From assembly GCF_009908315.1 (NCBI RefSeq), contig NZ_JAAATW010000002.1, positions 434,001 through 498,000 of the forward strand: a stretch of 64,000 nucleotides of DNA, given 5' to 3'. The translations under genes were made by a program, and so were the position numbers. Source of the stretch: Paragemmobacter ruber. GTDB lineage: Bacteria > Pseudomonadota > Alphaproteobacteria > Rhodobacterales > Rhodobacteraceae. The notes under the pieces are model-generated. The model had not been told where the DNA came from, did no database searches, and saw only the letters and a program-made list of their open reading frames with translations. Positions 1-64,000 of the stretch are shown one piece after another; the first letter of the stretch is position 1, and the number at the start of each line of letters is the position of its first letter.

Positions 1-1468
1 GGGGCGGCGGGTGCAGTTGACCGGCGTCGATCTGGAGGCGCGGCTGGCCGATTACGAGGGCGCGCTGGAGGTGACGATGACGGGCGCCACGGCAGGCGAG
101 GCGGTTGCGCTGGATCTGACAGTGGGGGCGTTCCGCACCGCCTATGAGGGGGGCGTGTCGCCGGTCGCGCTGTCCTTGGCGGCCGGGGCGGCGGAGGTGG
201 TCTTTGACGGGCGGGCGGGGTTCCGGCCGATGATGGCCGAGGGGCGGCTGGAGGCCGATCTGGCCGATCTGTCGGCGGTGTCGGCGCTGTTGGGCATGGA
301 CCGGCCCGCGCTGCCGCAGGGGTTCGGGCAGGACAGCGTGCAGGTGACGGGGGATGTGACCGTCACCGCCGAGGGGTCGGCCCATCTGCGGGGGGGCAGC
401 ATCCTCTTGGATGGCACGGCGATCACGGGCGATCTGGACCTGACGCCGGGCGAGGCGCGGCCCAAGCTGGTGGCGCGGCTGACCATGGGCGATCTGGCGG
501 TGGCGCAGAATGTGGCGGGCGGTACGGGCGCGGGAGAAGGCGGCGGCGATGTGGCGACCGCGGGCTGGTCGGACCGGCCGATCGACGTGAGCGGGCTGTC
601 GGCGCTGGATGCGGATGTGGGGGTGACGGCGGCGTCGCTGGACCTTGGGGCGGTGAAGCTGGGGCCGGTGGCGGCGGCGGTGACGCTGGACAATGCGCGC
701 GCGGTGATCCGGCTGGATGAGGTGGGCGCTTATGGTGGCACGGTGGCGGGGCAGTTTGTGGTGAACGGGCGGCGCGGGCTTTCGGTGGGGGGCGACATGC
801 AGTTCCGCGACATCAGCCTGCAGCCGATGCTGACCGATCTAACAGGGTTCGAGCGGTTGATCGGGACGGGTGACCTGAGCCTCGATTTCCTCGGCTCAGG
901 CAATTCGGTGGCGGCGATCATGAACAGCCTGTCGGGATCGGGTGTGCTGAACCTCGGCGCGGGCGAGATCGTGGGGCTGGACATCGCGGGCATGATCACG
1001 CGGCTGGATACGGGCTATGTGGGCGAGGGGCAGCGGACGATCTTTGACAGCCTGTCGGCAAGTTTCGACATGGATCAGGGGGATCTGTTCAACAGCGATC
1101 TGATCATGGCCGGGCCGGTGATCCGGGCCGAAGGATCGGGGCGGATCGGGCTGGGCGCGCGCGATCTGGAATATCGCATCCGGCCCACGGCGCTGGCGGC
1201 CGAGGATGGGACGGGCGGGCTGTCGGTGCCGCTCTGGATCACGGGATCCTGGGCGGCGCCGTCCTTTGCCCTCGACATGGAGGCCCTGGCGCAGGAGAAC
1301 CTGCGCGAGGAGGCAGCAGCGCTGGAGGACCAGCTAAAGGCCAAGGCGGCCGAGGAATTCGATCAGCAGGCGGGCGAATCGCTGGAGGATGCGGCGCGGC
1401 GCAAGCTGGAAGAAGAGCTGGGCGCGGGGGTGGGCGGATTGCTGGACGGGCTTCTGGGCGGGAATTGA
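1..1468 (+). CDS. AsmA family protein, C-terminal part (cut by window start)
   Basis: The reading frame is already open at the first base, so only about the last 489 residues are seen. The pattern of beta-rich repeats, the low-charge Gly/Ala/Val/Asp composition and the C-terminal stretch (from about residue 300) with 'LSGSGVLNLGAGEIVGLD' match the AsmA C-terminal domain. AsmA-like proteins are periplasmic or outer-membrane-associated bridge proteins linked to lipid transport between membranes. The last 45 residues are a Glu/Ala-rich charged helix followed by a Gly/Leu-rich end. The agmatinase gene starts 26 bp after the stop on the same strand. The N-terminal membrane anchor lies outside the window. 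The family call is good; the lipid role is known for the family and not shown here. Confidence 0.8.
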   Translation, partial: GRRVQLTGVDLEARLADYEGALEVTMTGATAGEAVALDLTVGAFRTAYEGGVSPVALSLAAGAAEVVFDGRAGFRPMMAEGRLEADLADLSAVSALLGMDRPALPQGFGQDSVQVTGDVTVTAEGSAHLRGGSILLDGTAITGDLDLTPGEARPKLVARLTMGDLAVAQNVAGGTGAGEGGGDVATAGWSDRPIDVSGLSALDADVGVTAASLDLGAVKLGPVAAAVTLDNARAVIRLDEVGAYGGTVAGQFVVNGRRGLSVGGDMQFRDISLQPMLTDLTGFERLIGTGDLSLDFLGSGNSVAAIMNSLSGSGVLNLGAGEIVGLDIAGMITRLDTGYVGEGQRTIFDSLSASFDMDQGDLFNSDLIMAGPVIRAEGSGRIGLGARDLEYRIRPTALAAEDGTGGLSVPLWITGSWAAPSFALDMEALAQENLREEAAALEDQLKAKAAEEFDQQAGESLEDAARRKLEEELGAGVGGLLDGLLGGN

Positions 1469-1494
1469 GCGGGGCTTTTGTTGCGGGAGGGGCG

Positions 1495-2478
1495 ATGGGC
1501 AAGGATGTGGGCGAGGCGCTGACGGATGCGGCCTTCACGCGGACGGCGCTGAAGGGATCGCTGATCGAGGCGTCCTGGTCGGGGGCGCTGAGCTTTTTCC
1601 GGCGCAGGTATTCCAAGGACCTGACCGGGGTGGATGTGGCGATCACCGGCATCCCCTTCGATCTGTCGGTGAGCAACCGCCCCGGAGCGCGGTTCGGACC
1701 CGAGGCGATCCGCCGCGCCTCGGCGCAACATTCCTGGGGGCCGATCTGGCCGTGGCGGTTCGATCCCTTCGACACGCTGGCCTGCGTCGATTACGGCGAT
1801 TTCGGCTTTGACTGGGGACAGCCCATGGAGATCGTGGCGGGGATCGAGGCGCATGTGGCCGCGATACTGACGGCAGGGGCGGCGACGCTGAACCTTGGCG
1901 GGGATCATTTCACCACCTACCCGACGCTGCGCGCCCATGCGGCGAAGTTCGGGCCGATGGGGATGGTGCAGTTCGACGCGCATCGCGACGTGGAGCCCGA
2001 TGCGGGCGGGCGGATCGACCATGGGTCGATGTTCCAATACGCGGTGCAGGAGGGGATACTGGACCCGGCCCGCGTGGTGCAGGTGGGGATCCGCACCTGT
2101 TTTCACGGCGAGACATCCCACGGGATGACGATCCTCGATGCCGGGCAGGTGCATGGGATGCGGGCCGAGGAGGTGGCGGCGGTGATCCGGCGGGTGCTGG
2201 GGGACGGGCCATCCTACCTTACCTTCGACATTGACTGTCTGGATCCCTCTACCGCGCCGGGGACGGGGACGCCGGTGCCGGGGGGGCTGACCTCGCATCA
2301 GGCTTTGTCCATCCTGCGCGCGCTGCGGGGGGTGGACTTCACGGGGATGGATGTGGTCGAGGTCTCGCCGCCCTATGACCATGCCGAGATGACATCGAAC
2401 GCAGCGGCCGTGATCGCGGTGGAGATGCTGTGCCTGAAGGCCTGGGCGCGAGGCGCGCGCGCGCCGGGGGAGGCCTAG
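1495..2478 (+). CDS. speB: Agmatinase (ureohydrolase family)
   Basis: Hydrolyses agmatine to putrescine and urea with a binuclear Mn centre. All three metal-binding signatures are present: GGDH at residues 135-138, DAHRD at 161-165 and DIDCLDP at 245-251. The 327 aa length is usual for the family. The ATG at 1495 is chosen because GGGAGGGG lies just upstream; an in-frame TTG at 1465 overlaps the previous stop and is less likely. Related guanidino hydrolases (guanidinobutyrase, proclavaminate amidinohydrolase) share these motifs, so the exact substrate is less certain than the family. Arginine biosynthesis genes lie 1-3 kb downstream. Confidence 0.88.
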   Translation: MGKDVGEALTDAAFTRTALKGSLIEASWSGALSFFRRRYSKDLTGVDVAITGIPFDLSVSNRPGARFGPEAIRRASAQHSWGPIWPWRFDPFDTLACVDYGDFGFDWGQPMEIVAGIEAHVAAILTAGAATLNLGGDHFTTYPTLRAHAAKFGPMGMVQFDAHRDVEPDAGGRIDHGSMFQYAVQEGILDPARVVQVGIRTCFHGETSHGMTILDAGQVHGMRAEEVAAVIRRVLGDGPSYLTFDIDCLDPSTAPGTGTPVPGGLTSHQALSILRALRGVDFTGMDVVEVSPPYDHAEMTSNAAAVIAVEMLCLKAWARGARAPGEA

Positions 2479-2505
2479 GCGCGGGGGGGCGGGCCGGGGG
2501 AAGGG

Positions 2506-2573
2506 CGATTTCCTGCGAAAAATCAGGGTTGCGCGGTGGGGTGGACCGCGCCCTGAAATTTCGGAGGAATTTC
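2506..2573. terminator. Nested hairpins between convergent speB and gcrA
   Basis: Three inverted repeats follow each other between the two convergent stop codons: GATTT/AAATC around CCTGCGAA (2506-2524), CAGGG...CGCGGT with ACCGCG...CCCTG (2524-2555), and GAAATT/AATTTC (2555-2573). The arrangement fits a two-way terminator. The first palindrome carries the CTGCGAAAA core seen elsewhere in the window. Confidence 0.6.
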
Positions 2574-2598
2574 GTTGGGCGCGATCAGGCGGGCGCGC

Positions 2599-3192
2599 TT
2601 AGCGGCGGCGGTCGCGCCGGGCGCTCATCGGCTGGAAGGCCACGCCGACATGGGCCTCGCAATAGGGTTTGCCGGGCAGCGAGGGCAGGCCGCAGAACCA
2701 GAAATCATCCGTCGCCGGATCACCGATCGGCCATTTGCAGGTGCGTTCCGTCAGTTCCATCAGCGTCAGGCGGCGGGCGCGCTTTTCCACCTCGCGCACG
2801 GAGGCGAGCGCTTCGGGGCTGATCTCGTTGGCCGAGGGCTGCGGTGGCAAGGGCTGGCCTGCCGGAACGATGGCCTTGCGCAGGGGCAGGGGTGTCACGT
2901 TCGACGGCGCGGCGGCGGGTGCGGCGGGGCGTTCCGGCGCGCGGGCGGCCGGTTCGGGCCGTGCGACGGGTTCGGGGCGCGGCTCGGGCTTGGCGCTGGT
3001 GGCGGGGGCGGCGGGGGTGTCGTCCTCATCCTCCTTGCCGCCCGCCACGCGGTTGGACAGGCCAAGGCGGTGGACCTTGCCGATCACGGCGTTGCGCGTG
3101 ACGCCGCCCAGTTCCTTGGCGATCTGGCTGGCCGACTGGCCTTCGGCCCACATGCGCTTGAGCGTCTCGACGCGCTCATCGGTCCAGGACAT
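2599..3192 (-). CDS. gcrA: GcrA cell cycle regulator
   Basis: GcrA binds RNA polymerase sigma-70 and stimulates promoters carrying CcrM-methylated GANTC sites in alphaproteobacteria. The first 47 residues (MSWTDERVETLKRMW..., TRNAVIGKVHRLGLSNR) are the typical GcrA helix-turn-helix. The C-terminal 60 residues carry the conserved TCKWPIGDP...FCG...PYCEAH block. Between them is a Pro/Ala/Arg-rich linker of about 80 residues that makes the protein 197 aa, slightly longer than the Caulobacter protein (about 173 aa). It is convergent with speB and divergent from argD across a 340 bp gap. Confidence 0.95.
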   Translation of the reverse strand: MSWTDERVETLKRMWAEGQSASQIAKELGGVTRNAVIGKVHRLGLSNRVAGGKEDEDDTPAAPATSAKPEPRPEPVARPEPAARAPERPAAPAAAPSNVTPLPLRKAIVPAGQPLPPQPSANEISPEALASVREVEKRARRLTLMELTERTCKWPIGDPATDDFWFCGLPSLPGKPYCEAHVGVAFQPMSARRDRRR

Positions 3193-3532
3193 GGCAACCC
3201 CTTTGGTGGATGGTTCCCCGCCATTCTAGACGGGACGGTGCGGGATACAAGACGGGGCCGCCAAGATCAAGCCGGGCGATCGGGGCGGGGGGCGGGTCCG
3301 GCGTGCCAGCGTGACGGCGGGCGGGCAAGTTCCGCTTTGCAAGGCCGCCGTTTTCGCCTATGACCCCACGCATGAGCCTGTGGACCGCGCCTTTTCCGCC
3401 CACCCGACGCCGACGCTGACCGCGCCGGACGCTCTGATTTGCCCCGTTTCCCTGGGCATCGCCCCTTCCTTTCGTTGACACCCGACCCGCCCGGCCTTTA
3501 CGGCTAGGGTCTTCCCTTCAAGGACCACGCCC
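3193..3532. promoter_or_regulatory. Divergent gcrA/argD intergenic region
   Basis: A 340 bp gap with no convincing gene. For argD, a TTGACA hexamer stands at 3475-3480 with a weak -10 (TACGGC) about 18 bp later, and AAGGA at 3520-3524 serves as ribosome binding site before ATG 3533. No hairpin or known operator is obvious. The -10 assignment is tentative. Confidence 0.35.
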
Positions 3533-4717
3533 ATGATCCCTGCCGTCCTGCCGACCTATAACCGCGCGCCCCTTGCCTTCAGCCACGGCGAAGGGTCCTG
3601 GCTGGTGACCGAGGACGGCCGCCGCTACCTCGATCTTGGCGCGGGGATCGCGGTCAATGCGTTGGGCCATGCCCATCCGGCGCTGGTGGAGGTGCTGGCG
3701 GCGCAGGCGGCGCGGCTGTGGCATGTCTCGAACCTCTACCGCATCCCGGAGCAGGAACGGCTGGCCGAGATGCTGGTGGAACGGACCTTTGCCGATACGG
3801 TGTTCTTCACCAATTCCGGGACGGAGGCGGCGGAACTGGCCATCAAGATGGCGCGCAAATACTGGTACGAGAAGGGCCAGCCCGAGCGGGTGGAGATCCT
3901 GTGTTTCGAGGGCGCCTTCCATGGCCGGTCCACCGGGGCCATCGCGGCGGCGGGGTCGGAGAAGATGGTGAAGGGCTTCGGTCCCCTGATGCCGGGCTTT
4001 GTGCATCTGAAATTCGGCGATCATGATGCCTTGCGCGCGGCGATCGGGCCGCGGACGGCGGCGATCATGGTGGAGCCGGTGCAGGGCGAGGGGGGCATCC
4101 GCGTGCTGCCCGATGCCTGCCTGAAGGGCCTGCGCGACCTGTGCGACGAGAGCGGGGCGCTGATGATCCTTGATGAGGTGCAATGCGGCATGGGGCGGAC
4201 GGGGCGGCTCTTTGCGCATGAATGGTCGGGCGTGGCGCCGGACATCATGATGGTGGCCAAGGGCATCGGTGGGGGCTTCCCGCTGGGTGCGGTGCTGGCG
4301 ACCGAGGCCGCGGCGGCGGGCATGGTGGCGGGAACGCATGGGTCCACCTATGGTGGCAACCCCTTGGGCTGTGCGGTGGGCGCCAAGGTGGTGGAGATCG
4401 TGTCGGAGGACGGCTTTCTGGGCGCGGTGCAGGCCAAGGGCGCGCGCTTCCGGCAGGGGCTGGAGGCGCTGGTCGCCAGCCATCCGGAGGTGTTCGAGGC
4501 GGTGCGCGGGCAGGGGCTGATCCTTGGTCTGAAATGCCGGGTTCCCAATACCGATGTCGTCAAGGCGGCCTATGCCGAAAATCTGCTGACGGTGCCTGCG
4601 GCGGATAACGTGCTGCGCCTTCTGCCGGCGCTCAACATCCCCGACGCCGACATCGCCGAGGCGCTGGCGCGGCTGGACCGGGCGGCCGGACGGGTGAAGG
4701 CCGATGTCGCAGCCTGA
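3533..4717 (+). CDS. argD: Acetylornithine aminotransferase
   Basis: Class III PLP aminotransferase that converts N-acetylglutamate semialdehyde to N-acetylornithine in arginine synthesis; it may also serve as succinyldiaminopimelate aminotransferase in lysine synthesis. The 394 aa protein has the expected [10 protein letters not shown] phosphate-binding loop, DEVQ at 214-217, the PLP lysine K243 in [13 protein letters not shown], and the STYGGNPL motif. ATG 3533 has AAGGA eight bases upstream. Its last 14 bp overlap the following GNAT gene, and argF follows 565 bp later, so this is an argD-GNAT-argF unit. Ornithine and GABA aminotransferases are relatives, but the argF neighbour supports ArgD. 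Confidence 0.92.
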
Positions 4718-5216
4718 GATCTACAGCTTTCCGCGCGTGACCCGCGCGGATTACCCGCTGTTGCGGGGCTGGCTCGCGCAGCCGCATGTGCGGGCGTGGT
4801 GGGGCGACCCGGACGAGGAGATCGCCCTGATCGAGGAAGACATCGACACCGGCCCCACCGACATGCGGCTGGTCGCGCTGGGCGGGCATCCCTTCGCCTA
4901 TGTGCAGGACTATCCCGCCCACCACTGGCCCATGCCGCATTACGCGGATTTTCCGCAGGGCACGCGGGCGGTGGACACCTTCCTTGGCGATCCGGCCTGG
5001 CTGGGGCGGGGCCATGCGCCGCGCTATCTGCGGCAGCGGGCGGTGGCGCTGTTGGCGGCCGGGGCGACGGCCGTGGTGATCGACCCCAGCCCCGACAACG
5101 AGCGCGCCGTGCGGGCCTACCGACGAGCGGGCTTCGTGCCACGCGGCATCGCGCCTTGCGAGGATGGCGATCCGGTCGTGGTGATGGAATACGATCCCGC
5201 CTCTTCATCTTGGTAA
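4704..5216 (+). CDS. GNAT-family N-acetyltransferase
   Basis: A 170 aa acetyltransferase resembling the aminoglycoside 6'-N-acetyltransferase / siderophore-acetylase subfamily: W-x-x-x-P-H-V near residue 25, then [13 protein letters not shown] acetyl-CoA-binding segment near residues 95-107 and the [14 protein letters not shown] motif near residues 130-143. Substrate unknown. The start overlaps the end of argD by 14 bp, which suggests translational coupling. Oddly, the last codons and the TAA stop lie inside a copy of the dispersed CCAAGATGAAG element on the opposite strand (5203-5225), so the element supplies the final four or so residues. Confidence 0.8.
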
Positions 5217-5225
5217 AAATACCCT
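5203..5225 (-). repeat. Dispersed CCAAGATGAAG element, copy 1
   Basis: On the minus strand it reads AGGGTATTTTTACCAAGATGAAG-like; the clear core is GGGTATTTTTACCAAGATGA. It overlaps the stop codon of the upstream GNAT gene and is followed by the GGGGTCCGGGGG flank that is shared with the copy at 52538. Confidence 0.8.
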
Positions 5226-5282
5226 CAAGGGGTCCGGGGGCAGAATGGCCCCGGGGGCTCCATCTCAGAGAAACGGAATGAA

Positions 5283-6209
5283 ATGAAACACTTCCTGGAC
5301 ATCCACAAGACCGACGCCGCCGAGTTGCGTGGGATGATCGACGCCGCCCATGCGATGAAAATCGCCCGCAACGGTCGCCCGCGCGGGGCGCCCGATGACG
5401 AGATGCCGCTCAAGGGCCGGATGGTGGCGCTGATCTTCGAGAAGCCCTCGACCCGCACCCGCGTCTCTTTCGATGTGGGGGTGCGCCAGATGGGCGGCGA
5501 GACGATGGTGCTGTCGGGAAAGGAGATGCAGCTGGGCCATGGCGAGACGATCGCCGATACGGCGCGTGTGCTGTCGCGCTATGTGGACCTGATCATGATC
5601 CGCACCTTCGAGGAGGCGACGCTTCTGGAGATGGCCGAGCATGCCACCGTGCCGGTGATCAATGGGCTGACGAACCGCACCCATCCCTGCCAGATCATGG
5701 CCGATGTGATGACTTATGAGGAACATCGCGGCCCGATCGGGGGCAAGAAGGTGGTGTGGTGCGGGGATGGCAACAATGTCTGTGCCTCTTTCCTGCATGC
5801 GGCGGGGCAGTTCGGGTTCGATTTCACCTTCACCGGGCCGGAACCGCTGGACCCCGAGGAGAAATTCGTGGAATTCGCCCGCGCCAAGGGATCGCGCATC
5901 ACCATCCAGCGCGACCCCTTCACCGCCGTCGAAGGCGCTGATCTTGTGGTGACCGACACATGGGTGTCGATGCACGACCCCGAATCCGCCAAGGAACGCC
6001 GTCACAACCAGTTGCGCCCCTATCAGGTGAACGAACAGCTGATGAGCCGGGCCAAGCCGGATGCGCTGTTCATGCACTGCCTGCCTGCGCATCGCAATGA
6101 CGAGGCCACGAGCGCGGTGATGGACGGCCCCCATTCGGTGATTTTCGACGAGGCCGAGAACCGCCTGCACGCCCAGAAGGCCATCATGCGCTGGTGTCTG
6201 GGGGTGTGA
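5283..6209 (+). CDS. argF: Ornithine carbamoyltransferase
   Basis: Cytoplasmic enzyme that joins ornithine and carbamoyl phosphate to make citrulline. The 308 aa protein carries the carbamoyl-phosphate site STRT at residues 56-59, HPCQ at 134-137, the ornithine-side motif VTDTWVSM near residue 224, and HCLPAH at 265-270. Length and motif order are normal. It follows argD and the GNAT gene on the same strand and is closed by two strong palindromes directly after the stop. Confidence 0.96.
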
Positions 6210-6215
6210 ACCGAC

Positions 6216-6257
6216 AAAAATCTTCGAAGATTTTTGCAAATTTCTTCGAAGAAATTT
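6216..6257. terminator. Tandem perfect palindromes after argF
   Basis: Two adjacent perfect palindromes, AAAAATCTTCGAAGATTTTT (6216-6235) and AAATTTCTTCGAAGAAATTT (6238-6257), both centred on TTCGAA, start seven bases after the argF stop. They can form hairpins on either strand and probably stop argF transcription. Confidence 0.75.
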
Positions 6258-6331
6258 GGTCCTGGCGCCGTGATTGATACGGCGTCGGGAAGGGCAGAGG
6301 CTCCCGTCAAATGCGCTTCTGGGGGCCTTTC

Positions 6332-6706
6332 ATGCATCAGCGTTCCGCTGCCATATGTGACTACGTCCTAGGCAGTTTGTCCACCTTGCTGACCAAGGCC
6401 GAGGCGCATTGCACCGCCAAGGGGATCCAGCCTGAGGCGCTGCTGACCTTCTGGCAGTTTACCGACATGCCACCCTTTGTCCGGCAGGTGCAACTGGCCT
6501 GTGATTTCGCGGCCCGTGCGGCGGCGGGGCGGGCGGCAAAGCGACGGGCGCAACGGATGTCTGGGGAGTGCGCAGTCCACCGCCATGGGGCGGTCACGCG
6601 GCCCGCACTTCAGGCCGAGGTCGGCGCCGGGCGCAGGCTGTCGGCCGAGGCGGTGCGGCCTGCCATCATCGACACGACCACCAGCACCACGGCCAGCGCG
6701 CCATAG
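6332..6706 (+). pseudogene. Truncated DUF1993-like remnant
   Basis: The first 70 or so residues resemble the N-terminal third of DUF1993 proteins: a helix with LSTLLTKAEAHCTAKGI, then ALLTFWQFTDMPPFVRQVQLACDFA, matching the family pattern of 'L..LLDKA.AHA.AK...P..LL..RLAPDM.PL.RQVQIA.D.A'. After about residue 72 the similarity stops, and the frame runs antisense into the 3' end of the MFS gene (6610-6706). Family members are about 170 aa, so most of the domain is missing. An in-frame ATG at 6311 is an alternative start. It may be a decayed gene or simply an untranslated fragment. Confidence 0.5.
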
Positions 6707-7797
6707 GTCAGGCGGAAGCCTGCATGTTCGGCGATGAAACCGATGGCGGAGGGCGCGATGAGGATGCCGGAATAGCCCATCATCGTGACGGCGGCGATGC
6801 CTGCGCCGGGGCTGAGGCCCGGCAGGTTGCCGGCGGCAGAGAACATGATGGGCATCATGTTGGCCACGCCAAGGCCCGCCAGGAAGAAGCCCGCCAGTGC
6901 CATGCCTTCGCCGGGGGCCAGCGCGGCGGCCATCAGGCCGGTCGCGGCCACCAGCCCCGACCAACGCAGGGTGAGGACGGCGCCGAAGCGGTTGCGCACC
7001 CCGTCGCCCAGAAAGCGCATCAGGGCCATGGCGCCCGAGAAGAAGGCGAAGGCGAGGCCGGAGCGCGCCACCTCGGCCCCCAGTTCCTGTCGCAGGTAGA
7101 GCGCGGCCCAGTCCAGCACCGCCCCTTCGGGCACCATGCAGGCCAGCGCAAGGAGGCCGAGGATCCAGACCGATGCCTCGCGCGGCAGCAGGCGGTTGCG
7201 CTGCGGCCTCTCGCCCGGGGCGGGGGCGGGGCGCGGGTCATCGGGCGCAAGGAAGGGCATGGCCACCAGCACGGCCAGCGCCGCGCCGCCTGCGGCCATC
7301 AGAGCTTGCCCTTCGGCCCCGACATGGGCCAGCAGCCAGCCGCCGCCCGCCCCGCCGAGAAAGCCGCCCACACTCCAGAACCCGTGGAGCGAGGACATGA
7401 TGGCCCGGCCCAGCCTGCGCTCGACCTCTACCGCATGGGCGTTCATCACCACGTCCATGGAGCCGAGGGTGGCCCCGAACAGCGCCATGGCGGGGATCAG
7501 AAGCGGCAGGCTGGGGGCAAAGACCACCAGCGGCAAGGCGGGCAAGATGGCCAGCGCAAAGACGCAGAGCACCCGTCGGGCCCCGAAGATCTCGATCAGG
7601 CGGCCCGCGAAGATCATGGACCCCACCGCACCCGCGCCGAGGACAAGGATCAGAAGGCCGAGGACACCTTCGGTGATGTCATGCCGGGGCAGGAGGAGGG
7701 GGATCTGCGGCGCCCATGCCCCCATGACGAAGCCATTGGCAAGGAACATGGCCGAGACGGCCCAACGGCCGCGGCGGGTGGTGTGCAGATCGGTCAT
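6610..7797 (-). CDS. MFS transporter (YbjJ/AraJ-like)
   Basis: A 395 aa inner-membrane protein with about 12 hydrophobic helices. The N-terminus has the pattern seen in YbjJ-type transporters (SAMFLANGFVMGAWAPQIPLL) followed by the MFS loop GRLIEIFGARRV. Substrate unknown. It stands alone on the minus strand, and its start faces a 260 bp gap holding three short palindromes. The 3' end overlaps the DUF1993 remnant on the other strand. Confidence 0.8.
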   Translation of the reverse strand: MTDLHTTRRGRWAVSAMFLANGFVMGAWAPQIPLLLPRHDITEGVLGLLILVLGAGAVGSMIFAGRLIEIFGARRVLCVFALAILPALPLVVFAPSLPLLIPAMALFGATLGSMDVVMNAHAVEVERRLGRAIMSSLHGFWSVGGFLGGAGGGWLLAHVGAEGQALMAAGGAALAVLVAMPFLAPDDPRPAPAPGERPQRNRLLPREASVWILGLLALACMVPEGAVLDWAALYLRQELGAEVARSGLAFAFFSGAMALMRFLGDGVRNRFGAVLTLRWSGLVAATGLMAAALAPGEGMALAGFFLAGLGVANMMPIMFSAAGNLPGLSPGAGIAAVTMMGYSGILIAPSAIGFIAEHAGFRLTYGALAVVLVVVSMMAGRTASADSLRPAPTSA

Positions 7798-7903
7798 CGC
7801 AAGGCTCCGCTTGGCATGGGCGTTCCATAGGCGGGACGCGGGCCGGGGGGAAGGGGGCGGCGTTGACGTTTCGTTACAGCGGGTGTCAGACCGCGGGGGG
7901 GCG

Positions 7904-7999
7904 CGAATTTTCTGCGAAAATTCGAAAACCAGAGAGGCTTTGCGAATGTCCTGCGAAAATTCGGGATGGGAAGGGGGGCGAATTTCCTGCGAAAATTCG
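7904..7999. repeat. Three-copy array of CTGCGAAAATTCG palindromes
   Basis: Three near-identical palindromes follow each other at a spacing of 36-39 bp: 7904-7924 (CGAATTT-TCTGC-GAAAATTCG), 7943-7963 (one arm altered, CGAATGTC) and 7979-7999 (CGAATTTCCTGC-GAAAATTCG). They lie between the start of the MFS gene and the stop of hrpB, both on the minus strand. The same core occurs at 2506-2524 and inside the hairpin at 13441. Confidence 0.75.
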
Positions 8000-8057
8000 G
8001 GTTATCCGTTTGCGCGCGACGGAACGTCGCCGATCTTTCGGAGGAGAATCGCCCCTG

Positions 8058-10505
<2,448 letters not shown>

Positions 10506-10684
10506 GGCCCCCTTATCGCGGGGGCGGGGGATTTGGACCAGAGGGGAGACACCGCCGGGCGGTGGGGCGGTGGCGCCGTTGATGTGGGGCGGGGGGTGAG
10601 GCGGGGCGGGTGTCCGAGTCAGGCGCCGGACGGGGGGGATCGGGGAGGGGGCGGGGGGGGACACCAAGGGTGGTGAGGAGAACG

Positions 10685-11325
10685 GGGGAGGGAAGACGCC
10701 TCAGGCGGGGGTGGGTGATCAGGGGCGGAGGACGCCGCGCCCCGCATTCGATGCAGTGCCTTGGGCGCGGCGGGCGAGGTCTCGGTTCAGGTGCGGGGCG
10801 GGGGGGACCTGGAGGCTGGAGGAGATCGGGGGAGGGGAGGCGCCCAAGACGGCGGTTGGTGGCGGGTGATGGGGGAAGGTGATTGGGGGGCAAAGGAAGC
10901 GGCGCCCCGCAGTTGATGCGGGGCTTCGGGTGGGGCGGGTGATGCCTCGGTTTAGGTGCGGGGTGGGGGCGGGAGGTCGGAGGAGATCGGCGGGGGCAGG
11001 CGATGGGGGGCGGGGAGACGCTCAAGACGGCGGTTGGTGGCGGGTGATGGGAGAAGGTGATTGGGGGGCAGAGGAAGCGGCGCCACGCAGTCGATGCGGG
11101 GCCTCGGGTGGAGCGGTTGAGGCCTCGGTTAGGTGCGGGGCTGGGGATGCGGGAGGTCGGTGGAGATCGGAGCGGGGCAGGAGATCGGGGGAGGGGAGAC
11201 GCCTAGGACGACGGTTGGTGGTGGGGGCCGGGGGCTGAGGATTGAATGGGCGAGGGCGCCGCGCTCTGCTGTCGATGCGGGGCCTTGGACGGGAAAGGTG
11301 GGGGGCCTCGGTCGAGCCTGCCATG
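10685..11325. repeat. Degenerate 165-181 bp tandem repeats, about four units
   Basis: The gap between hrpB and the DUF3108 gene (10506-11443, 938 bp) holds no convincing gene. It is very G-rich on the plus strand and built of about four diverged direct repeats. Two anchors show the period: GATGCRGKG at 10750, 10915, 11093 and 11274 (165, 178, 181 bp), and CGGTTGGTGG at 10853, 11031 and 11212 (178, 181 bp). Unit 2 contains a perfect hairpin CCCCGCA-GTTGA-TGCGGGG that is weaker in the others. Open frames in this block are by-products of high GC. The flanks 10506-10684 and 11326-11443 are G-rich, with nothing else seen. Confidence 0.8.
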
Positions 11326-11443
11326 GGGGGAACCGGGGGGAGGGGGCGTGGGAGAGGAGACGTGGGGCCGGAGACGTGGGGGCGGGAGACGTGGAACGGG
11401 AGACTGGGCAGGGAAGGGCGGTGCCGTGGAGGGCCTTCTGGCC

Positions 11444-12232
11444 TCAGCGGCGGATGAGGCGGGCCTTGCCGATCAGGCTGTCCATCGTCACCTCGGTCAC
11501 GCGCAGGCGGCCATCGGCTGTGGGCATGAGGGTGAGGGTGAAGGGAAAGCGCGTGCGTTCGGCCATATCCTCGGGCGGGTAGCCTGCGATGCGGCGGTAT
11601 TCGCCATCGCAGGTGAGGGTGCCGTCGGTGCCGGGGCGTGCGGGGCCGACGGTCAGTTCCGTGGCGCGACGGCCATCGAACAGCCGGAAGGCGCGGTTGC
11701 ATTCCGTGCCCGGCACCGCATCGCGCAGGATGACGAAGAGCGCGCTGATCGGGTCCACGGTGCCGCCCTGCGTGGCGGGGTCGATCTGCCAGTCGGCCGG
11801 GGCGCGGGGCGGTTCGTCCACGGTCAGGCGCGGTGTGCCATCGGTATAGTCCACCACGGTCTGACCGGTCCGGCGGCCGACCTCGGCCTGCGCGGCATAG
11901 CGGTCGGGGCGGGGGGTAGTGTCGGTGAGCAGGCCCTCGCTCGTGGCTTCGAACTGCACGCGGCGCAAAAGGGCAAGGAGGCCGGTGGAGGCGAAGCGGG
12001 CGGTCACGACGTAGCGGTCCCCCTCCTGCCGGGCGGAATAGCCGAGCTGGGCGGCGGTGATCCCGGTGGTGACGAGGTCATATTCGGCGCCCTCCACCTG
12101 CGGTTTCGTGTCCTGGGCAGATGCCGGGGCCGGGGCCGTGGCGGCAAGCAGCAGGATGGCGAGCGGCAGGATGGCGCGCAGGGGGGCGGGGCGCAGGGGG
12201 GTAGGGGCAAAACGGCGGGCGGTCGTCAGCAT
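11444..12232 (-). CDS. DUF3108 family exported protein
   Basis: A 262 aa secreted protein. Residues 1 to about 36 form a signal peptide (LPLAILLLAATAPAPASA, cleavage expected after ASA). The mature part matches DUF3108: EYDLVTTGITAAQLGYSARQEGDRYVVTARFASTG near the start, and a C-terminal half with LRVTEVTMDSLIGKA. DUF3108 proteins are periplasmic beta-rich proteins of unknown biochemical role. ATG 12232 gives a normal signal peptide; the longer frame to 12334 adds residues that are not signal-like. It is divergent from meaB across 172 bp. Confidence 0.8.
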   Translation of the reverse strand: MLTTARRFAPTPLRPAPLRAILPLAILLLAATAPAPASAQDTKPQVEGAEYDLVTTGITAAQLGYSARQEGDRYVVTARFASTGLLALLRRVQFEATSEGLLTDTTPRPDRYAAQAEVGRRTGQTVVDYTDGTPRLTVDEPPRAPADWQIDPATQGGTVDPISALFVILRDAVPGTECNRAFRLFDGRRATELTVGPARPGTDGTLTCDGEYRRIAGYPPEDMAERTRFPFTLTLMPTADGRLRVTEVTMDSLIGKARLIRR

Positions 12233-12404
12233 GGGCGGCGGCCTTTGTGTTCTGTGTGGGGGCAGGGCAGTGTGAGGGTGCGGTTCTGCGGCTGTCCATG
12301 CCCCACTGGCATAACCTGCGTGTGTCAGGCACAAAAGGGCCGATGCGTCCGGTCATGCGCCATGGCGCGGCCATGGGCGGGGCGGCGTTGCGCAAGGGGG
12401 CGAC

Positions 12405-13406
12405 ATGGCCGGTGGAGTGATTGATGTTGCGGCCTTGGCCATGGGCGTGGCGGCGGGGGACCGCCGCGCGCTGGCCCGTGCCATCACGCTGGTGGAAAGC
12501 GGGCGGGCCGATCACCGGGGGCAGGCGCTCGACCTGCTGGCGCGGCTGCGGGCGCCGGGCCAGCCGGCCGCCGGGCGGCAGGCGCTGCGGCTGGGCCTGT
12601 CGGGGACGCCGGGGGTGGGGAAGTCCACCTTCATCGAAAGCTTCGGCCTGATGCTGACGGCAGGGGGGCTGCGCGTGGCGGTGTTGGCGGTGGACCCGTC
12701 CTCGGCGCGGTCGGGCGGGTCGATCCTTGGCGACAAGACGCGGATGGACCGGCTGAGCCGTGATCCGCGCGCCTTCATCCGCCCCTCGCCCAGCCAAGCG
12801 CAGATGGGCGGCGTGGCGCGGCGGTCGCGCGAGGCGGTGGCCCTGTGCGAGGCGGCGGGGTTCGATGTGGTGCTGATCGAGACGGTGGGGGTGGGCCAGT
12901 CCGAAACGGTTGTGGCCGAGATCTGCGATCTGTTCCTGCTGCTCTTGGCCCCGGCGGGGGGGGATGAGTTGCAGGGGGTCAAGCGCGGGATCATGGAGAT
13001 GGCGGATCTGATCCTTGTGAACAAGGCGGATGGCGATCTGCGCCCGGCGGCGCTGCGCACGGTGGCGGATTATGCGGGGGCGTTGCGGCTGCTGCGGCGG
13101 CGCCCGCAGGACCCGGAGGGGTTTCCCAAGGCGATGCCGGTCTCGGCCCTGGCGGTGGAGGGGCTGGAGGGCGCCTGGGCCGAGATGCGGGCCCTGGCCG
13201 CGTGGCGCCGGGAGACGGGGCATTGGCAGGCGCGACGGGCGGCGCAGGCGCGGCACTGGTTCGAGGAAGAGGTGCGGCAGGGCCTGTTGAGCGTGCTGGC
13301 GCAGGGGCCTGCGCGGGGACGGCTGGCCGATCTGGGGGCAGCGGTGGAAGCGGGCCGGATGACGCCGGAGGCGGCCGCGGCCGAGATGCTGCGCGGTTTG
13401 GCCTGA
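12405..13406 (+). CDS. meaB: MeaB/ArgK family GTPase (methylmalonyl-CoA mutase chaperone)
   Basis: A G3E-type P-loop GTPase of 333 aa. Walker A GTPGVGKS is at residues 67-74, DPSS at 97-100, ETVGVGQSE at 159-167 and the base-recognition motif NKAD at 206-209. Family members protect and reload adenosylcobalamin in methylmalonyl-CoA mutase (propionyl-CoA route). No mutase or epimerase gene is near. The C-terminal dimerisation part (after about residue 270) is present. An inverted repeat stands 35 bp after the stop. Confidence 0.92.
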   Translation: MAGGVIDVAALAMGVAAGDRRALARAITLVESGRADHRGQALDLLARLRAPGQPAAGRQALRLGLSGTPGVGKSTFIESFGLMLTAGGLRVAVLAVDPSSARSGGSILGDKTRMDRLSRDPRAFIRPSPSQAQMGGVARRSREAVALCEAAGFDVVLIETVGVGQSETVVAEICDLFLLLLAPAGGDELQGVKRGIMEMADLILVNKADGDLRPAALRTVADYAGALRLLRRRPQDPEGFPKAMPVSALAVEGLEGAWAEMRALAAWRRETGHWQARRAAQARHWFEEEVRQGLLSVLAQGPARGRLADLGAAVEAGRMTPEAAAAEMLRGLA

Positions 13407-13440
13407 GTCGCGCCCCGTGCGTGCCGCTGGGGCCCGGACT

Positions 13441-13493
13441 GATTTTTCGCAGGAAAATCGTGGTCCGGGCTTACGATTTTCCTTCGAAAAATC
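13441..13493. terminator. 21-bp inverted repeat after meaB
   Basis: Arms 13441-13461 and 13473-13493 are reverse complements with one mismatch, separated by 11 bp (GGTCCGGGCTT). Each arm is itself nearly palindromic (GATTTTTCG...AGGAAAATC), so the site combines two units of the short palindrome family. It is likely a factor-independent terminator or processing site for meaB mRNA. Confidence 0.7.
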
Positions 13494-13526
13494 ACGCCCG
13501 GGGGCCATGGGGGGCTGTGGCGTCGC

Positions 13527-13573
13527 TTGACGGGGGCGGGCTTTGCGCTTACACGCCCCCAATCGAATTGGGG
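13527..13573 (+). promoter_or_regulatory. Probable rpmB promoter and adjoining palindrome
   Basis: TTGACG (13527-13532) and TACACG (13550-13555) are 17 bp apart, a fair sigma-70 pair. A perfect palindrome CCCCAAT-CGA-ATTGGGG follows at 13557-13573, spanning the expected transcription start, about 50 bp before rpmB. It could be an operator or a leader hairpin; which one is not visible. Confidence 0.45.
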
Positions 13574-13625
13574 ACGCCCGGGGTGACTCGGGGCATGTCC
13601 GGTATACACACGAAGGAACAGGACG

Positions 13626-13913
13626 ATGTCGCGCGTCTGCGAACTGACGGGCAAGGGCCCGATGACCGGCAACACCGTGAGCCATGCGAACAACAAGTCG
13701 CGTCGCCGCTTCCTGCCGAACCTGAACGAAGTCACGCTGATCTCGGACGTGCTGGGGCAGTCGTTCAAGCTGCGCATCTCGGCGGCAGCGCTGCGGTCGG
13801 TGGATCACCGGGGCGGGCTGGATGCCTTCCTGGCCAAGGCCAAGGATGACGAGCTGTCGGCCAATGCGCTGAAGATCAAGAAAGAGATCGCCAAGGCGCA
13901 GGCCGCGGCCTGA
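13626..13913 (+). CDS. rpmB: 50S ribosomal protein L28
   Basis: A 95 aa ribosomal protein of the large subunit. The N-terminus [27 protein letters not shown] and the motif RFLPNLN are characteristic of alphaproteobacterial L28, including the extended C-terminal helix ending in a Lys/Ala-rich tail. It is a single-gene unit with its own probable promoter and a strong terminator 17 bp after the stop. Confidence 0.98.
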
Positions 13914-13930
13914 GTGCTGGGCGAGGATTG

Positions 13931-13967
13931 CAAAGGCCCCGCTGCGTGCGTCGCAGCGGGGCCTTTG
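13931..13967 (+). terminator. Strong rpmB terminator
   Basis: A perfect 16-bp stem, CAAAGGCCCCGCTGCG paired with CGCAGCGGGGCCTTTG, with a five-base loop, followed by CCTTTTGCCCTT. This is the strongest terminator-like hairpin seen in the window. Confidence 0.9.
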
Positions 13968-14038
13968 CCTTTTGCCCTTGCGCAGGGGCGACCTTTGGTC
14001 CCCTTTTCGCCGGCCGCGCGCTGGTCTAGAGGGGGCGC

Positions 14039-14410
14039 ATGATGCGGCGCGTGTCCTTTTCCTTGCTGTCGGGCCTGATCCTGGCCCTTTCGCTGGCCCT
14101 GTCGCTGGCGCTGACTTCGGTCACGGCGGCGGTGGCGCATATGCGTGCGGGCGGGGCGGCGCAGATCGTGATCTGCGGGACGCCGGGGGTGGAGGAGGTT
14201 GTCACCCTCGATTCCTTTGGCGATCCGATGGAGCCGGGGCATCATTGCCCCGATTGCCTGACACTGGCGGCGGATGCCGGGCCGCGGGCGCCGGATGTGG
14301 TGCGCCCCGTGTCACGCCTGCTGGCGCTGGCGGATGGGATGGGGGCGCAGCCTGGGGCGGCGCTGACGGCGCCGCGGCCTGCGGCGCGGGGGCCACCCCG
14401 GGCGGTGTGA
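14039..14410 (+). CDS. DUF2946-like small exported protein
   Basis: A 123 aa protein with an N-terminal hydrophobic segment (residues 8-33, LLSGLILALSLALSLAL...) that is a signal peptide or anchor. A short metal-ligand-like cluster follows: H-H-C-P-D-C at about residues 74-79, plus an earlier ICG. This fits DUF2946 proteins, which are often found beside copper-handling genes. The PCuAC chaperone gene begins 50 bp downstream on the same strand, so the two are probably co-transcribed. The C-terminal third is Ala/Pro/Arg-rich. Confidence 0.6.
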   Translation: MMRRVSFSLLSGLILALSLALSLALTSVTAAVAHMRAGGAAQIVICGTPGVEEVVTLDSFGDPMEPGHHCPDCLTLAADAGPRAPDVVRPVSRLLALADGMGAQPGAALTAPRPAARGPPRAV

Positions 14411-14459
14411 CGTTCGAGAGGCTTTTCACACCGTTCACAATCTATCTGAGGTAGTCACC

Positions 14460-15002
14460 ATGATGATCCGTACCCCCATGGCCGCGCTGGCGGCCGGCGT
14501 TGCCCTTTCCCTGTCCCTGTCGTTGCCGCTGGCGGCGCAGGAGCATCCCGAAGGCCTGCATGTCCACGATGTCTATGCCCGCAGCAATGGGCAGGCGGGC
14601 GGGTCGGGCGCCGTCTTCTTCATGATCCACAACAACACGGCCACGGATGACCGCCTGATCGCGGCGCGTGCGGATGTGGCCGAGCGGGTGGAGTTGCACA
14701 CCCATATCGAGGATGCCAATGGCGTGATGCAGATGCGCGAGGTCGAGGGTGGCATCGCCCTGCCCGCGGGCGAGATGCACGCGCTGGAGCGCGGGGGCGA
14801 CCATGTGATGCTGATGGGGCTGACCGAGGCGCTGGAAGATGGCCAGACCTTCCCGGTGACGCTGACCTTCGAGCAGGCGGGCGATGTGGTGATCGAGGCG
14901 GTCGTGGACAATGACCGCAAGCCCGCCGAAGGCGAGATTATGGATCATGGCGACGGGCATGATCATTCCGGCCACGGTGCGGGCCACGGTTCGGGCGGCT
15001 GA
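14460..15002 (+). CDS. Periplasmic copper chaperone PCuA(C)
   Basis: A 180 aa exported protein with a signal peptide (about residues 1-26, ending LPLAAQ). The PCuAC copper site is complete: H in ELHTH near residue 80, M-Q-M near residue 92, and HALERGGDHVMLMG further on (the H(M)X10MX21HXM pattern). The C-terminal tail is His-rich (DHGDGHDHSGHGAGHG), a second likely Cu site. In this family the protein delivers Cu(I) to the CuA/CuB centres of cytochrome c oxidase. A second in-frame ATG at 14463 is equally possible as start. Confidence 0.92.
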   Translation: MMIRTPMAALAAGVALSLSLSLPLAAQEHPEGLHVHDVYARSNGQAGGSGAVFFMIHNNTATDDRLIAARADVAERVELHTHIEDANGVMQMREVEGGIALPAGEMHALERGGDHVMLMGLTEALEDGQTFPVTLTFEQAGDVVIEAVVDNDRKPAEGEIMDHGDGHDHSGHGAGHGSGG

Positions 15003-15104
15003 TCGGCGGGTTACGGCGCCAGCTTTAGCGAGGGCGCCGCGCCTTGCCCATGGGGCGGGGCGCGGCGTTCTTGCTTTGGGGGATTCAGCGCGGTGTGGCG
15101 GGCC

Positions 15105-15419
15105 TCAGCCCGCGCAATAGGCCTCGGCCGTGGAGCCGAAGGCCTTGTAGCGTTCCCAGAAGGCATCGTCGGCGCCACGCTTTGACATCCAGGTGTCGTG
15201 CGCGCGATCGGGATCGCGGAAGAAGGCAGCGGCGCGGCGCTGGTCGCCGCCGCGCAGCGTCATGTCGGCCACCTGCTGGATGCAGGCGCAGAGCGCGCGG
15301 TTGGCGGCGTCGCGGTCTGACCGCAGGCAGGCGCGTTCGATCACGCCGGCGGTGGCGGGCGTGGTGAACAGGGGGAGGGTGAGCGTGGCGAGTGCCGCGC
15401 AGAACAGGATGGTCTTCAT
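15105..15419 (-). CDS. Small secreted conserved Rhodobacteraceae protein
   Basis: A 104 aa protein with a clear signal peptide (residues 1-24, ending TPATA). The mature part has four cysteines ([20 protein letters not shown] and a C-terminal YCAG) and the pattern [27 protein letters not shown]. As I recall, homologues in Rhodobacteraceae are often labelled 'arginine transporter', but nothing here supports transport: there are no membrane helices after the signal and no binding-protein fold of usual size. It is probably a periplasmic protein of unknown role with two disulfides. Confidence 0.75.
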
Positions 15420-15787
15420 GTCTCTGCCTCTTGTCCCCGGCCGGGTGCATCTTGGCGGACCCGGCGGCGATCGTGTTTTCTGGGAGGGACTATGCCGCGT
15501 CGGACCTGATTTTTCAATTCCCCGGCGTCGGGCGTGACAATTTGGCGGGGGCGCGCGTGGCGGCCCGCAAGATAGGCCCCGGCACGGTGGGTTGGCCGGG
15601 CGGCGATGGGCAGGCGCAATCAGGCCCGGGCGGGGGTGCGGGGCTGTGGGCCGCGCCGGGGTATTTGGGCCAAGATGAAGCGGCGGGGTCGGGTTCGGGG
15701 CAAGGCCGGGGCGGGGTGGGGAAAATGACGGCGCTTGCGGCCCTGCGGGGGCTTTCCGCGCCTTGTGCGACAGGCTATATGCGCGCC
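15420..15787. other. Intergenic region before lepA
   Basis: A 368 bp gap between the divergent small secreted protein and lepA. It holds one copy of the dispersed CCAAGATGAAG element (15658-15680), but no convincing gene. No clear sigma-70 promoter for lepA could be set. The lepA frame stays open upstream to 15392, but the added residues are Gly/Ala-rich and not part of the family. Confidence 0.5.
15658..15680 (+). repeat. Dispersed CCAAGATGAAG element, copy 2
   Basis: Reads GGGGTATTTGGG followed by CCAAGATGAAG, about 108 bp upstream of lepA. Confidence 0.8.
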
Positions 15788-17587
<1,800 letters not shown>

Positions 17588-17624
17588 GGGGGACGATAAT
17601 TTAAAGCTAACATAGGAGTTAGAT

Positions 17625-18311
17625 TTGGCCAAACCTCAGATTTGGAAGCCTAAATTTTTCTCAGAATTCTCTGACGTGATTTTGATCCCAGCTAATCGGG
17701 TTGTTGCCAAGCGCCATGATGTAAGGATTGTCATTGGTGCAAATGGCGAGTATGTGTATGGTCTGACTAACGCAGCGTCAAAGTGGCGAGTTGCTAATTC
17801 AATAACATCTTTTAATGCAGATATTTTGCAGGCGACGCCAGTCGTTGCAGGTGAACATTCTTCGTTTGAGTCAAAAATTTCGCAGAAACTATGTAATAGT
17901 TATAGCGCGCAGATGCAAATTGCTCTCGCAGTTTTTGCCTTCGAGGCCTACGCTGGTTGCTTTGGTTCAAATGGGCGTGATTGGTACCAGCATAAGCAAG
18001 TCGTGTTCAAGTTGAATAATCTAGATCTCTCAAGAAAATTGCGGCAAATATCTGAGGCCGAAAGAATACGTCTAAAGCTTGAAGGCTTCCTTGCAAAAGA
18101 AACTCACAAAAATCGCTTGAACCGCTTCTTCTCGGGCGAGGATGAGTTTCTATATGACTTTTGTCATTTTGTTAGGCATGCGTATGCGCATGGAGCTTTG
18201 AGAGGGTATCAAGGTCTGATTGATGTTTCCAGCGAGCTGAAACTATTTATCTTGAACGGGATAAGAGCCCATCTTGTCCGGATGACTGAAGATTGCAAAA
18301 CTGCAGGTTAG
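17625..18311 (+). CDS. AT-rich orphan protein with HEPN-like motif
   Basis: A 228 aa protein with no family I recognise by name. It differs sharply from its surroundings: many A/T-ending codons in a GC-rich region, indicating recent acquisition. The TTG start is supported by AGGAG at 14617-equivalent position 17614-17618, six bases upstream. The C-terminal half is helical, and LYDFCHFVRHAYAHG at residues 176-190 contains R184-xxxx-H189, the Rx4-6H signature of HEPN ribonuclease domains, in the usual context of a hydrophobic helix ending in 'R..xxHG'. The N-terminal half (about 1-75) looks like a separate beta-rich part. Lone HEPN proteins are often toxins or defence effectors. The motif is seen; the nuclease function is inference. 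Confidence 0.6.
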   Translation: MAKPQIWKPKFFSEFSDVILIPANRVVAKRHDVRIVIGANGEYVYGLTNAASKWRVANSITSFNADILQATPVVAGEHSSFESKISQKLCNSYSAQMQIALAVFAFEAYAGCFGSNGRDWYQHKQVVFKLNNLDLSRKLRQISEAERIRLKLEGFLAKETHKNRLNRFFSGEDEFLYDFCHFVRHAYAHGALRGYQGLIDVSSELKLFILNGIRAHLVRMTEDCKTAG

Positions 18312-18407
18312 GCATGCTTATTTTGTTAAGGCGAGGGTAGTCTTCTCGATTTTGCACTGGTGCTGCGCTGGATCTCTTACGCTTTGCGCGCACTATCTCC
18401 CACGCCC

Positions 18408-18428
18408 GGTGCGCGCTAAGCGCGCACC
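18408..18428. terminator. GC palindrome after the orphan gene
   Basis: GGTGCGCGC-TAA-GCGCGCACC, a perfect 9-bp stem with a three-base loop, between the convergent ends of the HEPN-like gene and the small lipoprotein gene. No T-run follows. The same type of palindrome is, from memory, a dispersed repeat in related genomes. Confidence 0.5.
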
Positions 18429-18440
18429 CTACACGCCCTC

Positions 18441-18578
18441 TCAAAACAACCCATCCCCGCCTTCTTCCTGCTCGATCACCTCGTCGGCCACGATGGCTCC
18501 GGCGCCGCCGACGACGAGGGGGGCGCAGGCGGTCAGGGTGGTGAGGGCGAGGAGGGTGGTGAGCCAGGTGAGGCGCAT
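18441..18578 (-). CDS. Small lipoprotein (45 aa)
   Basis: A 45-codon gene. It starts MRLTWLTTLLALTTLTAC, a short lipoprotein signal with lipobox L-T-A-C (Cys at residue 18), then APLVVGGAGAIVADEVIEQEEG and ends GDGLF. AAGGA stands about ten bases before the ATG at 18578. The Val/Gly-rich stretch after the Cys and the acidic tail recur, from memory, in small Rhodobacteraceae lipoproteins. It is probably tethered to a periplasmic membrane face; role unknown. Confidence 0.75.
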   Translation of the reverse strand: MRLTWLTTLLALTTLTACAPLVVGGAGAIVADEVIEQEEGGDGLF

Positions 18579-18805
18579 GGGAGGGTCCTTTCGGGTGCCG
18601 CCACAGGGTTGGGGCGGTGTTTACGAGGGTAAAGCTAGGGCATTCTGTGCGGTCTGGCCATGGGGCCGGCGGATTTTTGCTGTGCTGCCTGTCTGGGGTG
18701 GGTGGGCCGCCCGATGCGCGGCGGGGATGTGGCGGGGAGGTCCGGCCCCGGATGCGGGGGGGCTGAGGTGGGATAGGGGGTGGCGCATTGACGGAGGGCG
18801 TCATT

Positions 18806-18824
18806 CATGCTGCAATGCAGCATG
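18806..18824. promoter_or_regulatory. Palindrome upstream of the ParA gene (possible operator)
   Basis: CATGCTGCA-A-TGCAGCATG, a perfect 9-bp dyad with one central base, ends 19 bp before the ParA start codon. Its place over the leader fits autoregulation by a DNA-binding partner or by ParA itself. No other copy was noticed in the window. Confidence 0.5.
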
Positions 18825-18843
18825 AGCCGTCATGGAGGGCTGC

Positions 18844-19470
18844 ATGGGCCATGTCGTCACCGTCGCGCAGCAGAAGGGCGGAGCGGGCAAGACCACGCTG
18901 GCCGTGAACCTTGCCGTGGCGTGGCTGGGCCGCGGGCGGCGGGTGGCGCTGTTGGACACCGATCCGCAGGGCAGCCTTGGGCGCTGGTTTCTGGCGCGGC
19001 GGGAGGCGGTCGGGGTGGAGGGGCTGGAGTTTTCCACCGCCAGCGCCTGGGGCGTGTCCTATGAATGTGAAAAGCTGCGCAAGAGCGCGGATGTGGTGAT
19101 CGTGGACACGCCGCCCAAGGTGGATGCCGATTTGCGGCCCGCGCTGCGCGAGGCGGATCTGGTGCTGATCCCGGTGGCGGCGTCGCATGTGGATCTGTGG
19201 GCGGTGGATGGGGTGCTGGACCTGATCGCGCGCGAGGGGCGGGCGGCGCTGGTGGTGCTGAACCGGGGCAAGGCGGGATCGCGGCTGGCGGAGGAGGTGG
19301 CGCAGGCGGCGGGCGGCAAGGCCCGGGTAGCGGCGGCGCGGCTGGCGCATCGCGTGGCCTATGCCGAGACGCTGGGGCAGGGCCGGGCGGCGGTGGATGT
19401 CGGGCGCGGCCCTGCGCGCGATGAGGTGGTGGCGCTGGCGGAGGAGGTCTGGGCGCTGCTTCAGGGCTGA
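18844..19470 (+). CDS. ParA/MinD-family ATPase (orphan)
   Basis: A 208 aa deviant-Walker ATPase. The motif KGGAGKT at residues 11-17 has the signature lysine; switch regions are LLDTDPQGS near residues 34-42 and VIVDTPPKVDAD near residue 82. Length fits the short 'ParA/ParF' class, with no N-terminal DNA-binding domain. GGAGGG precedes ATG 18844 by four bases, so this start is preferred to the ATG at 18832. No parB or other partner lies next to it, and this is not an obvious replication region, so a role in positioning some cargo other than the chromosome is possible. The stop overlaps the convergent small membrane gene by 10 bp. Confidence 0.85.
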   Translation: MGHVVTVAQQKGGAGKTTLAVNLAVAWLGRGRRVALLDTDPQGSLGRWFLARREAVGVEGLEFSTASAWGVSYECEKLRKSADVVIVDTPPKVDADLRPALREADLVLIPVAASHVDLWAVDGVLDLIAREGRAALVVLNRGKAGSRLAEEVAQAAGGKARVAAARLAHRVAYAETLGQGRAAVDVGRGPARDEVVALAEEVWALLQG

Positions 19471-19655
19471 GAGGGGCCTTGCAGGATGAGTTTCCACCCC
19501 GCATAGGCCCCGGCGGCCCCGAACATCAGCGCCCAGAGCGTGTTGCCCATCGACAGTTCGAACGCCGCCCAGGCGAGCGGGGTAAGGGTGGTGGCCCAGC
19601 GCACCCAAGGACGGCGGAACATCGGATGGTCGGGGTCGAGGAAGGGTTTGTTCAT
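19461..19655 (-). CDS. Small two-helix membrane protein
   Basis: A 64 aa protein. It begins with MNKPFLDPDHPMFRRPWVRW, then has two hydrophobic stretches (TLTPLAWAAFELSMG and TLWALMFGAAGAYAGWKLI) that would form a hairpin in the inner membrane. The N-terminal 'KPFLDPDHPMFR' pattern occurs, from memory, in conserved small proteins of Rhodobacterales. Function unknown. Its 3' end overlaps the ParA gene by 10 bp on the other strand. Confidence 0.7.
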   Translation of the reverse strand: MNKPFLDPDHPMFRRPWVRWATTLTPLAWAAFELSMGNTLWALMFGAAGAYAGWKLILQGPSQP

Positions 19656-19779
19656 GCGCGCCTCTGGGGTTGTTCATCCCCATATGGGGCAGGGCGGGCG
19701 CTTTGGCAAAGGGGGGCGTCAACGTTGCGTCAAGGCATAGGTGCGATTATCTTGGGGGTGTGCTGTGAAGGGTGACGCG

Positions 19780-20019
19780 ATGACGGAAGCAACGGAGAAC
19801 CTGATCCTTCGCCTGTTGCAGGAGATGCGGCAGGACATGAACGGGATGCGCGCAGAGATGGCGAGCTTCCGCAGTCATGTCGAAGAACGCTTTGCGCAGG
19901 TCGAAGACTCCATCGCCGCCCTGTCCGCCCGTTTCGACGGGCTGACGCATATAACCGTGATGCTGGCCAGAGGTCAGGCGCAGCACGAGGAACGGATCGC
20001 TGCGCTGGAAGCGCGTTGA
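19780..20019 (+). CDS. Small coiled-coil protein
   Basis: A 79 aa protein made almost only of heptad-like helix (LILRLLQEMRQDMNGMRAEM..., then VEERFAQVEDSIAALSARFD and EERIAALEAR). It has no membrane segment. The start at ATG 19780 is preferred because GAAGGG stands a few bases upstream; the open frame reaches back to 19741. Probably a structural or adaptor protein; unknown function. Confidence 0.6.
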   Translation: MTEATENLILRLLQEMRQDMNGMRAEMASFRSHVEERFAQVEDSIAALSARFDGLTHITVMLARGQAQHEERIAALEAR

Positions 20020-20112
20020 GGGCGCGTTAAGTTTCACGGTTGCGGGGCCGTTGCCATGATCCCGCCTTCATTGGCTGCGACACGGATTAGGTTTTGATTT
20101 CCGTGGCTTGCA

Positions 20113-20709
20113 ATGCTGATCCCGATCATTTTCACCTTGGCCAGCCTTGCCGCGATGGCGGCCTTTCTTCCCCCCGAGGGCGGCGCGCTGGAGGACAGGT
20201 TCCTTGCCGCGACAGGGGCGGCGGTGGTGTCGCTTTTGCTGCTGTTGCGCGCCGCGATCCGGGTGCGGCGGGTTCGGGCGGCGCGGCGGGCGCGGTCTTG
20301 GGTGGTGATCGACGGGTCCAACGTGATGCATTGGGAAGAGGGTCGCCCGTCCATGGCGGCCCTGTCCGCCGTGCTGGGCGAGGTGCAGCGTGTGGGCCTG
20401 ACACCGCTTTTGTGGTTCGATGCAAATGCGGGCTATGAGCTGGCCGGGCGCTACATGAACGAAACGGCCCTGTCGCGCGCGCTTGGCTTGGCGCAGGAAC
20501 AGGTACGGGTCGCGCCAAAGGGAACGCCTGCCGACCCCCTGATCCTGCGCGATGCGGTGGCCTTGCAGACCGGGGTCATCACTAACGACCGCTACCGCGA
20601 CTGGGCGCAGCACTTCCCCAGTGTGACCGAACCGGGCGTTTTGCTGCGGGGGCGCGTCGAGGGCGGCACCGCGCGTATCGACTGGCCTCAGGCCGCCCCC
20701 GCCGCCTAG
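20113..20709 (+). CDS. Membrane-anchored NYN/Zc3h12a-like nuclease
   Basis: A 198 aa protein. Residues 1-20 and 32-49 are two membrane helices, followed by an Arg-rich linker (50-62) and a soluble domain with the PIN/NYN pattern: [12 protein letters not shown] at 63-74 (acid D67), LLWFDAN at 99-105 (D103) and the closing motif ITNDRYRDW at 156-164 (D159, D163). This matches RNase_Zc3h12a/NYN domains, which cleave RNA with Mg2+. The linker would hold the nuclease at the inner face of the membrane. Its stop overlaps the uvrB stop by 4 bp on the other strand. Target RNA unknown. Confidence 0.75.
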
Positions 20710-22883
20710 CGCCGCCGCTTGTTGCCGCCGCGCTGGCCGGCGCGGCCGGCGGTGGAGCGGCCGGAGGCCTTGACCGCGGCTTCGGCCGCCTCTTCCACCG
20801 CGGATTGGCGGGCGAGGGGATCGTCGGCGATGGCGAGTTCGACGGCCTCCAGACGCTTTACCTCATCCCGCAACCTTGCGGCTTCCTCGAATTCGAGGTT
20901 CTCGGCCGCCTTGCGCATCTGGGCGCGCAGGGCATCGAGATGGGCGGCGAGGTTGGAACCGACCATGGGTTTTTCCACCTTGGCCGTGACGCGGGCCATG
21001 TCGGTATCGCCCTGCCAGAGGCCCGCCAGCACGTCATCGACGTTCTTCTTGACGGTCTGGGGCGTGATGCCGTGCAGCGTGTTGTAGGCGATCTGCTTTT
21101 CGCGGCGGCGGTTGGTTTCGGCCATGGCGCGTTCCATGCTGCCGGTGATGCGGTCGGCATACATGATGACGCGGCCCTCGGCGTTGCGCGCGGCGCGGCC
21201 GATGGTCTGGATGAGCGAGGTTTCCGAGCGCAGGAAGCCTTCCTTGTCGGCGTCGAGGATGGCGACAAGGCCACATTCGGGAATGTCGAGCCCTTCGCGC
21301 AAGAGGTTGATGCCCACCAGCACATCGAAGGCGCCCAGCCGCAGGTCGCGCAGGATTTCGATGCGTTCGATCGTGTCGATATCGCTGTGCATGTAGCGGA
21401 TGCGGATGCCCTGTTCGTGGAAGTATTCGGTCAGGTCTTCGGCCATCCGCTTGGTCAGGGTGGTGACGAGCACGCGCAGGCCTTTCTGCGCCACGATGCG
21501 GATTTCGGAGAGGAGGTCATCCACCTGCATCTCGACGGGGCGGATCTCCACCTCGGGGTCGATCAGGCCGGTGGGGCGGATGACCTGTTCGGTGAAGACG
21601 CCGCCCGCCTGTTCCAGTTCCCATTTCGCGGGCGTGGCCGAGACGAAGATGGATTGGGGGCGCATGGCATCCCATTCCTCGAATTTCAGGGGGCGGTTGT
21701 CCATGCAGGAGGGCAGGCGGAAGCCGTGTTCGGCCAGCGTGAACTTGCGCCGGTAGTCGCCGCGATACATGCCGCCGATCTGGGGAACGGAGACGTGGGA
21801 TTCATCGGCGAAGACGATGGCATTGTCGGGGATGAATTCGAACAGCGTGGGCGGCGGTTCGCCCGGCGCGCGACCCGTGAGGTAGCGGGAGTAGTTTTCG
21901 ATCCCGTTGCAGGACCCCGTCGCTTCGAGCATTTCGAGATCGAATTGGGTGCGCTGTTCCAGGCGCTGCGCCTCGAGCAGTTTGCCTTCCTTCACCAATT
22001 GGTCGAGCCGCAGGGCAAGCTCGCCCTTGATGCCCTTGATGGCCTGCTGGATCGTGGGGCGGGGCGTGACGTAGTGGCTGTTGGCGTAGATGCGGATCTG
22101 TTTGAACGTGTCGGTCTTGGCGCCGGTGAGGGGGTCGAATTCGGTGATGGCCTCAAGCTCTTCGCCGAAGAAGGAGAAGCGCCAGGCCCGGTCTTCAAGG
22201 TGGGCGGGCCAGACCTCGAGACTGTCGCCGCGCACGCGGAAGGAGCCGCGGGCGAAGGCCTGATCGTTGCGGCGGTATTGCTGGGCCACGAGTTCGGCCA
22301 TGATCTGGCGCTGGTCATACATTTGGCCGGTGACAAGGTCCTGCGTCATGGCGGAATAGGTTTCCACCGAGCCGATGCCGTAGATGCAGGAGACGGAGGC
22401 CACGATGATCACGTCATCGCGTTCCAGAAGCGCCCGGGTGGCCGAGTGGCGCATCCGGTCGATCTGTTCGTTGATCTGGGATTCCTTCTCGATATAGGTG
22501 TCGGAGCGCGGGACATAGGCCTCGGGCTGGTAGTAGTCGTAGTAGGAAACGAAGTATTCCACCGCGTTGTCGGGGAAGAAGCCCTTGAATTCCCCGTATA
22601 ATTGCGCGGCAAGCGTCTTGTTGGGCGCAAGGATGATGGCCGGGCGCTGGGTTTCTTCGATGATCTTGGCCATGGTGAAGGTCTTGCCCGTGCCGGTGGC
22701 GCCCAAGAGCACCTGATCGCGTTCGCCCGACAGGACGCCCGAGGACAGTTCGGCAATCGCGGTGGGCTGGTCGCCCGCCGGTTGGAAGGGCGTGTTCAAG
22801 ACGAAGCGGCGGCCGCCTTCCAGCTTGGGCCGGGTCAGCACCTCGGGGCGGTCGGTCAGGGCGTTGGTGTTGTTGTGGGGCAT
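20706..22883 (-). CDS. uvrB: Excinuclease ABC subunit B
   Basis: DNA damage-recognition helicase of nucleotide excision repair; acts with UvrA and UvrC. The 725 aa protein carries Walker A GATGTGKT at residues 61-68, the beta-hairpin [12 protein letters not shown] near residue 125, helicase motifs DESH and QTIGRAARN, and the C-terminal UVR motif ([16 protein letters not shown] near residue 660). ATG 22883 gives GGAG eight bases upstream; another ATG at 22889 is in frame. A possible LexA site lies about 45 bp upstream. The tail is rich in Arg/Gly. Confidence 0.97.
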
Positions 22884-22927
22884 CTTCATCACTCCGCGGG
22901 TTGGGGCCGGGGAATCGGGTTCGGCGG

Positions 22928-22942
22928 GAACCGGGCCAGAGC
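22928..22942 (-). promoter_or_regulatory. Possible LexA (SOS) box for uvrB
   Basis: GAAC-CGGGCCA-GAGC read on the plus strand is one mismatch from the alphaproteobacterial LexA site GAACN7GAAC (GTTCN7GTTC). It lies 45 bp upstream of the uvrB start, where SOS control would be expected. A single mismatched site is weak evidence. Confidence 0.4.
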
Positions 22943-23115
22943 GCAGATTTGATCCGTTTTTGTTCCCCTGCAAGGCATCCCGGCCCGGTGCTGCCGATTA
23001 GTTTCGCAAGCGTGAAGAAAGCGGGATCAATTTTATGGGGTTTTTCGGAGAACCGTGCATCCTTTGGTTGCAAGGCCCGCGTCTTTGCGCGAAGATGATG
23101 AGGCGAGCAGCAGGG

Positions 23116-23172
23116 CTGTCGGCCGGTCGCACCACACCCCACCCACACTCCCCGTGACCGGCCGGCAGTTTT
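23116..23172 (+). terminator. Stand-alone terminator-like hairpin
   Basis: CTGTCGGCCGGTC (23116-23128) pairs with GACCGGCCGGCAG (23156-23168) through 13 bp with one G-T pair, around a 27-base pyrimidine-rich loop, and TTTT follows. It is about 105 bp upstream of the next gene and no plus-strand gene precedes it, so it may end a short RNA or act as a leader attenuator. Confidence 0.55.
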
Positions 23173-23273
23173 GATGCGAAGGCGATCAAGGCCGCGCGCC
23201 TGCGGGACAACCTGCCGCTTGCGTCGCGCGCGCAATTTCGCCAAAACACCCCTGCAGTTACAGGAGATCAGCC

Positions 23274-23585
23274 ATGCGCGCCCGCATCTATCAGCCCGCT
23301 CGCACCGCCATGCAGTCCGGCACGGCCAAGGCCAAGGGGTGGGTGCTGGAATTTGCCCCCGCCTCGGCCCGCGAGGTGGACCCGCTGATGGGATGGACGT
23401 CATCCACCGACACGCAGGCGCAGGTGAAGCTGCGGTTCGAGACGCGCGAGGCGGCAGTGGCCTATGCCACGGCGAAGGGGATCGCCTATGACGTGGTGGA
23501 GCCCAAGGCGCGCAAGCAGGTCATCCGCCCGCGCGGCTACGGCGAGAATTTCGCGACCGACCGGCGCGGGGCATGGACGCATTGA
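23274..23585 (+). CDS. Complex I accessory subunit, NDUFS4/ETC_C1 family
   Basis: A 103 aa protein matching the NDUFS4-like family (ETC complex I subunit conserved region) found in mitochondria and alphaproteobacteria. Visible family features are [16 protein letters not shown] at the start, W-x-[15 protein letters not shown], and [17 protein letters not shown] at the end. It sits on the matrix/cytoplasmic arm of NADH:quinone oxidoreductase. AGGAG lies six bases before the ATG. The nuo operon is not in the window. The GNAT gene follows 13 bp later. Confidence 0.9.
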
Positions 23586-23598
23586 CGGCAGGCCGCAG

Positions 23599-24060
23599 AT
23601 GGATGTGACCATCACCGAGGAAAGCCCGACAGGGGCGGACCTGCGGCTGCTGTTCGAACGGCACACGGCGGATATGCATGCCGACACGCCGCCCGAATCG
23701 ATCCACATGATGGATGCCTCTGCCTTGGCGATCCCGGAGGTGCGTTTTTTCGTGATGCGCGATGTGGGGATGCCGGTGGGGATGGGCGCGTTCAAGCGGA
23801 TCGACGCGGGCCATGCCGAGATCAAGTCGATGCATGTGCTGGCCGAGGTGCGGGGGCGCGGCCTGTCGCGCCGGATGCTGGACCATCTGATGGATGAGGC
23901 GCGGGTGATGGGCTATCGCCGCCTGAGCCTTGAGACGGGGGTGCAGCCCACCTTCATCGCGGCGCGCGCGCTTTATGCCAAGGCGGGGTTCGTGGAATGT
24001 GCGCCCTTTGAAGGGTATTGGGAGGATCCCAATTCCGTCTTCATGACGCGGATGCTCTAG
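23599..24060 (+). CDS. GNAT-family N-acetyltransferase
   Basis: A 153 aa acetyltransferase. The acetyl-CoA loop is EVRGRGLSRRMLDHLMDEA near residues 76-94, preceded by the beta-strand AEIKSMHVLAEV; the RALYAKAGFVECAPFEGYWEDP segment is like that of YhbS/PhnO-type enzymes, and the DPNSVFM end is common in this subgroup. Substrate unknown. It is 13 bp behind the NDUFS4-like gene and probably co-transcribed. The tRNA-Arg gene begins 60 bp after the stop. Confidence 0.85.
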   Translation: MDVTITEESPTGADLRLLFERHTADMHADTPPESIHMMDASALAIPEVRFFVMRDVGMPVGMGAFKRIDAGHAEIKSMHVLAEVRGRGLSRRMLDHLMDEARVMGYRRLSLETGVQPTFIAARALYAKAGFVECAPFEGYWEDPNSVFMTRML

Positions 24061-24119
24061 GCGCGTTGCGCGCTGTGACGTCTTGCCTGACGGGGCAAGC
24101 TCGGCCAAAAGGGGGCAAC

Positions 24120-24196
24120 GGTCCCGTAGCTCAGCTGGATAGAGCAGCCGCCTTCTAAGCGGCGGGTCGGGGGTTCGAGTCCTCCCGGGATCGCCA
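24120..24196 (+). tRNA. tRNA-Arg (anticodon TCT)
   Basis: A complete cloverleaf of 77 nt with encoded CCA. The acceptor GGTCCCG pairs with CGGGATC, the D arm is GCTC...GAGC, the anticodon stem GCCGC/GCGGC encloses CTTCTAA with anticodon TCT (reads AGA), and the T arm GGGGG-TTCGAGT-CCTCC is intact. An AT-richer unknown gene lies about 170 bp downstream. Confidence 0.97.
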
Positions 24197-24367
24197 GACT
24201 GTGTGCGTTATCGCAGGCTGCCCGCACGGCGCGGTGGTCAGACACTGGATCGGATGTCGGCCCGGTGTAGGGTTCCTGCGGGGCGACTGGACGGTGCGCC
24301 ATGGGCGAGCCAAGCGGCCTGTGCGGGCGCGAAGGTGCTGTGGCGCCCCTGCGGACGGAAGTCGGAC

Positions 24368-24775
24368 CTACTCCTCGACAAACAGGACAGAGATGGTCGC
24401 TACGGCCCTGTTGAGCGCTCCAGACACGTAGTCCGGCGCGTTGAGATCATAAACGGCGAGGGGTAACTTCTGCGCCTGCGTTACGCTTCGGTTCATGGAT
24501 CTTTCGTCGAAGAAGACGTAGCCGGGGTTCAAAACCTCTATCTCGGCGTCGGGCTCCAGAAACGTCACCTTCACATGGATCAGGTCGGTCACCAGAGAGA
24601 TCTGGTCTCCGATTGTGCACTTTCTTCGGTGGGCCGTCTCTTCCTGATCTGCCTCTATCAGGATCAGGCAGGTTCCGACGGCTTTGTTGACTGCATCACC
24701 AGCGACGACCGTGCCTGTCATTGCGCCAATGGCCAGAGCGGCCGCAGTTGCGCGTCTTGTCTCAGTCCGTCCCAT
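24368..24775 (-). CDS. Hypothetical protein of atypical composition beside tRNA-Arg
   Basis: A 135 aa protein I do not recognise. It opens with a charged stretch (MGRTETRR) and a hydrophobic segment (ATAAALAIGAMTGTVVAGDAV, about residues 9-29) that could be a signal or anchor, then a beta-rich part with IGDQISLVTDLIHVKVTFLEPDAEIEV and a C-terminal half with LNAPDYVSGALNRAVATISVLFVEE. Base composition is clearly lower in GC than its neighbours. The longer frame to 24874 overlaps the neighbouring cupin gene and is not preferred. Next to a tRNA gene, this could be a leftover of integrated DNA. Confidence 0.5.
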   Translation of the reverse strand: MGRTETRRATAAALAIGAMTGTVVAGDAVNKAVGTCLILIEADQEETAHRRKCTIGDQISLVTDLIHVKVTFLEPDAEIEVLNPGYVFFDERSMNRSVTQAQKLPLAVYDLNAPDYVSGALNRAVATISVLFVEE

Positions 24776-24822
24776 CCTGCCTCTGCGGTTGTGGCCCGTT
24801 GTTCCCGCGCCTGTGACTGGTG

Positions 24823-25179
24823 TCACTTCAGCTTGATGCAGAAATGCTTGCGCACCGGCTTTTCGATCTTCCATGTCCCGGCGAAGCCCGGTTCGACCAC
24901 GAAACCGTCGCCGGGGTGCAGGGTGACGGGGGCGGCGCCGTCGGGGGTGATGGTGATCTGGCCGTCGATCAGGTGGACGAATTCATAGAATTTGTAGGTG
25001 GCGTGCCATGTGCCGGGCGTCGCCTCCCACGTGCCGCTGATGACGCTGCCGTCGAGCGAGGTGTGCTGCACCCATGTCTTCATGCTGGGGTGGCCTTCGA
25101 CCTTTACCCAGCCGTCGAGATCGGTGGTCAGGGGTTCGGGGCCGGGGGGCGGGAAGCGGAAGACCATGTCGGCGGGCAT
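24823..25179 (-). CDS. Cupin-domain protein (DUF861-like)
   Basis: A 118 aa single-domain cupin. The two cupin boxes are recognisable: TWHATYKFYEFVHLIDGQITITPDG and LHPGDGFVVEPGFAGTWKIEKPVRKHF. It resembles the DUF861/EutQ-like family with the 'G.W......E...vl.G.v.i....G...l.pGD.fviP.G..g.W.....v.K.f' pattern. ATG 25179 leaves GGAG just upstream; the longer frame is poorly conserved in composition. Ligand unknown. Confidence 0.8.
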   Translation of the reverse strand: MPADMVFRFPPPGPEPLTTDLDGWVKVEGHPSMKTWVQHTSLDGSVISGTWEATPGTWHATYKFYEFVHLIDGQITITPDGAAPVTLHPGDGFVVEPGFAGTWKIEKPVRKHFCIKLK

Positions 25180-25314
25180 CGGGGCGCTCCTGATGTGGGT
25201 TTTGACCTTGGTAGGGGTTGGCCGGGGGGCTGGCAAGCGGGATGCGGGGGGATGGGGGTTGTGCGGGGCGGTCTGTCGGGTAAGTCAGGGGTATAGGCGA
25301 AAGGGAGTGGGCGC

Positions 25315-25890
25315 ATGGTGGCGATGCGGCAGGCGGTGGCGGCGGATGCGGAGCATCTGGTGCGGTTCATCAATATGGCGGCAGATGATCTACCGCTGCA
25401 TTTCTGGAAGCGGTCGGTCGGGCCGGAGGGTGACCCCTGGGCCTATGGGCACGAGCGGGCGGCGCGCGAGACGGGGGGGTTTTCCTATCGCAACGCCTGG
25501 CTGGCCGAGGTGGATGGCGCGGTGGCGGCCTGTCTTTTGGGCTATCCGGCGGAGGATGCGCCTGCGCCGATAGACCCGGATACCCCGCCGATCTTCATGC
25601 CGCTTCTGGAATTGGAGGCGCTGGCGCCGGGGTCGTGGTATCTGAACGTGCTGGCGACCTATGCGGCGTTCCGGGGGCGGGGCTGCGGGTCGGCCCTTCT
25701 GGCCAAGGCCGAAGAGGTGACGCGCGGGATCGGGCGCCGGACGGTCAGTCTGATCGCGGCGGATACGCATCTGGATGCGCTGCGGCTCTATCAGGCGAAG
25801 GGCTACCGCGAGGTCGCACGGCGCCCGGTCGTCAAGGACGACTGGGCAGTGGCGGCAGATGAGTGGATCCTGTTCGTCAAGGAGATCTGA
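25315..25890 (+). CDS. GNAT-family N-acetyltransferase
   Basis: A 191 aa acetyltransferase. It has the standard fold: beta4 strand SWYLNVLATYAAFRGRGCGSALLAKAEEV near residues 104-132 (acetyl-CoA loop RGRGCGSA), then THLDALRLYQAKGYREVARRPVVKDDW. The long insert between residues 40 and 100 (Ala/Pro-rich) is somewhat unusual. Substrate unknown. It is divergent from the cupin gene and followed by a hairpin at 25899-25920. Confidence 0.85.
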   Translation: MVAMRQAVAADAEHLVRFINMAADDLPLHFWKRSVGPEGDPWAYGHERAARETGGFSYRNAWLAEVDGAVAACLLGYPAEDAPAPIDPDTPPIFMPLLELEALAPGSWYLNVLATYAAFRGRGCGSALLAKAEEVTRGIGRRTVSLIAADTHLDALRLYQAKGYREVARRPVVKDDWAVAADEWILFVKEI

Positions 25891-25898
25891 GGGGGGTC

Positions 25899-25920
25899 GC
25901 GGGGGGCGGATGCCCCCCGC
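25899..25920. terminator. Two-way terminator hairpin
   Basis: GCGGGGGGC-GGAT-GCCCCCCGC, a perfect 9-bp stem with a four-base loop, lies between the convergent GNAT and dehydratase genes. Confidence 0.7.
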
Positions 25921-25926
25921 GCGCGG

Positions 25927-27174
25927 TCAGGTCTTGTGCGGCAGGGTCGAGGGGGCGCCGCCTTCGAAGCGGTTGCCGTGGCGATAGTCGCAGGGTGCCT
26001 CCTGCATCTGCAGGTGCAGGCCCGTGCCGGTGAAGGGGTGGGCGCGGGCGACGTCCTCGTCAAACTCGATCCCCAGACCGGGGGCTTCGGGCGGCAGGAT
26101 GTAGCCGTCTTCCCATTTGATCGAGTTGCGGATGAGTTTCAGGTGGAAGGTGCCGCCGGTTTCGATCGTCTCGGCGATCAGGAGGTTGGGGATGGAGGCC
26201 GCGAAATGCACGTTTGCCGCCCATTCCACCGGGCCTGCGTAGAGATGCGGCGCCATCTCGGCGTTGAAAATCTCAGCCATGGCGGCGATTTTCTTCGCCT
26301 CCCATATGCCGCCCACGCGGCCCAGCGCCGGTTGCAGGATCTTGACCCCGCCCGCGCGCAGGAGCGTGCCGAATTCGTATTTGGTGGTCAGGCGTTCGCC
26401 GGTGGCCAGTGGCACGCGCACGGATTTTGCCACCTCGGCGAATTCCAGGAGGTTGTCGGGGGGGATCGGCTCTTCGTACCAGAGCGGGTTGTAGGGTTCG
26501 AGTTCGCGCCCCATGCGGATGGCGCCCGGGGTGGTGAACTGGCCATGGGTGCCGAAGAGCAGGTCAGCGCGATCCCCAACCGCCTCGCGGATCGCCTTGC
26601 AGAAGGCGACAGAGCGGCTGATGTCGGACATGGCGGGTTCATGGCCGCCGCGGATGGTGTAGGGGCCGGCGGGATCGAACTTCACCGCCGTGAAGCCCAT
26701 GTTCACGAAGCGCAGCGCGGCCTCGGCGGCGGCGTCCGGGTCCACCCAGAATTCGGCGCTCTCCTTGCCCGGTTCGGGGTAGAGATAGGTATAGCTGCGG
26801 ATGCGGTCGTTCATCTTGCCGCCCAGAAGCGCATAGACGGGGCGGTTCAGCGCCTTGCCGAGGATATCCCAGCAGGCGATCTCCAGCCCTGCGAAGGCGC
26901 CCATCACGGTGGGATCGGGGCGTTGGGTGAAGCCTGCGGAATAGGCGCGGCGGAACATCAGTTCGATGTTTTCGGGATTTTCGCCCTGCATGTGGCGGGA
27001 GAACACATCCTCGATCACCGCCTTCATCGCGGTGGGGCCGACGGTGGAGGCGTAACATTCGCCGTAACCCACGATGCCAGTGTCGGTGGTGAGTTTGGGG
27101 AAGATCCAGTAGCGCCCGCCCCAGCCCGGGAAGGGCGGGGCCACGACGAAGATTTCGAGATCCTTGAGCTTCAT
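25927..27174 (-). CDS. Mandelate racemase/muconate lactonizing family dehydratase
   Basis: A 415 aa enolase-superfamily enzyme. The N-terminal capping domain (1 to about 125) is followed by the barrel with AVKFDPAG near residue 175, a D-x-x-F-G-THGQFT segment, WYEEPIPPDNL near residue 250, ATGERLTTKYEF and the H-containing end APHLYAGPVEWAANVHFAAS. The pattern fits D-galactonate/galactarate-type sugar-acid dehydratases of MR family II; the exact sugar acid is not visible. The open frame continues upstream to 28374, but that part is antisense-frame read-through of the MFS gene. No transporter or sugar kinase partner is adjacent. Confidence 0.85.
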   Translation of the reverse strand: MKLKDLEIFVVAPPFPGWGGRYWIFPKLTTDTGIVGYGECYASTVGPTAMKAVIEDVFSRHMQGENPENIELMFRRAYSAGFTQRPDPTVMGAFAGLEIACWDILGKALNRPVYALLGGKMNDRIRSYTYLYPEPGKESAEFWVDPDAAAEAALRFVNMGFTAVKFDPAGPYTIRGGHEPAMSDISRSVAFCKAIREAVGDRADLLFGTHGQFTTPGAIRMGRELEPYNPLWYEEPIPPDNLLEFAEVAKSVRVPLATGERLTTKYEFGTLLRAGGVKILQPALGRVGGIWEAKKIAAMAEIFNAEMAPHLYAGPVEWAANVHFAASIPNLLIAETIETGGTFHLKLIRNSIKWEDGYILPPEAPGLGIEFDEDVARAHPFTGTGLHLQMQEAPCDYRHGNRFEGGAPSTLPHKT

Positions 27175-27206
27175 GGTTGGCCTCCCGTCTTGTGGAGCGG
27201 TTGGAC

Positions 27207-27225
27207 TGGGGGTTTTGCACCCCCA
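27207..27225. terminator. Hairpin after the Tet-like MFS gene
   Basis: TGGGGGT-TTTGC-ACCCCCA, a perfect 7-bp stem, lies between the MFS stop and the dehydratase start (both minus strand). It is joined to a copy of the dispersed element (27236-27257). Confidence 0.55.
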
Positions 27226-27235
27226 GACCCCCGCA

Positions 27236-27257
27236 GGGTATTTTCGCCAAGATGAAG
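27236..27257 (+). repeat. Dispersed CCAAGATGAAG element, copy 3
   Basis: GGGTATTTTCG followed by CCAAGATGAAG, preceded by the CCCCCAGACCCCCGCA flank. Confidence 0.85.
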
Positions 27258-27305
27258 GGGGCAGAGGCAGGGGGCGCGGGGGTTTGCGACCTGATCGTGA
27301 CGGTT

Positions 27306-28517
27306 TCAGGCCTTGGCTTTGCCTGTGACGTGCAGGATCAGGCAGAGGAGCATCAAGGTGGAGGCAAAGAGGAAGGGCGCGCCGGGTGAGAAGACGGGCG
27401 CGCCGGGAGTGGTGAAATAGGCGAAGGTGGTGGTCATCAGGAGGGGAGAGGTGATCATCGCGATGGCGTTGAGCGAGGCGAGGACTCCCTGGAGTTCGCC
27501 TTGTGCATCGGCGGGGGCGGCGCGGCTGGCCAGCGCCTGCAGGGCCGGGGTGACGACACCGCCCAGCGCGGTGAGGGGCGTGATGATCAGGGCGTGCGCG
27601 CCCTGGGTGACAAGGCCGAGGGCGGCCAGCGTCGTGACATCCACCCACATGCCGTAATGCACCGCGCGATGTTCGCCGAAGCGCTTGATGAGCGGACCCA
27701 CCAGCAGGGCCTGACCGGCGGCGAAGCTGATCCCGTAGAGCGCGAGCGAGACGCCCACCATCGTGCTGTCCCAGCCGAAGCGGGCCTGTCCGTAATAGGC
27801 CCAGATCGCGGGATAGACGTTCATCGCGATGCCGAGGATGAGGAAGCAGGTGAGCACCCGTTTCAGGCCCGGCAGTTTCGACACGGCCCGCAGCGCGCCC
27901 AGCGGGTTGGCGCGGGCGAGGCTGAAGGGGCGGCGGGTGGCATCGGTCACGGTTTCGGGCAGGACGAACCAGCCGAAGATCATGTTGGCCAGCGCCAGCG
28001 CGGCGGCGGCGTAGAAGGGGGCGTGCAGGTCGATGGCGGCGAGGAGGCCGCCCACCAGCGGGCCTGCGACGAAGCCTACCCCGAAGCAGGCGCCGATCAG
28101 GCCGAAGCGCGCGCCGCGCCGTTCGGGCGGCGTGATGTCGGCGATATAGGCGGTGGCGGTGGAATAGGTGGCCGCCGTGATGCCCGCCACGATGCGCGCG
28201 ATCAGGAGGAGCCAGATCGTGGGTGCCATCGCCATGACGAGGTAATCGAGCGCCATCACGAGGAGCGAGATCAACAGGATGGGCCGCCGCCCGTAGCGAT
28301 CGGAGAGCGAGCCGATGACGGGGCCGAAGAGGAACTGCATCACCGCGTAGGAGGTGGACAGGACCCCGCCCCAAAGGGCGGCCTGCGAGAGCGAGCCGCC
28401 GGTCACGCTTTCGATCAGGTCGGGCATCACCGGGAAGATCAGGCCGATGCCGATGGCGTCGATGGTGATGGTGATCAGGATGAAGGCGAGGGCGAGTTTT
28501 TCGCGGCGGTCTGACAT
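27306..28517 (-). CDS. TCR/Tet-family MFS efflux transporter
   Basis: A 403 aa inner-membrane pump with about 12 helices, the length of TetA-type transporters. Motif A is GSLSDRYGRRPIL near residues 64-76, motif C-like 'GFVAGPLVGG' lies in helix 5 and a short TetA-like signature PVMPDLIESV is near residue 30. It should exchange an amphiphilic compound for protons. Tetracycline itself is a guess from family. ATG 28517 is chosen because the longer open frame is Pro/Arg-rich read-through of the next gene. Confidence 0.85.
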   Translation of the reverse strand: MSDRREKLALAFILITITIDAIGIGLIFPVMPDLIESVTGGSLSQAALWGGVLSTSYAVMQFLFGPVIGSLSDRYGRRPILLISLLVMALDYLVMAMAPTIWLLLIARIVAGITAATYSTATAYIADITPPERRGARFGLIGACFGVGFVAGPLVGGLLAAIDLHAPFYAAAALALANMIFGWFVLPETVTDATRRPFSLARANPLGALRAVSKLPGLKRVLTCFLILGIAMNVYPAIWAYYGQARFGWDSTMVGVSLALYGISFAAGQALLVGPLIKRFGEHRAVHYGMWVDVTTLAALGLVTQGAHALIITPLTALGGVVTPALQALASRAAPADAQGELQGVLASLNAIAMITSPLLMTTTFAYFTTPGAPVFSPGAPFLFASTLMLLCLILHVTGKAKA

Positions 28518-28573
28518 CGGGCGTCCCTGTGGCGCCCGGGGGGATGTGGGGCGCCGGGGCAGGCTAGCCTGTG

Positions 28574-29302
28574 TCAGCTTTGGTTGACAGAGGGGTGATG
28601 CGCGATTTCGTCGATCATCCGGGCCAGCGCGTCGGGGGCCGCAAAGAAGGGCGAGTGCGAGGTGGGCAGCGCGTGGATCCGGGCGGCGGGCAGGGCGGCG
28701 GCCATGGTCGCCTGATAGGCGGGGGGGATGGCGCGGTCTTCGGTGCAGCGGATGTAGAAGCGGGGGCGGCTTTCGGCGCGCGCGGTGTCGGGGAGCGGGG
28801 TTTCCTGCGGGAGGATCGGCTGGGGGCAGAGGCGGGCGCGGGCCAGTGCCACGTCTTCGGGCGGGCAGTCGTGGTAGAAGAGCGCGGGCGCGAGATCGGG
28901 ATCGAAGGTGAAGGTGGTGCGCGTCGCGTCGATGCGGAAGGCGCCCGCGAGGGGCTGGCTGGGGCCGGCCTTGCGCATCTGGGCCAGCGTCTGGCCGGGC
29001 TGGGGGAGGTAGGCGCAGAGGTAGACCAGCGCGGCGATTCGGTCGGGGGCGGCCTGCGCGGCGGCGGTGATGGGAAAGCCGCCCATGCTGTGGCCCACAA
29101 GGATCGTGGGGCCGGTCGTCGCAGCGAGGATGGCGCGGGCGTAGAGGTCGAGCGTGACATCGGCGGCGGGGGTGCGGTCGGCGCCGTTCCCCGGCAGGTC
29201 GATGGCGCGGGCGCGGTGGCCGAGGGCGGCCAGCGCGGGCAGGACGCGGTGCCAGCACCATGCGCCATGGGCCGCGCCGTGGATGAGCAGGATGTCAGAC
29301 AT
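28574..29302 (-). CDS. Alpha/beta-fold hydrolase (methylesterase/HNL-like)
   Basis: A 242 aa hydrolase beginning ILLIHGAAHGAWCWHRVLPALAALGH, the pattern of plant methylesterase/hydroxynitrile-lyase-like hydrolases and bacterial EstC. The nucleophile is in GHSMGG near residue 72, the acid is probably in IRCTEDRAIP near residue 195, and the catalytic His is in TSHSPFF near residue 217. The start overlaps the end of the next gene (29295-29302), so the two are translated as a pair. Substrate unknown. Confidence 0.82.
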   Translation of the reverse strand: MSDILLIHGAAHGAWCWHRVLPALAALGHRARAIDLPGNGADRTPAADVTLDLYARAILAATTGPTILVGHSMGGFPITAAAQAAPDRIAALVYLCAYLPQPGQTLAQMRKAGPSQPLAGAFRIDATRTTFTFDPDLAPALFYHDCPPEDVALARARLCPQPILPQETPLPDTARAESRPRFYIRCTEDRAIPPAYQATMAAALPAARIHALPTSHSPFFAAPDALARMIDEIAHHPSVNQS

Positions 29303-30083
29303 GGCCGATCCCGGTGAGGAACTGGGTGATGATGGCGGCGTATTCGGCGGGCTTTTCCACGGGGGGGATATGGCCTGCGCCGCGGATCAGGGCGAAGTGG
29401 TGGCCACGGATCAGATCGGCGGTTTCGCGGATCAGATCGGGCGGGGTGGAGCCGTCATTGGCCCCTGCGATGGCGAGGGTGGGCAGGGTGAGGGTGGCGG
29501 TCGTCTCGTACAGGTCGGTGCCGGCGATGGCGGCGGCGCAGCCGCACCAGCCTTCGGGATCGGTGTTCAGGAACAGGGAGGACAGGCGCGGCAGGGCCGG
29601 GGCGCTGCGCCAGTTCCGGCCGAGCCAGCGTTCCATCGTGGGATCATGGAGGGCCGCCATGCCGCCTGCGCGCACCGTGGCGATGCGGTCGGCCCAGTGT
29701 TCTGGCCGCCCGATCCGGGCGGCGGTGTTGGACAGGATCATTGCGCGGACGAGGTCGAGCCGTTTGACGGCGAGGCCTTGGGCGATCAGCCCGCCGATGG
29801 ACAGGCCGAGGAGGACGGCCTCCTTGAGCGCGAAGTGATCCATAAGGCGTTCGGTGTCGCGGATCAGCGCGCCCATGGCATAGGGGGCGGCGGGGACGTC
29901 TGAGGCGCCGTGGCCGCGCAGATCGACGCGCAGGATGCGCAAGGACGGCGGCAGGAGGGGGATCAGGTCATCCCAGATCGCGCCGCTGGTGCCGAGCGCG
30001 TGGATCAGCACGAGGGGCGGGCCGTCCTTGGGGCCGGAGAGATCGGCGTTGAGCCGGAGATCGGGAAAGAAGACAGGGGCCAT
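29295..30083 (-). CDS. 3-oxoadipate enol-lactonase-like hydrolase
   Basis: A 262 aa alpha/beta hydrolase of the PcaD group: VLIHALGTSGAIWDDLIPLLP at the oxyanion side, RVDLRGHGASD, nucleophile in GLSIGG near residue 96, and the terminal His in GAGHIPPVEKPAEY near residue 235. PcaD opens 3-oxoadipate enol-lactone in the protocatechuate branch of the beta-ketoadipate route, but no other pca gene is near, so the substrate is uncertain. It is the upstream member of an overlapping pair with the next hydrolase. Confidence 0.78.
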   Translation of the reverse strand: MAPVFFPDLRLNADLSGPKDGPPLVLIHALGTSGAIWDDLIPLLPPSLRILRVDLRGHGASDVPAAPYAMGALIRDTERLMDHFALKEAVLLGLSIGGLIAQGLAVKRLDLVRAMILSNTAARIGRPEHWADRIATVRAGGMAALHDPTMERWLGRNWRSAPALPRLSSLFLNTDPEGWCGCAAAIAGTDLYETTATLTLPTLAIAGANDGSTPPDLIRETADLIRGHHFALIRGAGHIPPVEKPAEYAAIITQFLTGIGHV

Positions 30084-30151
30084 GTTTGAAAGGGGAAACT
30101 CTTTGCGTGTCTGTCGCGGTGGGGGCGAGGGTTCTGGTTCGAAAAAGGCAG

Positions 30152-31123
30152 TCAGGGGGCGTGCCGATCAAGCGCCATTCGGAAGATCGCGGCATCCACA
30201 TTGCCGCCGGAGGCGGTGCAGATCACGGTGTCGGGCAGATCGGCGTGATGGATCGCGGCGGCCAGCGCGATGGCGCCGCCCGGTTCGAGGACGAGGCGCA
30301 GATGGGTGAAGGCCAGCGCCATGGCGCGCAGGGCCTGATCATCGGTGGCGGTCAGGCCGGGGCCTGCGAGGCGTTGCAGGACGGGCAGGGTAAGGGCGCC
30401 GGGCTGCGGCGTGAGGATCGCGTCGCAGATCGAGCCGGTGGTCTGGGCGTTGCGTTCGGCCTGGCCGGAGGCGAGCGAGCGCGCCATGTCGTCGAAGCCT
30501 GCGGGTTCGACGGGGCGCACGGTCAGCCCCGGGGCGCGTGCCTGCAGGGCGAGCGCGATCCCGGCCGACAGGCCACCCCCGCCGCAGCAGGTGAGGACGG
30601 GGGCTCGGGTGATGCCGAGGGCCGCCGCCTGTTCGGCCAGTTCCAGCCCGATGGTGCCTTGGCCCGCGATGACCTGCGGATCGTCGAAGGGTTTGATCAG
30701 CGTCAGGCCGCGGTCGGCGGTCAGCCGGGCGCCGAGGGTATCGCGATCCTCGGTCGCGCGGTCATAGAGGATGACTTCGGCGCCATAGGCGCGGGTGTTG
30801 GCGATCTTTACCTGTGGCGCGTCCGACGGCATCAGGATCACGGCGGGGATGCCGTGGGCCTGTGCGGCCAGCGCCACGCCCTGCGCATGGTTGCCCGAGG
30901 AATAGGCCATCACGCCCCGGGCGCGGGTGGCGGGGTCCATGGCCGAGATGGCGGACCAGCCGCCGCGAAACTTGAACGACCCGGTCAGTTGCAGGGATTC
31001 GGCCTTGACGAAGATGCGGCGGCCCGCGGCGGCATCAAGGAGCAGTGCGTTCAGCAGGGGCGTCACGCGGGCATGGCCCGACAGGCGGGCGGCGGCGGCC
31101 TCGATCATCGTCACATCGGTCAT
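30152..31123 (-). CDS. Threonine/serine dehydratase (PLP fold type II)
   Basis: A 323 aa PLP enzyme. The Schiff-base lysine is in SFKFRGG near residue 51, the phosphate loop SSGNHAQGVA near residue 76 and the CGGGGLSAG glycine-rich motif near residue 180. It lacks the C-terminal regulatory ACT-like domain of IlvA, so it is the short catabolic type (TdcB, hydroxyaspartate or EutB-like dehydratase). It overlaps the upstream hydrolase gene by 4 bp (31120-31123). Confidence 0.85.
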   Translation of the reverse strand: MTDVTMIEAAAARLSGHARVTPLLNALLLDAAAGRRIFVKAESLQLTGSFKFRGGWSAISAMDPATRARGVMAYSSGNHAQGVALAAQAHGIPAVILMPSDAPQVKIANTRAYGAEVILYDRATEDRDTLGARLTADRGLTLIKPFDDPQVIAGQGTIGLELAEQAAALGITRAPVLTCCGGGGLSAGIALALQARAPGLTVRPVEPAGFDDMARSLASGQAERNAQTTGSICDAILTPQPGALTLPVLQRLAGPGLTATDDQALRAMALAFTHLRLVLEPGGAIALAAAIHHADLPDTVICTASGGNVDAAIFRMALDRHAP

Positions 31124-31947
31124 GCGCGGCAGGCTTTCAGGAAGGCGTGGAGGGCGGCAAGGCTTTCGGCTTCGTCGAGGAAGGGGATATGGGCGCGGTC
31201 GGGCACCTCGGCGAAGATGAGGTCGGGGCGGCGGCGGCGCATTTCCTGCGCCGTCTCGGCGGTGAGAAGATCGGAATTCGCGCCCCGGATCAGGGCGAGG
31301 GGCAGGCCTGCGCAGGCATCGAACAGCGGCCAGAGATCGGCGGGCGGGCCGTCGAAGGCGGCGAGGAAGGCGTCGCGCAGGGCGGGATCGTAGGTGATCT
31401 TCAGCCCCGTCCCGGTGGCGGTGGTGTGCAGCCGCGCCTCGGCCAGCCAGCGTTCGGGCGGGACATTGGCAAAGCCCGGCATGGCCCCGGGAAGGGCGGC
31501 GGCGAGGGCCTGATGCGTCTTGGCGGCGGGGTTGCGACCCACATAGTCGAAGATGCGCGTCAGGCCGGGGCGGTGGATTTCGGGGCCGATGTCATTCAGC
31601 GCGATGCCGATCAGGCGGGGCTTGGCGATGGCGGCAAGGAGGAGGGCGATCAGCCCGCCGCGCGAGGTGCCGAGGATGGCGGCGCGATCCACCCCCAGAT
31701 GATCGAGAAGGGCCAGCGCATCCTGCGCCTCTTGCGGGACGGTGTAGGTGGCGGCGCCGGTCCACTGGCTTTGCCCGCGCCCGCGGTAATCCATGCGGAT
31801 CAGGCGGAGGGGCGGCAGATGGGGGCGGAGATAATCGAAATCGGCCATGGTGCGGGTGAGGCCGGGCAGGCAGAGGAGCGGCAGGCCCGCGCCTTCATCG
31901 CTATAGGCGAGGCGGGCGCCATCGGGGGCGGTGAAGGTATGCGTCAT
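31120..31947 (-). CDS. Alpha/beta-fold hydrolase
   Basis: A 275 aa hydrolase. Oxyanion region PLLCLPGLTRTMADF, then MDYRGRGQSQW, nucleophile in GTSRGG near residue 96, and a likely catalytic His in PDRAHIPFLDEAESL near residue 258. It lies between the HAD gene upstream and the dehydratase downstream, each with a 4 bp overlap. Substrate unknown; a role in breaking down a hydroxylated or halogenated acid would fit the neighbours, as inference only. Confidence 0.82.
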   Translation of the reverse strand: MTHTFTAPDGARLAYSDEGAGLPLLCLPGLTRTMADFDYLRPHLPPLRLIRMDYRGRGQSQWTGAATYTVPQEAQDALALLDHLGVDRAAILGTSRGGLIALLLAAIAKPRLIGIALNDIGPEIHRPGLTRIFDYVGRNPAAKTHQALAAALPGAMPGFANVPPERWLAEARLHTTATGTGLKITYDPALRDAFLAAFDGPPADLWPLFDACAGLPLALIRGANSDLLTAETAQEMRRRRPDLIFAEVPDRAHIPFLDEAESLAALHAFLKACRA

Positions 31948-32618
31948 GCGATCAGCCGGGGCAGGTGGGTTAGGTCGGGGATTTCGTGCTGCGGGCGCTG
32001 GGGCAGGCGGTCCTGCGGCAGGCCTGCGCGATTGACCCAGGCCGTGCGGAAGCCGAAGCGGGCGGCGCCCGCGATATCCCAGCCGTTGGAAGAGACGAAG
32101 AGCACATCCTGCGGGCGGGCGCCGGTTGCCGCCTCGACCAGCGCGTAGACGCGGGCATGGGGTTTGTAGAGGCGCAGGGGATCGACGGAGAGGGTGGCAT
32201 CGAAGAGGCCGGTCAGGCCCGCGGCGGCCTGCGCGGAGGCCAACATGGCGGGCGTGCCGTTCGACAGGATCGCAAGGCGCAGGCCTGTGGCGCGCAGGTT
32301 GCGCAGGGTGTCGGGCGCTTCGGGGAAGGGGTCGAGCGCGTCATAGAGCGCGAGCAGGTCGCGCCGCAGGCCCGGGTCGGCCACGGCATGGGCCTGCAGG
32401 GCCCAATCCAGCGCCTCGGCCGTCACTTGCGCGAAATCGGCATAGGCGCCGGTGATCGTGCGCAGCCATGTGTATTCGAGCTGCTTTCGGCGCCAGTCTT
32501 CGGCGAGGCGTGGCCAGAGCGGGGCAAGCGCCGGATGCGCGGCGGCGGCGCGCCGGGCCGGGGCGGCAATGTCGAAAAGCGTGCCATAGGCATCGAACAC
32601 CAGTGTCGTGATGGACAT
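31944..32618 (-). CDS. Haloacid dehalogenase, type II (HAD superfamily)
   Basis: A 224 aa HAD-like enzyme. Motif I is FDAYGTLFD (nucleophile Asp near residue 9), motif II is ILSNGTP near residue 117, motif III Lys is in DPLRLYKPHARVY near residue 150 and motif IV SSNGWDIAGA near residue 175. The combination YGTLFD plus SNGWD is typical of (S)-2-haloacid dehalogenases, which turn 2-haloacids into 2-hydroxyacids. ATG 32618 avoids a Pro/Arg-rich extension. First gene of an overlapping run with the next two. Confidence 0.85.
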   Translation of the reverse strand: MSITTLVFDAYGTLFDIAAPARRAAAAHPALAPLWPRLAEDWRRKQLEYTWLRTITGAYADFAQVTAEALDWALQAHAVADPGLRRDLLALYDALDPFPEAPDTLRNLRATGLRLAILSNGTPAMLASAQAAAGLTGLFDATLSVDPLRLYKPHARVYALVEAATGARPQDVLFVSSNGWDIAGAARFGFRTAWVNRAGLPQDRLPQRPQHEIPDLTHLPRLIA

Positions 32619-32755
32619 GTGATCCCCCTTGGGTGCCAGTCTGGCACAGGCGGCGGGGGGGTGGTAGGGGGCGCGACCATCGCGGCGCTTGCCCAGCCCG
32701 GGGGCACGGCCTAAACCCCGCCTAGGCCTTCGGGCGCGCAGATCAGGGAAGAGAC

Positions 32756-34534
32756 ATGGCCAAGGATGACAGTGCGCAGACGCGCGCAGCCTCAAAGAAG
32801 GTGGGCGCGCTACGGGGCCTTGCGCCGTTTCTGCGCCCCTATCGCGGCATGACGCTGCTGGCCTTGGCTGCACTGGTGGTGACGGCGGGGATGAGCCTGA
32901 TCCTGCCCATCGCGGTGCGCCGCGTGGTGGACGGGTTCAACGAGGATGTGGCGCTGCTGGACATGTATTTCGCGGCGGCGCTGGGCATTGCGGCCTTGCT
33001 CGCGATCGGGACGGGGCTGCGCTACTATCTGGTGACCAAGCTGGGGGAGCGGGTGGTGGCCGACATCCGCCGCGCGGTGTTTGACCGGGTGATGGGGTTG
33101 AGCCCGGCCTTTTTCGAAAAACTGCTGAGCGGCGAGGTGCTGAGCCGGATCACCACGGATACCACGCTGATCCTGTCGCTGATCGGATCGTCGATTTCGG
33201 TCGCGCTGCGCAATGTGCTGATGCTGGTGGGGGGGCTGGCGCTGTTGTTCCTGACCTCGGCCAAGCTGACGGGGCTGGTCCTGCTGATCGTGCCGGCGGT
33301 GGTGGTGCCGATCATAGTGCTGGGGCGGCGGCTGCGGGGGTTGAGCCGCGAGACGCAGGATTGGATCGCCAATTCATCGGGCACGGCGTCGGAGGCGCTG
33401 ATGTCGGTGCAGACGGTGCAGGCCTTCACCCATGAGGCGCGGACGCGGGCGGCCTTTGCCGAGGTGACGGAGAAATCCTATGGCGCGGCGCAGACCCGCA
33501 CGCGGGTGCGGGCGTTGATGACGGTGATCGTGATCTTTCTGACCTTTACCGGGATCGTCGGCGTGATGTGGATCGGGGCACGCGATGTGCGGGCGGGCGT
33601 GATGACGCCGGGCGAATTGGTGCAGTTCGTGATCTATGCGGTGATCGTGGCGGGCGCCGTGGGCGCGCTGTCGGAAATCTGGGGCGAGGTGCAGCGCGCG
33701 GCGGGCGCGACGGAGCGGCTGGTGGAACTGCTTGGCGCCGATGACCCGGTGGTGGACCCGGCCGCGCCCGTGGCGCTGCCCCGCCCGGCGCGGGGGGAGA
33801 TCGCCTTTGAGGATGTGACCTTCCGCTATCCGACGCGGCCTGAGGTTTCGGCGCTGAACGGGGTGAGCCTGCGGGTGGCCCCCGGCGAGACGGTGGCGCT
33901 GGTCGGGCCTTCGGGCGCGGGGAAGACCACGATCCTGCAGCTTTTGATGCGGTTCTATGATCCCCAGCAGGGGCGGGTGACGATGGACGGGATCGACCTG
34001 CGGACCATGGCGCGGGGCGATTTCCGGCGCGCGATCGCGCTTGTGCCGCAGGATCCGGTGATCTTTGCCGCGACGGCGCGGGAGAATATCCGCTTTGGCC
34101 GCCCCGATGCCACGGATGCCGAGGTGGAGGCCGCCGCAAAGGCGGCGGCGGCGCATGATTTCCTGACCGCCTTGCCCGATGGCTATGACACATGGCTGGG
34201 CGAGCGGGGGGTGATGCTGTCGGGCGGGCAGAAGCAGCGAGTGGCGATTGCGCGGGCGATCCTGCGCGATGCGCGGGTGCTGCTGTTGGATGAGGCGACC
34301 TCGGCGCTGGATGCGGAATCCGAGCGCGCGGTGCAGGCGGCGGTGGAGGGCTTGTCCGAGGGGCGGACGGTGCTGGTGGTGGCGCACCGGCTGGCCACGG
34401 TGAAGCGGGCGGATCGGATCGTCGTCTTTGACAAGGGGCGGATCGTGGCGACCGGCACGCATGAGGCGCTGGTGGCCGAAGGTGGGCTTTATGCGCGGCT
34501 GGCGCGGCTGCAATTCACCGATGGGCAGGCGTGA
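32756..34534 (+). CDS. ABC exporter, fused permease and ATPase (MsbA-like)
   Basis: A 592 aa half-transporter. Residues 1 to about 320 hold six membrane helices (ABC_membrane); the ATPase domain follows with Walker A GPSGAGKTT near residue 383, Q-loop VPQDP near 430, signature LSGGQKQR near 490 and Walker B LLLDEATSALD near 510. It resembles lipid or drug exporters of the MsbA/BmrA group, and would work as a homodimer. It is divergent from the HAD gene. Substrate not visible. Confidence 0.92.
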   Translation: MAKDDSAQTRAASKKVGALRGLAPFLRPYRGMTLLALAALVVTAGMSLILPIAVRRVVDGFNEDVALLDMYFAAALGIAALLAIGTGLRYYLVTKLGERVVADIRRAVFDRVMGLSPAFFEKLLSGEVLSRITTDTTLILSLIGSSISVALRNVLMLVGGLALLFLTSAKLTGLVLLIVPAVVVPIIVLGRRLRGLSRETQDWIANSSGTASEALMSVQTVQAFTHEARTRAAFAEVTEKSYGAAQTRTRVRALMTVIVIFLTFTGIVGVMWIGARDVRAGVMTPGELVQFVIYAVIVAGAVGALSEIWGEVQRAAGATERLVELLGADDPVVDPAAPVALPRPARGEIAFEDVTFRYPTRPEVSALNGVSLRVAPGETVALVGPSGAGKTTILQLLMRFYDPQQGRVTMDGIDLRTMARGDFRRAIALVPQDPVIFAATARENIRFGRPDATDAEVEAAAKAAAAHDFLTALPDGYDTWLGERGVMLSGGQKQRVAIARAILRDARVLLLDEATSALDAESERAVQAAVEGLSEGRTVLVVAHRLATVKRADRIVVFDKGRIVATGTHEALVAEGGLYARLARLQFTDGQA

Positions 34535-34656
34535 GCCGCGTCTGACGTTGCGTTTTCCTGTGCAGTCCAGCCTTGCGGGGCGGGGCCAGAGCCATCATCT
34601 TCCCCTGACACCCCCCGGGAGGACACAAGGGGGGACCGGCGACAGGGGAGGATATC

Positions 34657-36546
34657 ATGGGTGAATTCGCAAACTTGGCGGACGTGAAAGCCATCGAGGC
34701 CGAGATGCCTTGGGAGGCGCGCGGCGCGGCGCGCACGGTATATGAGTTTCTGGGCCGCACGAAGGCGGCGCATGGGACCCGGCCTGCGATCAGCTATCAG
34801 ATCCTGTCCGGCCCCAAGGAAAAGGCCGAAACGCTGACCTGGAACGCGCTGCATGGCAAGGTGACGCAGGCGGCGAACCTGTTCCGCAGCCTGGGCGTGG
34901 GGGAACGGGATGTGGTGGCCTATGTGCTGCCCAACAGCCTTGAGACGGCGGTGACGCTGCTGGGGGGCGCGGTGGCGGGGATCGTGAACCCGATCAACCC
35001 GCTTTTGGAGGCCGAACAGATCAGCGCCATCCTGCGCGAGACGAAGGCCAAGGTAGTGGTGACGCTGAAGGCCTTCCCCAAGACCGATGTGCCGCAGAAG
35101 GTGGCCGAGGCGGTGAAACATGCGCCTTCGGTCAAGACGGTGCTGGAGGTGGATCTGGTCCGCTATCTTGCCCCGCCGAAATCGTGGATCGTGCCGCTGA
35201 TCCGGCCCAAGAACCCGGTCACGCATACGGCCAATGTCCGCAGCTTCGCGGCGGAACTGGCGCGGCAACCGGCGGACCGGCTGACCTTTGAGGATCGCAA
35301 GGAAGACCGGGTCGCGGCCTATTTCCACACCGGCGGCACCACGGGGATGCCCAAGGTGGCGCAGCACAAGGTATCCGGCATGGTCTATAATGGCTGGCTG
35401 GGGCATCGGCTGCTGTTCAAGGAAACCGATTGCGTGATGTGCCCTCTGCCGCTGTTCCATGTGTTTGCGGCCTATCCGATCCTGATGTCGATGATCGCAT
35501 CGGGCGCGCATGTGGTGTTCCCGACGCCTGCGGGGTATCGGGGCGAGGGGGTGTTCGACAATCTGTGGAAGCTGATCGAACGCTGGCGCTGCAGCTATCT
35601 GATCACCGTGCCCACGGCCCTGGCCGCGCTGATGCAGCGGCCGATTGATGCCGATATCTCAAGCCTGAAGAATGCCTTTTCGGGATCGGCCCCGCTGCCG
35701 GTGGAGTTGTACAACCGGTTTCTGAAGGCCACGGGGGTGGAGATCGTCGAAGGCTATGGCCTGACGGAATGCACCTGTCTTGTGTCGGTCAACCCGCCGG
35801 GGGGGACGAAGAAGATCGGGTCGGTCGGCCTGCCCTTCCCGCATACCCATGTGCGCATCCTGCAGAAGACGGCAGACGGGTTCCGCGAATGTGGCGTGGA
35901 TGAGGTGGGCGAGATCTGCGTTGCCAATCCCGGCGTGTTCGAGGGATCGACCTATACGGAGGTGGACAAGAACCGCGATCTGTTTGCCGAAGGCCGCTTT
36001 CTGCGGACGGGCGATCTGGGGCGGATCGACGGGGATGGCTATCTGTTCATCACGGGCCGGGCGAAGGACCTGATCATCCGGGGCGGGCATAACATCGACC
36101 CGGCGGTGATCGAGGAAGGCTTGATAAAGCATGAGGCGGTGGCTTTCGTGGGGGCCATCGGCCAGCCCGATGCCCATGCGGGCGAATTGCCCTGCGCCTA
36201 TGTGGAACTGGTGAAGGGCAAGGACGTGGGCGTCGAGGCGCTGATGGATTATGCCCAGACGCATATCCACGAGCGCGCGGCGGTGCCGAAGCATATCGAG
36301 ATCCTTGCGGAATTGCCGAAGACGGCGGTGGGCAAGGTGTTCAAGCCGGACCTGCGGCGCATGGCCATCAGCCGCATCTATGACGCCACGCTGGCCGAGG
36401 CAGGCATCCCGGCCCGTGTGGCCGAGGTGGTGGAAGACAAGAAGCGCGGGCTGGTGGCGCGGGTCGAGAAGACCGGTGCGGTGGACGAGGCGAAGGTGGC
36501 CGCGCTGCTGGGGGCCTTCCCGGGCGCGTGGGATTGGAAGGTGTAA
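34657..36546 (+). CDS. Acyl-CoA synthetase (AMP-forming)
   Basis: A 629 aa ANL-superfamily ligase. The P-loop is YFHTGGTTGMPKVAQHK near residue 224, motif EGYGLTECTC near 368, TGDLGRIDGDGYLFITGRAKD near 451-471 and the catalytic lysine in PKTAVGKVFK near 557. It activates a carboxylic acid to acyl-AMP and then acyl-CoA. The unusual long C-terminal tail after residue 570 is found in a group of medium/long-chain or aromatic acyl-CoA ligases. GGGGAGG stands before ATG 34657. It ends 14 bp before the dtd stop. Confidence 0.9.
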   Translation: MGEFANLADVKAIEAEMPWEARGAARTVYEFLGRTKAAHGTRPAISYQILSGPKEKAETLTWNALHGKVTQAANLFRSLGVGERDVVAYVLPNSLETAVTLLGGAVAGIVNPINPLLEAEQISAILRETKAKVVVTLKAFPKTDVPQKVAEAVKHAPSVKTVLEVDLVRYLAPPKSWIVPLIRPKNPVTHTANVRSFAAELARQPADRLTFEDRKEDRVAAYFHTGGTTGMPKVAQHKVSGMVYNGWLGHRLLFKETDCVMCPLPLFHVFAAYPILMSMIASGAHVVFPTPAGYRGEGVFDNLWKLIERWRCSYLITVPTALAALMQRPIDADISSLKNAFSGSAPLPVELYNRFLKATGVEIVEGYGLTECTCLVSVNPPGGTKKIGSVGLPFPHTHVRILQKTADGFRECGVDEVGEICVANPGVFEGSTYTEVDKNRDLFAEGRFLRTGDLGRIDGDGYLFITGRAKDLIIRGGHNIDPAVIEEGLIKHEAVAFVGAIGQPDAHAGELPCAYVELVKGKDVGVEALMDYAQTHIHERAAVPKHIEILAELPKTAVGKVFKPDLRRMAISRIYDATLAEAGIPARVAEVVEDKKRGLVARVEKTGAVDEAKVAALLGAFPGAWDWKV

Positions 36547-36564
36547 GGGCGGCTGCGCCCTTAC
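36543..36564. terminator. Palindrome holding both stop codons
   Basis: GTAAGGGCG-GCTG-CGCCCTTAC is a perfect 9-bp stem. It contains the TAA stop of the acyl-CoA synthetase (36544-36546) and, on the other strand, the TAA of dtd (36561-36563). It likely works as a shared two-way terminator. Confidence 0.65.
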
Positions 36565-36995
36565 ATATCCATCCAGATCGTCACCGGGCCGTCATTGTTC
36601 AGGCTGACATCCATATCGGCGCCGAAGATGCCGTTGGCGGTGGGGATGCCTTCGTCCTGCATCGCGCGGGTGAAGCGTTCGTAGAGGCGGCGCCCTTCTT
36701 CGGGCTTGGCGGCGGTGGAAAAGCCCGGGCGGTTGCCGCGCAGATCGGCGGCGAGGGTGAATTGCGATACGATCAGCGCGGCACCGCCGATGTCGCGGAT
36801 GGACAGGTTCATCTTGCCCTGATCATCCTTGAAGATACGCAGTTTGGCGATCTTGGCGGCGAGGAGCAGCGCCTTTTCGTCGGTGTCGCCCTCCATCGCG
36901 CAGACGAGGATCAGGAGGCCTGCACCGATTTCGCCGGTGATGGCCCCGTCAACGGTGACCGAGGCGCGGGAGACGCGCTGGAGGACCGCCCTCAC
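36561..36995 (-). CDS. dtd: D-aminoacyl-tRNA deacylase
   Basis: A 144 aa proofreading enzyme that removes D-amino acids and glycine from tRNA. The Gly-cisPro / active-site motifs are seen as [16 protein letters not shown] near residues 77-92 and [12 protein letters not shown] at the C-terminus. Length is standard. Its start overlaps the PfkB kinase stop by 4 bp (36992-36995), so the two are translated together. Confidence 0.95.
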
Positions 36996-37915
36996 AGCTC
37001 GTTCCGCCAGGGCGGGTTGGCGCCGGGGCGGCTGACGGTGACGGCGGCGGCTTTCGTGCCGAGCGTCAGGGCGGCATCGAGGGTCGCGTCGGAGAGATTT
37101 GCCAGCGCGGCTTTGGTCAGCGCGCCTGCTTCGTGCAGCGCGGTCAGGGCACCTGCGTTGAAGGTGTCGCCCGCGCCGACAGTATCGGCAACGGTGACGC
37201 GGGTGGCGGCGACGAAGCGGTTTTGCGTGGCGGTGATGGCGCGCGCGCCTTCCGCGCCTTCCGTGATGAAGATGAGTTTCGGCCCCTTTTCAAGGAGTTG
37301 GCGGGCCAGCGTAGAGACATCGCCCGCGCCTTGCAGCCAGCGCAGATCCTCATCCGACAGCTTGACGATATCGGCCCGCGCGATCATCCGTTCGATCCGG
37401 GCGCGGTATTCGGCCTCTTTCCCGGCGATGAAGCCCGGGCGGATGTTGGGGTCGATCATGGTGACGCGGGTGGGGGATTCGCGGGCCTGAAGCGCCTCGT
37501 AGGTGGAGGCGGCGGGGTCGTTGACCAGCGAGATGCCGCCGAAGAAGAGGGTGGAGATGGCGGCGGGCAGGGTGGGGAGCTGGTCCTGCGACAAGAGGCG
37601 GCCGGCGGTGTTTTCGTCATAGAAGGCATAGGTGGCCTGACCGTCCACCAGCTTGACGAAGGCCACGGTGGTGGGCCGGTCGGAGCGGGCGCAATACTGG
37701 GTGTCCACCTTGGACGCCTGTAGCGTTTCGGTCAGGATCTGGCCCAGCATGTCATTGGAAATGCCCGAGAAAAAAGCCGACGGCGCGCCGAGGCGGCCCA
37801 GCGCGATGGCGGTGTTGAAGACCGCGCCCCCCGCATAGGGCGAGAAGGCGGGTTCGCCCAGCGTGGTGGTGCGGGGGAGCATGTCGATCAGGGCTTCGCC
37901 ACAGCTGAGAATCAT
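36992..37915 (-). CDS. PfkB-family sugar kinase (fructokinase-like)
   Basis: A 307 aa ribokinase/PfkB kinase. The N-terminal signature [10 protein letters not shown], the substrate loop [17 protein letters not shown] near residue 27 and the ATP-site motif [12 protein letters not shown] near residue 243 are all present, with catalytic Asp in GAGD. This resembles alphaproteobacterial fructokinases and related 2-keto-3-deoxygluconate kinases. The sugar cannot be fixed from sequence. It is upstream of, and overlaps, dtd. Confidence 0.85.
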
Positions 37916-37973
37916 TCGGGCCTCCTATCCGTGGGGCGGACCTTATCGGATCACGCGATGTTAGCGCAAACAA

Positions 37974-38933
37974 TCAGCGGGTGAACCACGGGGCGAGATT
38001 GGCGCGCACGCGCGCGAGGGGGGTGTCGCCGGAGGTGTCGGGGGTGAAGGTCTGGCCGGTGATCGCCTGATAGGCGTCGATATAGACCTGCGCGGTGTGC
38101 TGGATCATTTCCTGAGGGATTTCAGGGATTTCGTCCTTGTAGGGGTCGCAGCGGGCGGCGACCCAGGCGCGGATCACGTCCTTGTCGAAGGAGGGGGGGC
38201 GGGTGCCGTTGTCAAAAGCGGCGGCGTAGCCGGAGGCGAGCCAGTAGCGGCTGGAATCGGGGGTGTGGATTTCGTCGGCGAGCAAGATGGTTCCGTCCGC
38301 GTCGGTGCCGAATTCGTATTTGGTATCCACGAGGATCAGGCCGCGTTCTGCCGCCATCTGTTGGCCGCGCGCAAAGAGGGCGAGGGCCTTGGCGGAGACC
38401 TCATCCCATTGGGATTGGGTGAGAAGTCCTTGGGAAACAATGTCTTGGGCGGTCAGTGGTTCGTCATGGCCGCCATCGAAGGCCTTGGAGGTGGGGGTGA
38501 TGATGGGGGCGGGGAGGGCCTGATTGTCGCGCAGGCCATCTGGCAGGGTGTGGCCGTACATGGCGCGCTGGCCCTGTTTGTAGAGCGTCAGGATCGAGGT
38601 GCCGGTGGTGCCGGCAAGGTAGCCGCGCACGACGATTTCGACGGGCAGGATGGTGAGCCGCTTGCCGATGACGACATTGGGATCGGGGTAGGAGATCACG
38701 TGGTTGGGGCAGATGTCGGCGGTGTGTTCGAACCAGAATTTCGCGGTCTGGGTCAGGACTTGGCCCTTGAAGGGGATGGCGGCGAGGATGCGGTCGAAGG
38801 CGGAGATGCGGTCGGATGAGATGAGGATGCGGGTGCCGTCGGGCAGGTCATAGCAATCGCGGACCTTGCCGAAATAGGGGTTGGGAAGTTCGGGGATATG
38901 CGCCTGCGCGAGGGTGCGGGTGAGGTCGGTCAT
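37974..38933 (-). CDS. purC: Phosphoribosylaminoimidazole-succinocarboxamide synthase (SAICAR synthetase)
   Basis: ATP-dependent ligase in step eight of IMP synthesis: joins aspartate to CAIR. The 319 aa length is the long (yeast/plant-like) form found in many alphaproteobacteria. Visible motifs are [27 protein letters not shown] near residues 22-48, VVRGYLAGT near 105, [15 protein letters not shown] near 220 and [10 protein letters not shown] near 248. ATG 38933 is chosen over an upstream in-frame ATG because the extra residues are Pro-rich. It stands alone on the minus strand. Confidence 0.95.
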
Positions 38934-39168
38934 GGGGGCCCCCGATGCTGTGGTTGCGGGGGTGATGCGGCGCGGGAGGGGCGCTGTCAAGCGGGGGTGG
39001 GGCGGGGCTGGGGCGGGGGCGGCCAAGCCCTTGCGCGCGGCGGATTAATTCACCGGGACGGGGGGTGTGGGATGTGCCGGGCGGCATGCAGGACGGCGTG
39101 CAGCACGGCGTATGCACGGCGTATGCACGGGCGCGGCCTTTTCCGCACGTTAACCATGCGGCGAGTCG
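38934..39168. other. Intergenic region upstream of purC
   Basis: A 235 bp gap before the double hairpin. It is G-rich and carries a short direct repeat, CACGGCGTATG twice in a row near 39110-39131. No gene or clear promoter is seen. Confidence 0.4.
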
Positions 39169-39217
39169 GCCGATTTCTGCACGCAGAAATCGGCGCGGAA
39201 ACTGCGTCAGTTTCCGC
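39169..39217 (-). terminator. Double hairpin closing the telA cluster
   Basis: Two perfect hairpins follow one another: GCCGATTTCTGC/GCAGAAATCGGC (39169-39194) and GCGGAAACTG/CAGTTTCCGC (39195-39217), just 1 bp after the zinc-ribbon gene stop on the minus strand. It matches the tandem-palindrome style seen after argF. Confidence 0.75.
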
Positions 39218-39218
39218 C

Positions 39219-40307
39219 CTAGCGGGTTTGCGTGACAGTGAGCACGATGCCCGCCACGATCAGCGCGGCGAGGATTGCGAAGGCGATCTTCCACGCGCTG
39301 TAGGGCCGTTCGCCCTGCACCTTGCCGGTCTGGCCGTTCACCACGAAGCGGTAGCTTTTGCCGTTATACTTGTAGGCGGCCATCCAGATGGGCAGGAGGA
39401 CGTGCTTGAAGGTTTCGTCCTTCCAATCCGTCTCGATCCGGTCGATGCGCTGTTCATCGCCGCCGATATCGGCGCGGACATCGCTTTTGATCACGCCCGC
39501 CATCACGTCGCGCCCCATGGCGTGGCCGTCTGCCAGGGACACGGTGTAGCCTTCGGCGGTGAAGCCCGCGAGGTAATCGTCGCGCCAGGGCTGCAGGGCG
39601 GAAAGATCCCATGGTTGCAGATTGTCGGTGTAGTGGCGCGGCAGGCTGGTGCTGGCGAGGACCAGCACATCGTCGAAGCGCCGCGCGACCCAGCCCGAGC
39701 GGGCGGACCAGCGGGTTTTGCGGACCTGTTCGGTGGTCGTCTTGCCGTCGCGCGTGACGGTGCGGGATTCGTAATAGTGATCGCCGCGGGCGCCTGCGTA
39801 ATGCGAGCGGGTGGCGGCGTCGAAGGTCCAGAAGGGGACGTAGAGGCCGTTCAGCGTGCGGCCCTTGCGGGCGTATTCCTGCAATCCGTTCGGGGCGAAC
39901 CAGAGGCTGCCCAGCCAGTTCGTCATCGCCTCGCGCGCCTGTCCTTCGTTCAGGGCGAAGGGCATCACGGCTTGCGGCTTGATCCGGCGTTCCTCGCCCG
40001 TGCCGATGGAGACGGGGGTGGCGCAGAAGGGACATTCGGTGGCATGGGTCGCGCCCTGAAACTCCACCTGCGCGCCGCAGGAGGGGCAGGGGGTGATGCG
40101 GACCTGTTCCATCTGGGCGGGCGGCAGATCGTCGGACAGGCCGAGGGCAAGGTCGATCTCGTTCAGGGAACGGCGGCGGGCGGCGGGGGCGTCGGGGATG
40201 GCCTGACGGGCACCGCAATGGTCACAGACAAGCTCGGTCGCGCCGGGCTCAAAGCGGAGATCGGCCCCGCAGGTGTTGCAGGGCCAGTTCTTGCGTTCGT
40301 CGAGCAT
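39219..40307 (-). CDS. Zinc-ribbon membrane protein (TFIIB-type zinc finger)
   Basis: A 362 aa protein. The N-terminus has two to three zinc ribbons: C10-xx-C13 paired with CDHC near residue 28, and CPSC near 73 paired with CPFC near 92. A long middle part (residues 110-320) has a conserved look (FALNEGQAREAMTNWLGSLWFAP, LPIWMAAYKYNGKSYRFVVNGQTGKVQGERPYS), and a single membrane helix ends it (IAFAILAALIVAGIVLTV). It starts 3 bp after the SPFH/GYF gene and is the last gene of the cluster. Function unknown; proteins of this form travel with SPFH/virion-core-like genes. Confidence 0.75.
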   Translation of the reverse strand: MLDERKNWPCNTCGADLRFEPGATELVCDHCGARQAIPDAPAARRRSLNEIDLALGLSDDLPPAQMEQVRITPCPSCGAQVEFQGATHATECPFCATPVSIGTGEERRIKPQAVMPFALNEGQAREAMTNWLGSLWFAPNGLQEYARKGRTLNGLYVPFWTFDAATRSHYAGARGDHYYESRTVTRDGKTTTEQVRKTRWSARSGWVARRFDDVLVLASTSLPRHYTDNLQPWDLSALQPWRDDYLAGFTAEGYTVSLADGHAMGRDVMAGVIKSDVRADIGGDEQRIDRIETDWKDETFKHVLLPIWMAAYKYNGKSYRFVVNGQTGKVQGERPYSAWKIAFAILAALIVAGIVLTVTQTR

Positions 40308-40310
40308 GGA

Positions 40311-41420
40311 TCAGGCCCCGGGCGGCGGTGGTGGGGGCATTTGGGTGAAGAGGCGGGCGAGATCGGTCTCGGCCGCGGGTTTCCAGCCATCCATCCCGGC
40401 GGTCCAGACCTGCGTGGCGCGGGTGAGGGCGCCCGAGGTGACCATGGCGGTGAGGTCGGCATCAGAGAAGGGGCCTTTGGTCGCGCCGTTTTCGGCGATG
40501 TGCCAGGCCCTGCCTGCGGGCGGCGGGGGCGGAGGCGGCGGGGCGGCGGCGGCGGCCGGGGAGGCGCCCGCAGAAGCGCCCCACGGCCCCATGTTCTGGG
40601 CCATTGCCATGCCCATGGCGGCACCCATGCCCGCGGTCATGGCATCGCCGGCAGAGCCGGGTTTGCCCATCGCCTCGGCCGCGGAGAACTGCATGTATTT
40701 GTTGAGGTCCCCCGCGATGCCTACGGAGGTGCGCTTGTCCAGCGCCTTTTCCACCTCTTCGGGCAGCGAGATGTTTTCGATGTAGAATTCGGGCAGGGTC
40801 AGGCCGTAATTCGCCACGAGGGGCGCGATGGCGGTGGTCACCAGCTTGCCCAGATCGGCGGTGTTGGCGGCCATGTCGAGCACGGGGATGCCGGAGGAGG
40901 CGATCACGCGGGAGAATTCCTGCACGATGATGTTGCGGATCTGGAAGCTGATCTCATCGGCGGTGAATTCACCATCGGTGCCGACGATTTCCTGCATGAA
41001 TTTCGCCGGGTCGCCCACGCGCATTGCATAGGTGCCGAAGGCGCGCAGGCGGACGGGGCCGAATTCCGGGTCACGCGCCATGATGGGGTTCTTGGTGCCC
41101 CATTTCAGATCGTTGAAGCGGGTGGTGGAGATGAAATAGACCTCGGCCTTGAAGGGCGAGTTGAAGCCGTGATCCCAGTGCTGGAGCGTGGTCATCACCG
41201 GCATGTTGTTGGTCTCAAGCATGTAGAGGCCGGGGCCGAAGACATCGGCCAGTTGGCCTTCGTGGATGAAGACCGCGGCCTGCCCCTCGCGCACCGTCAG
41301 CTTGGCGCCGTACTTGATCGCGTTGCCGCGGCGTTCAAAGCGCCACACCATCGTGTCGCGGCTGTCATCGGTCCAGTCGATGACGTCGATGAATTCGCCC
41401 TTGAGGAAATCGAAGACCAT
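40311..41420 (-). CDS. SPFH/Band 7 protein with C-terminal GYF_2 domain
   Basis: A 369 aa protein. Residues 1 to about 235 form an SPFH (Band 7-like, 'virion core protein' YdjL type) domain: TMVWRFERRGNAIKYGAKLTVREGQAAVFIHEGQLADVFGPG and EFTADEISFQIRNIIVQEFSRVI. A Gly/Ala/Met-rich linker and a run of prolines follow, then a GYF_2 domain near residues 300-350 (WHIAENGATKGPFSDADLTAMVTSGAL...VWTAGMDGWK). It lacks a clear membrane helix. SPFH proteins form membrane-associated scaffolds; the GYF_2 domain binds Pro-rich partners. It is translationally linked to the zinc-ribbon gene (3 bp gap). Confidence 0.88.
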   Translation of the reverse strand: MVFDFLKGEFIDVIDWTDDSRDTMVWRFERRGNAIKYGAKLTVREGQAAVFIHEGQLADVFGPGLYMLETNNMPVMTTLQHWDHGFNSPFKAEVYFISTTRFNDLKWGTKNPIMARDPEFGPVRLRAFGTYAMRVGDPAKFMQEIVGTDGEFTADEISFQIRNIIVQEFSRVIASSGIPVLDMAANTADLGKLVTTAIAPLVANYGLTLPEFYIENISLPEEVEKALDKRTSVGIAGDLNKYMQFSAAEAMGKPGSAGDAMTAGMGAAMGMAMAQNMGPWGASAGASPAAAAAPPPPPPPPAGRAWHIAENGATKGPFSDADLTAMVTSGALTRATQVWTAGMDGWKPAAETDLARLFTQMPPPPPPGA

Positions 41421-41458
41421 GCCGAACTCTCCCTAACCTGTGCGCCGCGGCGTCTGGA

Positions 41459-42400
41459 TCAAGTTTCGCCGCCCACCAGCCTTGCCGCAAGCGATTCCAC
41501 GATGGGCCTTGCCTCGGCCTCGGTCATGCCGGGGCGGAGGGCGGGGTTGTAGAGCATCCGCAGCATGAGTTCGTCTTGCCGGGTCAGCAGGGCGAACTCC
41601 TCGTCATCGTTGAAGATGGAGGGGCGGGCGGTGGGGCTGTCATTGGCGAGGCCGAGCCCTTGGGCGATTTCCTCATGCAGGCAGGAGAGGCGGAGGAGAT
41701 CGGGGTGTTCGGCGCGGATCACGGCGAAGGCGCGGGTATAGGTGGCGCCGTCGCCCGCCGACATGGCGTAGACGAGGCAATAGGTGGAGCGCGGCATGTC
41801 GGTGATGGCGGCGACCTCGGAGCCCGACAGGCCGGGGAGGGCGCTGCGGATCTGGGGGCCGAGCGCGCGGCGTTCATCTTCGCTGACGATATGGACGAAG
41901 AAGTTGGGCGCGCGGTCATCCAGGCCAATGGGATGGCCCGTGACACGGGAGAGGCGTTGCAGGAAGGAGGCGACGCGGGCGGTATCGGCTGCGCGGCGGT
42001 CAGGCGGGGTGGCCGCGCCGAAGCGGAGGCCCACGCGGACCGGGGCCTGCCATTTGCGGATGCGGCTGGTGGTCATGCGCTGGACGGGGCCTGCGGAGGT
42101 GCGGGCGTATTCGTCATAGAGCGCGATGCGGATGAAGTTTTCGGCCAGCATCCGGTCGGTGAAGGGGGTGTCGCGGCCGCCGCCATCGGTGCGCAAGAGG
42201 CCCTGGGCCAGAAGCTGGGCCTGAACGCGGGCGTAATAGGCGCGCGCCGCCTGCGAGGCGGGGGTTTCCACAGCGGCGCTGTCGGGGGCCACGACCGGGG
42301 GCGGCGCGGCGGGGCTGGGCGCGCGGGGGGGGGTGGCGGTCGGGGTGCAGGCGGTGATCCCTGCCAGCGCGATGGCGGCGAGGGTCTTGGGGAAGGTCAT
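41459..42400 (-). CDS. DUF2927 lipoprotein, degenerate zincin-like
   Basis: A 313 aa protein. Lipobox near residues 15-18 (ITAC, Cys18), then a Pro/Ala-rich spacer to about residue 50. The core has the DUF2927 pattern: PVRVGLRFG, a central HIVSEDERRAL, and CLHEEIAQGLGLANDSPTARPSIFNDDEEFALLT near residues 240-275. The HEEIAQ site looks like HExxH with Gln replacing the second His, so metal hydrolysis may be lost or altered. Lies 33 bp after telA on the same strand and 38 bp before the SPFH gene. Confidence 0.8.
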   Translation of the reverse strand: MTFPKTLAAIALAGITACTPTATPPRAPSPAAPPPVVAPDSAAVETPASQAARAYYARVQAQLLAQGLLRTDGGGRDTPFTDRMLAENFIRIALYDEYARTSAGPVQRMTTSRIRKWQAPVRVGLRFGAATPPDRRAADTARVASFLQRLSRVTGHPIGLDDRAPNFFVHIVSEDERRALGPQIRSALPGLSGSEVAAITDMPRSTYCLVYAMSAGDGATYTRAFAVIRAEHPDLLRLSCLHEEIAQGLGLANDSPTARPSIFNDDEEFALLTRQDELMLRMLYNPALRPGMTEAEARPIVESLAARLVGGET

Positions 42401-42433
42401 GTGCGGTGGCCGATACAGGCTGGAGGGGTGGGT

Positions 42434-43615
42434 TCAGGGTGCGGGTGATGCGGGGGGCGTCTGGGTGCTGCGCGCCCGCGCGGCGGCGAGGGTGTCGCGG
42501 AGGTTGGCCTCCATCGTCTGCAGTTCCGCCTCGGCGGCGGCGCGGCGCGACTTGCCCTCATCGGCGATGCGGAGGCTGTCCTCGATCGTGGCGATCAGGG
42601 TTTCATTGGCGGCGCGGACGGATTCGATGTCGAAGACGCCGCGTTCCATTTCCTCGCGCACGGTGCGGTTGGCCTCAGCCAGGTTTTCGGCGTTCGACTT
42701 GAGCAGTTCGTTGGTCAGATCGTTCGCCTCGCGCACGGCTTCGGCCGCTTCTTTGCTGCGCTGGATGGTGACGGCCTGGGCGAGCTGGGTTTCCCAGAGC
42801 GGCACGGTGTTGACGAGGGTGGAGTTGATCTTGGTGACAAGGCTCTTGTCGTTTTCCTGCACGAGGCGGATCGAGGGGAGCGACTGCATGGTGACCTGAC
42901 GGGTGAGTTTCAGGTCATGCACCCGGCGTTCCAGATCATCGCGCGCGGCGCGCAGGTCGCGCAGTTCCTGGGCGACCTTGACCTTGTCCATCTCGGGCGC
43001 GGCGGCGACGGCGGCCTCTTTCGCGGGGATGTCGGTGGCGTCGGTCTGGGCGAGCTTCGCCTCGCCCGCGGCGATGTAGAGGGCGAGTTCATCGTAGAAG
43101 CGCAGCGTCTTTTCGTAGAGGAGATCGAGCGACTTGATATCCTTGAGAAGCACGTGTTCGTGCTTGAGCAGGTTTTCGGTGATGCGGTCGATCTGCGACT
43201 GCACCTCTTCGTAGCGGGCCACGAATTTGGCGATGGGGGCGGCCTGACCGGTGAGCTTGTCCCACCAACTGCGTTCGCGGCTGACGTCCAGTTCTTCGGA
43301 GGCGAAGCCGCGGATGGTGGTGACGATTTCGCGCAGGGCGTCGCCTGCGGGACCCACATCCTTGTTCTTCACGCCGGCCAGCATGTCCTGCGAGATGACC
43401 TGAAGTTCGGCCTGCGCGGCGGAGCCGAAGGCGATGATGGACTGGGTGTTGTGGAGGTCCACCTCGGCCATGCGTTTGCGGATTTCTTCGGCCTTGTCGG
43501 CGGGGGCGGCATCGAGCGGCAGGATTTCCGCAACCGGTACGGGCAGGACCTGACGGGTGAGCGCTTCAACCTCGGCCAGGGCCTTGGCGGCGTCTTCACG
43601 AACGGTGGTGGCCAT
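42434..43615 (-). CDS. telA: Toxic anion resistance protein TelA
   Basis: A 393 aa TelA/YaaN-family protein, the usual length. It is almost all helical with long coiled coils; family features are DYLFGTENIADKF-like replaced by YEEVQSQIDRITENLLKHEHVLLKDI in the middle, a PSIRLVQENDKSLVTKINSTLVNTVPLWETQLAQAV motif and NAENLAEANRTVREEMERGVFDIESVRAANE near the end. TelA members are linked to tellurite or toxic-anion resistance and travel with xpaC. ATG 43615. A low-complexity Pro/Ser/Thr tail ends the protein. Exact activity unknown. Confidence 0.88.
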   Translation of the reverse strand: MATTVREDAAKALAEVEALTRQVLPVPVAEILPLDAAPADKAEEIRKRMAEVDLHNTQSIIAFGSAAQAELQVISQDMLAGVKNKDVGPAGDALREIVTTIRGFASEELDVSRERSWWDKLTGQAAPIAKFVARYEEVQSQIDRITENLLKHEHVLLKDIKSLDLLYEKTLRFYDELALYIAAGEAKLAQTDATDIPAKEAAVAAAPEMDKVKVAQELRDLRAARDDLERRVHDLKLTRQVTMQSLPSIRLVQENDKSLVTKINSTLVNTVPLWETQLAQAVTIQRSKEAAEAVREANDLTNELLKSNAENLAEANRTVREEMERGVFDIESVRAANETLIATIEDSLRIADEGKSRRAAAEAELQTMEANLRDTLAAARARSTQTPPASPAP

Positions 43616-43796
43616 GGGGGGCTTTCCTTGTTGCTCGCGGCTGGGTCTTGCAGCGCACTGGTTATGAAATGGGTGGGGCCTTTCTGATGCGCGCAGGTTG
43701 GCCCAGCTTGGCCGGATTTTCCAGTGTGGTTTTGCAGATGCGGCGCAGAAAAGCAGCTTGACGCCGGGGCAGGTTGCGGGGCGCCCGCGCGGGGGA

Positions 43797-44618
43797 TCAC
43801 GGCGTGGGGTAGGGGGCGGCGGTGGCCCGTGGCGGTGCGGGGGAGAGGGAGGTGTCGCGGGCGGTGCCGGGGCCAGTGCCGAGGGCGGTTTCGGGCAGCG
43901 GGGCGGGCGGAGGGGCGAAGTGGGAGAGGCGGGTGGTGACGCGGGCCAGCGCCTCGGTCAGCGCGGCTGTCTGTGCGGCGGTCTTCTCGGACGGGCGGGC
44001 GGGATCGGCGGCGGCGAGGTGTTGCAGGCGCAGCGCTTCGGCGGCATCGGCCAAGGCAGGCAGCCAGAGGGTGAGGGCGTGGGCGGCCTCGGGCGGTGGA
44101 GGGGGGGCGGAGGGTTCTGCGAGGGTGAGCGCGGCGCGGCGCAGGGCGCAGGCGGCGCGGTGGAGGTGGGGATCGCGGCAGGGGGCAAGGGCGCGGATCA
44201 GCCGGGCAAGGTGCGTCGCGGTGGTCGCGGCGATTCGGTCGGCATCCGGGGCGGGTGCGGGATGGGGGGGCGTACTGGCGCCCGCGGTGGCGGGTGTGGC
44301 GGGCCAGACGGCGAGGAGGTGGAGCAGCCCCGCCAGCGCGCCGCAGAGCAGGGCGGCGGGCAGATCGGCGCTGCCTTGGGCCAGCGCCGCACCGAGGCTG
44401 AGGCCCATGAGCGCCGACAGAAGCGGCGGCAGCGCCCAGAGCAGGCGGGTGCCGGGCAGGTAGGGGCGCAGGCCGGTGACGAGCGTCCATGTCAGCGACG
44501 CGGCCCCTGCCAGCGCGAGCAGCAGGCCGAGGATCACCAGACCGAAATCCGCCCCGACGACCACAAGGCCAAGGCCGAGGCCGAAGAGGGCGGCAAGGGT
44601 GAAGATCGTTGTCTTCAT
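43797..44618 (-). CDS. Membrane protein of the xpaC-telA cluster
   Basis: A 273 aa protein that I cannot place in a family. Four hydrophobic stretches fill residues 1 to about 110 (LGLGLVVVGADFGLVILGLLLALAGAA, LLWALPPLLSALMGLSLGAALAQ, ALLCGALAGLLHLLAVWP). The C-terminal half (120-273) is an Ala/Leu/Pro-rich helical region and tail. The layout, membrane helices then a helical cytoplasmic part, is like that of XpaC, and it sits between xpaC and telA. ATG 44618 is preferred; the open frame runs further up but is not gene-like. Confidence 0.65.
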   Translation of the reverse strand: MKTTIFTLAALFGLGLGLVVVGADFGLVILGLLLALAGAASLTWTLVTGLRPYLPGTRLLWALPPLLSALMGLSLGAALAQGSADLPAALLCGALAGLLHLLAVWPATPATAGASTPPHPAPAPDADRIAATTATHLARLIRALAPCRDPHLHRAACALRRAALTLAEPSAPPPPPEAAHALTLWLPALADAAEALRLQHLAAADPARPSEKTAAQTAALTEALARVTTRLSHFAPPPAPLPETALGTGPGTARDTSLSPAPPRATAAPYPTP

Positions 44619-44787
44619 GTGGCGCGGACCCGTTTGGACCTGCACAGCATGGCCTGACCGCATGGCGGCAATGGGGCGCGGGGGGGGCGCGGGGGTGATG
44701 CGCTGCGGGCTTTTCTGTGGGTGTGACCGGGCAGGGCGGGGGGCAAATCGCCCGGTCGGGGCGGGGGGCGCCGCTTGTGTCCGGCGG

Positions 44788-45684
44788 TCAGTGGTCGCGC
44801 TGGAGCCTTTCGCGCAGGACGCCGATTTCGACATCGAGATCGGTGCGGTTGTCGCTGAGCAAGGCCTGCGTGCGCGCGGCGAAGTTGGTTTCGAGATCGG
44901 TCAGCAGCGCCTCGTATTCGGTGCGGGCGGCGGGGTCGCGGTTCTGGCGGTAGAGGTCGGCGAACTTCACCGTCGCGTCACGGGCGCCTGTCAGGTAGAC
45001 GGACAGATATTTGCGGGCGGCGGTCAGGTCGCGGGGATCGCCTTCAATCGTGCGGAACATGGCGCGGGCGGTGGTGGCGAAGCGGTCTACCCGCGCTTCG
45101 AGCGCGCGGTCGCCTGCGCGCAGGATGGCGTCTTTCATGCCCGTGAGCAGTTTTTCAGCCTCGTCCACGGCGCGGGCGACGCGGTCGGTCTGGAAGGTGT
45201 CGATCCCTTCCGTCCCCTTGTCGCGCAGCGGATCGGGGCCGAAGGCGGCCAGATGCAGAAGCGCGCCTGCGATGGCGAAACCGACGGGGATGAGGCCCGG
45301 CTGGGTGATGGAGGCCGCGAGCGCGAGGGCGGCGCCGGTCAGGACCGAGGCGAAGATCTTGCGCGGGATGGCGGGGCGGCGGGCGATGCGGCGGTCATCG
45401 TATTCCTGATGCGCGCGGGTGCCTTCGCGCGTGAGCCATGCGGCAAGGAGCATGAGCGCGGTGGCGCCTAGGCCCGCAAAGAGCGCATCCGGCCCGCCGG
45501 TGAAGGCGGGGACGAGCAGGGTGAGCGAGACGAGGAAGAAGATGTTGACGCGCGCCCCGGCGCGGTGGGGGCGTTTACCATCAAAGCGGTGCGGGGCGGG
45601 CGTGGTGCCGGAGGCCAGCGTCTTGCCCGGATCGCCACGGCCTTCGCCGGTGGGGCTGTATTTTCCGCCGTAGCGCTGGGCCAT
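44788..45684 (-). CDS. xpaC: XpaC-like (5-bromo-4-chloroindolyl phosphate hydrolysis) protein
   Basis: A 298 aa membrane protein of the XpaC family. A soluble N-terminus (1-46) is followed by four membrane helices between about residues 47 and 150 (IFFLVSLTLLVPAFTG, LGATALMLLAAWLT, FASVLTGAALALAASI, PVGFAIAGALLHLAAFG), then a long helical part with DRVARAVDEAEKLLTGMKDAI. XpaC occurs with TelA in many bacteria; the reaction named in its label is an old indirect result. The 27-codon ORF ends 1 bp before its ATG. Confidence 0.85.
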   Translation of the reverse strand: MAQRYGGKYSPTGEGRGDPGKTLASGTTPAPHRFDGKRPHRAGARVNIFFLVSLTLLVPAFTGGPDALFAGLGATALMLLAAWLTREGTRAHQEYDDRRIARRPAIPRKIFASVLTGAALALAASITQPGLIPVGFAIAGALLHLAAFGPDPLRDKGTEGIDTFQTDRVARAVDEAEKLLTGMKDAILRAGDRALEARVDRFATTARAMFRTIEGDPRDLTAARKYLSVYLTGARDATVKFADLYRQNRDPAARTEYEALLTDLETNFAARTQALLSDNRTDLDVEIGVLRERLQRDH

Positions 45685-45685
45685 G

Positions 45686-45769
45686 TCACTGCACCCCGCT
45701 GGCGGCGGTGTAGAGGATCAGCGCGACCAGAACGCAGAAGGAGAGGGTCTGCAATCCGGTGCCCGACAT
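45686..45769 (-). CDS. Possible 27-aa membrane peptide upstream of xpaC
   Basis: A 28-codon frame including stop. It starts MSGTGLQTL, then a hydrophobic stretch (SFCVLVALILYTAA) and ends SGVQ. GGGGGA stands about seven bases before the ATG, and its TGA is one base from the xpaC ATG, so the two would be translationally coupled. It may encode a small single-pass membrane peptide or only serve as a leader ORF. The chance that such a short frame arises by accident is not small. Confidence 0.45.
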   Translation of the reverse strand: MSGTGLQTLSFCVLVALILYTAASGVQ

Positions 45770-45845
45770 GAACCATCCCCCTGCGCTGTAGTCGCCATGG
45801 CGGGACTATAGGCGAAGGGGGGATGGCGCGGCAATGGGGCTGGGC

Positions 45846-47120
45846 CTAGCGCGGGCGGCGCGGTGGTTGACCCGGACGGGAGGGCGAAGAGGGGCCGGAT
45901 TTGGGGCCTTTGGCCGGGGCGCTGCTGCGGGGGGCGGGTTTGCCGGGCGCGGCGGGGGTTGCGGGTTTGGGCGTGGGGGTGCTGCGTGCGGTGAAGCGGG
46001 CCGGGGACTTGCCGGGTGTGGCGGCGGGTTTGGCGCCTTTTGCCGGGGCGGTGGCGCGCGAGGCGGGTTTGCCGGGGGTAGCGGTTTGCGCGGGCTTCGC
46101 CGGGGGGGCGCTGCGTGCGCTGGGCTTGGCCGGGAACTTGCCGGGGGTTTTGCCGGGGGTGGCGGCGGGTTTGGCGCTGGTGCGGCGGGTGGCGGGCGCC
46201 TCGATCAGGGTGGCACCGCGCGGGGGGGTGATGCGGGAGGGGGCGGCGCTGGCAGGTTTGCTGCGGGCGGGGGATTTGGTCGCGGTTTGCGCTGGGGCGG
46301 GGCTGCGCGTGGGTTTGCGGGTGGGGCTGCGGTCTTCGCGGCCGTCGGCATCGGTGCCGGTCAGGCCCAGTTGATCGCGCAGGACCTTGGGGCGGACCTC
46401 TTCCACCTCGCCGGGTTGCAATTCGTTGAGGCGGAAGGGGCCGTAGCTGATGCGGATCAGGCGGTTCACGGTCAGGTCGATGGCGGCCATGGCGCGGCGG
46501 ATCTCGCGGTTCTTGCCTTCGCGCAGGCCCACGGTCAGCCAGGCATTGGCGCCCTGGTGGCGGTCGAGCTTAACCTCCATCGGCTGGAAGCGTTCGCCGT
46601 CGATGGTGATGCCCTTGCGGAGCGGTTCGAGATCGGGATCGGTCGGGTTGCCCTTCACCCGCACGCGGTATTTGCGCAACCAGCCGGTGGAGGGAAGTTC
46701 GAGGCGGCGCTTGAGTTCGCCGTCATTGGTGAGCAGGAGCAGGCCTTCGGAATTGAGGTCGAGACGGCCCACCGACATGACGCGGGGCATGTCCTCTGGC
46801 AGGTGGTCGAAGACGGTGTCGCGGCCCTTTTCATCGGCGGCGGAGGTCACCAGACCTTCGGGTTTGTAATAGAGCCAGAGGCGCGGGGGTTCGGGCGGGG
46901 CGAGGGGCTGGCCGTTGACCGTGATGCGGTCCTTGGGGGACACGTTGAGGGCGGGGCTGTCGATGACCTTGCCGTTCACCGCCACCTCGCCTGCGGCGAT
47001 CATGCGTTCCGCCTCGCGCCGGGAGGCGATGCCGGCGCGGGAGAGCACCTTGGCGATGCGGTCGCCGTCGGGGGCGGCTTTGGTGGGGGCTTTCGCGGGG
47101 GCTTTCGGCGGGCGGGTCAT
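45846..47120 (-). CDS. rluB: 23S rRNA pseudouridine synthase (RluB/RsuA family) with long tail
   Basis: A 424 aa protein. Residues 18 to about 68 hold an S4 domain (DRIAKVLSRAGIASRREAERMI), and the synthase domain follows with the GRLDLNSEGLLLLTND motif near residue 118 (catalytic Asp in GRLDLNS) and KNREIRRAM near 200. The body ends at about residue 255. The remaining 165 or so residues are a low-complexity Ala/Pro/Lys/Ser/Thr tail with repeated 'AATPGK' and 'PAKPS' blocks, longer than typical. RluB modifies 23S U2605 in E. coli; RsuA-type 16S modification is an alternative. It is divergent from tadA. Confidence 0.88.
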   Translation of the reverse strand: MTRPPKAPAKAPTKAAPDGDRIAKVLSRAGIASRREAERMIAAGEVAVNGKVIDSPALNVSPKDRITVNGQPLAPPEPPRLWLYYKPEGLVTSAADEKGRDTVFDHLPEDMPRVMSVGRLDLNSEGLLLLTNDGELKRRLELPSTGWLRKYRVRVKGNPTDPDLEPLRKGITIDGERFQPMEVKLDRHQGANAWLTVGLREGKNREIRRAMAAIDLTVNRLIRISYGPFRLNELQPGEVEEVRPKVLRDQLGLTGTDADGREDRSPTRKPTRSPAPAQTATKSPARSKPASAAPSRITPPRGATLIEAPATRRTSAKPAATPGKTPGKFPAKPSARSAPPAKPAQTATPGKPASRATAPAKGAKPAATPGKSPARFTARSTPTPKPATPAAPGKPAPRSSAPAKGPKSGPSSPSRPGQPPRRPR

Positions 47121-47206
47121 GGGCGCGTCCTTTGCGGGCAGGACTGGTGCCTAGCGGAAGCGGGGCGCGTTTTCCACCCCGCAGCGCGGGATGCGCCGTC
47201 GAAAGG

Positions 47207-47228
47207 GGGTATTTGGGCCAAGATGAAG
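47207..47228 (+). repeat. Dispersed CCAAGATGAAG element, copy 4
   Basis: GGGTATTTGGG followed by CCAAGATGAAG in the rluB/tadA divergent gap, about 45 bp before the tadA start. Confidence 0.85.
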
Positions 47229-47270
47229 GGGCAAGGTTGCGCCTTGTCCTGTGACGGGGCAGGAAGGGGC

Positions 47271-47723
47271 ATGGAGTTCCGGTCTTTCATGGATGTGGCG
47301 CTGGAGGAGGCGCGGGCGGCGGGCGCGCGGGGCGAGGTCCCCGTGGGCGCGGTCGTGGTGTCGCCTGGCGGGTTTGTGGTGGCGCGGGCGGGCAACCGGA
47401 CGCGGGAGTTGTGCGATCCCACGGCCCATGCGGAAGTGCTGGCGATCCGGGCGGCCTGCGCGGGGCTGGGGGCCGAGCGGCTGGTGGGGCACGATCTCTA
47501 CGTCACGCTGGAGCCTTGCCCCATGTGCGCGGCGGCGATCGCGGCGGCGCGGATCGCGCGGCTTTACTACGGCGCGGCGGACCCAAAGAGCGGGGGCGTG
47601 GCGGTGGGGGCGCGGGTGTTTGCGCATCCGCAGTGCCATCACGTGCCCGAGGTCTATGACGGGATCGGGGCGGCGGAGGCGGAGGCCCTGTTGAAGGGCT
47701 TCTTCGCCGGGAAGCGGGGATGA
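47271..47723 (+). CDS. tadA: tRNA-specific adenosine deaminase
   Basis: Converts A34 to inosine in tRNA-Arg(ACG). The 150 aa protein has the deaminase zinc site: HAEVLAI near residue 53 (His ligand and catalytic Glu) and LEPCPMC near residue 84 (two Cys ligands). The ending ...YDGIGAAEAEALLKGFFAGKR is usual for alphaproteobacterial TadA. ATG 47271 has AGGAAGGGG upstream. It is followed by a strong hairpin. Confidence 0.95.
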   Translation: MEFRSFMDVALEEARAAGARGEVPVGAVVVSPGGFVVARAGNRTRELCDPTAHAEVLAIRAACAGLGAERLVGHDLYVTLEPCPMCAAAIAAARIARLYYGAADPKSGGVAVGARVFAHPQCHHVPEVYDGIGAAEAEALLKGFFAGKRG

Positions 47724-47730
47724 GGGGGGT

Positions 47731-47754
47731 GCGGGGGGACGACTGTCCCCCCGC
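47731..47754. terminator. Two-way terminator between tadA and the MBL hydrolase
   Basis: GCGGGGGGAC-GACT-GTCCCCCCGC, a perfect 10-bp stem, between two convergent stop codons. Confidence 0.75.
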
Positions 47755-47771
47755 CCCGCCGCCGGTCATCG

Positions 47772-48464
47772 TCAGAAGGAGATCGGCTCCAGCACCTGCG
47801 GTTCGATCACCTGCACGCCGGGAAGGGCCACGACCATTTCGGTCGCGTCCTGTTCCAGTGCGCCGAAGGTGCGGTAGTGGTAGGGGATCACGGCTTTGAA
47901 GTTGAAATAGCGCCGCGCGGCCCAGGCGGCGCGCTTCATGTCCATCGTGAAATGGCCACCCGCGGCGAGGATGCCGATGGTGGGGGCGTGCAACTCGCCC
48001 ATCCACTGCATATCGGCCATGATGTCGGTGTCGCCCGAGACATAGAGCGTCTGGCCTTCGCCCGCGATCATGAAGCCCGCCTCGGAGCCGATGGCGACAG
48101 GGCCATTGTCACCCGCGATGGTGGAGGAGTGCACGGCGTTGACCATGGTCACCTTGGCCCCGGCCAAATCCACCGTGCCGCCCTTGTTGAAGCCGATGGT
48201 GGCGATGCCTTCGCGGCCTTCAAGCCAGGAGGTCAGGTCGTAGATGCCCACGAGCGGGATGCCCAGTTCCTTGCAGATGGCCACCGCATCGGCGGAATGG
48301 TCGCCATGGCCGTGGGTGAGCAGGACATGCGTCGCGCCCCGGATCGCATCGGCCCGCCGTTCGGCAGGGAACATCGGGTTCCCGCTGAGCCAGGGGTCGA
48401 TGAGGAGGACGGCCCCCTCGATTTCGATGCGAAAGCCGGAATGGCCGAGCCAGATGATCTGCAT
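47772..48464 (-). CDS. Metal-dependent hydrolase, UPF0173 (MBL fold)
   Basis: A 230 aa metallo-beta-lactamase-fold protein. The metal motif is THGHGDHSAD near residues 50-59, with a further His in VNAVHSS near residue 111 and the second-site Asp in YVSGDTDIMAD near 142, and a C-terminal HYRTFG. The start MQIIWLGHSGFRIE is the classic UPF0173/UlaG-like beginning. Substrate unknown. ATG 48464; a much longer in-frame extension upstream is antisense to gatA and rejected. Confidence 0.88.
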   Translation of the reverse strand: MQIIWLGHSGFRIEIEGAVLLIDPWLSGNPMFPAERRADAIRGATHVLLTHGHGDHSADAVAICKELGIPLVGIYDLTSWLEGREGIATIGFNKGGTVDLAGAKVTMVNAVHSSTIAGDNGPVAIGSEAGFMIAGEGQTLYVSGDTDIMADMQWMGELHAPTIGILAAGGHFTMDMKRAAWAARRYFNFKAVIPYHYRTFGALEQDATEMVVALPGVQVIEPQVLEPISF

Positions 48465-48720
48465 GGTGGTCTTCCTTTGTCGTAACGGGTCAATCGTCCC
48501 CGGAGGGATGATAGGGGTGCGGGCGGGCAAGGGAAGTGTGCAGGCGGCGCATGACCTGTGCGTGACTGCACCTTGCCTGCGGGGAAGGGCGCGCAGACAA
48601 CGCGGCGTTGCGGGATCGCCCATGCCGCGTGCGAGATGCGGCGCGGGCCTTGCGTAGGCCTTGCGGGACGGGGGGCAGGGGGCTAAACGGGCGGGGATCA
48701 GAACAGGGAATACTGGCCCC

Positions 48721-49008
48721 ATGTCCATCGACATTGATACTGCCCGCCGCGTGGCGAAGCTGGCCCGGATCCGGGTCGAGGAGGCCGATCTTCCGGCGCT
48801 GGCCGGGGAGCTTTCGGGGATCCTCACCTTCATGGAGCAGCTGAACGAGGTGGATGTGGAGGGGGTGGAGCCCATGACATCGGTCACGCCCATGCGCCTG
48901 AAGCGGCGCAAGGATGAGGTGACGGACGGGAACATCCAGGCGGCTGTCCTGAAGAATGCGCCCGATGCGCGCGAGGGGTTCTTTGCCGTGCCGAAGGTGG
49001 TGGAATGA
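48721..49008 (+). CDS. gatC: Asp/Glu-tRNA amidotransferase subunit GatC
   Basis: A 95 aa subunit that links GatA and GatB in the amidotransferase that makes Gln-tRNA(Gln) and/or Asn-tRNA(Asn). It begins [21 protein letters not shown] and has the conserved [22 protein letters not shown] belt and the RKDEV...[16 protein letters not shown] end. The gatA start overlaps its stop by 4 bp. gatB is not in the window. Confidence 0.96.
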
Positions 49009-50483
49009 GCGCGAACACTTGGACGATCGCGGCGGCGCGGGATGCGCTGCGCAAGGGCGAGATTTCGGCCACCGATCTGACCATGGCCTGTCTGACCGCG
49101 ATCGACGCGGGCGATGCGCTGGGGGCCTTTGTCCACAAGACGCCCGAGATCGCGCTGGATCAGGCGCGGGCGGCGGAGGCGCGGATCAAGGCGGGCGATG
49201 CGCCGTCGATGTGCGGGATCCCCCTTGGCATCAAGGATCTGTTTGCGACCCGCGGCGTGCCGTCGCAGGCGGCATCGAACATCCTGCGCGGGTTCCGGCC
49301 GGAATATGAATCCACCGTCACCACCAAGCTGTTCGAGGCGGGCGCGGTGATGCTGGGCAAGCTGAACATGGACGAGTTTGCCATGGGGTCGAGCAACGAG
49401 ACATCGTGCTATGGCCATGCGGTGAACCCTTGGAAGGTCGACGGGCGCAAGCTGACGCCGGGCGGATCTTCGGGCGGGTCTGCGGCGGCGGTGGCGGGCG
49501 ATCTGTGCCTTGCCGCGACGGGGACGGATACGGGCGGGTCGATCCGCCAGCCTGCGGCCTTCACCGGGATCGTGGGGATCAAGCCCACCTATGGGCGGGT
49601 GAGCCGCTGGGGGATCGTGGCCTTTGCCTCGTCTCTGGACCAGGCGGGGCCGATGACCAAGACGGTGCGGGATGCGGCGATCTTCCTGCAGGCGATGGCG
49701 GGGCATGATCCGAAGGACAGCACGTCGGCCGATCTGGCCGTGCCGGATTTCGAGGCGGCGCTGACGGGCGACATCCGGGGCAAGAAGATCGGCCTGCCGC
49801 GCGAATACCGCATGGAGGGGATGCCTGCGGAGATTGAAAAGCTGTGGGCGGACGGTGCGGCAATGCTGCGCGATGCCGGGGCGGAGATCGTGGATATCTC
49901 GCTGCCCCATACGAAATACGCGCTGCCTGCCTATTACGTGATCGCGCCGGGGGAGGCGTCTTCGAACCTCGCCCGCTATGACGGGGTGCGCTATGGGCAT
50001 CGGGCGAAGCTGGCGGCGGGTGACGGCATCACCGAGATGTATGAGAAGACCCGCGCCGAGGGCTTTGGCAAGGAAGTCCAGCGGCGGGTGATGATCGGGA
50101 CCTATGTGCTGTCGGCGGGGTTCTATGATGCCTATTACAACCGCGCGCGGAAGGTGCGGGCGCTGATCAAGCGGGATTTCGAGCAGGCCTTTGCGGCGGG
50201 GGTGGATGCGATCCTGACGCCTGCCACGCCGAGCGCGGCCTTTGGTCTGGGCGAGATGTCTTCGGCCGATCCGATCGAGATGTATCTGAACGACGTCTTT
50301 ACCGTGACGGTGAACCTTGCCGGGCTGCCCGGTGTGGCCGTTCCCGTGGGGCTGGACAAGCAGGGACTGCCCCTGGGGCTGCAGCTGATTGGGCGGCCGT
50401 GGGAGGAAGGGGACCTGCTGAATCACGCTTATGTGCTGGAGCGGGCGGCGGGCTTTGTGGCAAAGCCTGCGAAATGGTGGTAA
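49005..50483 (+). CDS. gatA: Asp/Glu-tRNA amidotransferase subunit GatA
   Basis: A 492 aa amidase-signature enzyme that releases ammonia from glutamine. The Ser-cisSer-Lys triad is seen as lysine in LGIKDLF near residue 76, [10 protein letters not shown] near 152 and [11 protein letters not shown] near 175. The C-terminal [17 protein letters not shown] is usual in this group. It overlaps gatC by 4 bp. The following lipoprotein gene begins 32 bp after its stop. Confidence 0.96.
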
Positions 50484-50515
50484 TCCCCCGGATCGAACGG
50501 AGCCGAGGCGTGAAG

Positions 50516-51337
50516 ATGCGTATTGTCCTGATGCTTGCCCTGACAGCCGGTGTGGCGGCCTGCACCCAGAGCGTGCCTGACAGCGGCGCGGGTGTGGGGT
50601 TTCAGGATTACAACAGCTATCTGCGCGAGCAGGCGGCGGCGGACCCGCGGGCCTCTACGCCGGTGACGCCGGTCGCGCCGTTTGGCACGGCGGTTGCGCC
50701 TGCGACGCAGACGGGCGGGTTCTCGCCCGATCTGGCGGCTGCGGCGATCGACCGGGCCAGCGGGACGGGTGGGGCAGCCACGGGTGCCGTGATCGGCGCG
50801 CCGCTTTCGGCCACGCAGCCTGCGCCGGTTGTCCTTGCCGATCCGATGGCCCAGCCATCCGCGGGGGTGGCGGCCTTTGATCCGAACGATCCCAACCGCC
50901 CGCGCGGCAATGCGCCGAGCAACATTCAGTCCCAGTCCGGCGAAATGGTGCACAACAATGGCGGCATTTCCGACGAGCAGGACTTTGCCGCCGTGTCCCA
51001 GCGCGAGACGATCGAAAGCGATGCCGAGCGGCTGGCGCGGAACCGGGCGCAATATACGGTGATCCAGCCGACGGCGGTGCCGGAACGCGCGGATACGGGG
51101 CCGAACATCGTGCAGTTCGCGCTGTCCACGACCCATGCGCCCGGCACGCAGGTCTATAACCGGTCGTCGCTGCGCTTTACCGATCAGGCGGCGGCCTGTG
51201 CGCGCTATGCCTCGCCCGATCTGGCGCAGGAGGCGTTTCTGGCGGCAGGCGGGCCGGAGCGGGATCGGCGCGGGCTGGACCCGGATGGCGACGGCTTCGC
51301 CTGCGCCTGGGATCCGCGGCCCTTCCGCCTGCAGTGA
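50516..51337 (+). CDS. Lipoprotein with C-terminal excalibur-like domain
   Basis: A 273 aa protein. Lipobox VAAC near residue 16 (MRIVLMLALTAGVAAC). A Pro/Ala-rich, mostly disordered middle is followed by a C-terminal block with CARYASPDLAQEAFLAAGGPERDRRGLDPDGDGFACAWDP, which is the excalibur-type calcium-binding pattern (DxDGDGxAC with paired Cys). The ATG at 50516 is chosen because it gives the lipoprotein signal; a GTG at 50510 is possible. The stop overlaps the amidase start (GTG). A cell-envelope role is likely. Confidence 0.75.
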   Translation: MRIVLMLALTAGVAACTQSVPDSGAGVGFQDYNSYLREQAAADPRASTPVTPVAPFGTAVAPATQTGGFSPDLAAAAIDRASGTGGAATGAVIGAPLSATQPAPVVLADPMAQPSAGVAAFDPNDPNRPRGNAPSNIQSQSGEMVHNNGGISDEQDFAAVSQRETIESDAERLARNRAQYTVIQPTAVPERADTGPNIVQFALSTTHAPGTQVYNRSSLRFTDQAAACARYASPDLAQEAFLAAGGPERDRRGLDPDGDGFACAWDPRPFRLQ

Positions 51338-51996
51338 GCTTTCCTTCGCCGAATTGCGGCGAAAGGCGGGGCGGGGCGCGGCCCGACCTGATCGTGATCC
51401 ATTACACGGCAATGGCCAGCATGGCGGCGGCGCGGGCGCGGCTGTGTGATCCCGCGCATGAGGTATCGGCGCATTGGCTGATCGGGGTGGATGGCGCCGT
51501 GGAGGCGCTGGTGGATGAGGCCTTGCGGGCCTGGCATGCCGGGGCGGGGGCATGGGGGGCGGTGACGGATGTCAACTCGCGCTCCATCGGGATCGAGCTG
51601 GACAATGGCGGGGCGCAGCCCTTCCCCGAGCCGCAGATGGCGGCGCTGGAGCGGCTGCTGGCCGGGATCATGGGGCGCTGGGCGATCCGGCCGGAACGGG
51701 TGATCGGCCATTCCGACATGGCGCCTGACCGCAAGGGTGATCCCGGGGCGCGCTTTGACTGGCGCAGGCTGGCCATGGGGGGGCTGTCGGTCTGGCCCGA
51801 GGCGCGAAGCGGCGGTCGGCCGGCCGAGTTCCTCGGCCATGCGCGCCGCTTCGGTTACCCGGATCTGGACGAGGGGATCCTCTTGCGGGCGTTCCGCCTG
51901 CGCTTTCGCCCGGGGGTGGAGGGGCCGGTCGATGCCACCGATGCCGCGATGGCCGCTGATCTGGCGGCGCGTTTTCCGGTGGATGTGTCGGCTTGA
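51334..51996 (+). CDS. N-acetylmuramoyl-L-alanine amidase (AmpD-like)
   Basis: A 220 aa amidase_2-family protein. Zn site motifs are LIVIHYTAM near residue 23 (His ligand), HWLIGVDGAVEALVDE near 48 and the second ligands in WHAG near 70 and VIGHSDMAPDRKGDPG near 130. Cleaves the amide bond between MurNAc and L-Ala in cell-wall fragments. The GTG start at 51334 overlaps the TGA of the previous gene. No signal peptide, so it probably works in the cytoplasm on recycled muropeptides, like AmpD. Confidence 0.85.
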   Translation: MSFPSPNCGERRGGARPDLIVIHYTAMASMAAARARLCDPAHEVSAHWLIGVDGAVEALVDEALRAWHAGAGAWGAVTDVNSRSIGIELDNGGAQPFPEPQMAALERLLAGIMGRWAIRPERVIGHSDMAPDRKGDPGARFDWRRLAMGGLSVWPEARSGGRPAEFLGHARRFGYPDLDEGILLRAFRLRFRPGVEGPVDATDAAMAADLAARFPVDVSA

Positions 51997-52027
51997 CGGC
52001 AGGGAGCGCGGGGCGTAAGCCGCCCCT

Positions 52028-52425
52028 CGCGCGGATGGCCGGATGACCGCGGGTGCGAGCCCGAGGAAAGTCCGGACTCCATGAAGCAAGGGTGCCGGGT
52101 AACGCCCGGCGGGGGTAACCCCAGGGAAAGCGCCACAGAGAAGAGTCTGCCCCGCTTGCGGGGTGATGGTGAAACGGTGGGGTAAGAGCCCACCGCGGAC
52201 CGGGCAACCGGGACGGCACGGCAAGCCCCACCCGGAGCAATGCCGAATAGGGGCCTCGCGCGGAAAGGTCTGCGGCTTTGCAGAGACCTCCGCAGGGACG
52301 CTTCAGCCCAGAGGCCCGGGTTGGCAGCTTGACCGCCGCGGCAACGCGTGCGGCAGAGGAATGGTCATCCAACCCCGGATCACGGTCCGGGGCGGACAGA
52401 ATCCGGCTTACAGGCCATCCGCGCG
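52028..52425 (+). ncRNA. rnpB: RNase P RNA (A-type)
   Basis: The catalytic RNA of RNase P, about 398 nt. The 5' CGCGCGGATGGCC pairs with the 3' GGCCATCCGCGCG (P1). The conserved P4 and J regions are present: GAGGAAAGTCCGGACTCC near 52071-52082 and GACAGAATCCGGCTTACAGG near 52394-52413, plus GGTAAGAGCCCACCG in the middle. It starts 31 bp after the AmpD-like stop on the same strand. Confidence 0.95.
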
Positions 52426-52484
52426 TATTCCTTGGCCACTGTCGCAACAGGGGGCCTTGCCCCCTCGCCGCCCGCGGCGGCTCA

Positions 52485-52512
52485 CCCCCAGGGTATTTGG
52501 GCTAAGATGAAG
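52485..52512 (+). repeat. Dispersed CCAAGATGAAG element, copy 5
   Basis: CCCCCAGGGTATTT then GGGCT and AAGATGAAG. One base differs from the usual core (CTAAGATGAAG). It faces copy 6. Confidence 0.8.
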
Positions 52513-52537
52513 GCCCGGGGGCTTTGTGGGGCTGCCG

Positions 52538-52565
52538 CTTCATCTTGGGAAAAATACCCTGGGGG
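52538..52565 (-). repeat. Dispersed CCAAGATGAAG element, copy 6
   Basis: CTTCATCTTGGGAAAAATAC followed by CCTGGGGG, the reverse complement of copy 5 except for five internal bases; 25 bp separate the two arms. The pair could form a cruciform or RNA hairpin with 14+9 paired bases. Confidence 0.8.
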
Positions 52566-52757
52566 TCCGGGGGGAACCCCCGGCGGAGCCAAGCGGCGCA
52601 GGCCGCGCGGGCGACCTGAAAGGCTTGCGCCGCAGGCGCGCAATTTGATGATCGGCGGGTGGTTTGGCTGTTGACTCTGCCGGTTGCCCGAGTAAAAGGC
52701 GGGCTTCAAGAGATTTCGCGGGGGCGCAGGCGTTTCCCCGGTTCAGGAGAGACGACT

Positions 52758-52925
52758 ATGGCGAAACCGGCGACGATCAAGATCCGTCTGAACTCGACGG
52801 CGGGGACCGGGCATTTCTACGTGACCAAGAAGAATGCCAAGACCATGACCGAAAAGATGGTCGTGAAGAAGTACGATCCCGTCAAGCGCGAGCATGTGGA
52901 ATACAAGGAAGGCAAGATCAAGTAA
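52758..52925 (+). CDS. rpmG: 50S ribosomal protein L33
   Basis: A 55 aa ribosomal protein with the alphaproteobacterial L33 start [20 protein letters not shown] and the motif [21 protein letters not shown]. It lacks the CxxC pairs of zinc-binding L33 forms. AGGAGA lies before the ATG. A hairpin terminator follows 28 bp after the stop. Confidence 0.97.
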
Positions 52926-52952
52926 GATCCTGCCGACAAGAGCCAGTGCGCG

Positions 52953-52979
52953 GGCCGTCCCTTGGGGCGGCCTTTTGCT
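52953..52979 (+). terminator. rpmG terminator
   Basis: GGCCGTCCC-TTG-GGGCGGCC (one bulged T) followed by TTTTGCTTTT. Confidence 0.8.
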
Positions 52980-53021
52980 TTTGCGCGTATCGCGGGGGCC
53001 GCGATCGTGCTAGGCTTTGGC

Positions 53022-53600
53022 ATGGATCAGAGCCTTACCCTGCGTCGCGCGCGGCTTTCGGATCTGGCGGCCGTGGACCGGCTGTTGCAGCGCAGCTATC
53101 CGCGCCTTCTGGGGGCGGATTATCCCCCGTCAACCATGGTGCTGGCCCTGCCGATCATCGCCCGGGCGCGGCCGGAACTGCTGGCCTCGGGGCGGTATTT
53201 CGTGGTGGAGGCAGAGGATGGCCGCATCCTCGGCGCCGGGGGGTGGAGTCTGGGCAAGCCGCAGCCCCGGGCGGCGGCGGGTGTGGTGGTGCCGTCGCGC
53301 CCCGTGGCGGAGCGCGACGAGGCCGAGCCGGGCTGGGCCGCGCAGGTGGGCATGGGGCATGTGCGCCATGTGGCGACGGACCCGGATTGGCTGCGTGGGG
53401 GCGTGGGGCGGGCGATCATGGGCGAGGTGATCGTCGAGGCGCTGCGGGCGGGGGTGCATTGGCTGGATTGCCTGTCCACGCGCACGGCGGTGCCGTTCTA
53501 CGCGGCGCTGGGGTTCCGCGTGCTGCATGAGGTGGAGGTGCCGCTGGGGCCGGGCATCCAGTTTCCGGCGGTGCGGATGATGCGGCAGATCGCGCCCTGA
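53022..53600 (+). CDS. GNAT-family N-acetyltransferase
   Basis: A 192 aa acetyltransferase. The acetyl-CoA site is near residues 122-137 (DWLRGGVGRAIMGEVIVEAL, with RGGVGRA in place of the usual Q/RxxGxG/A) and a WLDCLSTRTAVPFYAALGF segment near residue 147. The N-terminus RRARLSDLAAVDRLLQRSYP is typical. ATG 53022 is preferred to an upstream in-frame start that overlaps the rpmG terminator. Substrate unknown. Confidence 0.82.
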   Translation: MDQSLTLRRARLSDLAAVDRLLQRSYPRLLGADYPPSTMVLALPIIARARPELLASGRYFVVEAEDGRILGAGGWSLGKPQPRAAAGVVVPSRPVAERDEAEPGWAAQVGMGHVRHVATDPDWLRGGVGRAIMGEVIVEALRAGVHWLDCLSTRTAVPFYAALGFRVLHEVEVPLGPGIQFPAVRMMRQIAP

Positions 53601-53616
53601 CGGGGGCATGGAAAAA

Positions 53617-53640
53617 GGGGCCGGTCTGGTGACCGGCCCC
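53617..53640. terminator. Two-way terminator
   Basis: GGGGCCGGTC-TGGT-GACCGGCCCC, a perfect 10-bp stem with a run of A on its left (T-run on the minus strand), between the convergent GNAT and BI-1 genes. Confidence 0.85.
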
Positions 53641-53668
53641 CCCTGTTTGTACCCTGCGGGCGCTGCGC

Positions 53669-54409
53669 TTATTCGCGGTTGCCCAGGAATTGCAGCAGGA
53701 ACATGAAGATGTTGATGAAGTTCATGTAGAGGTTCAGCGCGCCCATGATGGCGGATTTGCCGAGCCATTCTTCATCGCCGTACTGCGCGTGCTGGATGTA
53801 GGTGTTCTTGATGTTCTGCGTGTCGAACGCGGTCAGACCCGCGAAGATCAGCAGACCGATCACCGAGATCGCGAAGGCCAGCGCGCCCGAGCCGAGGAAC
53901 AGGTTCACGATCGAGGCGACGATGAGGCCGATCAGGCCCATCATCAGGAAGGTGCCCATGCCCGACAGGTCTTTCTTCGTGGTGTAGCCCCAGAGCGAGA
54001 GGCCCGCGAAAGCGATCGCGGTCACGAGGAAGGTCTGCGCGATCGACACGCCGGTGAAGGCGGCGAAGATCCAGGCGATGGACAGGCCCATCACCGCCGC
54101 GAAGGCGTAGAAGAACAGTTGGGCCGCGGCCTGCGACAGGCGATTGATCGCCGCGCCGAAGGCAAAGACCATGATGAGCGGTGCGAACATCACCACCCAG
54201 CCGAGGATGTTCGGCTGCAGGGTGGCGGGGTCGCGGAAGATGGACAGGAGCGCGTCCGACGTGCCGACAGCCCAGGCCACGCCGCCGGTGAGCAGCATGC
54301 CCACGGACATCAGGCCGTAGACCTTGTTCATATGGGCGCGCAGCCCGGCGTCGATCTCGGCGGTCCGGGCGCCTGCGCCGACCGAACGGATCGTCTGGTA
54401 TTCAGCCAT
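53669..54409 (-). CDS. Bax inhibitor-1 / YccA-family membrane protein
   Basis: A 246 aa protein with about seven hydrophobic helices. It begins AEYQTIRSVGAGARTAEIDAGLRAHMNKVYGLMSVG, the usual start of this group, and ends with the TAFDTQNIKNTYIQ segment near residue 192 (a conserved D-x-Q pattern of the BI-1/LFG family) and LNLYMNFINIFMFLLQFLGNRE. Family members form pH-sensitive Ca2+ channels or interact with FtsH. GGAGG precedes ATG 54409. Confidence 0.93.
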   Translation of the reverse strand: MAEYQTIRSVGAGARTAEIDAGLRAHMNKVYGLMSVGMLLTGGVAWAVGTSDALLSIFRDPATLQPNILGWVVMFAPLIMVFAFGAAINRLSQAAAQLFFYAFAAVMGLSIAWIFAAFTGVSIAQTFLVTAIAFAGLSLWGYTTKKDLSGMGTFLMMGLIGLIVASIVNLFLGSGALAFAISVIGLLIFAGLTAFDTQNIKNTYIQHAQYGDEEWLGKSAIMGALNLYMNFINIFMFLLQFLGNRE

Positions 54410-54569
54410 GTGAAGCCTCCGATGTTGAGCCAACGGCTGCGGGTTGGCATCCCACAGGCCGGATGAGGCCAATATCGGGACGACGGCCTTTCATTTCAAG
54501 ACGCTTGGCAGGGAAACGATGCAGGCGGAATGTCGCTTTTTTGGGGTTTTTGCGGGAGGGGCGGCGCGG

Positions 54570-54797
54570 TCAGCGGCGCCAGTTGGCGGGGACATCCCAG
54601 AGGGGACGGCTGGCTTCGGCCTGTGCCTCGTCACGGGTGAGGCCGATGTCGCGCAGGAGATGGTCATCGAGTTGCGCGAGTGTGGCGCGCTGGCGCAAGA
54701 GCGCCCGCATCTGGGCGAGGCGCTCGCGCAGGCGGAGGCGGCGGGTGGGACGGGACGCGGGGGTGGCGAGCGAGCGGTCCATGGTGGGGGCTTTCAT
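54570..54797 (-). CDS. DUF1127 small protein
   Basis: A 75 aa basic protein. The DUF1127 pattern is in the C-terminal half: LAQLDDHLLRDIGLTRDEAQAEASRPLW. An Arg-rich N-terminus (RPTRRLRLRERLAQMRALLRQR) precedes it. Proteins of this family bind RNA and influence phosphate or stress responses in some alphaproteobacteria (known for the family). It is divergent from the LysR gene. Confidence 0.9.
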   Translation of the reverse strand: MKAPTMDRSLATPASRPTRRLRLRERLAQMRALLRQRATLAQLDDHLLRDIGLTRDEAQAEASRPLWDVPANWRR

Positions 54798-54904
54798 GCT
54801 TGATGGTGATGGTTGTATCTGATTTCATCAGAATGGTTGAAATATGCCGCGGCTTTTGGCATTTTGAAAATGAATGATTGTTGCATATCGCATCAGGGGG
54901 ATTG
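54798..54904. promoter_or_regulatory. Divergent DUF1127/LysR promoter region
   Basis: A 107 bp AT-rich gap with two dyads: CTGAT-TTC-ATCAG (54819-54831) and ATGCC-N9-GGCAT (54844-54862). Both are placed where a LysR regulator would bind to control itself and the divergent gene. Confidence 0.45.
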
Positions 54905-55759
54905 ATGATGGCGCGCACGCTGGATCTGGTGGCCTTGCGGTCTTTCGTGGCGGTGGTCGATGCGGGCGGGGTGACGCGAGCAGCGGGTTTGCTGAACCTG
55001 ACGCAATCGGCGGTGTCGATGCAGTTGAAGCGGCTGGAAGAGGCGTTGAACCTTGGCCTGTTCGCGCGGGCGGCGCGCAAGCTGACCCTGACGCCGGAGG
55101 GCGAGCAGCTTTTGGGGTTCGCCCGGCGGATGCTGGCGCTGAACGATGAGGCCCTGGCGCGGCTGACATCATCGCAGTTCGAGGGGGAGATCCGGCTGGG
55201 CGTGCCGCATGACATCGTCTATCCGGCGATTCCGGGCATCCTGAAGCGGCTGTCGGCGCAGTTTCCGCGGATGCGGATCAATCTGGTGTCATCCTTTACC
55301 ATCCTGCTGAAGGAGCAGTTCCAGAGGGGCGAGCTGGACCTGATCCTGACGACGGAGGATGCGCCGGGTGCGGGGGCGGAGGAATTGGGCGCGCGGCCGC
55401 TGGTCTGGGTCGGGGCGGAAGACGGGACGGTCTGGCAGAAGCGGCCCTTGCGGATCGGGTTCAAGGATACCTGCATCTTCCGGCGCAAGGCGGTTGCGGC
55501 GCTGACGGCGTCGGGCGTGCCATGGGAGATGGCCGTGCTGGGCGAAAGCGAGCAGGCGATCGAGGCGACGGTGGCGGCCGATCTGGCGGTGACGGCGCGG
55601 TTGACCAATGCGATGCCGCAGGGGTTGTATCCGCTGGACACCAAGGGGCAGTTGCCCGATCTGGGGACGCAGACGATCTGCCTTTATGCCGCGCCCACGC
55701 TGCGGGGCGAGGCGGCGGAACTGCTGATGCAGGAGATCCGCAACGCCTATTGCTGCTGA
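54905..55759 (+). CDS. LysR-family transcriptional regulator
   Basis: A 284 aa regulator. The winged helix is in residues 5-64 (LVALRSFVAVVDAGGVTRAAGLLNLTQSAVSMQLKRLEEAL), and a type-2 periplasmic-binding-like effector domain follows (EIRLGVPHDIVYPAIPGILKRL near residue 95). GGGGG at 54896-54900 lies before ATG 54905; a second ATG at 54908 is also possible. Its last 13 bp overlap the quinone oxidoreductase gene on the other strand. The ligand is unknown. Confidence 0.9.
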   Translation: MMARTLDLVALRSFVAVVDAGGVTRAAGLLNLTQSAVSMQLKRLEEALNLGLFARAARKLTLTPEGEQLLGFARRMLALNDEALARLTSSQFEGEIRLGVPHDIVYPAIPGILKRLSAQFPRMRINLVSSFTILLKEQFQRGELDLILTTEDAPGAGAEELGARPLVWVGAEDGTVWQKRPLRIGFKDTCIFRRKAVAALTASGVPWEMAVLGESEQAIEATVAADLAVTARLTNAMPQGLYPLDTKGQLPDLGTQTICLYAAPTLRGEAAELLMQEIRNAYCC

Positions 55760-56715
55760 AGGTCGATCACCACCTTGCCGGTGGCGGCCCGGCTGCGGAG
55801 GAGGTCCAGCGCTTCGGGCAGGCGGTCGAGCGGCAGGCGGTGCGAGATGTGGGGGCGCAGGTCGCCCGCGGCATACCAGTCGAGGAGCGTGGCAAGGCTG
55901 CCCTTCAGAAGGGCGGGCGCGAAGCTGCGATAGCCGCCCCACCAGAAGCCGATGACGGTGATGTTCTTGACCAGAAGGAGGTTGGCGGGAACCTGCGGCA
56001 CGCTGCCCGAGGCGAAACCGATGGTGAGGATGCGGCCATCGGGGCGGGTGGCGCGGAGGGCGGCATCGAAGGCCGGGCCGCCGACCGGATCGTAGACCAC
56101 ATCCGCGCCGCCCAGATCGCGCAGGGCGGATTTCAGATCGGGGTGGTCGCTGTCGATCACCTCATCCGCGCCGGCCGCGCGGGCGATGGCGCGTTTCTCG
56201 GCCCCACGGGCGGCGGCGATGACGCGGGCGCCGAGGCGTTTTCCCACCTCGACCGCCGTGAGGCCCACGCCGCCCGCCGCGCCGAGGACGAGGAGGGTTT
56301 CACCCGGTTGCAGGCGCGCCTTGTGGGTGAGGGCGAGGTGGGAGGTGCCGTAGGCGATCTGGAAACCCGCAGCCTCAACCATCGGCATGGCGGGGGGGAG
56401 GGGGAGCAGGCTGTCTGCCGGGAAGCAGCCCCGTTCGGCCAGCCCGCCGTGGCCGGCATAGACGGCGACGCGGGTGCCGGGGGCGGGGCCGGTGGTGCCG
56501 GGGCCGAGGGCGAGGACAGTGCCTGCGAGTTCGAGCCCGGGGATGAAGGGGAGAGCGGGTTTTTCCTGATAGCGGCCCTCGGCCATCAGGAGATCGGCGA
56601 AATTGAGCCCGCAGGCGGCAATGGCGACCAGCGCTTCGCCCTGCGCGGGATGGGGATCGGGCAGGTCGCGCAGGGTGGCGGGCGTTCCAAATTCGTCGAT
56701 CTGCCAGGCGCGCAT
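55747..56715 (-). CDS. NADPH:quinone oxidoreductase (zinc-free MDR family)
   Basis: A 322 aa medium-chain reductase of the QOR type. The catalytic part (residues 1-115) has CGLNFADLLMAEGRYQ near residue 35 and GLELAGTVLALG; the nucleotide-binding Rossmann motif is LGAAGGVGLTAVEVGKRLGA near residue 148. No zinc-ligand Cys/His set is present. It would reduce quinones or enoyl compounds with NADPH. It is divergent from the XRE gene over 343 bp that hold repeated TTGCAAA motifs. ATG 56715 is the natural start of the family. Confidence 0.88.
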   Translation of the reverse strand: MRAWQIDEFGTPATLRDLPDPHPAQGEALVAIAACGLNFADLLMAEGRYQEKPALPFIPGLELAGTVLALGPGTTGPAPGTRVAVYAGHGGLAERGCFPADSLLPLPPAMPMVEAAGFQIAYGTSHLALTHKARLQPGETLLVLGAAGGVGLTAVEVGKRLGARVIAAARGAEKRAIARAAGADEVIDSDHPDLKSALRDLGGADVVYDPVGGPAFDAALRATRPDGRILTIGFASGSVPQVPANLLLVKNITVIGFWWGGYRSFAPALLKGSLATLLDWYAAGDLRPHISHRLPLDRLPEALDLLRSRAATGKVVIDLQQQ

Positions 56716-56819
56716 GTGGGTGACTTTCTGCCTTTGCGTGTCAACGACGCAGGTAGTACGCGGCCGAGGGGGCATCCAGCGGAAAGTTATTTGCGAAATG
56801 CGAAGATCGGGCGAGAATC

Positions 56820-56839
56820 ATTGCAAAATGCTTTGCAAA
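56820..56839. promoter_or_regulatory. Possible ScfR/PccR-type operator
   Basis: ATTGCAAA-ATGC-TTTGCAAA is one base away from TTTGCAAA-N4-TTTGCAAA, the site described for the acyl-CoA regulator PccR in Rhodobacter. It lies 105 bp upstream of the quinone reductase start. A third, imperfect half (TTTGCGAA) is at 56790. Confidence 0.45.
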
Positions 56840-57005
56840 ATGAAATACACTTAAAACGAGAATCTGTGCTCTGTTGCTTCCGCTTAGAGTATGACGGGAC
56901 TTTGGTCCAAACCCTCTTCTCCAGATGTATAATGCATCCTGTCCAAACAGACAGGTTTTTGCATCTTTCTTACCTTTTCTGTGGATAAATCTTAATCAAG
57001 TAACT

Positions 57006-57023
57006 TTGGCATACGAATTGCTT
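57006..57023 (+). promoter_or_regulatory. Possible sigma-54 promoter of the XRE gene
   Basis: TTGGCATACGAATTGCTT has GG and GC exactly ten bases apart, the -24/-12 core of sigma-54 promoters (TGGCAC-N5-TTGC). The C of GGCAC is replaced by T. It stands 36 bp upstream of the XRE ATG. No activator gene is adjacent. Confidence 0.4.
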
Positions 57024-57058
57024 GTAGTTGAGCGGGGACTTGGTCCGAGGAGTAGAGA

Positions 57059-57421
57059 ATGAAGCATCCTGTTGACGCCCATGTGGGGAAACGCATCCGG
57101 CACCGGCGTTGGATGGTGGGCATGACCCAGCAGCAACTTGCCGACAAGGTCGGGATCAAGTTCCAGCAGATCCAGAAATACGAGACCGGGATGAACCGGG
57201 TGTCGGCCTCGCGACTGTGGGATATTGCGGATGCGCTGGGTGTGACGATCGGCTTCTTCTTCGAGGGGCTGGATGACAGCCGCGAAAGCGCGCAGGCGGC
57301 CGAGGGCGACTTCATGGCCGACAAGGAAGCGCTGGAACTGGTGCGGTCCTACTACGCGATCCCCGAGGCGCAGCGCCGCCGCCTGTTCGATCTGGCCCGC
57401 GTGCTGAGCGACGCGGCCTGA
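57059..57421 (+). CDS. XRE-family transcriptional regulator
   Basis: A 120 aa HTH_3 protein. The helix-turn-helix lies in residues 10-63 (GKRIRHRRWMVGMTQQQLADKVGIKFQQIQKYETGMNRVSASRLWDIADALGV), followed by an acidic linker and a C-terminal helix (LVRSYYAIPEAQRRRLFDLARVL). This form is common in alphaproteobacteria, where close relatives affect motility, biofilm or nodulation; the target is unknown here. GAGGAG precedes the ATG. The leader holds a candidate sigma-54 promoter. Confidence 0.9.
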   Translation: MKHPVDAHVGKRIRHRRWMVGMTQQQLADKVGIKFQQIQKYETGMNRVSASRLWDIADALGVTIGFFFEGLDDSRESAQAAEGDFMADKEALELVRSYYAIPEAQRRRLFDLARVLSDAA

Positions 57422-57548
57422 TAGGGGCGTGCCGCGTGCGGGGACGTGCCGCGCGCGCGAGGCCGCTCCGCTGTGCCTGACCTTTGGCTTGACCCTGTCC
57501 CCCCGTGCGGATAGCGCGGGGGGACAGTCATTTCCGGGGGAGGGGCAG

Positions 57549-58346
57549 ATGCGGGTTTCGGCGCAGGTTGCGGCAGAGTTGATCGCCACGGCGGCGGAAC
57601 TGGCGGATGCGGCGCGGGAGGCGACGCTGTTGCACTTCCGGCGGGCCGACCTGACGGCGGATACCAAGGAAACCGAGCGGTTCGATCCCGTGACGGTGGC
57701 GGACCGGCTGTCGGAAGAGCGGATGCGCGCGATCCTGAAGCGCCGCCGTCCGCAGGACGGCATCCTGGGCGAGGAATTCGGGGCGGAAGCCGGGACGAGC
57801 GGGCTGACCTGGGTCCTCGATCCGATCGACGGGACGCGGGGCTATCTGTCGGGGACGCCGACCTGGGGGGTGTTGATTTCGGTGCGCGACGCGGTGGGGC
57901 CGATCTACGGGATCATCGACCAGCCCTATATTCGCGAGCGGTTCGAGGGGGGCCTTGGCCGGGCCGAGGTGAACGGGCCATCGGGGCGCGCGGGGTTGCG
58001 CTGCCGGGGGGCGCGGCCGCTGTCGGAGGCCATTCTGTTTTCCACCTTTCCCGAGGTGGGCACGGCCGAGGAGGGCGCGGCCTTCCGGCGTGTGGTGCCG
58101 CAGGTGCGGCTGACGCGCTATGGCACGGATTGCTATGGCTATGCGCTGATTGCGGCGGGGATGGTGGATCTGGTGATCGAGGCGGGGTTGCAGGCCTATG
58201 ACGTGCAGGCCCCCATCGCGGTGATCGAGGCGGCGGGGGGCATTGTCACCGATTGGGAGGGGCGGCCCTGCCATGACGGGGGCCGCGTGCTGGCCGCCGC
58301 CAATGCCGAGGTACATGCGGCGGCGCTGGCCTTGTTGCGGGGCTAG
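57549..58346 (+). CDS. Inositol-phosphatase-fold phosphatase (HisN/histidinol-phosphatase-like)
   Basis: A 265 aa Mg2+-dependent phosphatase. Metal motifs are GEEFG near residue 76, WVLDPIDGTRGYLSG near 90-104 (DPIDGT signature) and the late GLQAYDVQAPIAVIEAAGG near 218-236 (catalytic AYDVQAP). The FDPVTVADRLSEE segment near residue 48 fits the HisN-type group. It would dephosphorylate histidinol phosphate or inositol phosphate. ATG 57549 follows GGGGGAGGGG; the longer frame to 57429 is not conserved. Confidence 0.82.
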   Translation: MRVSAQVAAELIATAAELADAAREATLLHFRRADLTADTKETERFDPVTVADRLSEERMRAILKRRRPQDGILGEEFGAEAGTSGLTWVLDPIDGTRGYLSGTPTWGVLISVRDAVGPIYGIIDQPYIRERFEGGLGRAEVNGPSGRAGLRCRGARPLSEAILFSTFPEVGTAEEGAAFRRVVPQVRLTRYGTDCYGYALIAAGMVDLVIEAGLQAYDVQAPIAVIEAAGGIVTDWEGRPCHDGGRVLAAANAEVHAAALALLRG

Positions 58347-58384
58347 ACCTGCGGCGTCGCGCCCGGCCACGGCGGTGGCTTTTT

Positions 58385-58406
58385 GGGTATTTGGGCCAAG
58401 ATGAAG
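58385..58406 (+). repeat. Dispersed CCAAGATGAAG element, copy 7
   Basis: GGGTATTTGGG followed by CCAAGATGAAG, between the phosphatase and deaminase genes. Confidence 0.85.
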
Positions 58407-58560
58407 CGGGCAGGGCCAAGGGTGGGGGTTTTGCTGCGGGCGGGGCTTGGCCTGCGGCTTGGGCGGGGCTAGGCTGGCCGGGCGCGGGCCGAGTCCTTCC
58501 CCCTTCTGTCGCCCGCCGTTCCCGATCCACCGAAGGGGGTGGGCGAGAGGGGAAGAAGCC

Positions 58561-59904
58561 ATGCCTGAGAGAGAGATCCTGATCCGCGGGGCGGCGGCCG
58601 TTGTCACCATGGATGGCGCGCGGCGCGAGATTGCGGGGGGCGATGTGCTGCTTCGCGGGGGCGTGGTGGCCGCCGTGGGGCAGGGCTTGGCCAGCGCGGG
58701 CGAGGTGGTGGTGGCGGCGGGCTGCGTGGTGACGCCGGGGTTCGTGAACACGCATCACCATCTGTACCAGACGCTGACGCGGGCGGTGCCGGGGGGGCAG
58801 GATGCGCTGCTGTTCGGCTGGCTGAAGACGCTGTATCCGATCTGGGGGCGGTTCGGGCCGGAGGAGATGTTCGTCTCCGCGCAGGTGGGGCTGGCGGAAC
58901 TGGCGCTGTCGGGGTGCACGCTGACATCGGATCATCTGTACCTTTATCCCAACGGGGCGCGGCTGGATGACACGATTGCCGCCGCCGCCGAGGTGGGGCT
59001 GCGGTTCCATCCCACACGCGGGGCGATGAGCATCGGGGAAAGCGCGGGCGGCTTGCCGCCGGATGCGCTGGTGGAGCGGGAGGCGGCGATTCTGGAGGAT
59101 TGCATCCGGGTGGTGGATGCCTTTCACGATCCTCGCCCGGGCGCGATGGTGCGGATGGGGCTGGCGCCCTGTTCGCCTTTCTCTGTCAGCCAGGAGTTGA
59201 TGCGGGATGCCGCGCTGCTGGCGCGGGACAAGGGGGTGATGCTGCACACCCATCTGGCGGAGAATGACGAGGATATCGCCTATAGCCTCGCGCGGTTCGG
59301 CTGCCGTCCGGGGCAATATGCCGAAGATCTGGGCTGGGTGGGCGAGGATGTCTGGCATGCCCATTGCGTGAAGCTGGATGGTTCGGAAATTGAACTTTTC
59401 GGGCAGTCGGGGACGGGGGTTGCGCATTGCCCCTGTTCGAATTGTCGATTGGGTTCGGGCATCGCGCCGGTGCGGGCGATGCGGGATCGGGGTGTGAAGG
59501 TGGGGCTTGGCGTGGACGGGTCGGCGTCGAATGATGCGGGCAATCTGGTGGGTGAGGCGCGGATGGCGATGCTGTTGCAGCGTGTGGCGCGGGGGGCGGA
59601 TGCGATGGGGGTGCGCGAGGCGCTGGAAATCGCGACGCTGGGGGGCGCGCGTGTGCTAGGGCGGCAGGACTGCGGATCGCTGGAGGTGGGCAAGCGGGGC
59701 GATGTGGCGGTGTGGGATCTGTCTGGGGTGGACGCGGCGGGGAGCTGGGACCCGGTGGGGGCGCTGCTGCTGTGTGGGCCCGCGCGGGTGAGGCATCTGT
59801 TTGTCGAGGGGCGGCAGGTGGTGCGGGACGGCGAGATGGTGACGATCGACCTGCCGCGTGTGGTGGAGCGGCAGAAGCGTCTGGCGGCGCGGTTGATGGG
59901 GTGA
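58561..59904 (+). CDS. 8-oxoguanine deaminase (amidohydrolase)
   Basis: A 447 aa amidohydrolase of the cytosine/8-oxoguanine deaminase group. Metal ligands are in NTHHHLYQ near residue 64, HTHLAEN near 226, AHCVKLD near 263 and GVDGSASND near 319. The TPGFVNTHHHLYQTLTRA stretch is the pattern seen in characterised 8-oxoguanine deaminases. It would turn 8-oxoguanine (and isoguanine) into uric acid (xanthine), a step in purine salvage or oxidised-base removal. It is 12 bp upstream of rraB. A guanine deaminase gene lies 1.5 kb downstream. Confidence 0.85.
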   Translation: MPEREILIRGAAAVVTMDGARREIAGGDVLLRGGVVAAVGQGLASAGEVVVAAGCVVTPGFVNTHHHLYQTLTRAVPGGQDALLFGWLKTLYPIWGRFGPEEMFVSAQVGLAELALSGCTLTSDHLYLYPNGARLDDTIAAAAEVGLRFHPTRGAMSIGESAGGLPPDALVEREAAILEDCIRVVDAFHDPRPGAMVRMGLAPCSPFSVSQELMRDAALLARDKGVMLHTHLAENDEDIAYSLARFGCRPGQYAEDLGWVGEDVWHAHCVKLDGSEIELFGQSGTGVAHCPCSNCRLGSGIAPVRAMRDRGVKVGLGVDGSASNDAGNLVGEARMAMLLQRVARGADAMGVREALEIATLGGARVLGRQDCGSLEVGKRGDVAVWDLSGVDAAGSWDPVGALLLCGPARVRHLFVEGRQVVRDGEMVTIDLPRVVERQKRLAARLMG

Positions 59905-59916
59905 TAGGCGGGGATC

Positions 59917-60228
59917 ATGTCGCATAATTTTGAAGCCCAGCGCCGCGAGACCTTTGCCACCTTCAAGGGGGCGAAGGGCCTGCCCGCGCAATCGGTGATC
60001 GACTTCATCTTCTTTGTCGAGGAGACGGATGCCAATTGGGGGGCCTTCGAGAAAGCCCTGAAGGCGCGGGGATTCAAGACGCGGCGGCTGGGCGATGACG
60101 AGACGGTGATCGCCTCTTTCGGCCCCATCCCGGTGACGCCGGAGGCGATCTGGGACAAGGAGCGTCTGGCCACCGAGATTGCGCTGGCGCATGATTTCTA
60201 TCCCGACGGCTGGGAATTGGCCGAGTAA
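59917..60228 (+). CDS. rraB: RraB family ribonuclease E inhibitor
   Basis: A 103 aa acidic protein of the RraB family: SVIDFIFFVEETDANWGAFEKALKARGFKTRRL near residues 28-60, and AHDFYPDGWELAE at the end. RraB in E. coli binds and dampens RNase E. It is encoded 12 bp behind the 8-oxoguanine deaminase and may share its transcript. Whether it acts on RNase E here is inference. Confidence 0.82.
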   Translation: MSHNFEAQRRETFATFKGAKGLPAQSVIDFIFFVEETDANWGAFEKALKARGFKTRRLGDDETVIASFGPIPVTPEAIWDKERLATEIALAHDFYPDGWELAE

Positions 60229-60583
60229 GGACGTGTCCGGCGACGGATCTGCCGCGCGGCGCCAGTGGTGCAAGCGGCGGGCGGGTTGGTCTTTGCGCCG
60301 GGGCTGATCCCTGACGTGGGGGCGGGGCGGGTCATTGGCGATGCGCTGATGGTGCTGGCGGCGGTGATCTTTGGATCACGCTGGGTGCCTTGCCTGGGGG
60401 ATCGTCTGGGGCGGGATCGGATCGGGGCGGTCGTCTTCGGGCCCGGCGGCGTGTCGGACGGGGCGATGGGTGCCGTGACGGCGCTGGCCTGTTTTCCGTG
60501 GGGTAGCTGGGGCGCCGGCTTTGGGGAAGAGGCAGAGGGGCGTTCCGCCCCCTCTTGGCGCTGCGCGCCAATTCACCCCCTGA

Positions 60584-60605
60584 GGGTATTTTTGCCAAGA
60601 TGAAG
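60584..60605 (+). repeat. Dispersed CCAAGATGAAG element, copy 8 (inside tandem repeats)
   Basis: GGGTATTTTTG followed by CCAAGATGAAG, preceded by CACCCCCTGA. Confidence 0.85.
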
Positions 60606-61034
60606 CCGAGGGGCGTTAAGGTTAATCGGTTCAGGGTTAACGGGTTTGTTGGGGTTTTCGGGGGTGGCGGATCATGGGTCGTTCGGGATGCGGGGGGGGA
60701 GGGCGACGCATGGCCGGGGGGCGTGGGCGGCGGATGGGTCTTGCGGCAATTGGTTCATGGGCAGGGGGTGTTCTGCCCGCTTTTCTCGCGGCGTGGCAGT
60801 TCACCCTCTGCGGGTGTTCTTCGTCAAGAGAGAGCCGGGAGGCTTTAAGGTTAATGGGTTGGAGTTTGGGGATTTTTCGGGGTTTTCGCGGCTTTGGATC
60901 GGATGCCGTCCAGGGTGGGCGGTGGGTGGTGGGTGGTTTTGGGGGCGTGGGCGGCGGTTGGGTCCGGCGGGACGAGGGGGAGGGAGAAGGGCGTTCCGCC
61001 GTCTTCTGGCGCCGTGCGCCGAGTCACCCCTTGA

Positions 61035-61056
61035 GGGTATCTTTGCCAAGATGAAG
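61035..61056 (+). repeat. Dispersed CCAAGATGAAG element, copy 9 (inside tandem repeats)
   Basis: GGGTATCTTTG followed by CCAAGATGAAG. Decayed relatives lie at about 60806-60830 and 61240-61263 (GGGTTTTCGCCAAGCTCAAG). Confidence 0.8.
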
Positions 61057-61391
61057 TCGAAGGGGGGCGATAAGGTTAATGGGTTGATTTGTCGGGAGTT
61101 CTGCGGGCTTTGGATCGGATGGCTTCCGGGGTGGGCGGTGCGTGGTTGGGGGCGTGGGCGGCGGTTGGGTCCGGCGGGACGAGGGGGAGGGAGAAGGGCG
61201 GACCGCCGTCTCCTGGCGCTGTGCGCCGGTTCACCCCTTGAGGGTTTTCGCCAAGCTCAAGGTGGGGGCGTTAAGGTTAATGGGTTGGAATTTAGGGGCT
61301 TCTTGAGGGGGTGTTGCGGGTCTTGTCGGGCGGCGGGGGCGGATAGGGGGCGAGCCTGAGGGGTACCATGGGGCTGTCCGATTGGCGAAGG

Positions 61392-62693
61392 TCAGCTTTG
61401 GGTTGTATCCGGCGACGTCTGTAACGGTTTGCCGCCGATCCAAACGGCGCGGATGGCGCGGTCGTCGCCCATCATGATGGTGGGGAAGAGTGCCTCCCAC
61501 AGGGTTTCGGCGCGGGCGGTGGCCTGTGCGATGGCGGGGGTGGAGGCGAGGTCGAGGATCGTGAGGTCCGCCTCCATCCCGGGGGCGATGTTGCCGATGC
61601 TGTCTTCGGCGCGAAGGGCGCGGGCGGAGCCTACGGTGGCGAGCCAGATCAGTTGCGACGGATGCAGCGCCTGCCCGCGCAACTGGGCGATTTCATAGGC
61701 GGCGGCCATGGTGTGCAGCATGGAGAAGGAGGACCCGCCCCCCGTGTCGGTGGCAAGGCCCACGCGAAGGTGGCGGGCGAGGGACATGTCGAACAGTCCC
61801 GATCCGATGAAGGTGTTGGAGGTGGGGCAATGGACGAGGCTTGCCCCTGCCTCGATCAGGCGGGCGCGTTCGCGGTCTGTCAGGTGGATGGCGTGGCCGT
61901 AGAGGGCGCCTTCGCGCAGGAGGCCCTGCGCCTCGTAGGTATCCAGATAGTCGCGTGACTGGGGGAAGAGGGTGCGGACCCAGGCAATCTCATCCGTCTG
62001 TTCGGAGAGGTGGGTCTGCATCAGGCAATCGGGATATTCGCGCCAGAGGCTGCCCAGGGCGGCAAGCTGTTCGGGGGTGGAGGTGGGTGAGAAGCGCGGG
62101 GTGATCACATAGGAGAGCCGGTCCACCCCGTGCCACTTCTGGAGCAGCGCCTTGCTGTCGTCATAGGCGGATTGGGCGGTGTCGCAGAGGCCCGGCGGGG
62201 CGTTGCGGTCCATGCAGGTCTTGCCCGCGTAGAGGCGCATGCCGCGGGTCTGGGCGGCGGTGAAGATGGCGTCCACGCTGGCGGGGTGGATGGTGGCATA
62301 GGTGCAGACGGTGGTGGTGCCATGCGCGGTGGCAAGGTCGAGATAGCGGTTGGCGATCGCCCCGGCATAGGCGGGATCGGCAAAGCGCATCTCTTCGGGG
62401 AAGGTGTAGCTGTTCAGCCAGTCGATCAGCCGTTTGCCCCAGGAGGCGATGATGGCCGTCTGGGGGTAGTGGACATGGGCGTCGATGAAGCCTGCGGTGA
62501 TGAGCGCGCGGCCATAGTCATGGAGGCGCGCCTGCGGGTGGCGCCGGCGCAGGTCATCGGCGGGGCCGGTGGCGGTGATGCGGCCGTCTTCCACCAGCAC
62601 GGCGCCGTGGGTTTCGTGATGGGCGGCGGTTTCGCCCGCCGCGAAGGGATCGGCGGTGAAGGAGAGAACCTGTCCCAGCAGGAGATCGGCCAT
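61392..62693 (-). CDS. guaD: Guanine deaminase
   Basis: A 433 aa amidohydrolase that turns guanine into xanthine. Metal and active-site motifs are ITAGFIDAHVHYPQT near residue 66-80 (HxH), CTYATIHPASVDAIF near 131, QTHLSEQTDEI near 226, GHAIHL near 265 and ATDTGGGSSFSM near 316. The FIDAHVHYPQT and TFPEE segments are guanine-deaminase hallmarks. It is divergent from mgtE. With the 8-oxoguanine deaminase 1.5 kb away it makes this a small purine-salvage area. Confidence 0.92.
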   Translation of the reverse strand: MADLLLGQVLSFTADPFAAGETAAHHETHGAVLVEDGRITATGPADDLRRRHPQARLHDYGRALITAGFIDAHVHYPQTAIIASWGKRLIDWLNSYTFPEEMRFADPAYAGAIANRYLDLATAHGTTTVCTYATIHPASVDAIFTAAQTRGMRLYAGKTCMDRNAPPGLCDTAQSAYDDSKALLQKWHGVDRLSYVITPRFSPTSTPEQLAALGSLWREYPDCLMQTHLSEQTDEIAWVRTLFPQSRDYLDTYEAQGLLREGALYGHAIHLTDRERARLIEAGASLVHCPTSNTFIGSGLFDMSLARHLRVGLATDTGGGSSFSMLHTMAAAYEIAQLRGQALHPSQLIWLATVGSARALRAEDSIGNIAPGMEADLTILDLASTPAIAQATARAETLWEALFPTIMMGDDRAIRAVWIGGKPLQTSPDTTQS

Positions 62694-62838
62694 GGCATAT
62701 CCTTGCTTGCGCCGCTTCCGGCGGATCGTGTGTCTTTTGCAAGCCTATGGTCTTTTGGCGCATGGGTAAATTTCCCCATGCCCCCTGTTTCGCAGAAACA
62801 GCTTTCGCTAGGCTGGGGGTAATCGGGCGGGGTGCGGC
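62694..62838. promoter_or_regulatory. Divergent guaD/mgtE leader with two hairpins
   Basis: A 145 bp gap. Two hairpins precede mgtE: GCATGGG...CCCATGC (62760-62781) and CTGTTTC-GCA-GAAACAG (62785-62801). The region is too short for a standard M-box magnesium riboswitch, and its core sequences are not seen. They could be operators or a leader structure. Confidence 0.4.
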
Positions 62839-64000
62839 ATGGCAGACGACACGGCAGGGATCGACGAGATCGAACTGGACGAGGGCCGGGTCGCGGCGCT
62901 GCGCATCGCGGTGGAGGCAGGCGATACAGGCGAGGTGCTGCGTCTGGTGGAGCCGCTGCACGCCGCCGACATTGCAGACTTTCTGGAACAGATCGACGCG
63001 GCGGAGCGGCAGGCCTTTCTGGCGATCTATGCCGGAGAGATCGACGGCGATCTTCTGTCCGAGATCGACGAGACGATCCGCGAGGAAGTGATCGAGAGCC
63101 TGCCCGCCGAGGTGGTGGCGGATGCGGTGCGCGATCTGGACACCGACGATGTGGTGGACATCCTGGAGGATCTGGAGGCCCCGGCGCAGGGGCGCATCCT
63201 TGACGCGCTGGATGATGCCGACCGCGTGGCGGTGGAACAGGCCATGGCCTATCCCGAGGGGTCGGCCGGGCGCCTGATGCAGCGCGAGGTGGTGGTCGCG
63301 CCCGAACATTGGACTGTGGGCGAGGCGATTGATTTCCTGCGCGGGGCAGAGGTGCTGCCCGATCAGTTCTATCATGTGATCCTTGTCGATCCGCGGATGC
63401 GCCCCCTTGCCTATGTCACGCTGGGGCGCATCCTTTCGGCCCGGCGCGAGGCAAGCCTGCGGGATCTGGCGGAAGAGAGTTTCCGCACGGTGGAGGCCAC
63501 GGAGAAGGAATCCGAGGTCGCCTATATCTTCAACCAGTACCACCTGATTTCCTGCCCCGTGGTGGATGCGGCGGGGCGGCTGGTGGGGGTGATCACCATC
63601 GACGATGCGATGAACGTGCTGGATGAGGAGCATGAAGCCGACATGCTGCTGCTGGCGGGCGTGAGCGAGGAGGCGAGCGTTCTGGACGGCCCCTTCGCCA
63701 CGATGCGGCAGCGGCTGCCCTGGCTGGTGGTGAACCTGCTCACGGCGTCGATCTCGGCCGTTGTCATCTCGCGCTTCGAAGATACGATCGCGGCCATCGT
63801 CGCGCTGGCGGCGTTGATGCCGATCGTCGCCTCGACCGGGGGTGTGGCGGGGACGCAGTCGCTGGCGGTGGCGGTTCGGGCGCTGGCGGCGCGCGATCTG
63901 ACAAGCAGCAACGCGCGGCGTGTGGTGCTGCGGGAGCTGGCGGTGGGGGCGATGAACGGGCTGGCGCTGGCGGCGATCATCGGGCTGGCGGCCTGGGGGC
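62839..64000 (+). CDS. mgtE: Magnesium transporter MgtE (cut by window end)
   Basis: The frame starts at ATG 62839 and runs to the last base, so about 387 residues of an expected 450-460 are seen. Order: an acidic helical MgtE_N domain (residues 15-130, LHAADIADFLEQI...VVDILEDLEAPAQGRILDALDD), two CBS domains (about 135-255) and the start of the membrane domain (LPWLVVNLLTASISAVVISRFEDTIAAIVALAALMPIVASTGGVAGTQSLAVAVRAL, with the conserved MPIVASTGGNxGxQ-like selectivity region; the N is V here). Mg2+-gated inner-membrane channel. Confidence 0.95.
   Translation, partial: MADDTAGIDEIELDEGRVAALRIAVEAGDTGEVLRLVEPLHAADIADFLEQIDAAERQAFLAIYAGEIDGDLLSEIDETIREEVIESLPAEVVADAVRDLDTDDVVDILEDLEAPAQGRILDALDDADRVAVEQAMAYPEGSAGRLMQREVVVAPEHWTVGEAIDFLRGAEVLPDQFYHVILVDPRMRPLAYVTLGRILSARREASLRDLAEESFRTVEATEKESEVAYIFNQYHLISCPVVDAAGRLVGVITIDDAMNVLDEEHEADMLLLAGVSEEASVLDGPFATMRQRLPWLVVNLLTASISAVVISRFEDTIAAIVALAALMPIVASTGGVAGTQSLAVAVRALAARDLTSSNARRVVLRELAVGAMNGLALAAIIGLAAWG

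Follow-up and report, generated by a model that had tools for sequence, protein, structure and literature searches.

The cluster and its boundaries

What brings an XpaC-TelA gene pair, a DUF2927 lipoprotein gene and an SPFH/zinc-ribbon gene pair together on one strand of the Paragemmobacter ruber genome, and could their products serve a common purpose at the membrane? We addressed this question in a window of 64,000 nucleotides, in which the open reading frames bear out the six genes, their common strand and their coordinates as first annotated (Table 1). The last four genes are packed as tightly as had been proposed, with 33 bp between telA and the DUF2927 gene, 38 bp between the latter and the SPFH gene, and 3 bp between the SPFH and zinc-protein genes, and the front of the cluster is looser, with gaps of 169 bp between xpaC and its neighbour and 181 bp between that neighbour and telA. 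The double hairpin said to close the cluster is likewise present (-35.3 kcal/mol, z -4.2, with 0 of 200 shuffles equally good); a T run was sought at these hairpins and none is present.

All family calls lie over their Pfam cut-offs, that for SPFH with GYF_2 included: TelA matches PF05816 with E 4e-104 and 349 bits (curated cut-off 30), the SPFH protein PF13421 with E 2.9e-103 and 344 bits, the DUF2927 protein PF11150 with 219 bits, and XpaC PF10112 with E 1.2e-26 and 94 bits (curated cut-off 29.8). Other descriptions required correction. The gene taken to encode a second membrane protein of similar layout does exist, and comparison with XpaC by hhalign (probability 98.2, E 5.6e-14) shows its product to be a diverged paralogue, which has no Pfam match and so does not reach the PF10112 cut-off. 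Its relatives at five loci score 37-84 bits against the xpaC profile. The paralogue is present in 5 of the 19 genomes of the genus, our own included, and locus L168 holds a more diverged copy in addition. Here it separates xpaC and telA, which share a strand; the gap between these two is at most 150 bp at 59 of the 61 loci sampled. Three genomes of the genus have xpaC away from telA, and Tabrizicola sp. TH137, the nearest relative among the best 80 of 572 named loci, has no xpaC within 7 kb of telA. The zinc protein, for its part, has the single membrane helix ascribed to it, and its eight conserved cysteines form four CXXC knuckles, which amount to two ribbons rather than the four proposed. 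With these corrections the cluster is real, and the initial annotation of it is partly confirmed.

Table 1. Positions of the genes, domains and sites discussed in the text (numbered within the window)
Feature	Position	Strand	Basis or remark
XpaC-paralogue-TelA-DUF2927-SPFH-Zn set, six ORFs	39219..45769	minus	
Promoter-like site TTGCCG-18-TATAGT	45805..45834	minus	just 5' of mini-protein gene; consensus match alone
27-aa one-helix membrane mini-protein gene	45686..45769	minus	stop 1 nt before xpaC start
XpaC-like membrane protein, 298 aa	44788..45684	minus	Pfam, PF10112
Second, diverged XpaC paralogue, 273 aa	43797..44618	minus	hhalign to XpaC
TelA, 393 aa, predicted all-helical	42434..43615	minus	PF05816
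DUF2927 predicted lipoprotein, 313 aa, MMP-like predicted fold	41459..42400	minus	PF11150
E243-E244-x-x-Q247-x-x-G250-L-x-N253-D254	41639..41674	minus	alignment; metzincin HExxHxxGxxH spacing
SPFH protein with C-terminal GYF_2, 369 aa, no hydrophobic segment	40311..41420	minus	Pfam, PF13421
GYF_2 domain (PF14237), residues 306-351	40368..40505	minus	E 4.6e-18, 65 bits
C-terminal PPPPPP tail of SPFH protein	40320..40337	minus	conservation
Zinc protein, 362 aa: two ribbons, large conserved domain, one C-terminal membrane helix	39219..40307	minus	
First terminal hairpin, 10-bp arms	39195..39217	minus	perfect; after last stop
Second terminal hairpin, 12-bp arms	39169..39194	minus	perfect; after last stop

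A mini-protein gene at the start of xpaC

Inside the range first annotated, and left unnamed there, lies the ORF of a membrane mini-protein. At 61 of the 62 family loci sampled, a hydrophobic mini-ORF stops no more than 4 nt from the start of xpaC, as against 1 of 72, 0 of 61, 0 of 64 and 3 of 64 when the same scan is made before telA, DUF2927, SPFH and the zinc gene, respectively. A profile of the mini-protein finds a match at all 15 loci of the genus and at 69 of the 77 named loci, a crude count over 22 members gives a pN/pS of about 0.48, and the mini-ORF stays beside xpaC even where xpaC has parted from telA (L166, L170 and L171). Judging from this conservation, the cluster has a seventh gene. 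No Pfam or NCBIfam model matched its product, which, being encoded right at the xpaC start, would likely be a small subunit of XpaC. The promoter-like site next to it agrees with the consensus in 9 of 12 positions; two such sites occur in the region, with 0.4 expected from shuffles.

Conservation and co-occurrence

A neighbourhood survey, as had been suggested for this cluster, found xpaC, telA, DUF2927, SPFH and the zinc gene all on one strand in 54 of 61 sampled Rhodobacteraceae TelA loci; these loci represent genome G022 and 60 of the 133 genomes positive for TelA, which were drawn from the higher-scoring entries, passing over some that had short contigs. The five-gene core also stands in 66 of the 69 named loci whose flanks are long enough; the 80 named loci, being the best 80 of 572, are biased towards close relatives, and some may also be in the other genome sample. 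However, rluB, an unrelated housekeeping gene, is kept upstream as well (50 of 61 loci), so that gene order is partly background and weak evidence by itself.

Within the family, TelA and SPFH are jointly present or jointly absent in 147 of 149 genomes, with TelA present in 133, joint absence in 15 and only two discordant (Fisher 1.7e-18, relatedness ignored). In this count a weak partial SPFH in G200 was scored as absent, and an SPFH fragment at a contig end in G263 and TelA fragments in G273 and G288 as present. Across a class sample of 142 genomes, in which hits above 100 bits were counted (7 of 18 SPFH and 11 of 12 TelA over-cut-off hits qualified), TelA is found in 11 and in all seven with a strong SPFH (p 1.7e-9, or 3.0e-7 without our own family, relatedness ignored). 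Two of these seven genomes belong to the family itself, and in G012 TelA and SPFH lie 129 kb apart.

Beyond Rhodobacteraceae, four other alphaproteobacterial families have xpaC, telA, SPFH and the zinc gene together without DUF2927. Of 284 genomes outside the family, 21 carry SPFH and 29 carry TelA, and 5 carry both (p 0.049, relatedness ignored); 8 of those 21 SPFH genomes are of one genus. Homologues regularly found apart, which the initial annotation had named as evidence against a single system, are thus in part what we see, namely outside the family. The joined gene set goes beyond chance and, since SPFH and TelA so seldom coincide outside, is an alphaproteobacterial, mainly Rhodobacteraceae, arrangement.

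These counts also bear on a simpler explanation, in which XpaC-TelA and SPFH-zinc are independent modules that are neighbours by inherited order, with DUF2927 a bystander. The retention of rluB fits it, as does the occurrence of SPFH and zinc genes together but away from telA in four genomes, and, outside the family, of SPFH-zinc pairs without TelA in the stretches examined, where co-occurrence is weak. It accounts less readily for TelA and SPFH being jointly absent from 15 family genomes with only two discordant, for TelA in every strong SPFH carrier of the class sample, and for telA, DUF2927, SPFH and the zinc gene lying together on a 1.46-Mb Paracoccus plasmid (in that stretch no xpaC match was found). 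We consider independent modules possible, though doubtful.

The GYF_2 domain and the proline tail

The SPFH protein carries its GYF_2 domain (core present in 60 of 64 orthologues by pattern search) linked to a proline tail that is strictly kept: PPP falls within the last 20 residues of 64 of 64 orthologues, and P362, P363, P364 and P366 are invariant among 15 sequences. The domain had been proposed as an adaptor for proline-rich tails of the membrane protein, TelA and DUF2927. In that form the proposal is not supported, as a PPP run occurs in 2 of 67 XpaC, 0 of 72 TelA and 15 of 61 DUF2927 orthologues. The TelA of the window does end in a proline-containing tail (TPPASPAP), and PPP, PPxP or PxPP is found in the last 40 residues of 1 of 72 TelA orthologues. 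DUF2927, moreover, being a predicted lipoprotein, would lie across the membrane from the SPFH protein, which has no hydrophobic segment. Conservation and topology therefore argue against GYF_2 gripping the tails of TelA or DUF2927, and the conserved proline partner is likely the C-terminal tail of the SPFH protein itself, through which SPFH subunits may bind one another. This would supply a likely ligand for a bacterial GYF_2; the GYF literature, among the matches listed, is eukaryotic work, and the GYF_2 end compared with the PDB gave a weak match to AgmX (7z3c, E 0.13).

A predicted metzincin-like fold in DUF2927

A loose lipobox pattern is found in 50 of 62 DUF2927 orthologues, and the protein is probably on the periplasmic side. 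Its AlphaFold model has the catalytic fold of a metzincin of the matrix-metalloprotease kind. Metzincins carry an HExxHxxGxxH zinc motif and a Met-turn. DUF2927 resembles them in predicted fold and departs from them in that the HExxHxxGxxH/D motif is absent, E, Q and N replacing the three zinc-binding histidines in 59 of 62 sequences, and in that the Met-turn methionine is missing, a conserved PSIFND standing at that spacing (by eye). The equation of E243 with the first histidine rests on motif spacing and on where the aligned segments end, rather than on a residue-by-residue superposition. Because a sequence profile searched against PDB sequences found no metalloprotease (seven matches to E 10, the best 0.39), the fold claim depends on the model and on motif spacing; what is predicted for DUF2927 is thus a fold like that of matrix metalloproteases, with other residues in place of all three zinc ligands. 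An active zinc protease was rejected, the ligands missing in both subfamilies seen. The predicted fold is new for DUF2927, a family that no paper in the literature searched names. For TelA, a structure model with pLDDT 78 matched no specific fold when compared.

A proposed role at the inner membrane

In the literature searched, we found no paper joining TelA, XpaC and SPFH, in agreement with the initial annotation, to which any function of the joined set was likewise unfamiliar, and no experiment on the cluster in any Rhodobacteraceae. Our main reading, to which we assign a probability of about 0.5, is that this is a Rhodobacteraceae membrane-stress cluster joining XpaC-TelA with an SPFH/zinc-ribbon module, the latter an inner-membrane scaffold that anchors TelA. 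The earlier interpretation as one membrane-stress unit, shorn of its GYF_2 adaptor, is partly supported, by co-occurrence in the family and the class and by Firmicutes regulons as described in the passages cited. There, the sigma-W genes of B. subtilis include xpaC-yaaN as 'core' and pspA-ydjGHI as 'secondary' (PMC3498285), and the L. lactis XpaC/TelA1 genes belong to the CesSR envelope-stress regulon, their deletion partly impairing growth under membrane-protein overproduction (PMC3139573). TelA and XpaC are also tied to envelope-antibiotic tolerance in passages of a 2026 paper that calls the mechanism of TelA unknown (PMC12791056).

We infer the contacts and the stress role as follows. The tail-anchored zinc protein would hold SPFH subunits at the inner membrane, where the GYF_2 domain of one subunit could grip the proline tail of the next and so build a sub-membrane lattice. 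The long-helix TelA would be recruited both to the lattice and to XpaC and would stabilise damaged membrane, taking the part that PspA plays in the YdjGHI system of B. subtilis. On the other side, the DUF2927 lipoprotein, with its protease-like fold and lost zinc ligands, may watch the periplasm. Carried to its full extent, this becomes a trans-envelope machine whose SPFH/zinc platform has TelA as its client instead of PspA, with SPFH chained by GYF_2 and its own proline tails, XpaC equipped with a 27-residue subunit, and the metzincin-fold lipoprotein with its conserved E/Q/N serving to sense peptides in the periplasm or as an enzyme that works without zinc; as a whole, we regard this elaboration as speculative and rather unlikely.

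The family name of TelA calls to mind a different role, tellurite/oxyanion or Ter-type xenobiotic resistance, in which sub-membrane structures of TelA would block toxic anions, and a jumbo-phage paper does, in the passage cited, group TelA with Ter components and such structures (PMC7824862). A Listeria telA mutant was 2-fold more sensitive to tellurite, but 4-fold more sensitive to nisin (Collins 2010, as cited in PMC12791056), which points to the envelope. Given that no Ter family appears among the Pfam matches of the proteins encoded in the cluster and that the cluster is near-universal in the family, we hold this role to be improbable. Anti-phage defence is more improbable still. In its favour, TelA has been proposed to help exclude superinfecting phage (PMC7824862, passage cited), and it matches the PHROGs phage family phrog_5890. 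Among seven cluster proteins, however, PADLOC matches fell on the zinc protein alone, both of them weak (E 0.078 and 0.37) and short of a PADLOC model match. Defence genes are usually patchy in their spread, unlike the near-universal presence seen here.

Relation to known systems

Of the 149 family genomes, 121 give no match to PspA (PF04012), our own among them. A strict replacement of PspA by the TelA cluster is not supported, as the two are not complementary: TelA is present in 22 of the 25 family genomes that exceed the PspA cut-off. In B. subtilis, which has a PF13421 match, YdjG is a membrane protein with a zinc ribbon and YdjI a band 7 protein (PMC9239133), and recruitment of PspA to the membrane requires the SPFH protein YdjI together with the membrane proteins YdjG and YdjH (PMC8581546; both as given in the passages cited). 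The pspA-ydjG-ydjH-ydjI operon thus shares with our cluster an SPFH protein without a span of its own and a zinc-ribbon membrane protein, our zinc protein being likened to the latter by anatomy. It differs in having PspA, and the Rhodobacteraceae SPFH protein adds GYF_2 and a proline tail and is joined by XpaC-TelA and DUF2927. The presence of TelA and XpaC beside SPFH and zinc genes suggests that SPFH platforms may serve clients besides PspA.

The B. subtilis xpaC-yaaN, L. lactis llmg_1115-1116 and L. monocytogenes lmo1966-1967 operons share with our cluster the order XpaC then TelA and, according to the passages cited, a link to envelope stress. Those passages name no SPFH or zinc gene in the three operons, whereas here both follow; the mini-protein gene 5' of xpaC is a further feature of the Rhodobacteraceae cluster relative to them. 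Taken together, the closest known systems are the sigma-W operons xpaC-yaaN and pspA-ydjGHI, which are here joined into one, mostly without PspA.

Conservation of the gene set

The gene cluster that the initial annotation put forward as a candidate membrane-stress system is real, family-wide and joined: 54 of the 61 TelA loci fetched from Rhodobacteraceae carry all five core genes (xpaC, telA, DUF2927, SPFH (PF13421) and the zinc-protein gene) on one strand within 20 kb, the other seven being either without DUF2927 (two) or split or cut by contig ends (five). Across 149 family genomes TelA is present in 133, SPFH in 134 (once as a weak partial match) and DUF2927 in 142; TelA and SPFH agree in 147, with 132 genomes having both and 15 neither, and each occurs alone once. 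Among named records (stretches for the best 80 of 572 TelA matches), the set is complete in 66 of the 69 loci whose flanks are long enough; the exceptions are L343, L289, where the SPFH and zinc genes lie on the opposite strand, and L272 of Tabrizicola sp. TH137, which has no xpaC within 7 kb and whose TelA best matches that of the window (88% identity). SPFH and zinc genes remain paired in four split genomes (L141, L143, L144, L145).

Some variants were also seen. Three congeneric genomes (L166/L167, L170, L171) have xpaC by rluB and not adjoining telA, and a fourth (L169) has it inverted beyond the zinc gene. Between the SPFH and zinc genes, 18/56 family loci (L070, L099, L103, L112 and L124 among them) carry, on the same strand, a gene for a cytochrome b561-type membrane protein (PF01292 in 3/3 tested), which is absent in the window.

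Inherited gene order accounts for part of this neighbourhood, since the unrelated rluB is also kept upstream in 50/61 family loci; downstream, purC is matched in 1/80 fetched loci and in most same-genus loci spanning that stretch. However, neither the joint absence of TelA and SPFH nor the presence of a four-gene block on a Paracoccus plasmid follows from inherited order.

Features of the cluster and its neighbours in the window
Feature	Position	Strand	Remark
rluB	45846-47120		upstream conserved neighbour
Promoter-like site	45834-45805	-	5' of mini-protein gene
27-aa membrane mini-protein gene	45686-45769	-	first in transcription order
xpaC	44788-45684	-	
Second XpaC-type gene	43797-44618	-	
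telA	42434-43615	-	
DUF2927 predicted lipoprotein gene	41459-42400	-	
SPFH-GYF_2 gene	40311-41420	-	
Zinc-protein gene	39219-40307	-	last in transcription order
purC	37974-38930		downstream neighbour

Gaps from first to last gene are 1, 169, 181, 33, 38 and 3 bp, the last three as initially described. Promoter-like sites number two, against 0.4 expected. The double hairpin 3' of the zinc-protein gene is likewise present, as two perfect hairpins; these have no T run and a terminator scan of the region gave no match, so that a terminator role is a guess.

In a class-wide sample of 142 genomes, seven have a strong SPFH match and all seven have TelA, albeit 129 kb away in one (G012). Four families outside Rhodobacteraceae carry xpaC-telA-SPFH-zinc without DUF2927. 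In a phylum sample of 299 genomes, the 284 outside the family have SPFH in 21, TelA in 29 and both in five (p 0.049), a weak link; the homologues, joined within the family, are thus often apart elsewhere. Among 25 SPFH stretches from this sample and plasmids (L207-L231), a zinc-protein match adjoins SPFH strongly in 15, weakly in seven and not in three, and TelA occurs in the Paracoccus stretch only. It follows that DUF2927 was probably added within Rhodobacteraceae, and that TelA and SPFH are united mainly in Alphaproteobacteria. One such SPFH-zinc pair (L227, Vibrio coralliilyticus plasmid, 2700-10136), with no TelA nearby, adjoins genes of opposite orientation whose annotations are TIR-domain and TRAFs-binding protein.

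Individual components

The second membrane protein, described initially as similar in layout to XpaC, has no Pfam match, yet is an XpaC homologue by profile-profile comparison (probability 98.2, E 5.6e-14); within the genus, relatives of it give direct matches to the xpaC profile. This copy occurs in 5/19 genomes of the genus, its own included, with a more diverged one in L168, and so is probably accessory and of recent origin. Six loci (L095, L097, L098, L103, L113, L123) have an extra xpaC (178-229 bits) at a different position, upstream of the main one. The zinc protein was misread as four-ribbon: its four CXXC knuckles, formed by eight conserved cysteines, make two ribbons.

In 61/62 family loci, all but L080, a short hydrophobic ORF (about 27-29 codons; a longer start is possible in some) has its stop no more than 4 nt from the start of xpaC; the same scan found 1/72 before telA, 0/61 before DUF2927, 0/64 before SPFH and 3/64 before the zinc gene. 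Its profile matches 69/77 named loci with strong xpaC and 15/15 of the genus, pN/pS is about 0.48 (22 members; crude count), and the gene stays by xpaC in L166, L170 and L171, where telA does not adjoin. A role as a small partner of XpaC seems likely. Mini-ORFs before xpaC in the non-family loci L128 and L131 are unlike each other and were taken as chance.

The proposal that GYF_2 faces Pro-rich tails of other cluster proteins fares poorly: PPP runs occur in 0/72 TelA, 2/67 XpaC and 15/61 DUF2927 proteins (zinc proteins, 15/64), and for DUF2927, with two invariant cysteines and, in 50/62, a loose lipobox pattern, the predicted location is extracytoplasmic. SPFH itself has PPP within its last 20 residues in 64/64, and a GYF_2 core found by pattern in 60/64. 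Among L207-L231 the tail is present in 11/11 SPFH proteins with GYF_2 (one in Paracoccus, L228) and absent from 13/14 without, the exception (L212) being split between two frames. As domain and tail occur together, the simplest reading is that GYF_2 would bind the Pro tail of the adjacent SPFH subunit. A longer DUF2927 subfamily at second loci (L258, L262 and others; 450-650 codon frames, TPR match in L258) lies near a gene that by eye resembles a VWA/CoxE-type protein.

Relation to envelope-stress modules

Firmicutes counterparts of both halves of the cluster are known envelope-stress genes. The sigma-W regulon of B. subtilis is reported to include xpaC-yaaN among its core and pspA-ydjGHI among its secondary members (PMC3498285), and recruitment of PspA to the membrane is reported to require YdjI, YdjG and YdjH (PMC8581546). 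The CesSR regulon of L. lactis is reported to include the XpaC and TelA1 genes, whose combined deletion causes a partial growth defect under membrane-protein overproduction (PMC3139573); a Listeria telA mutant is described as having raised sensitivity to nisin and, to a smaller degree, to tellurite (cited in PMC12791056). The literature searched contained no experiments on the joined cluster. PspA has no match in this genome, nor in 121/149 family genomes (this one included). An economical explanation would have the SPFH-zinc platform serving TelA. A strict swap of TelA for PspA is disfavoured, as 22 of the 25 genomes with PspA over the cut-off retain TelA; the predicted TelA helices, resembling no specific known fold, also count against it. 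Taken together, the cluster is a variant form of known envelope-stress modules, to which it adds the mini-protein, the putative GYF_2/Pro-tail self-link and, in DUF2927, a predicted zinc-less metzincin fold.
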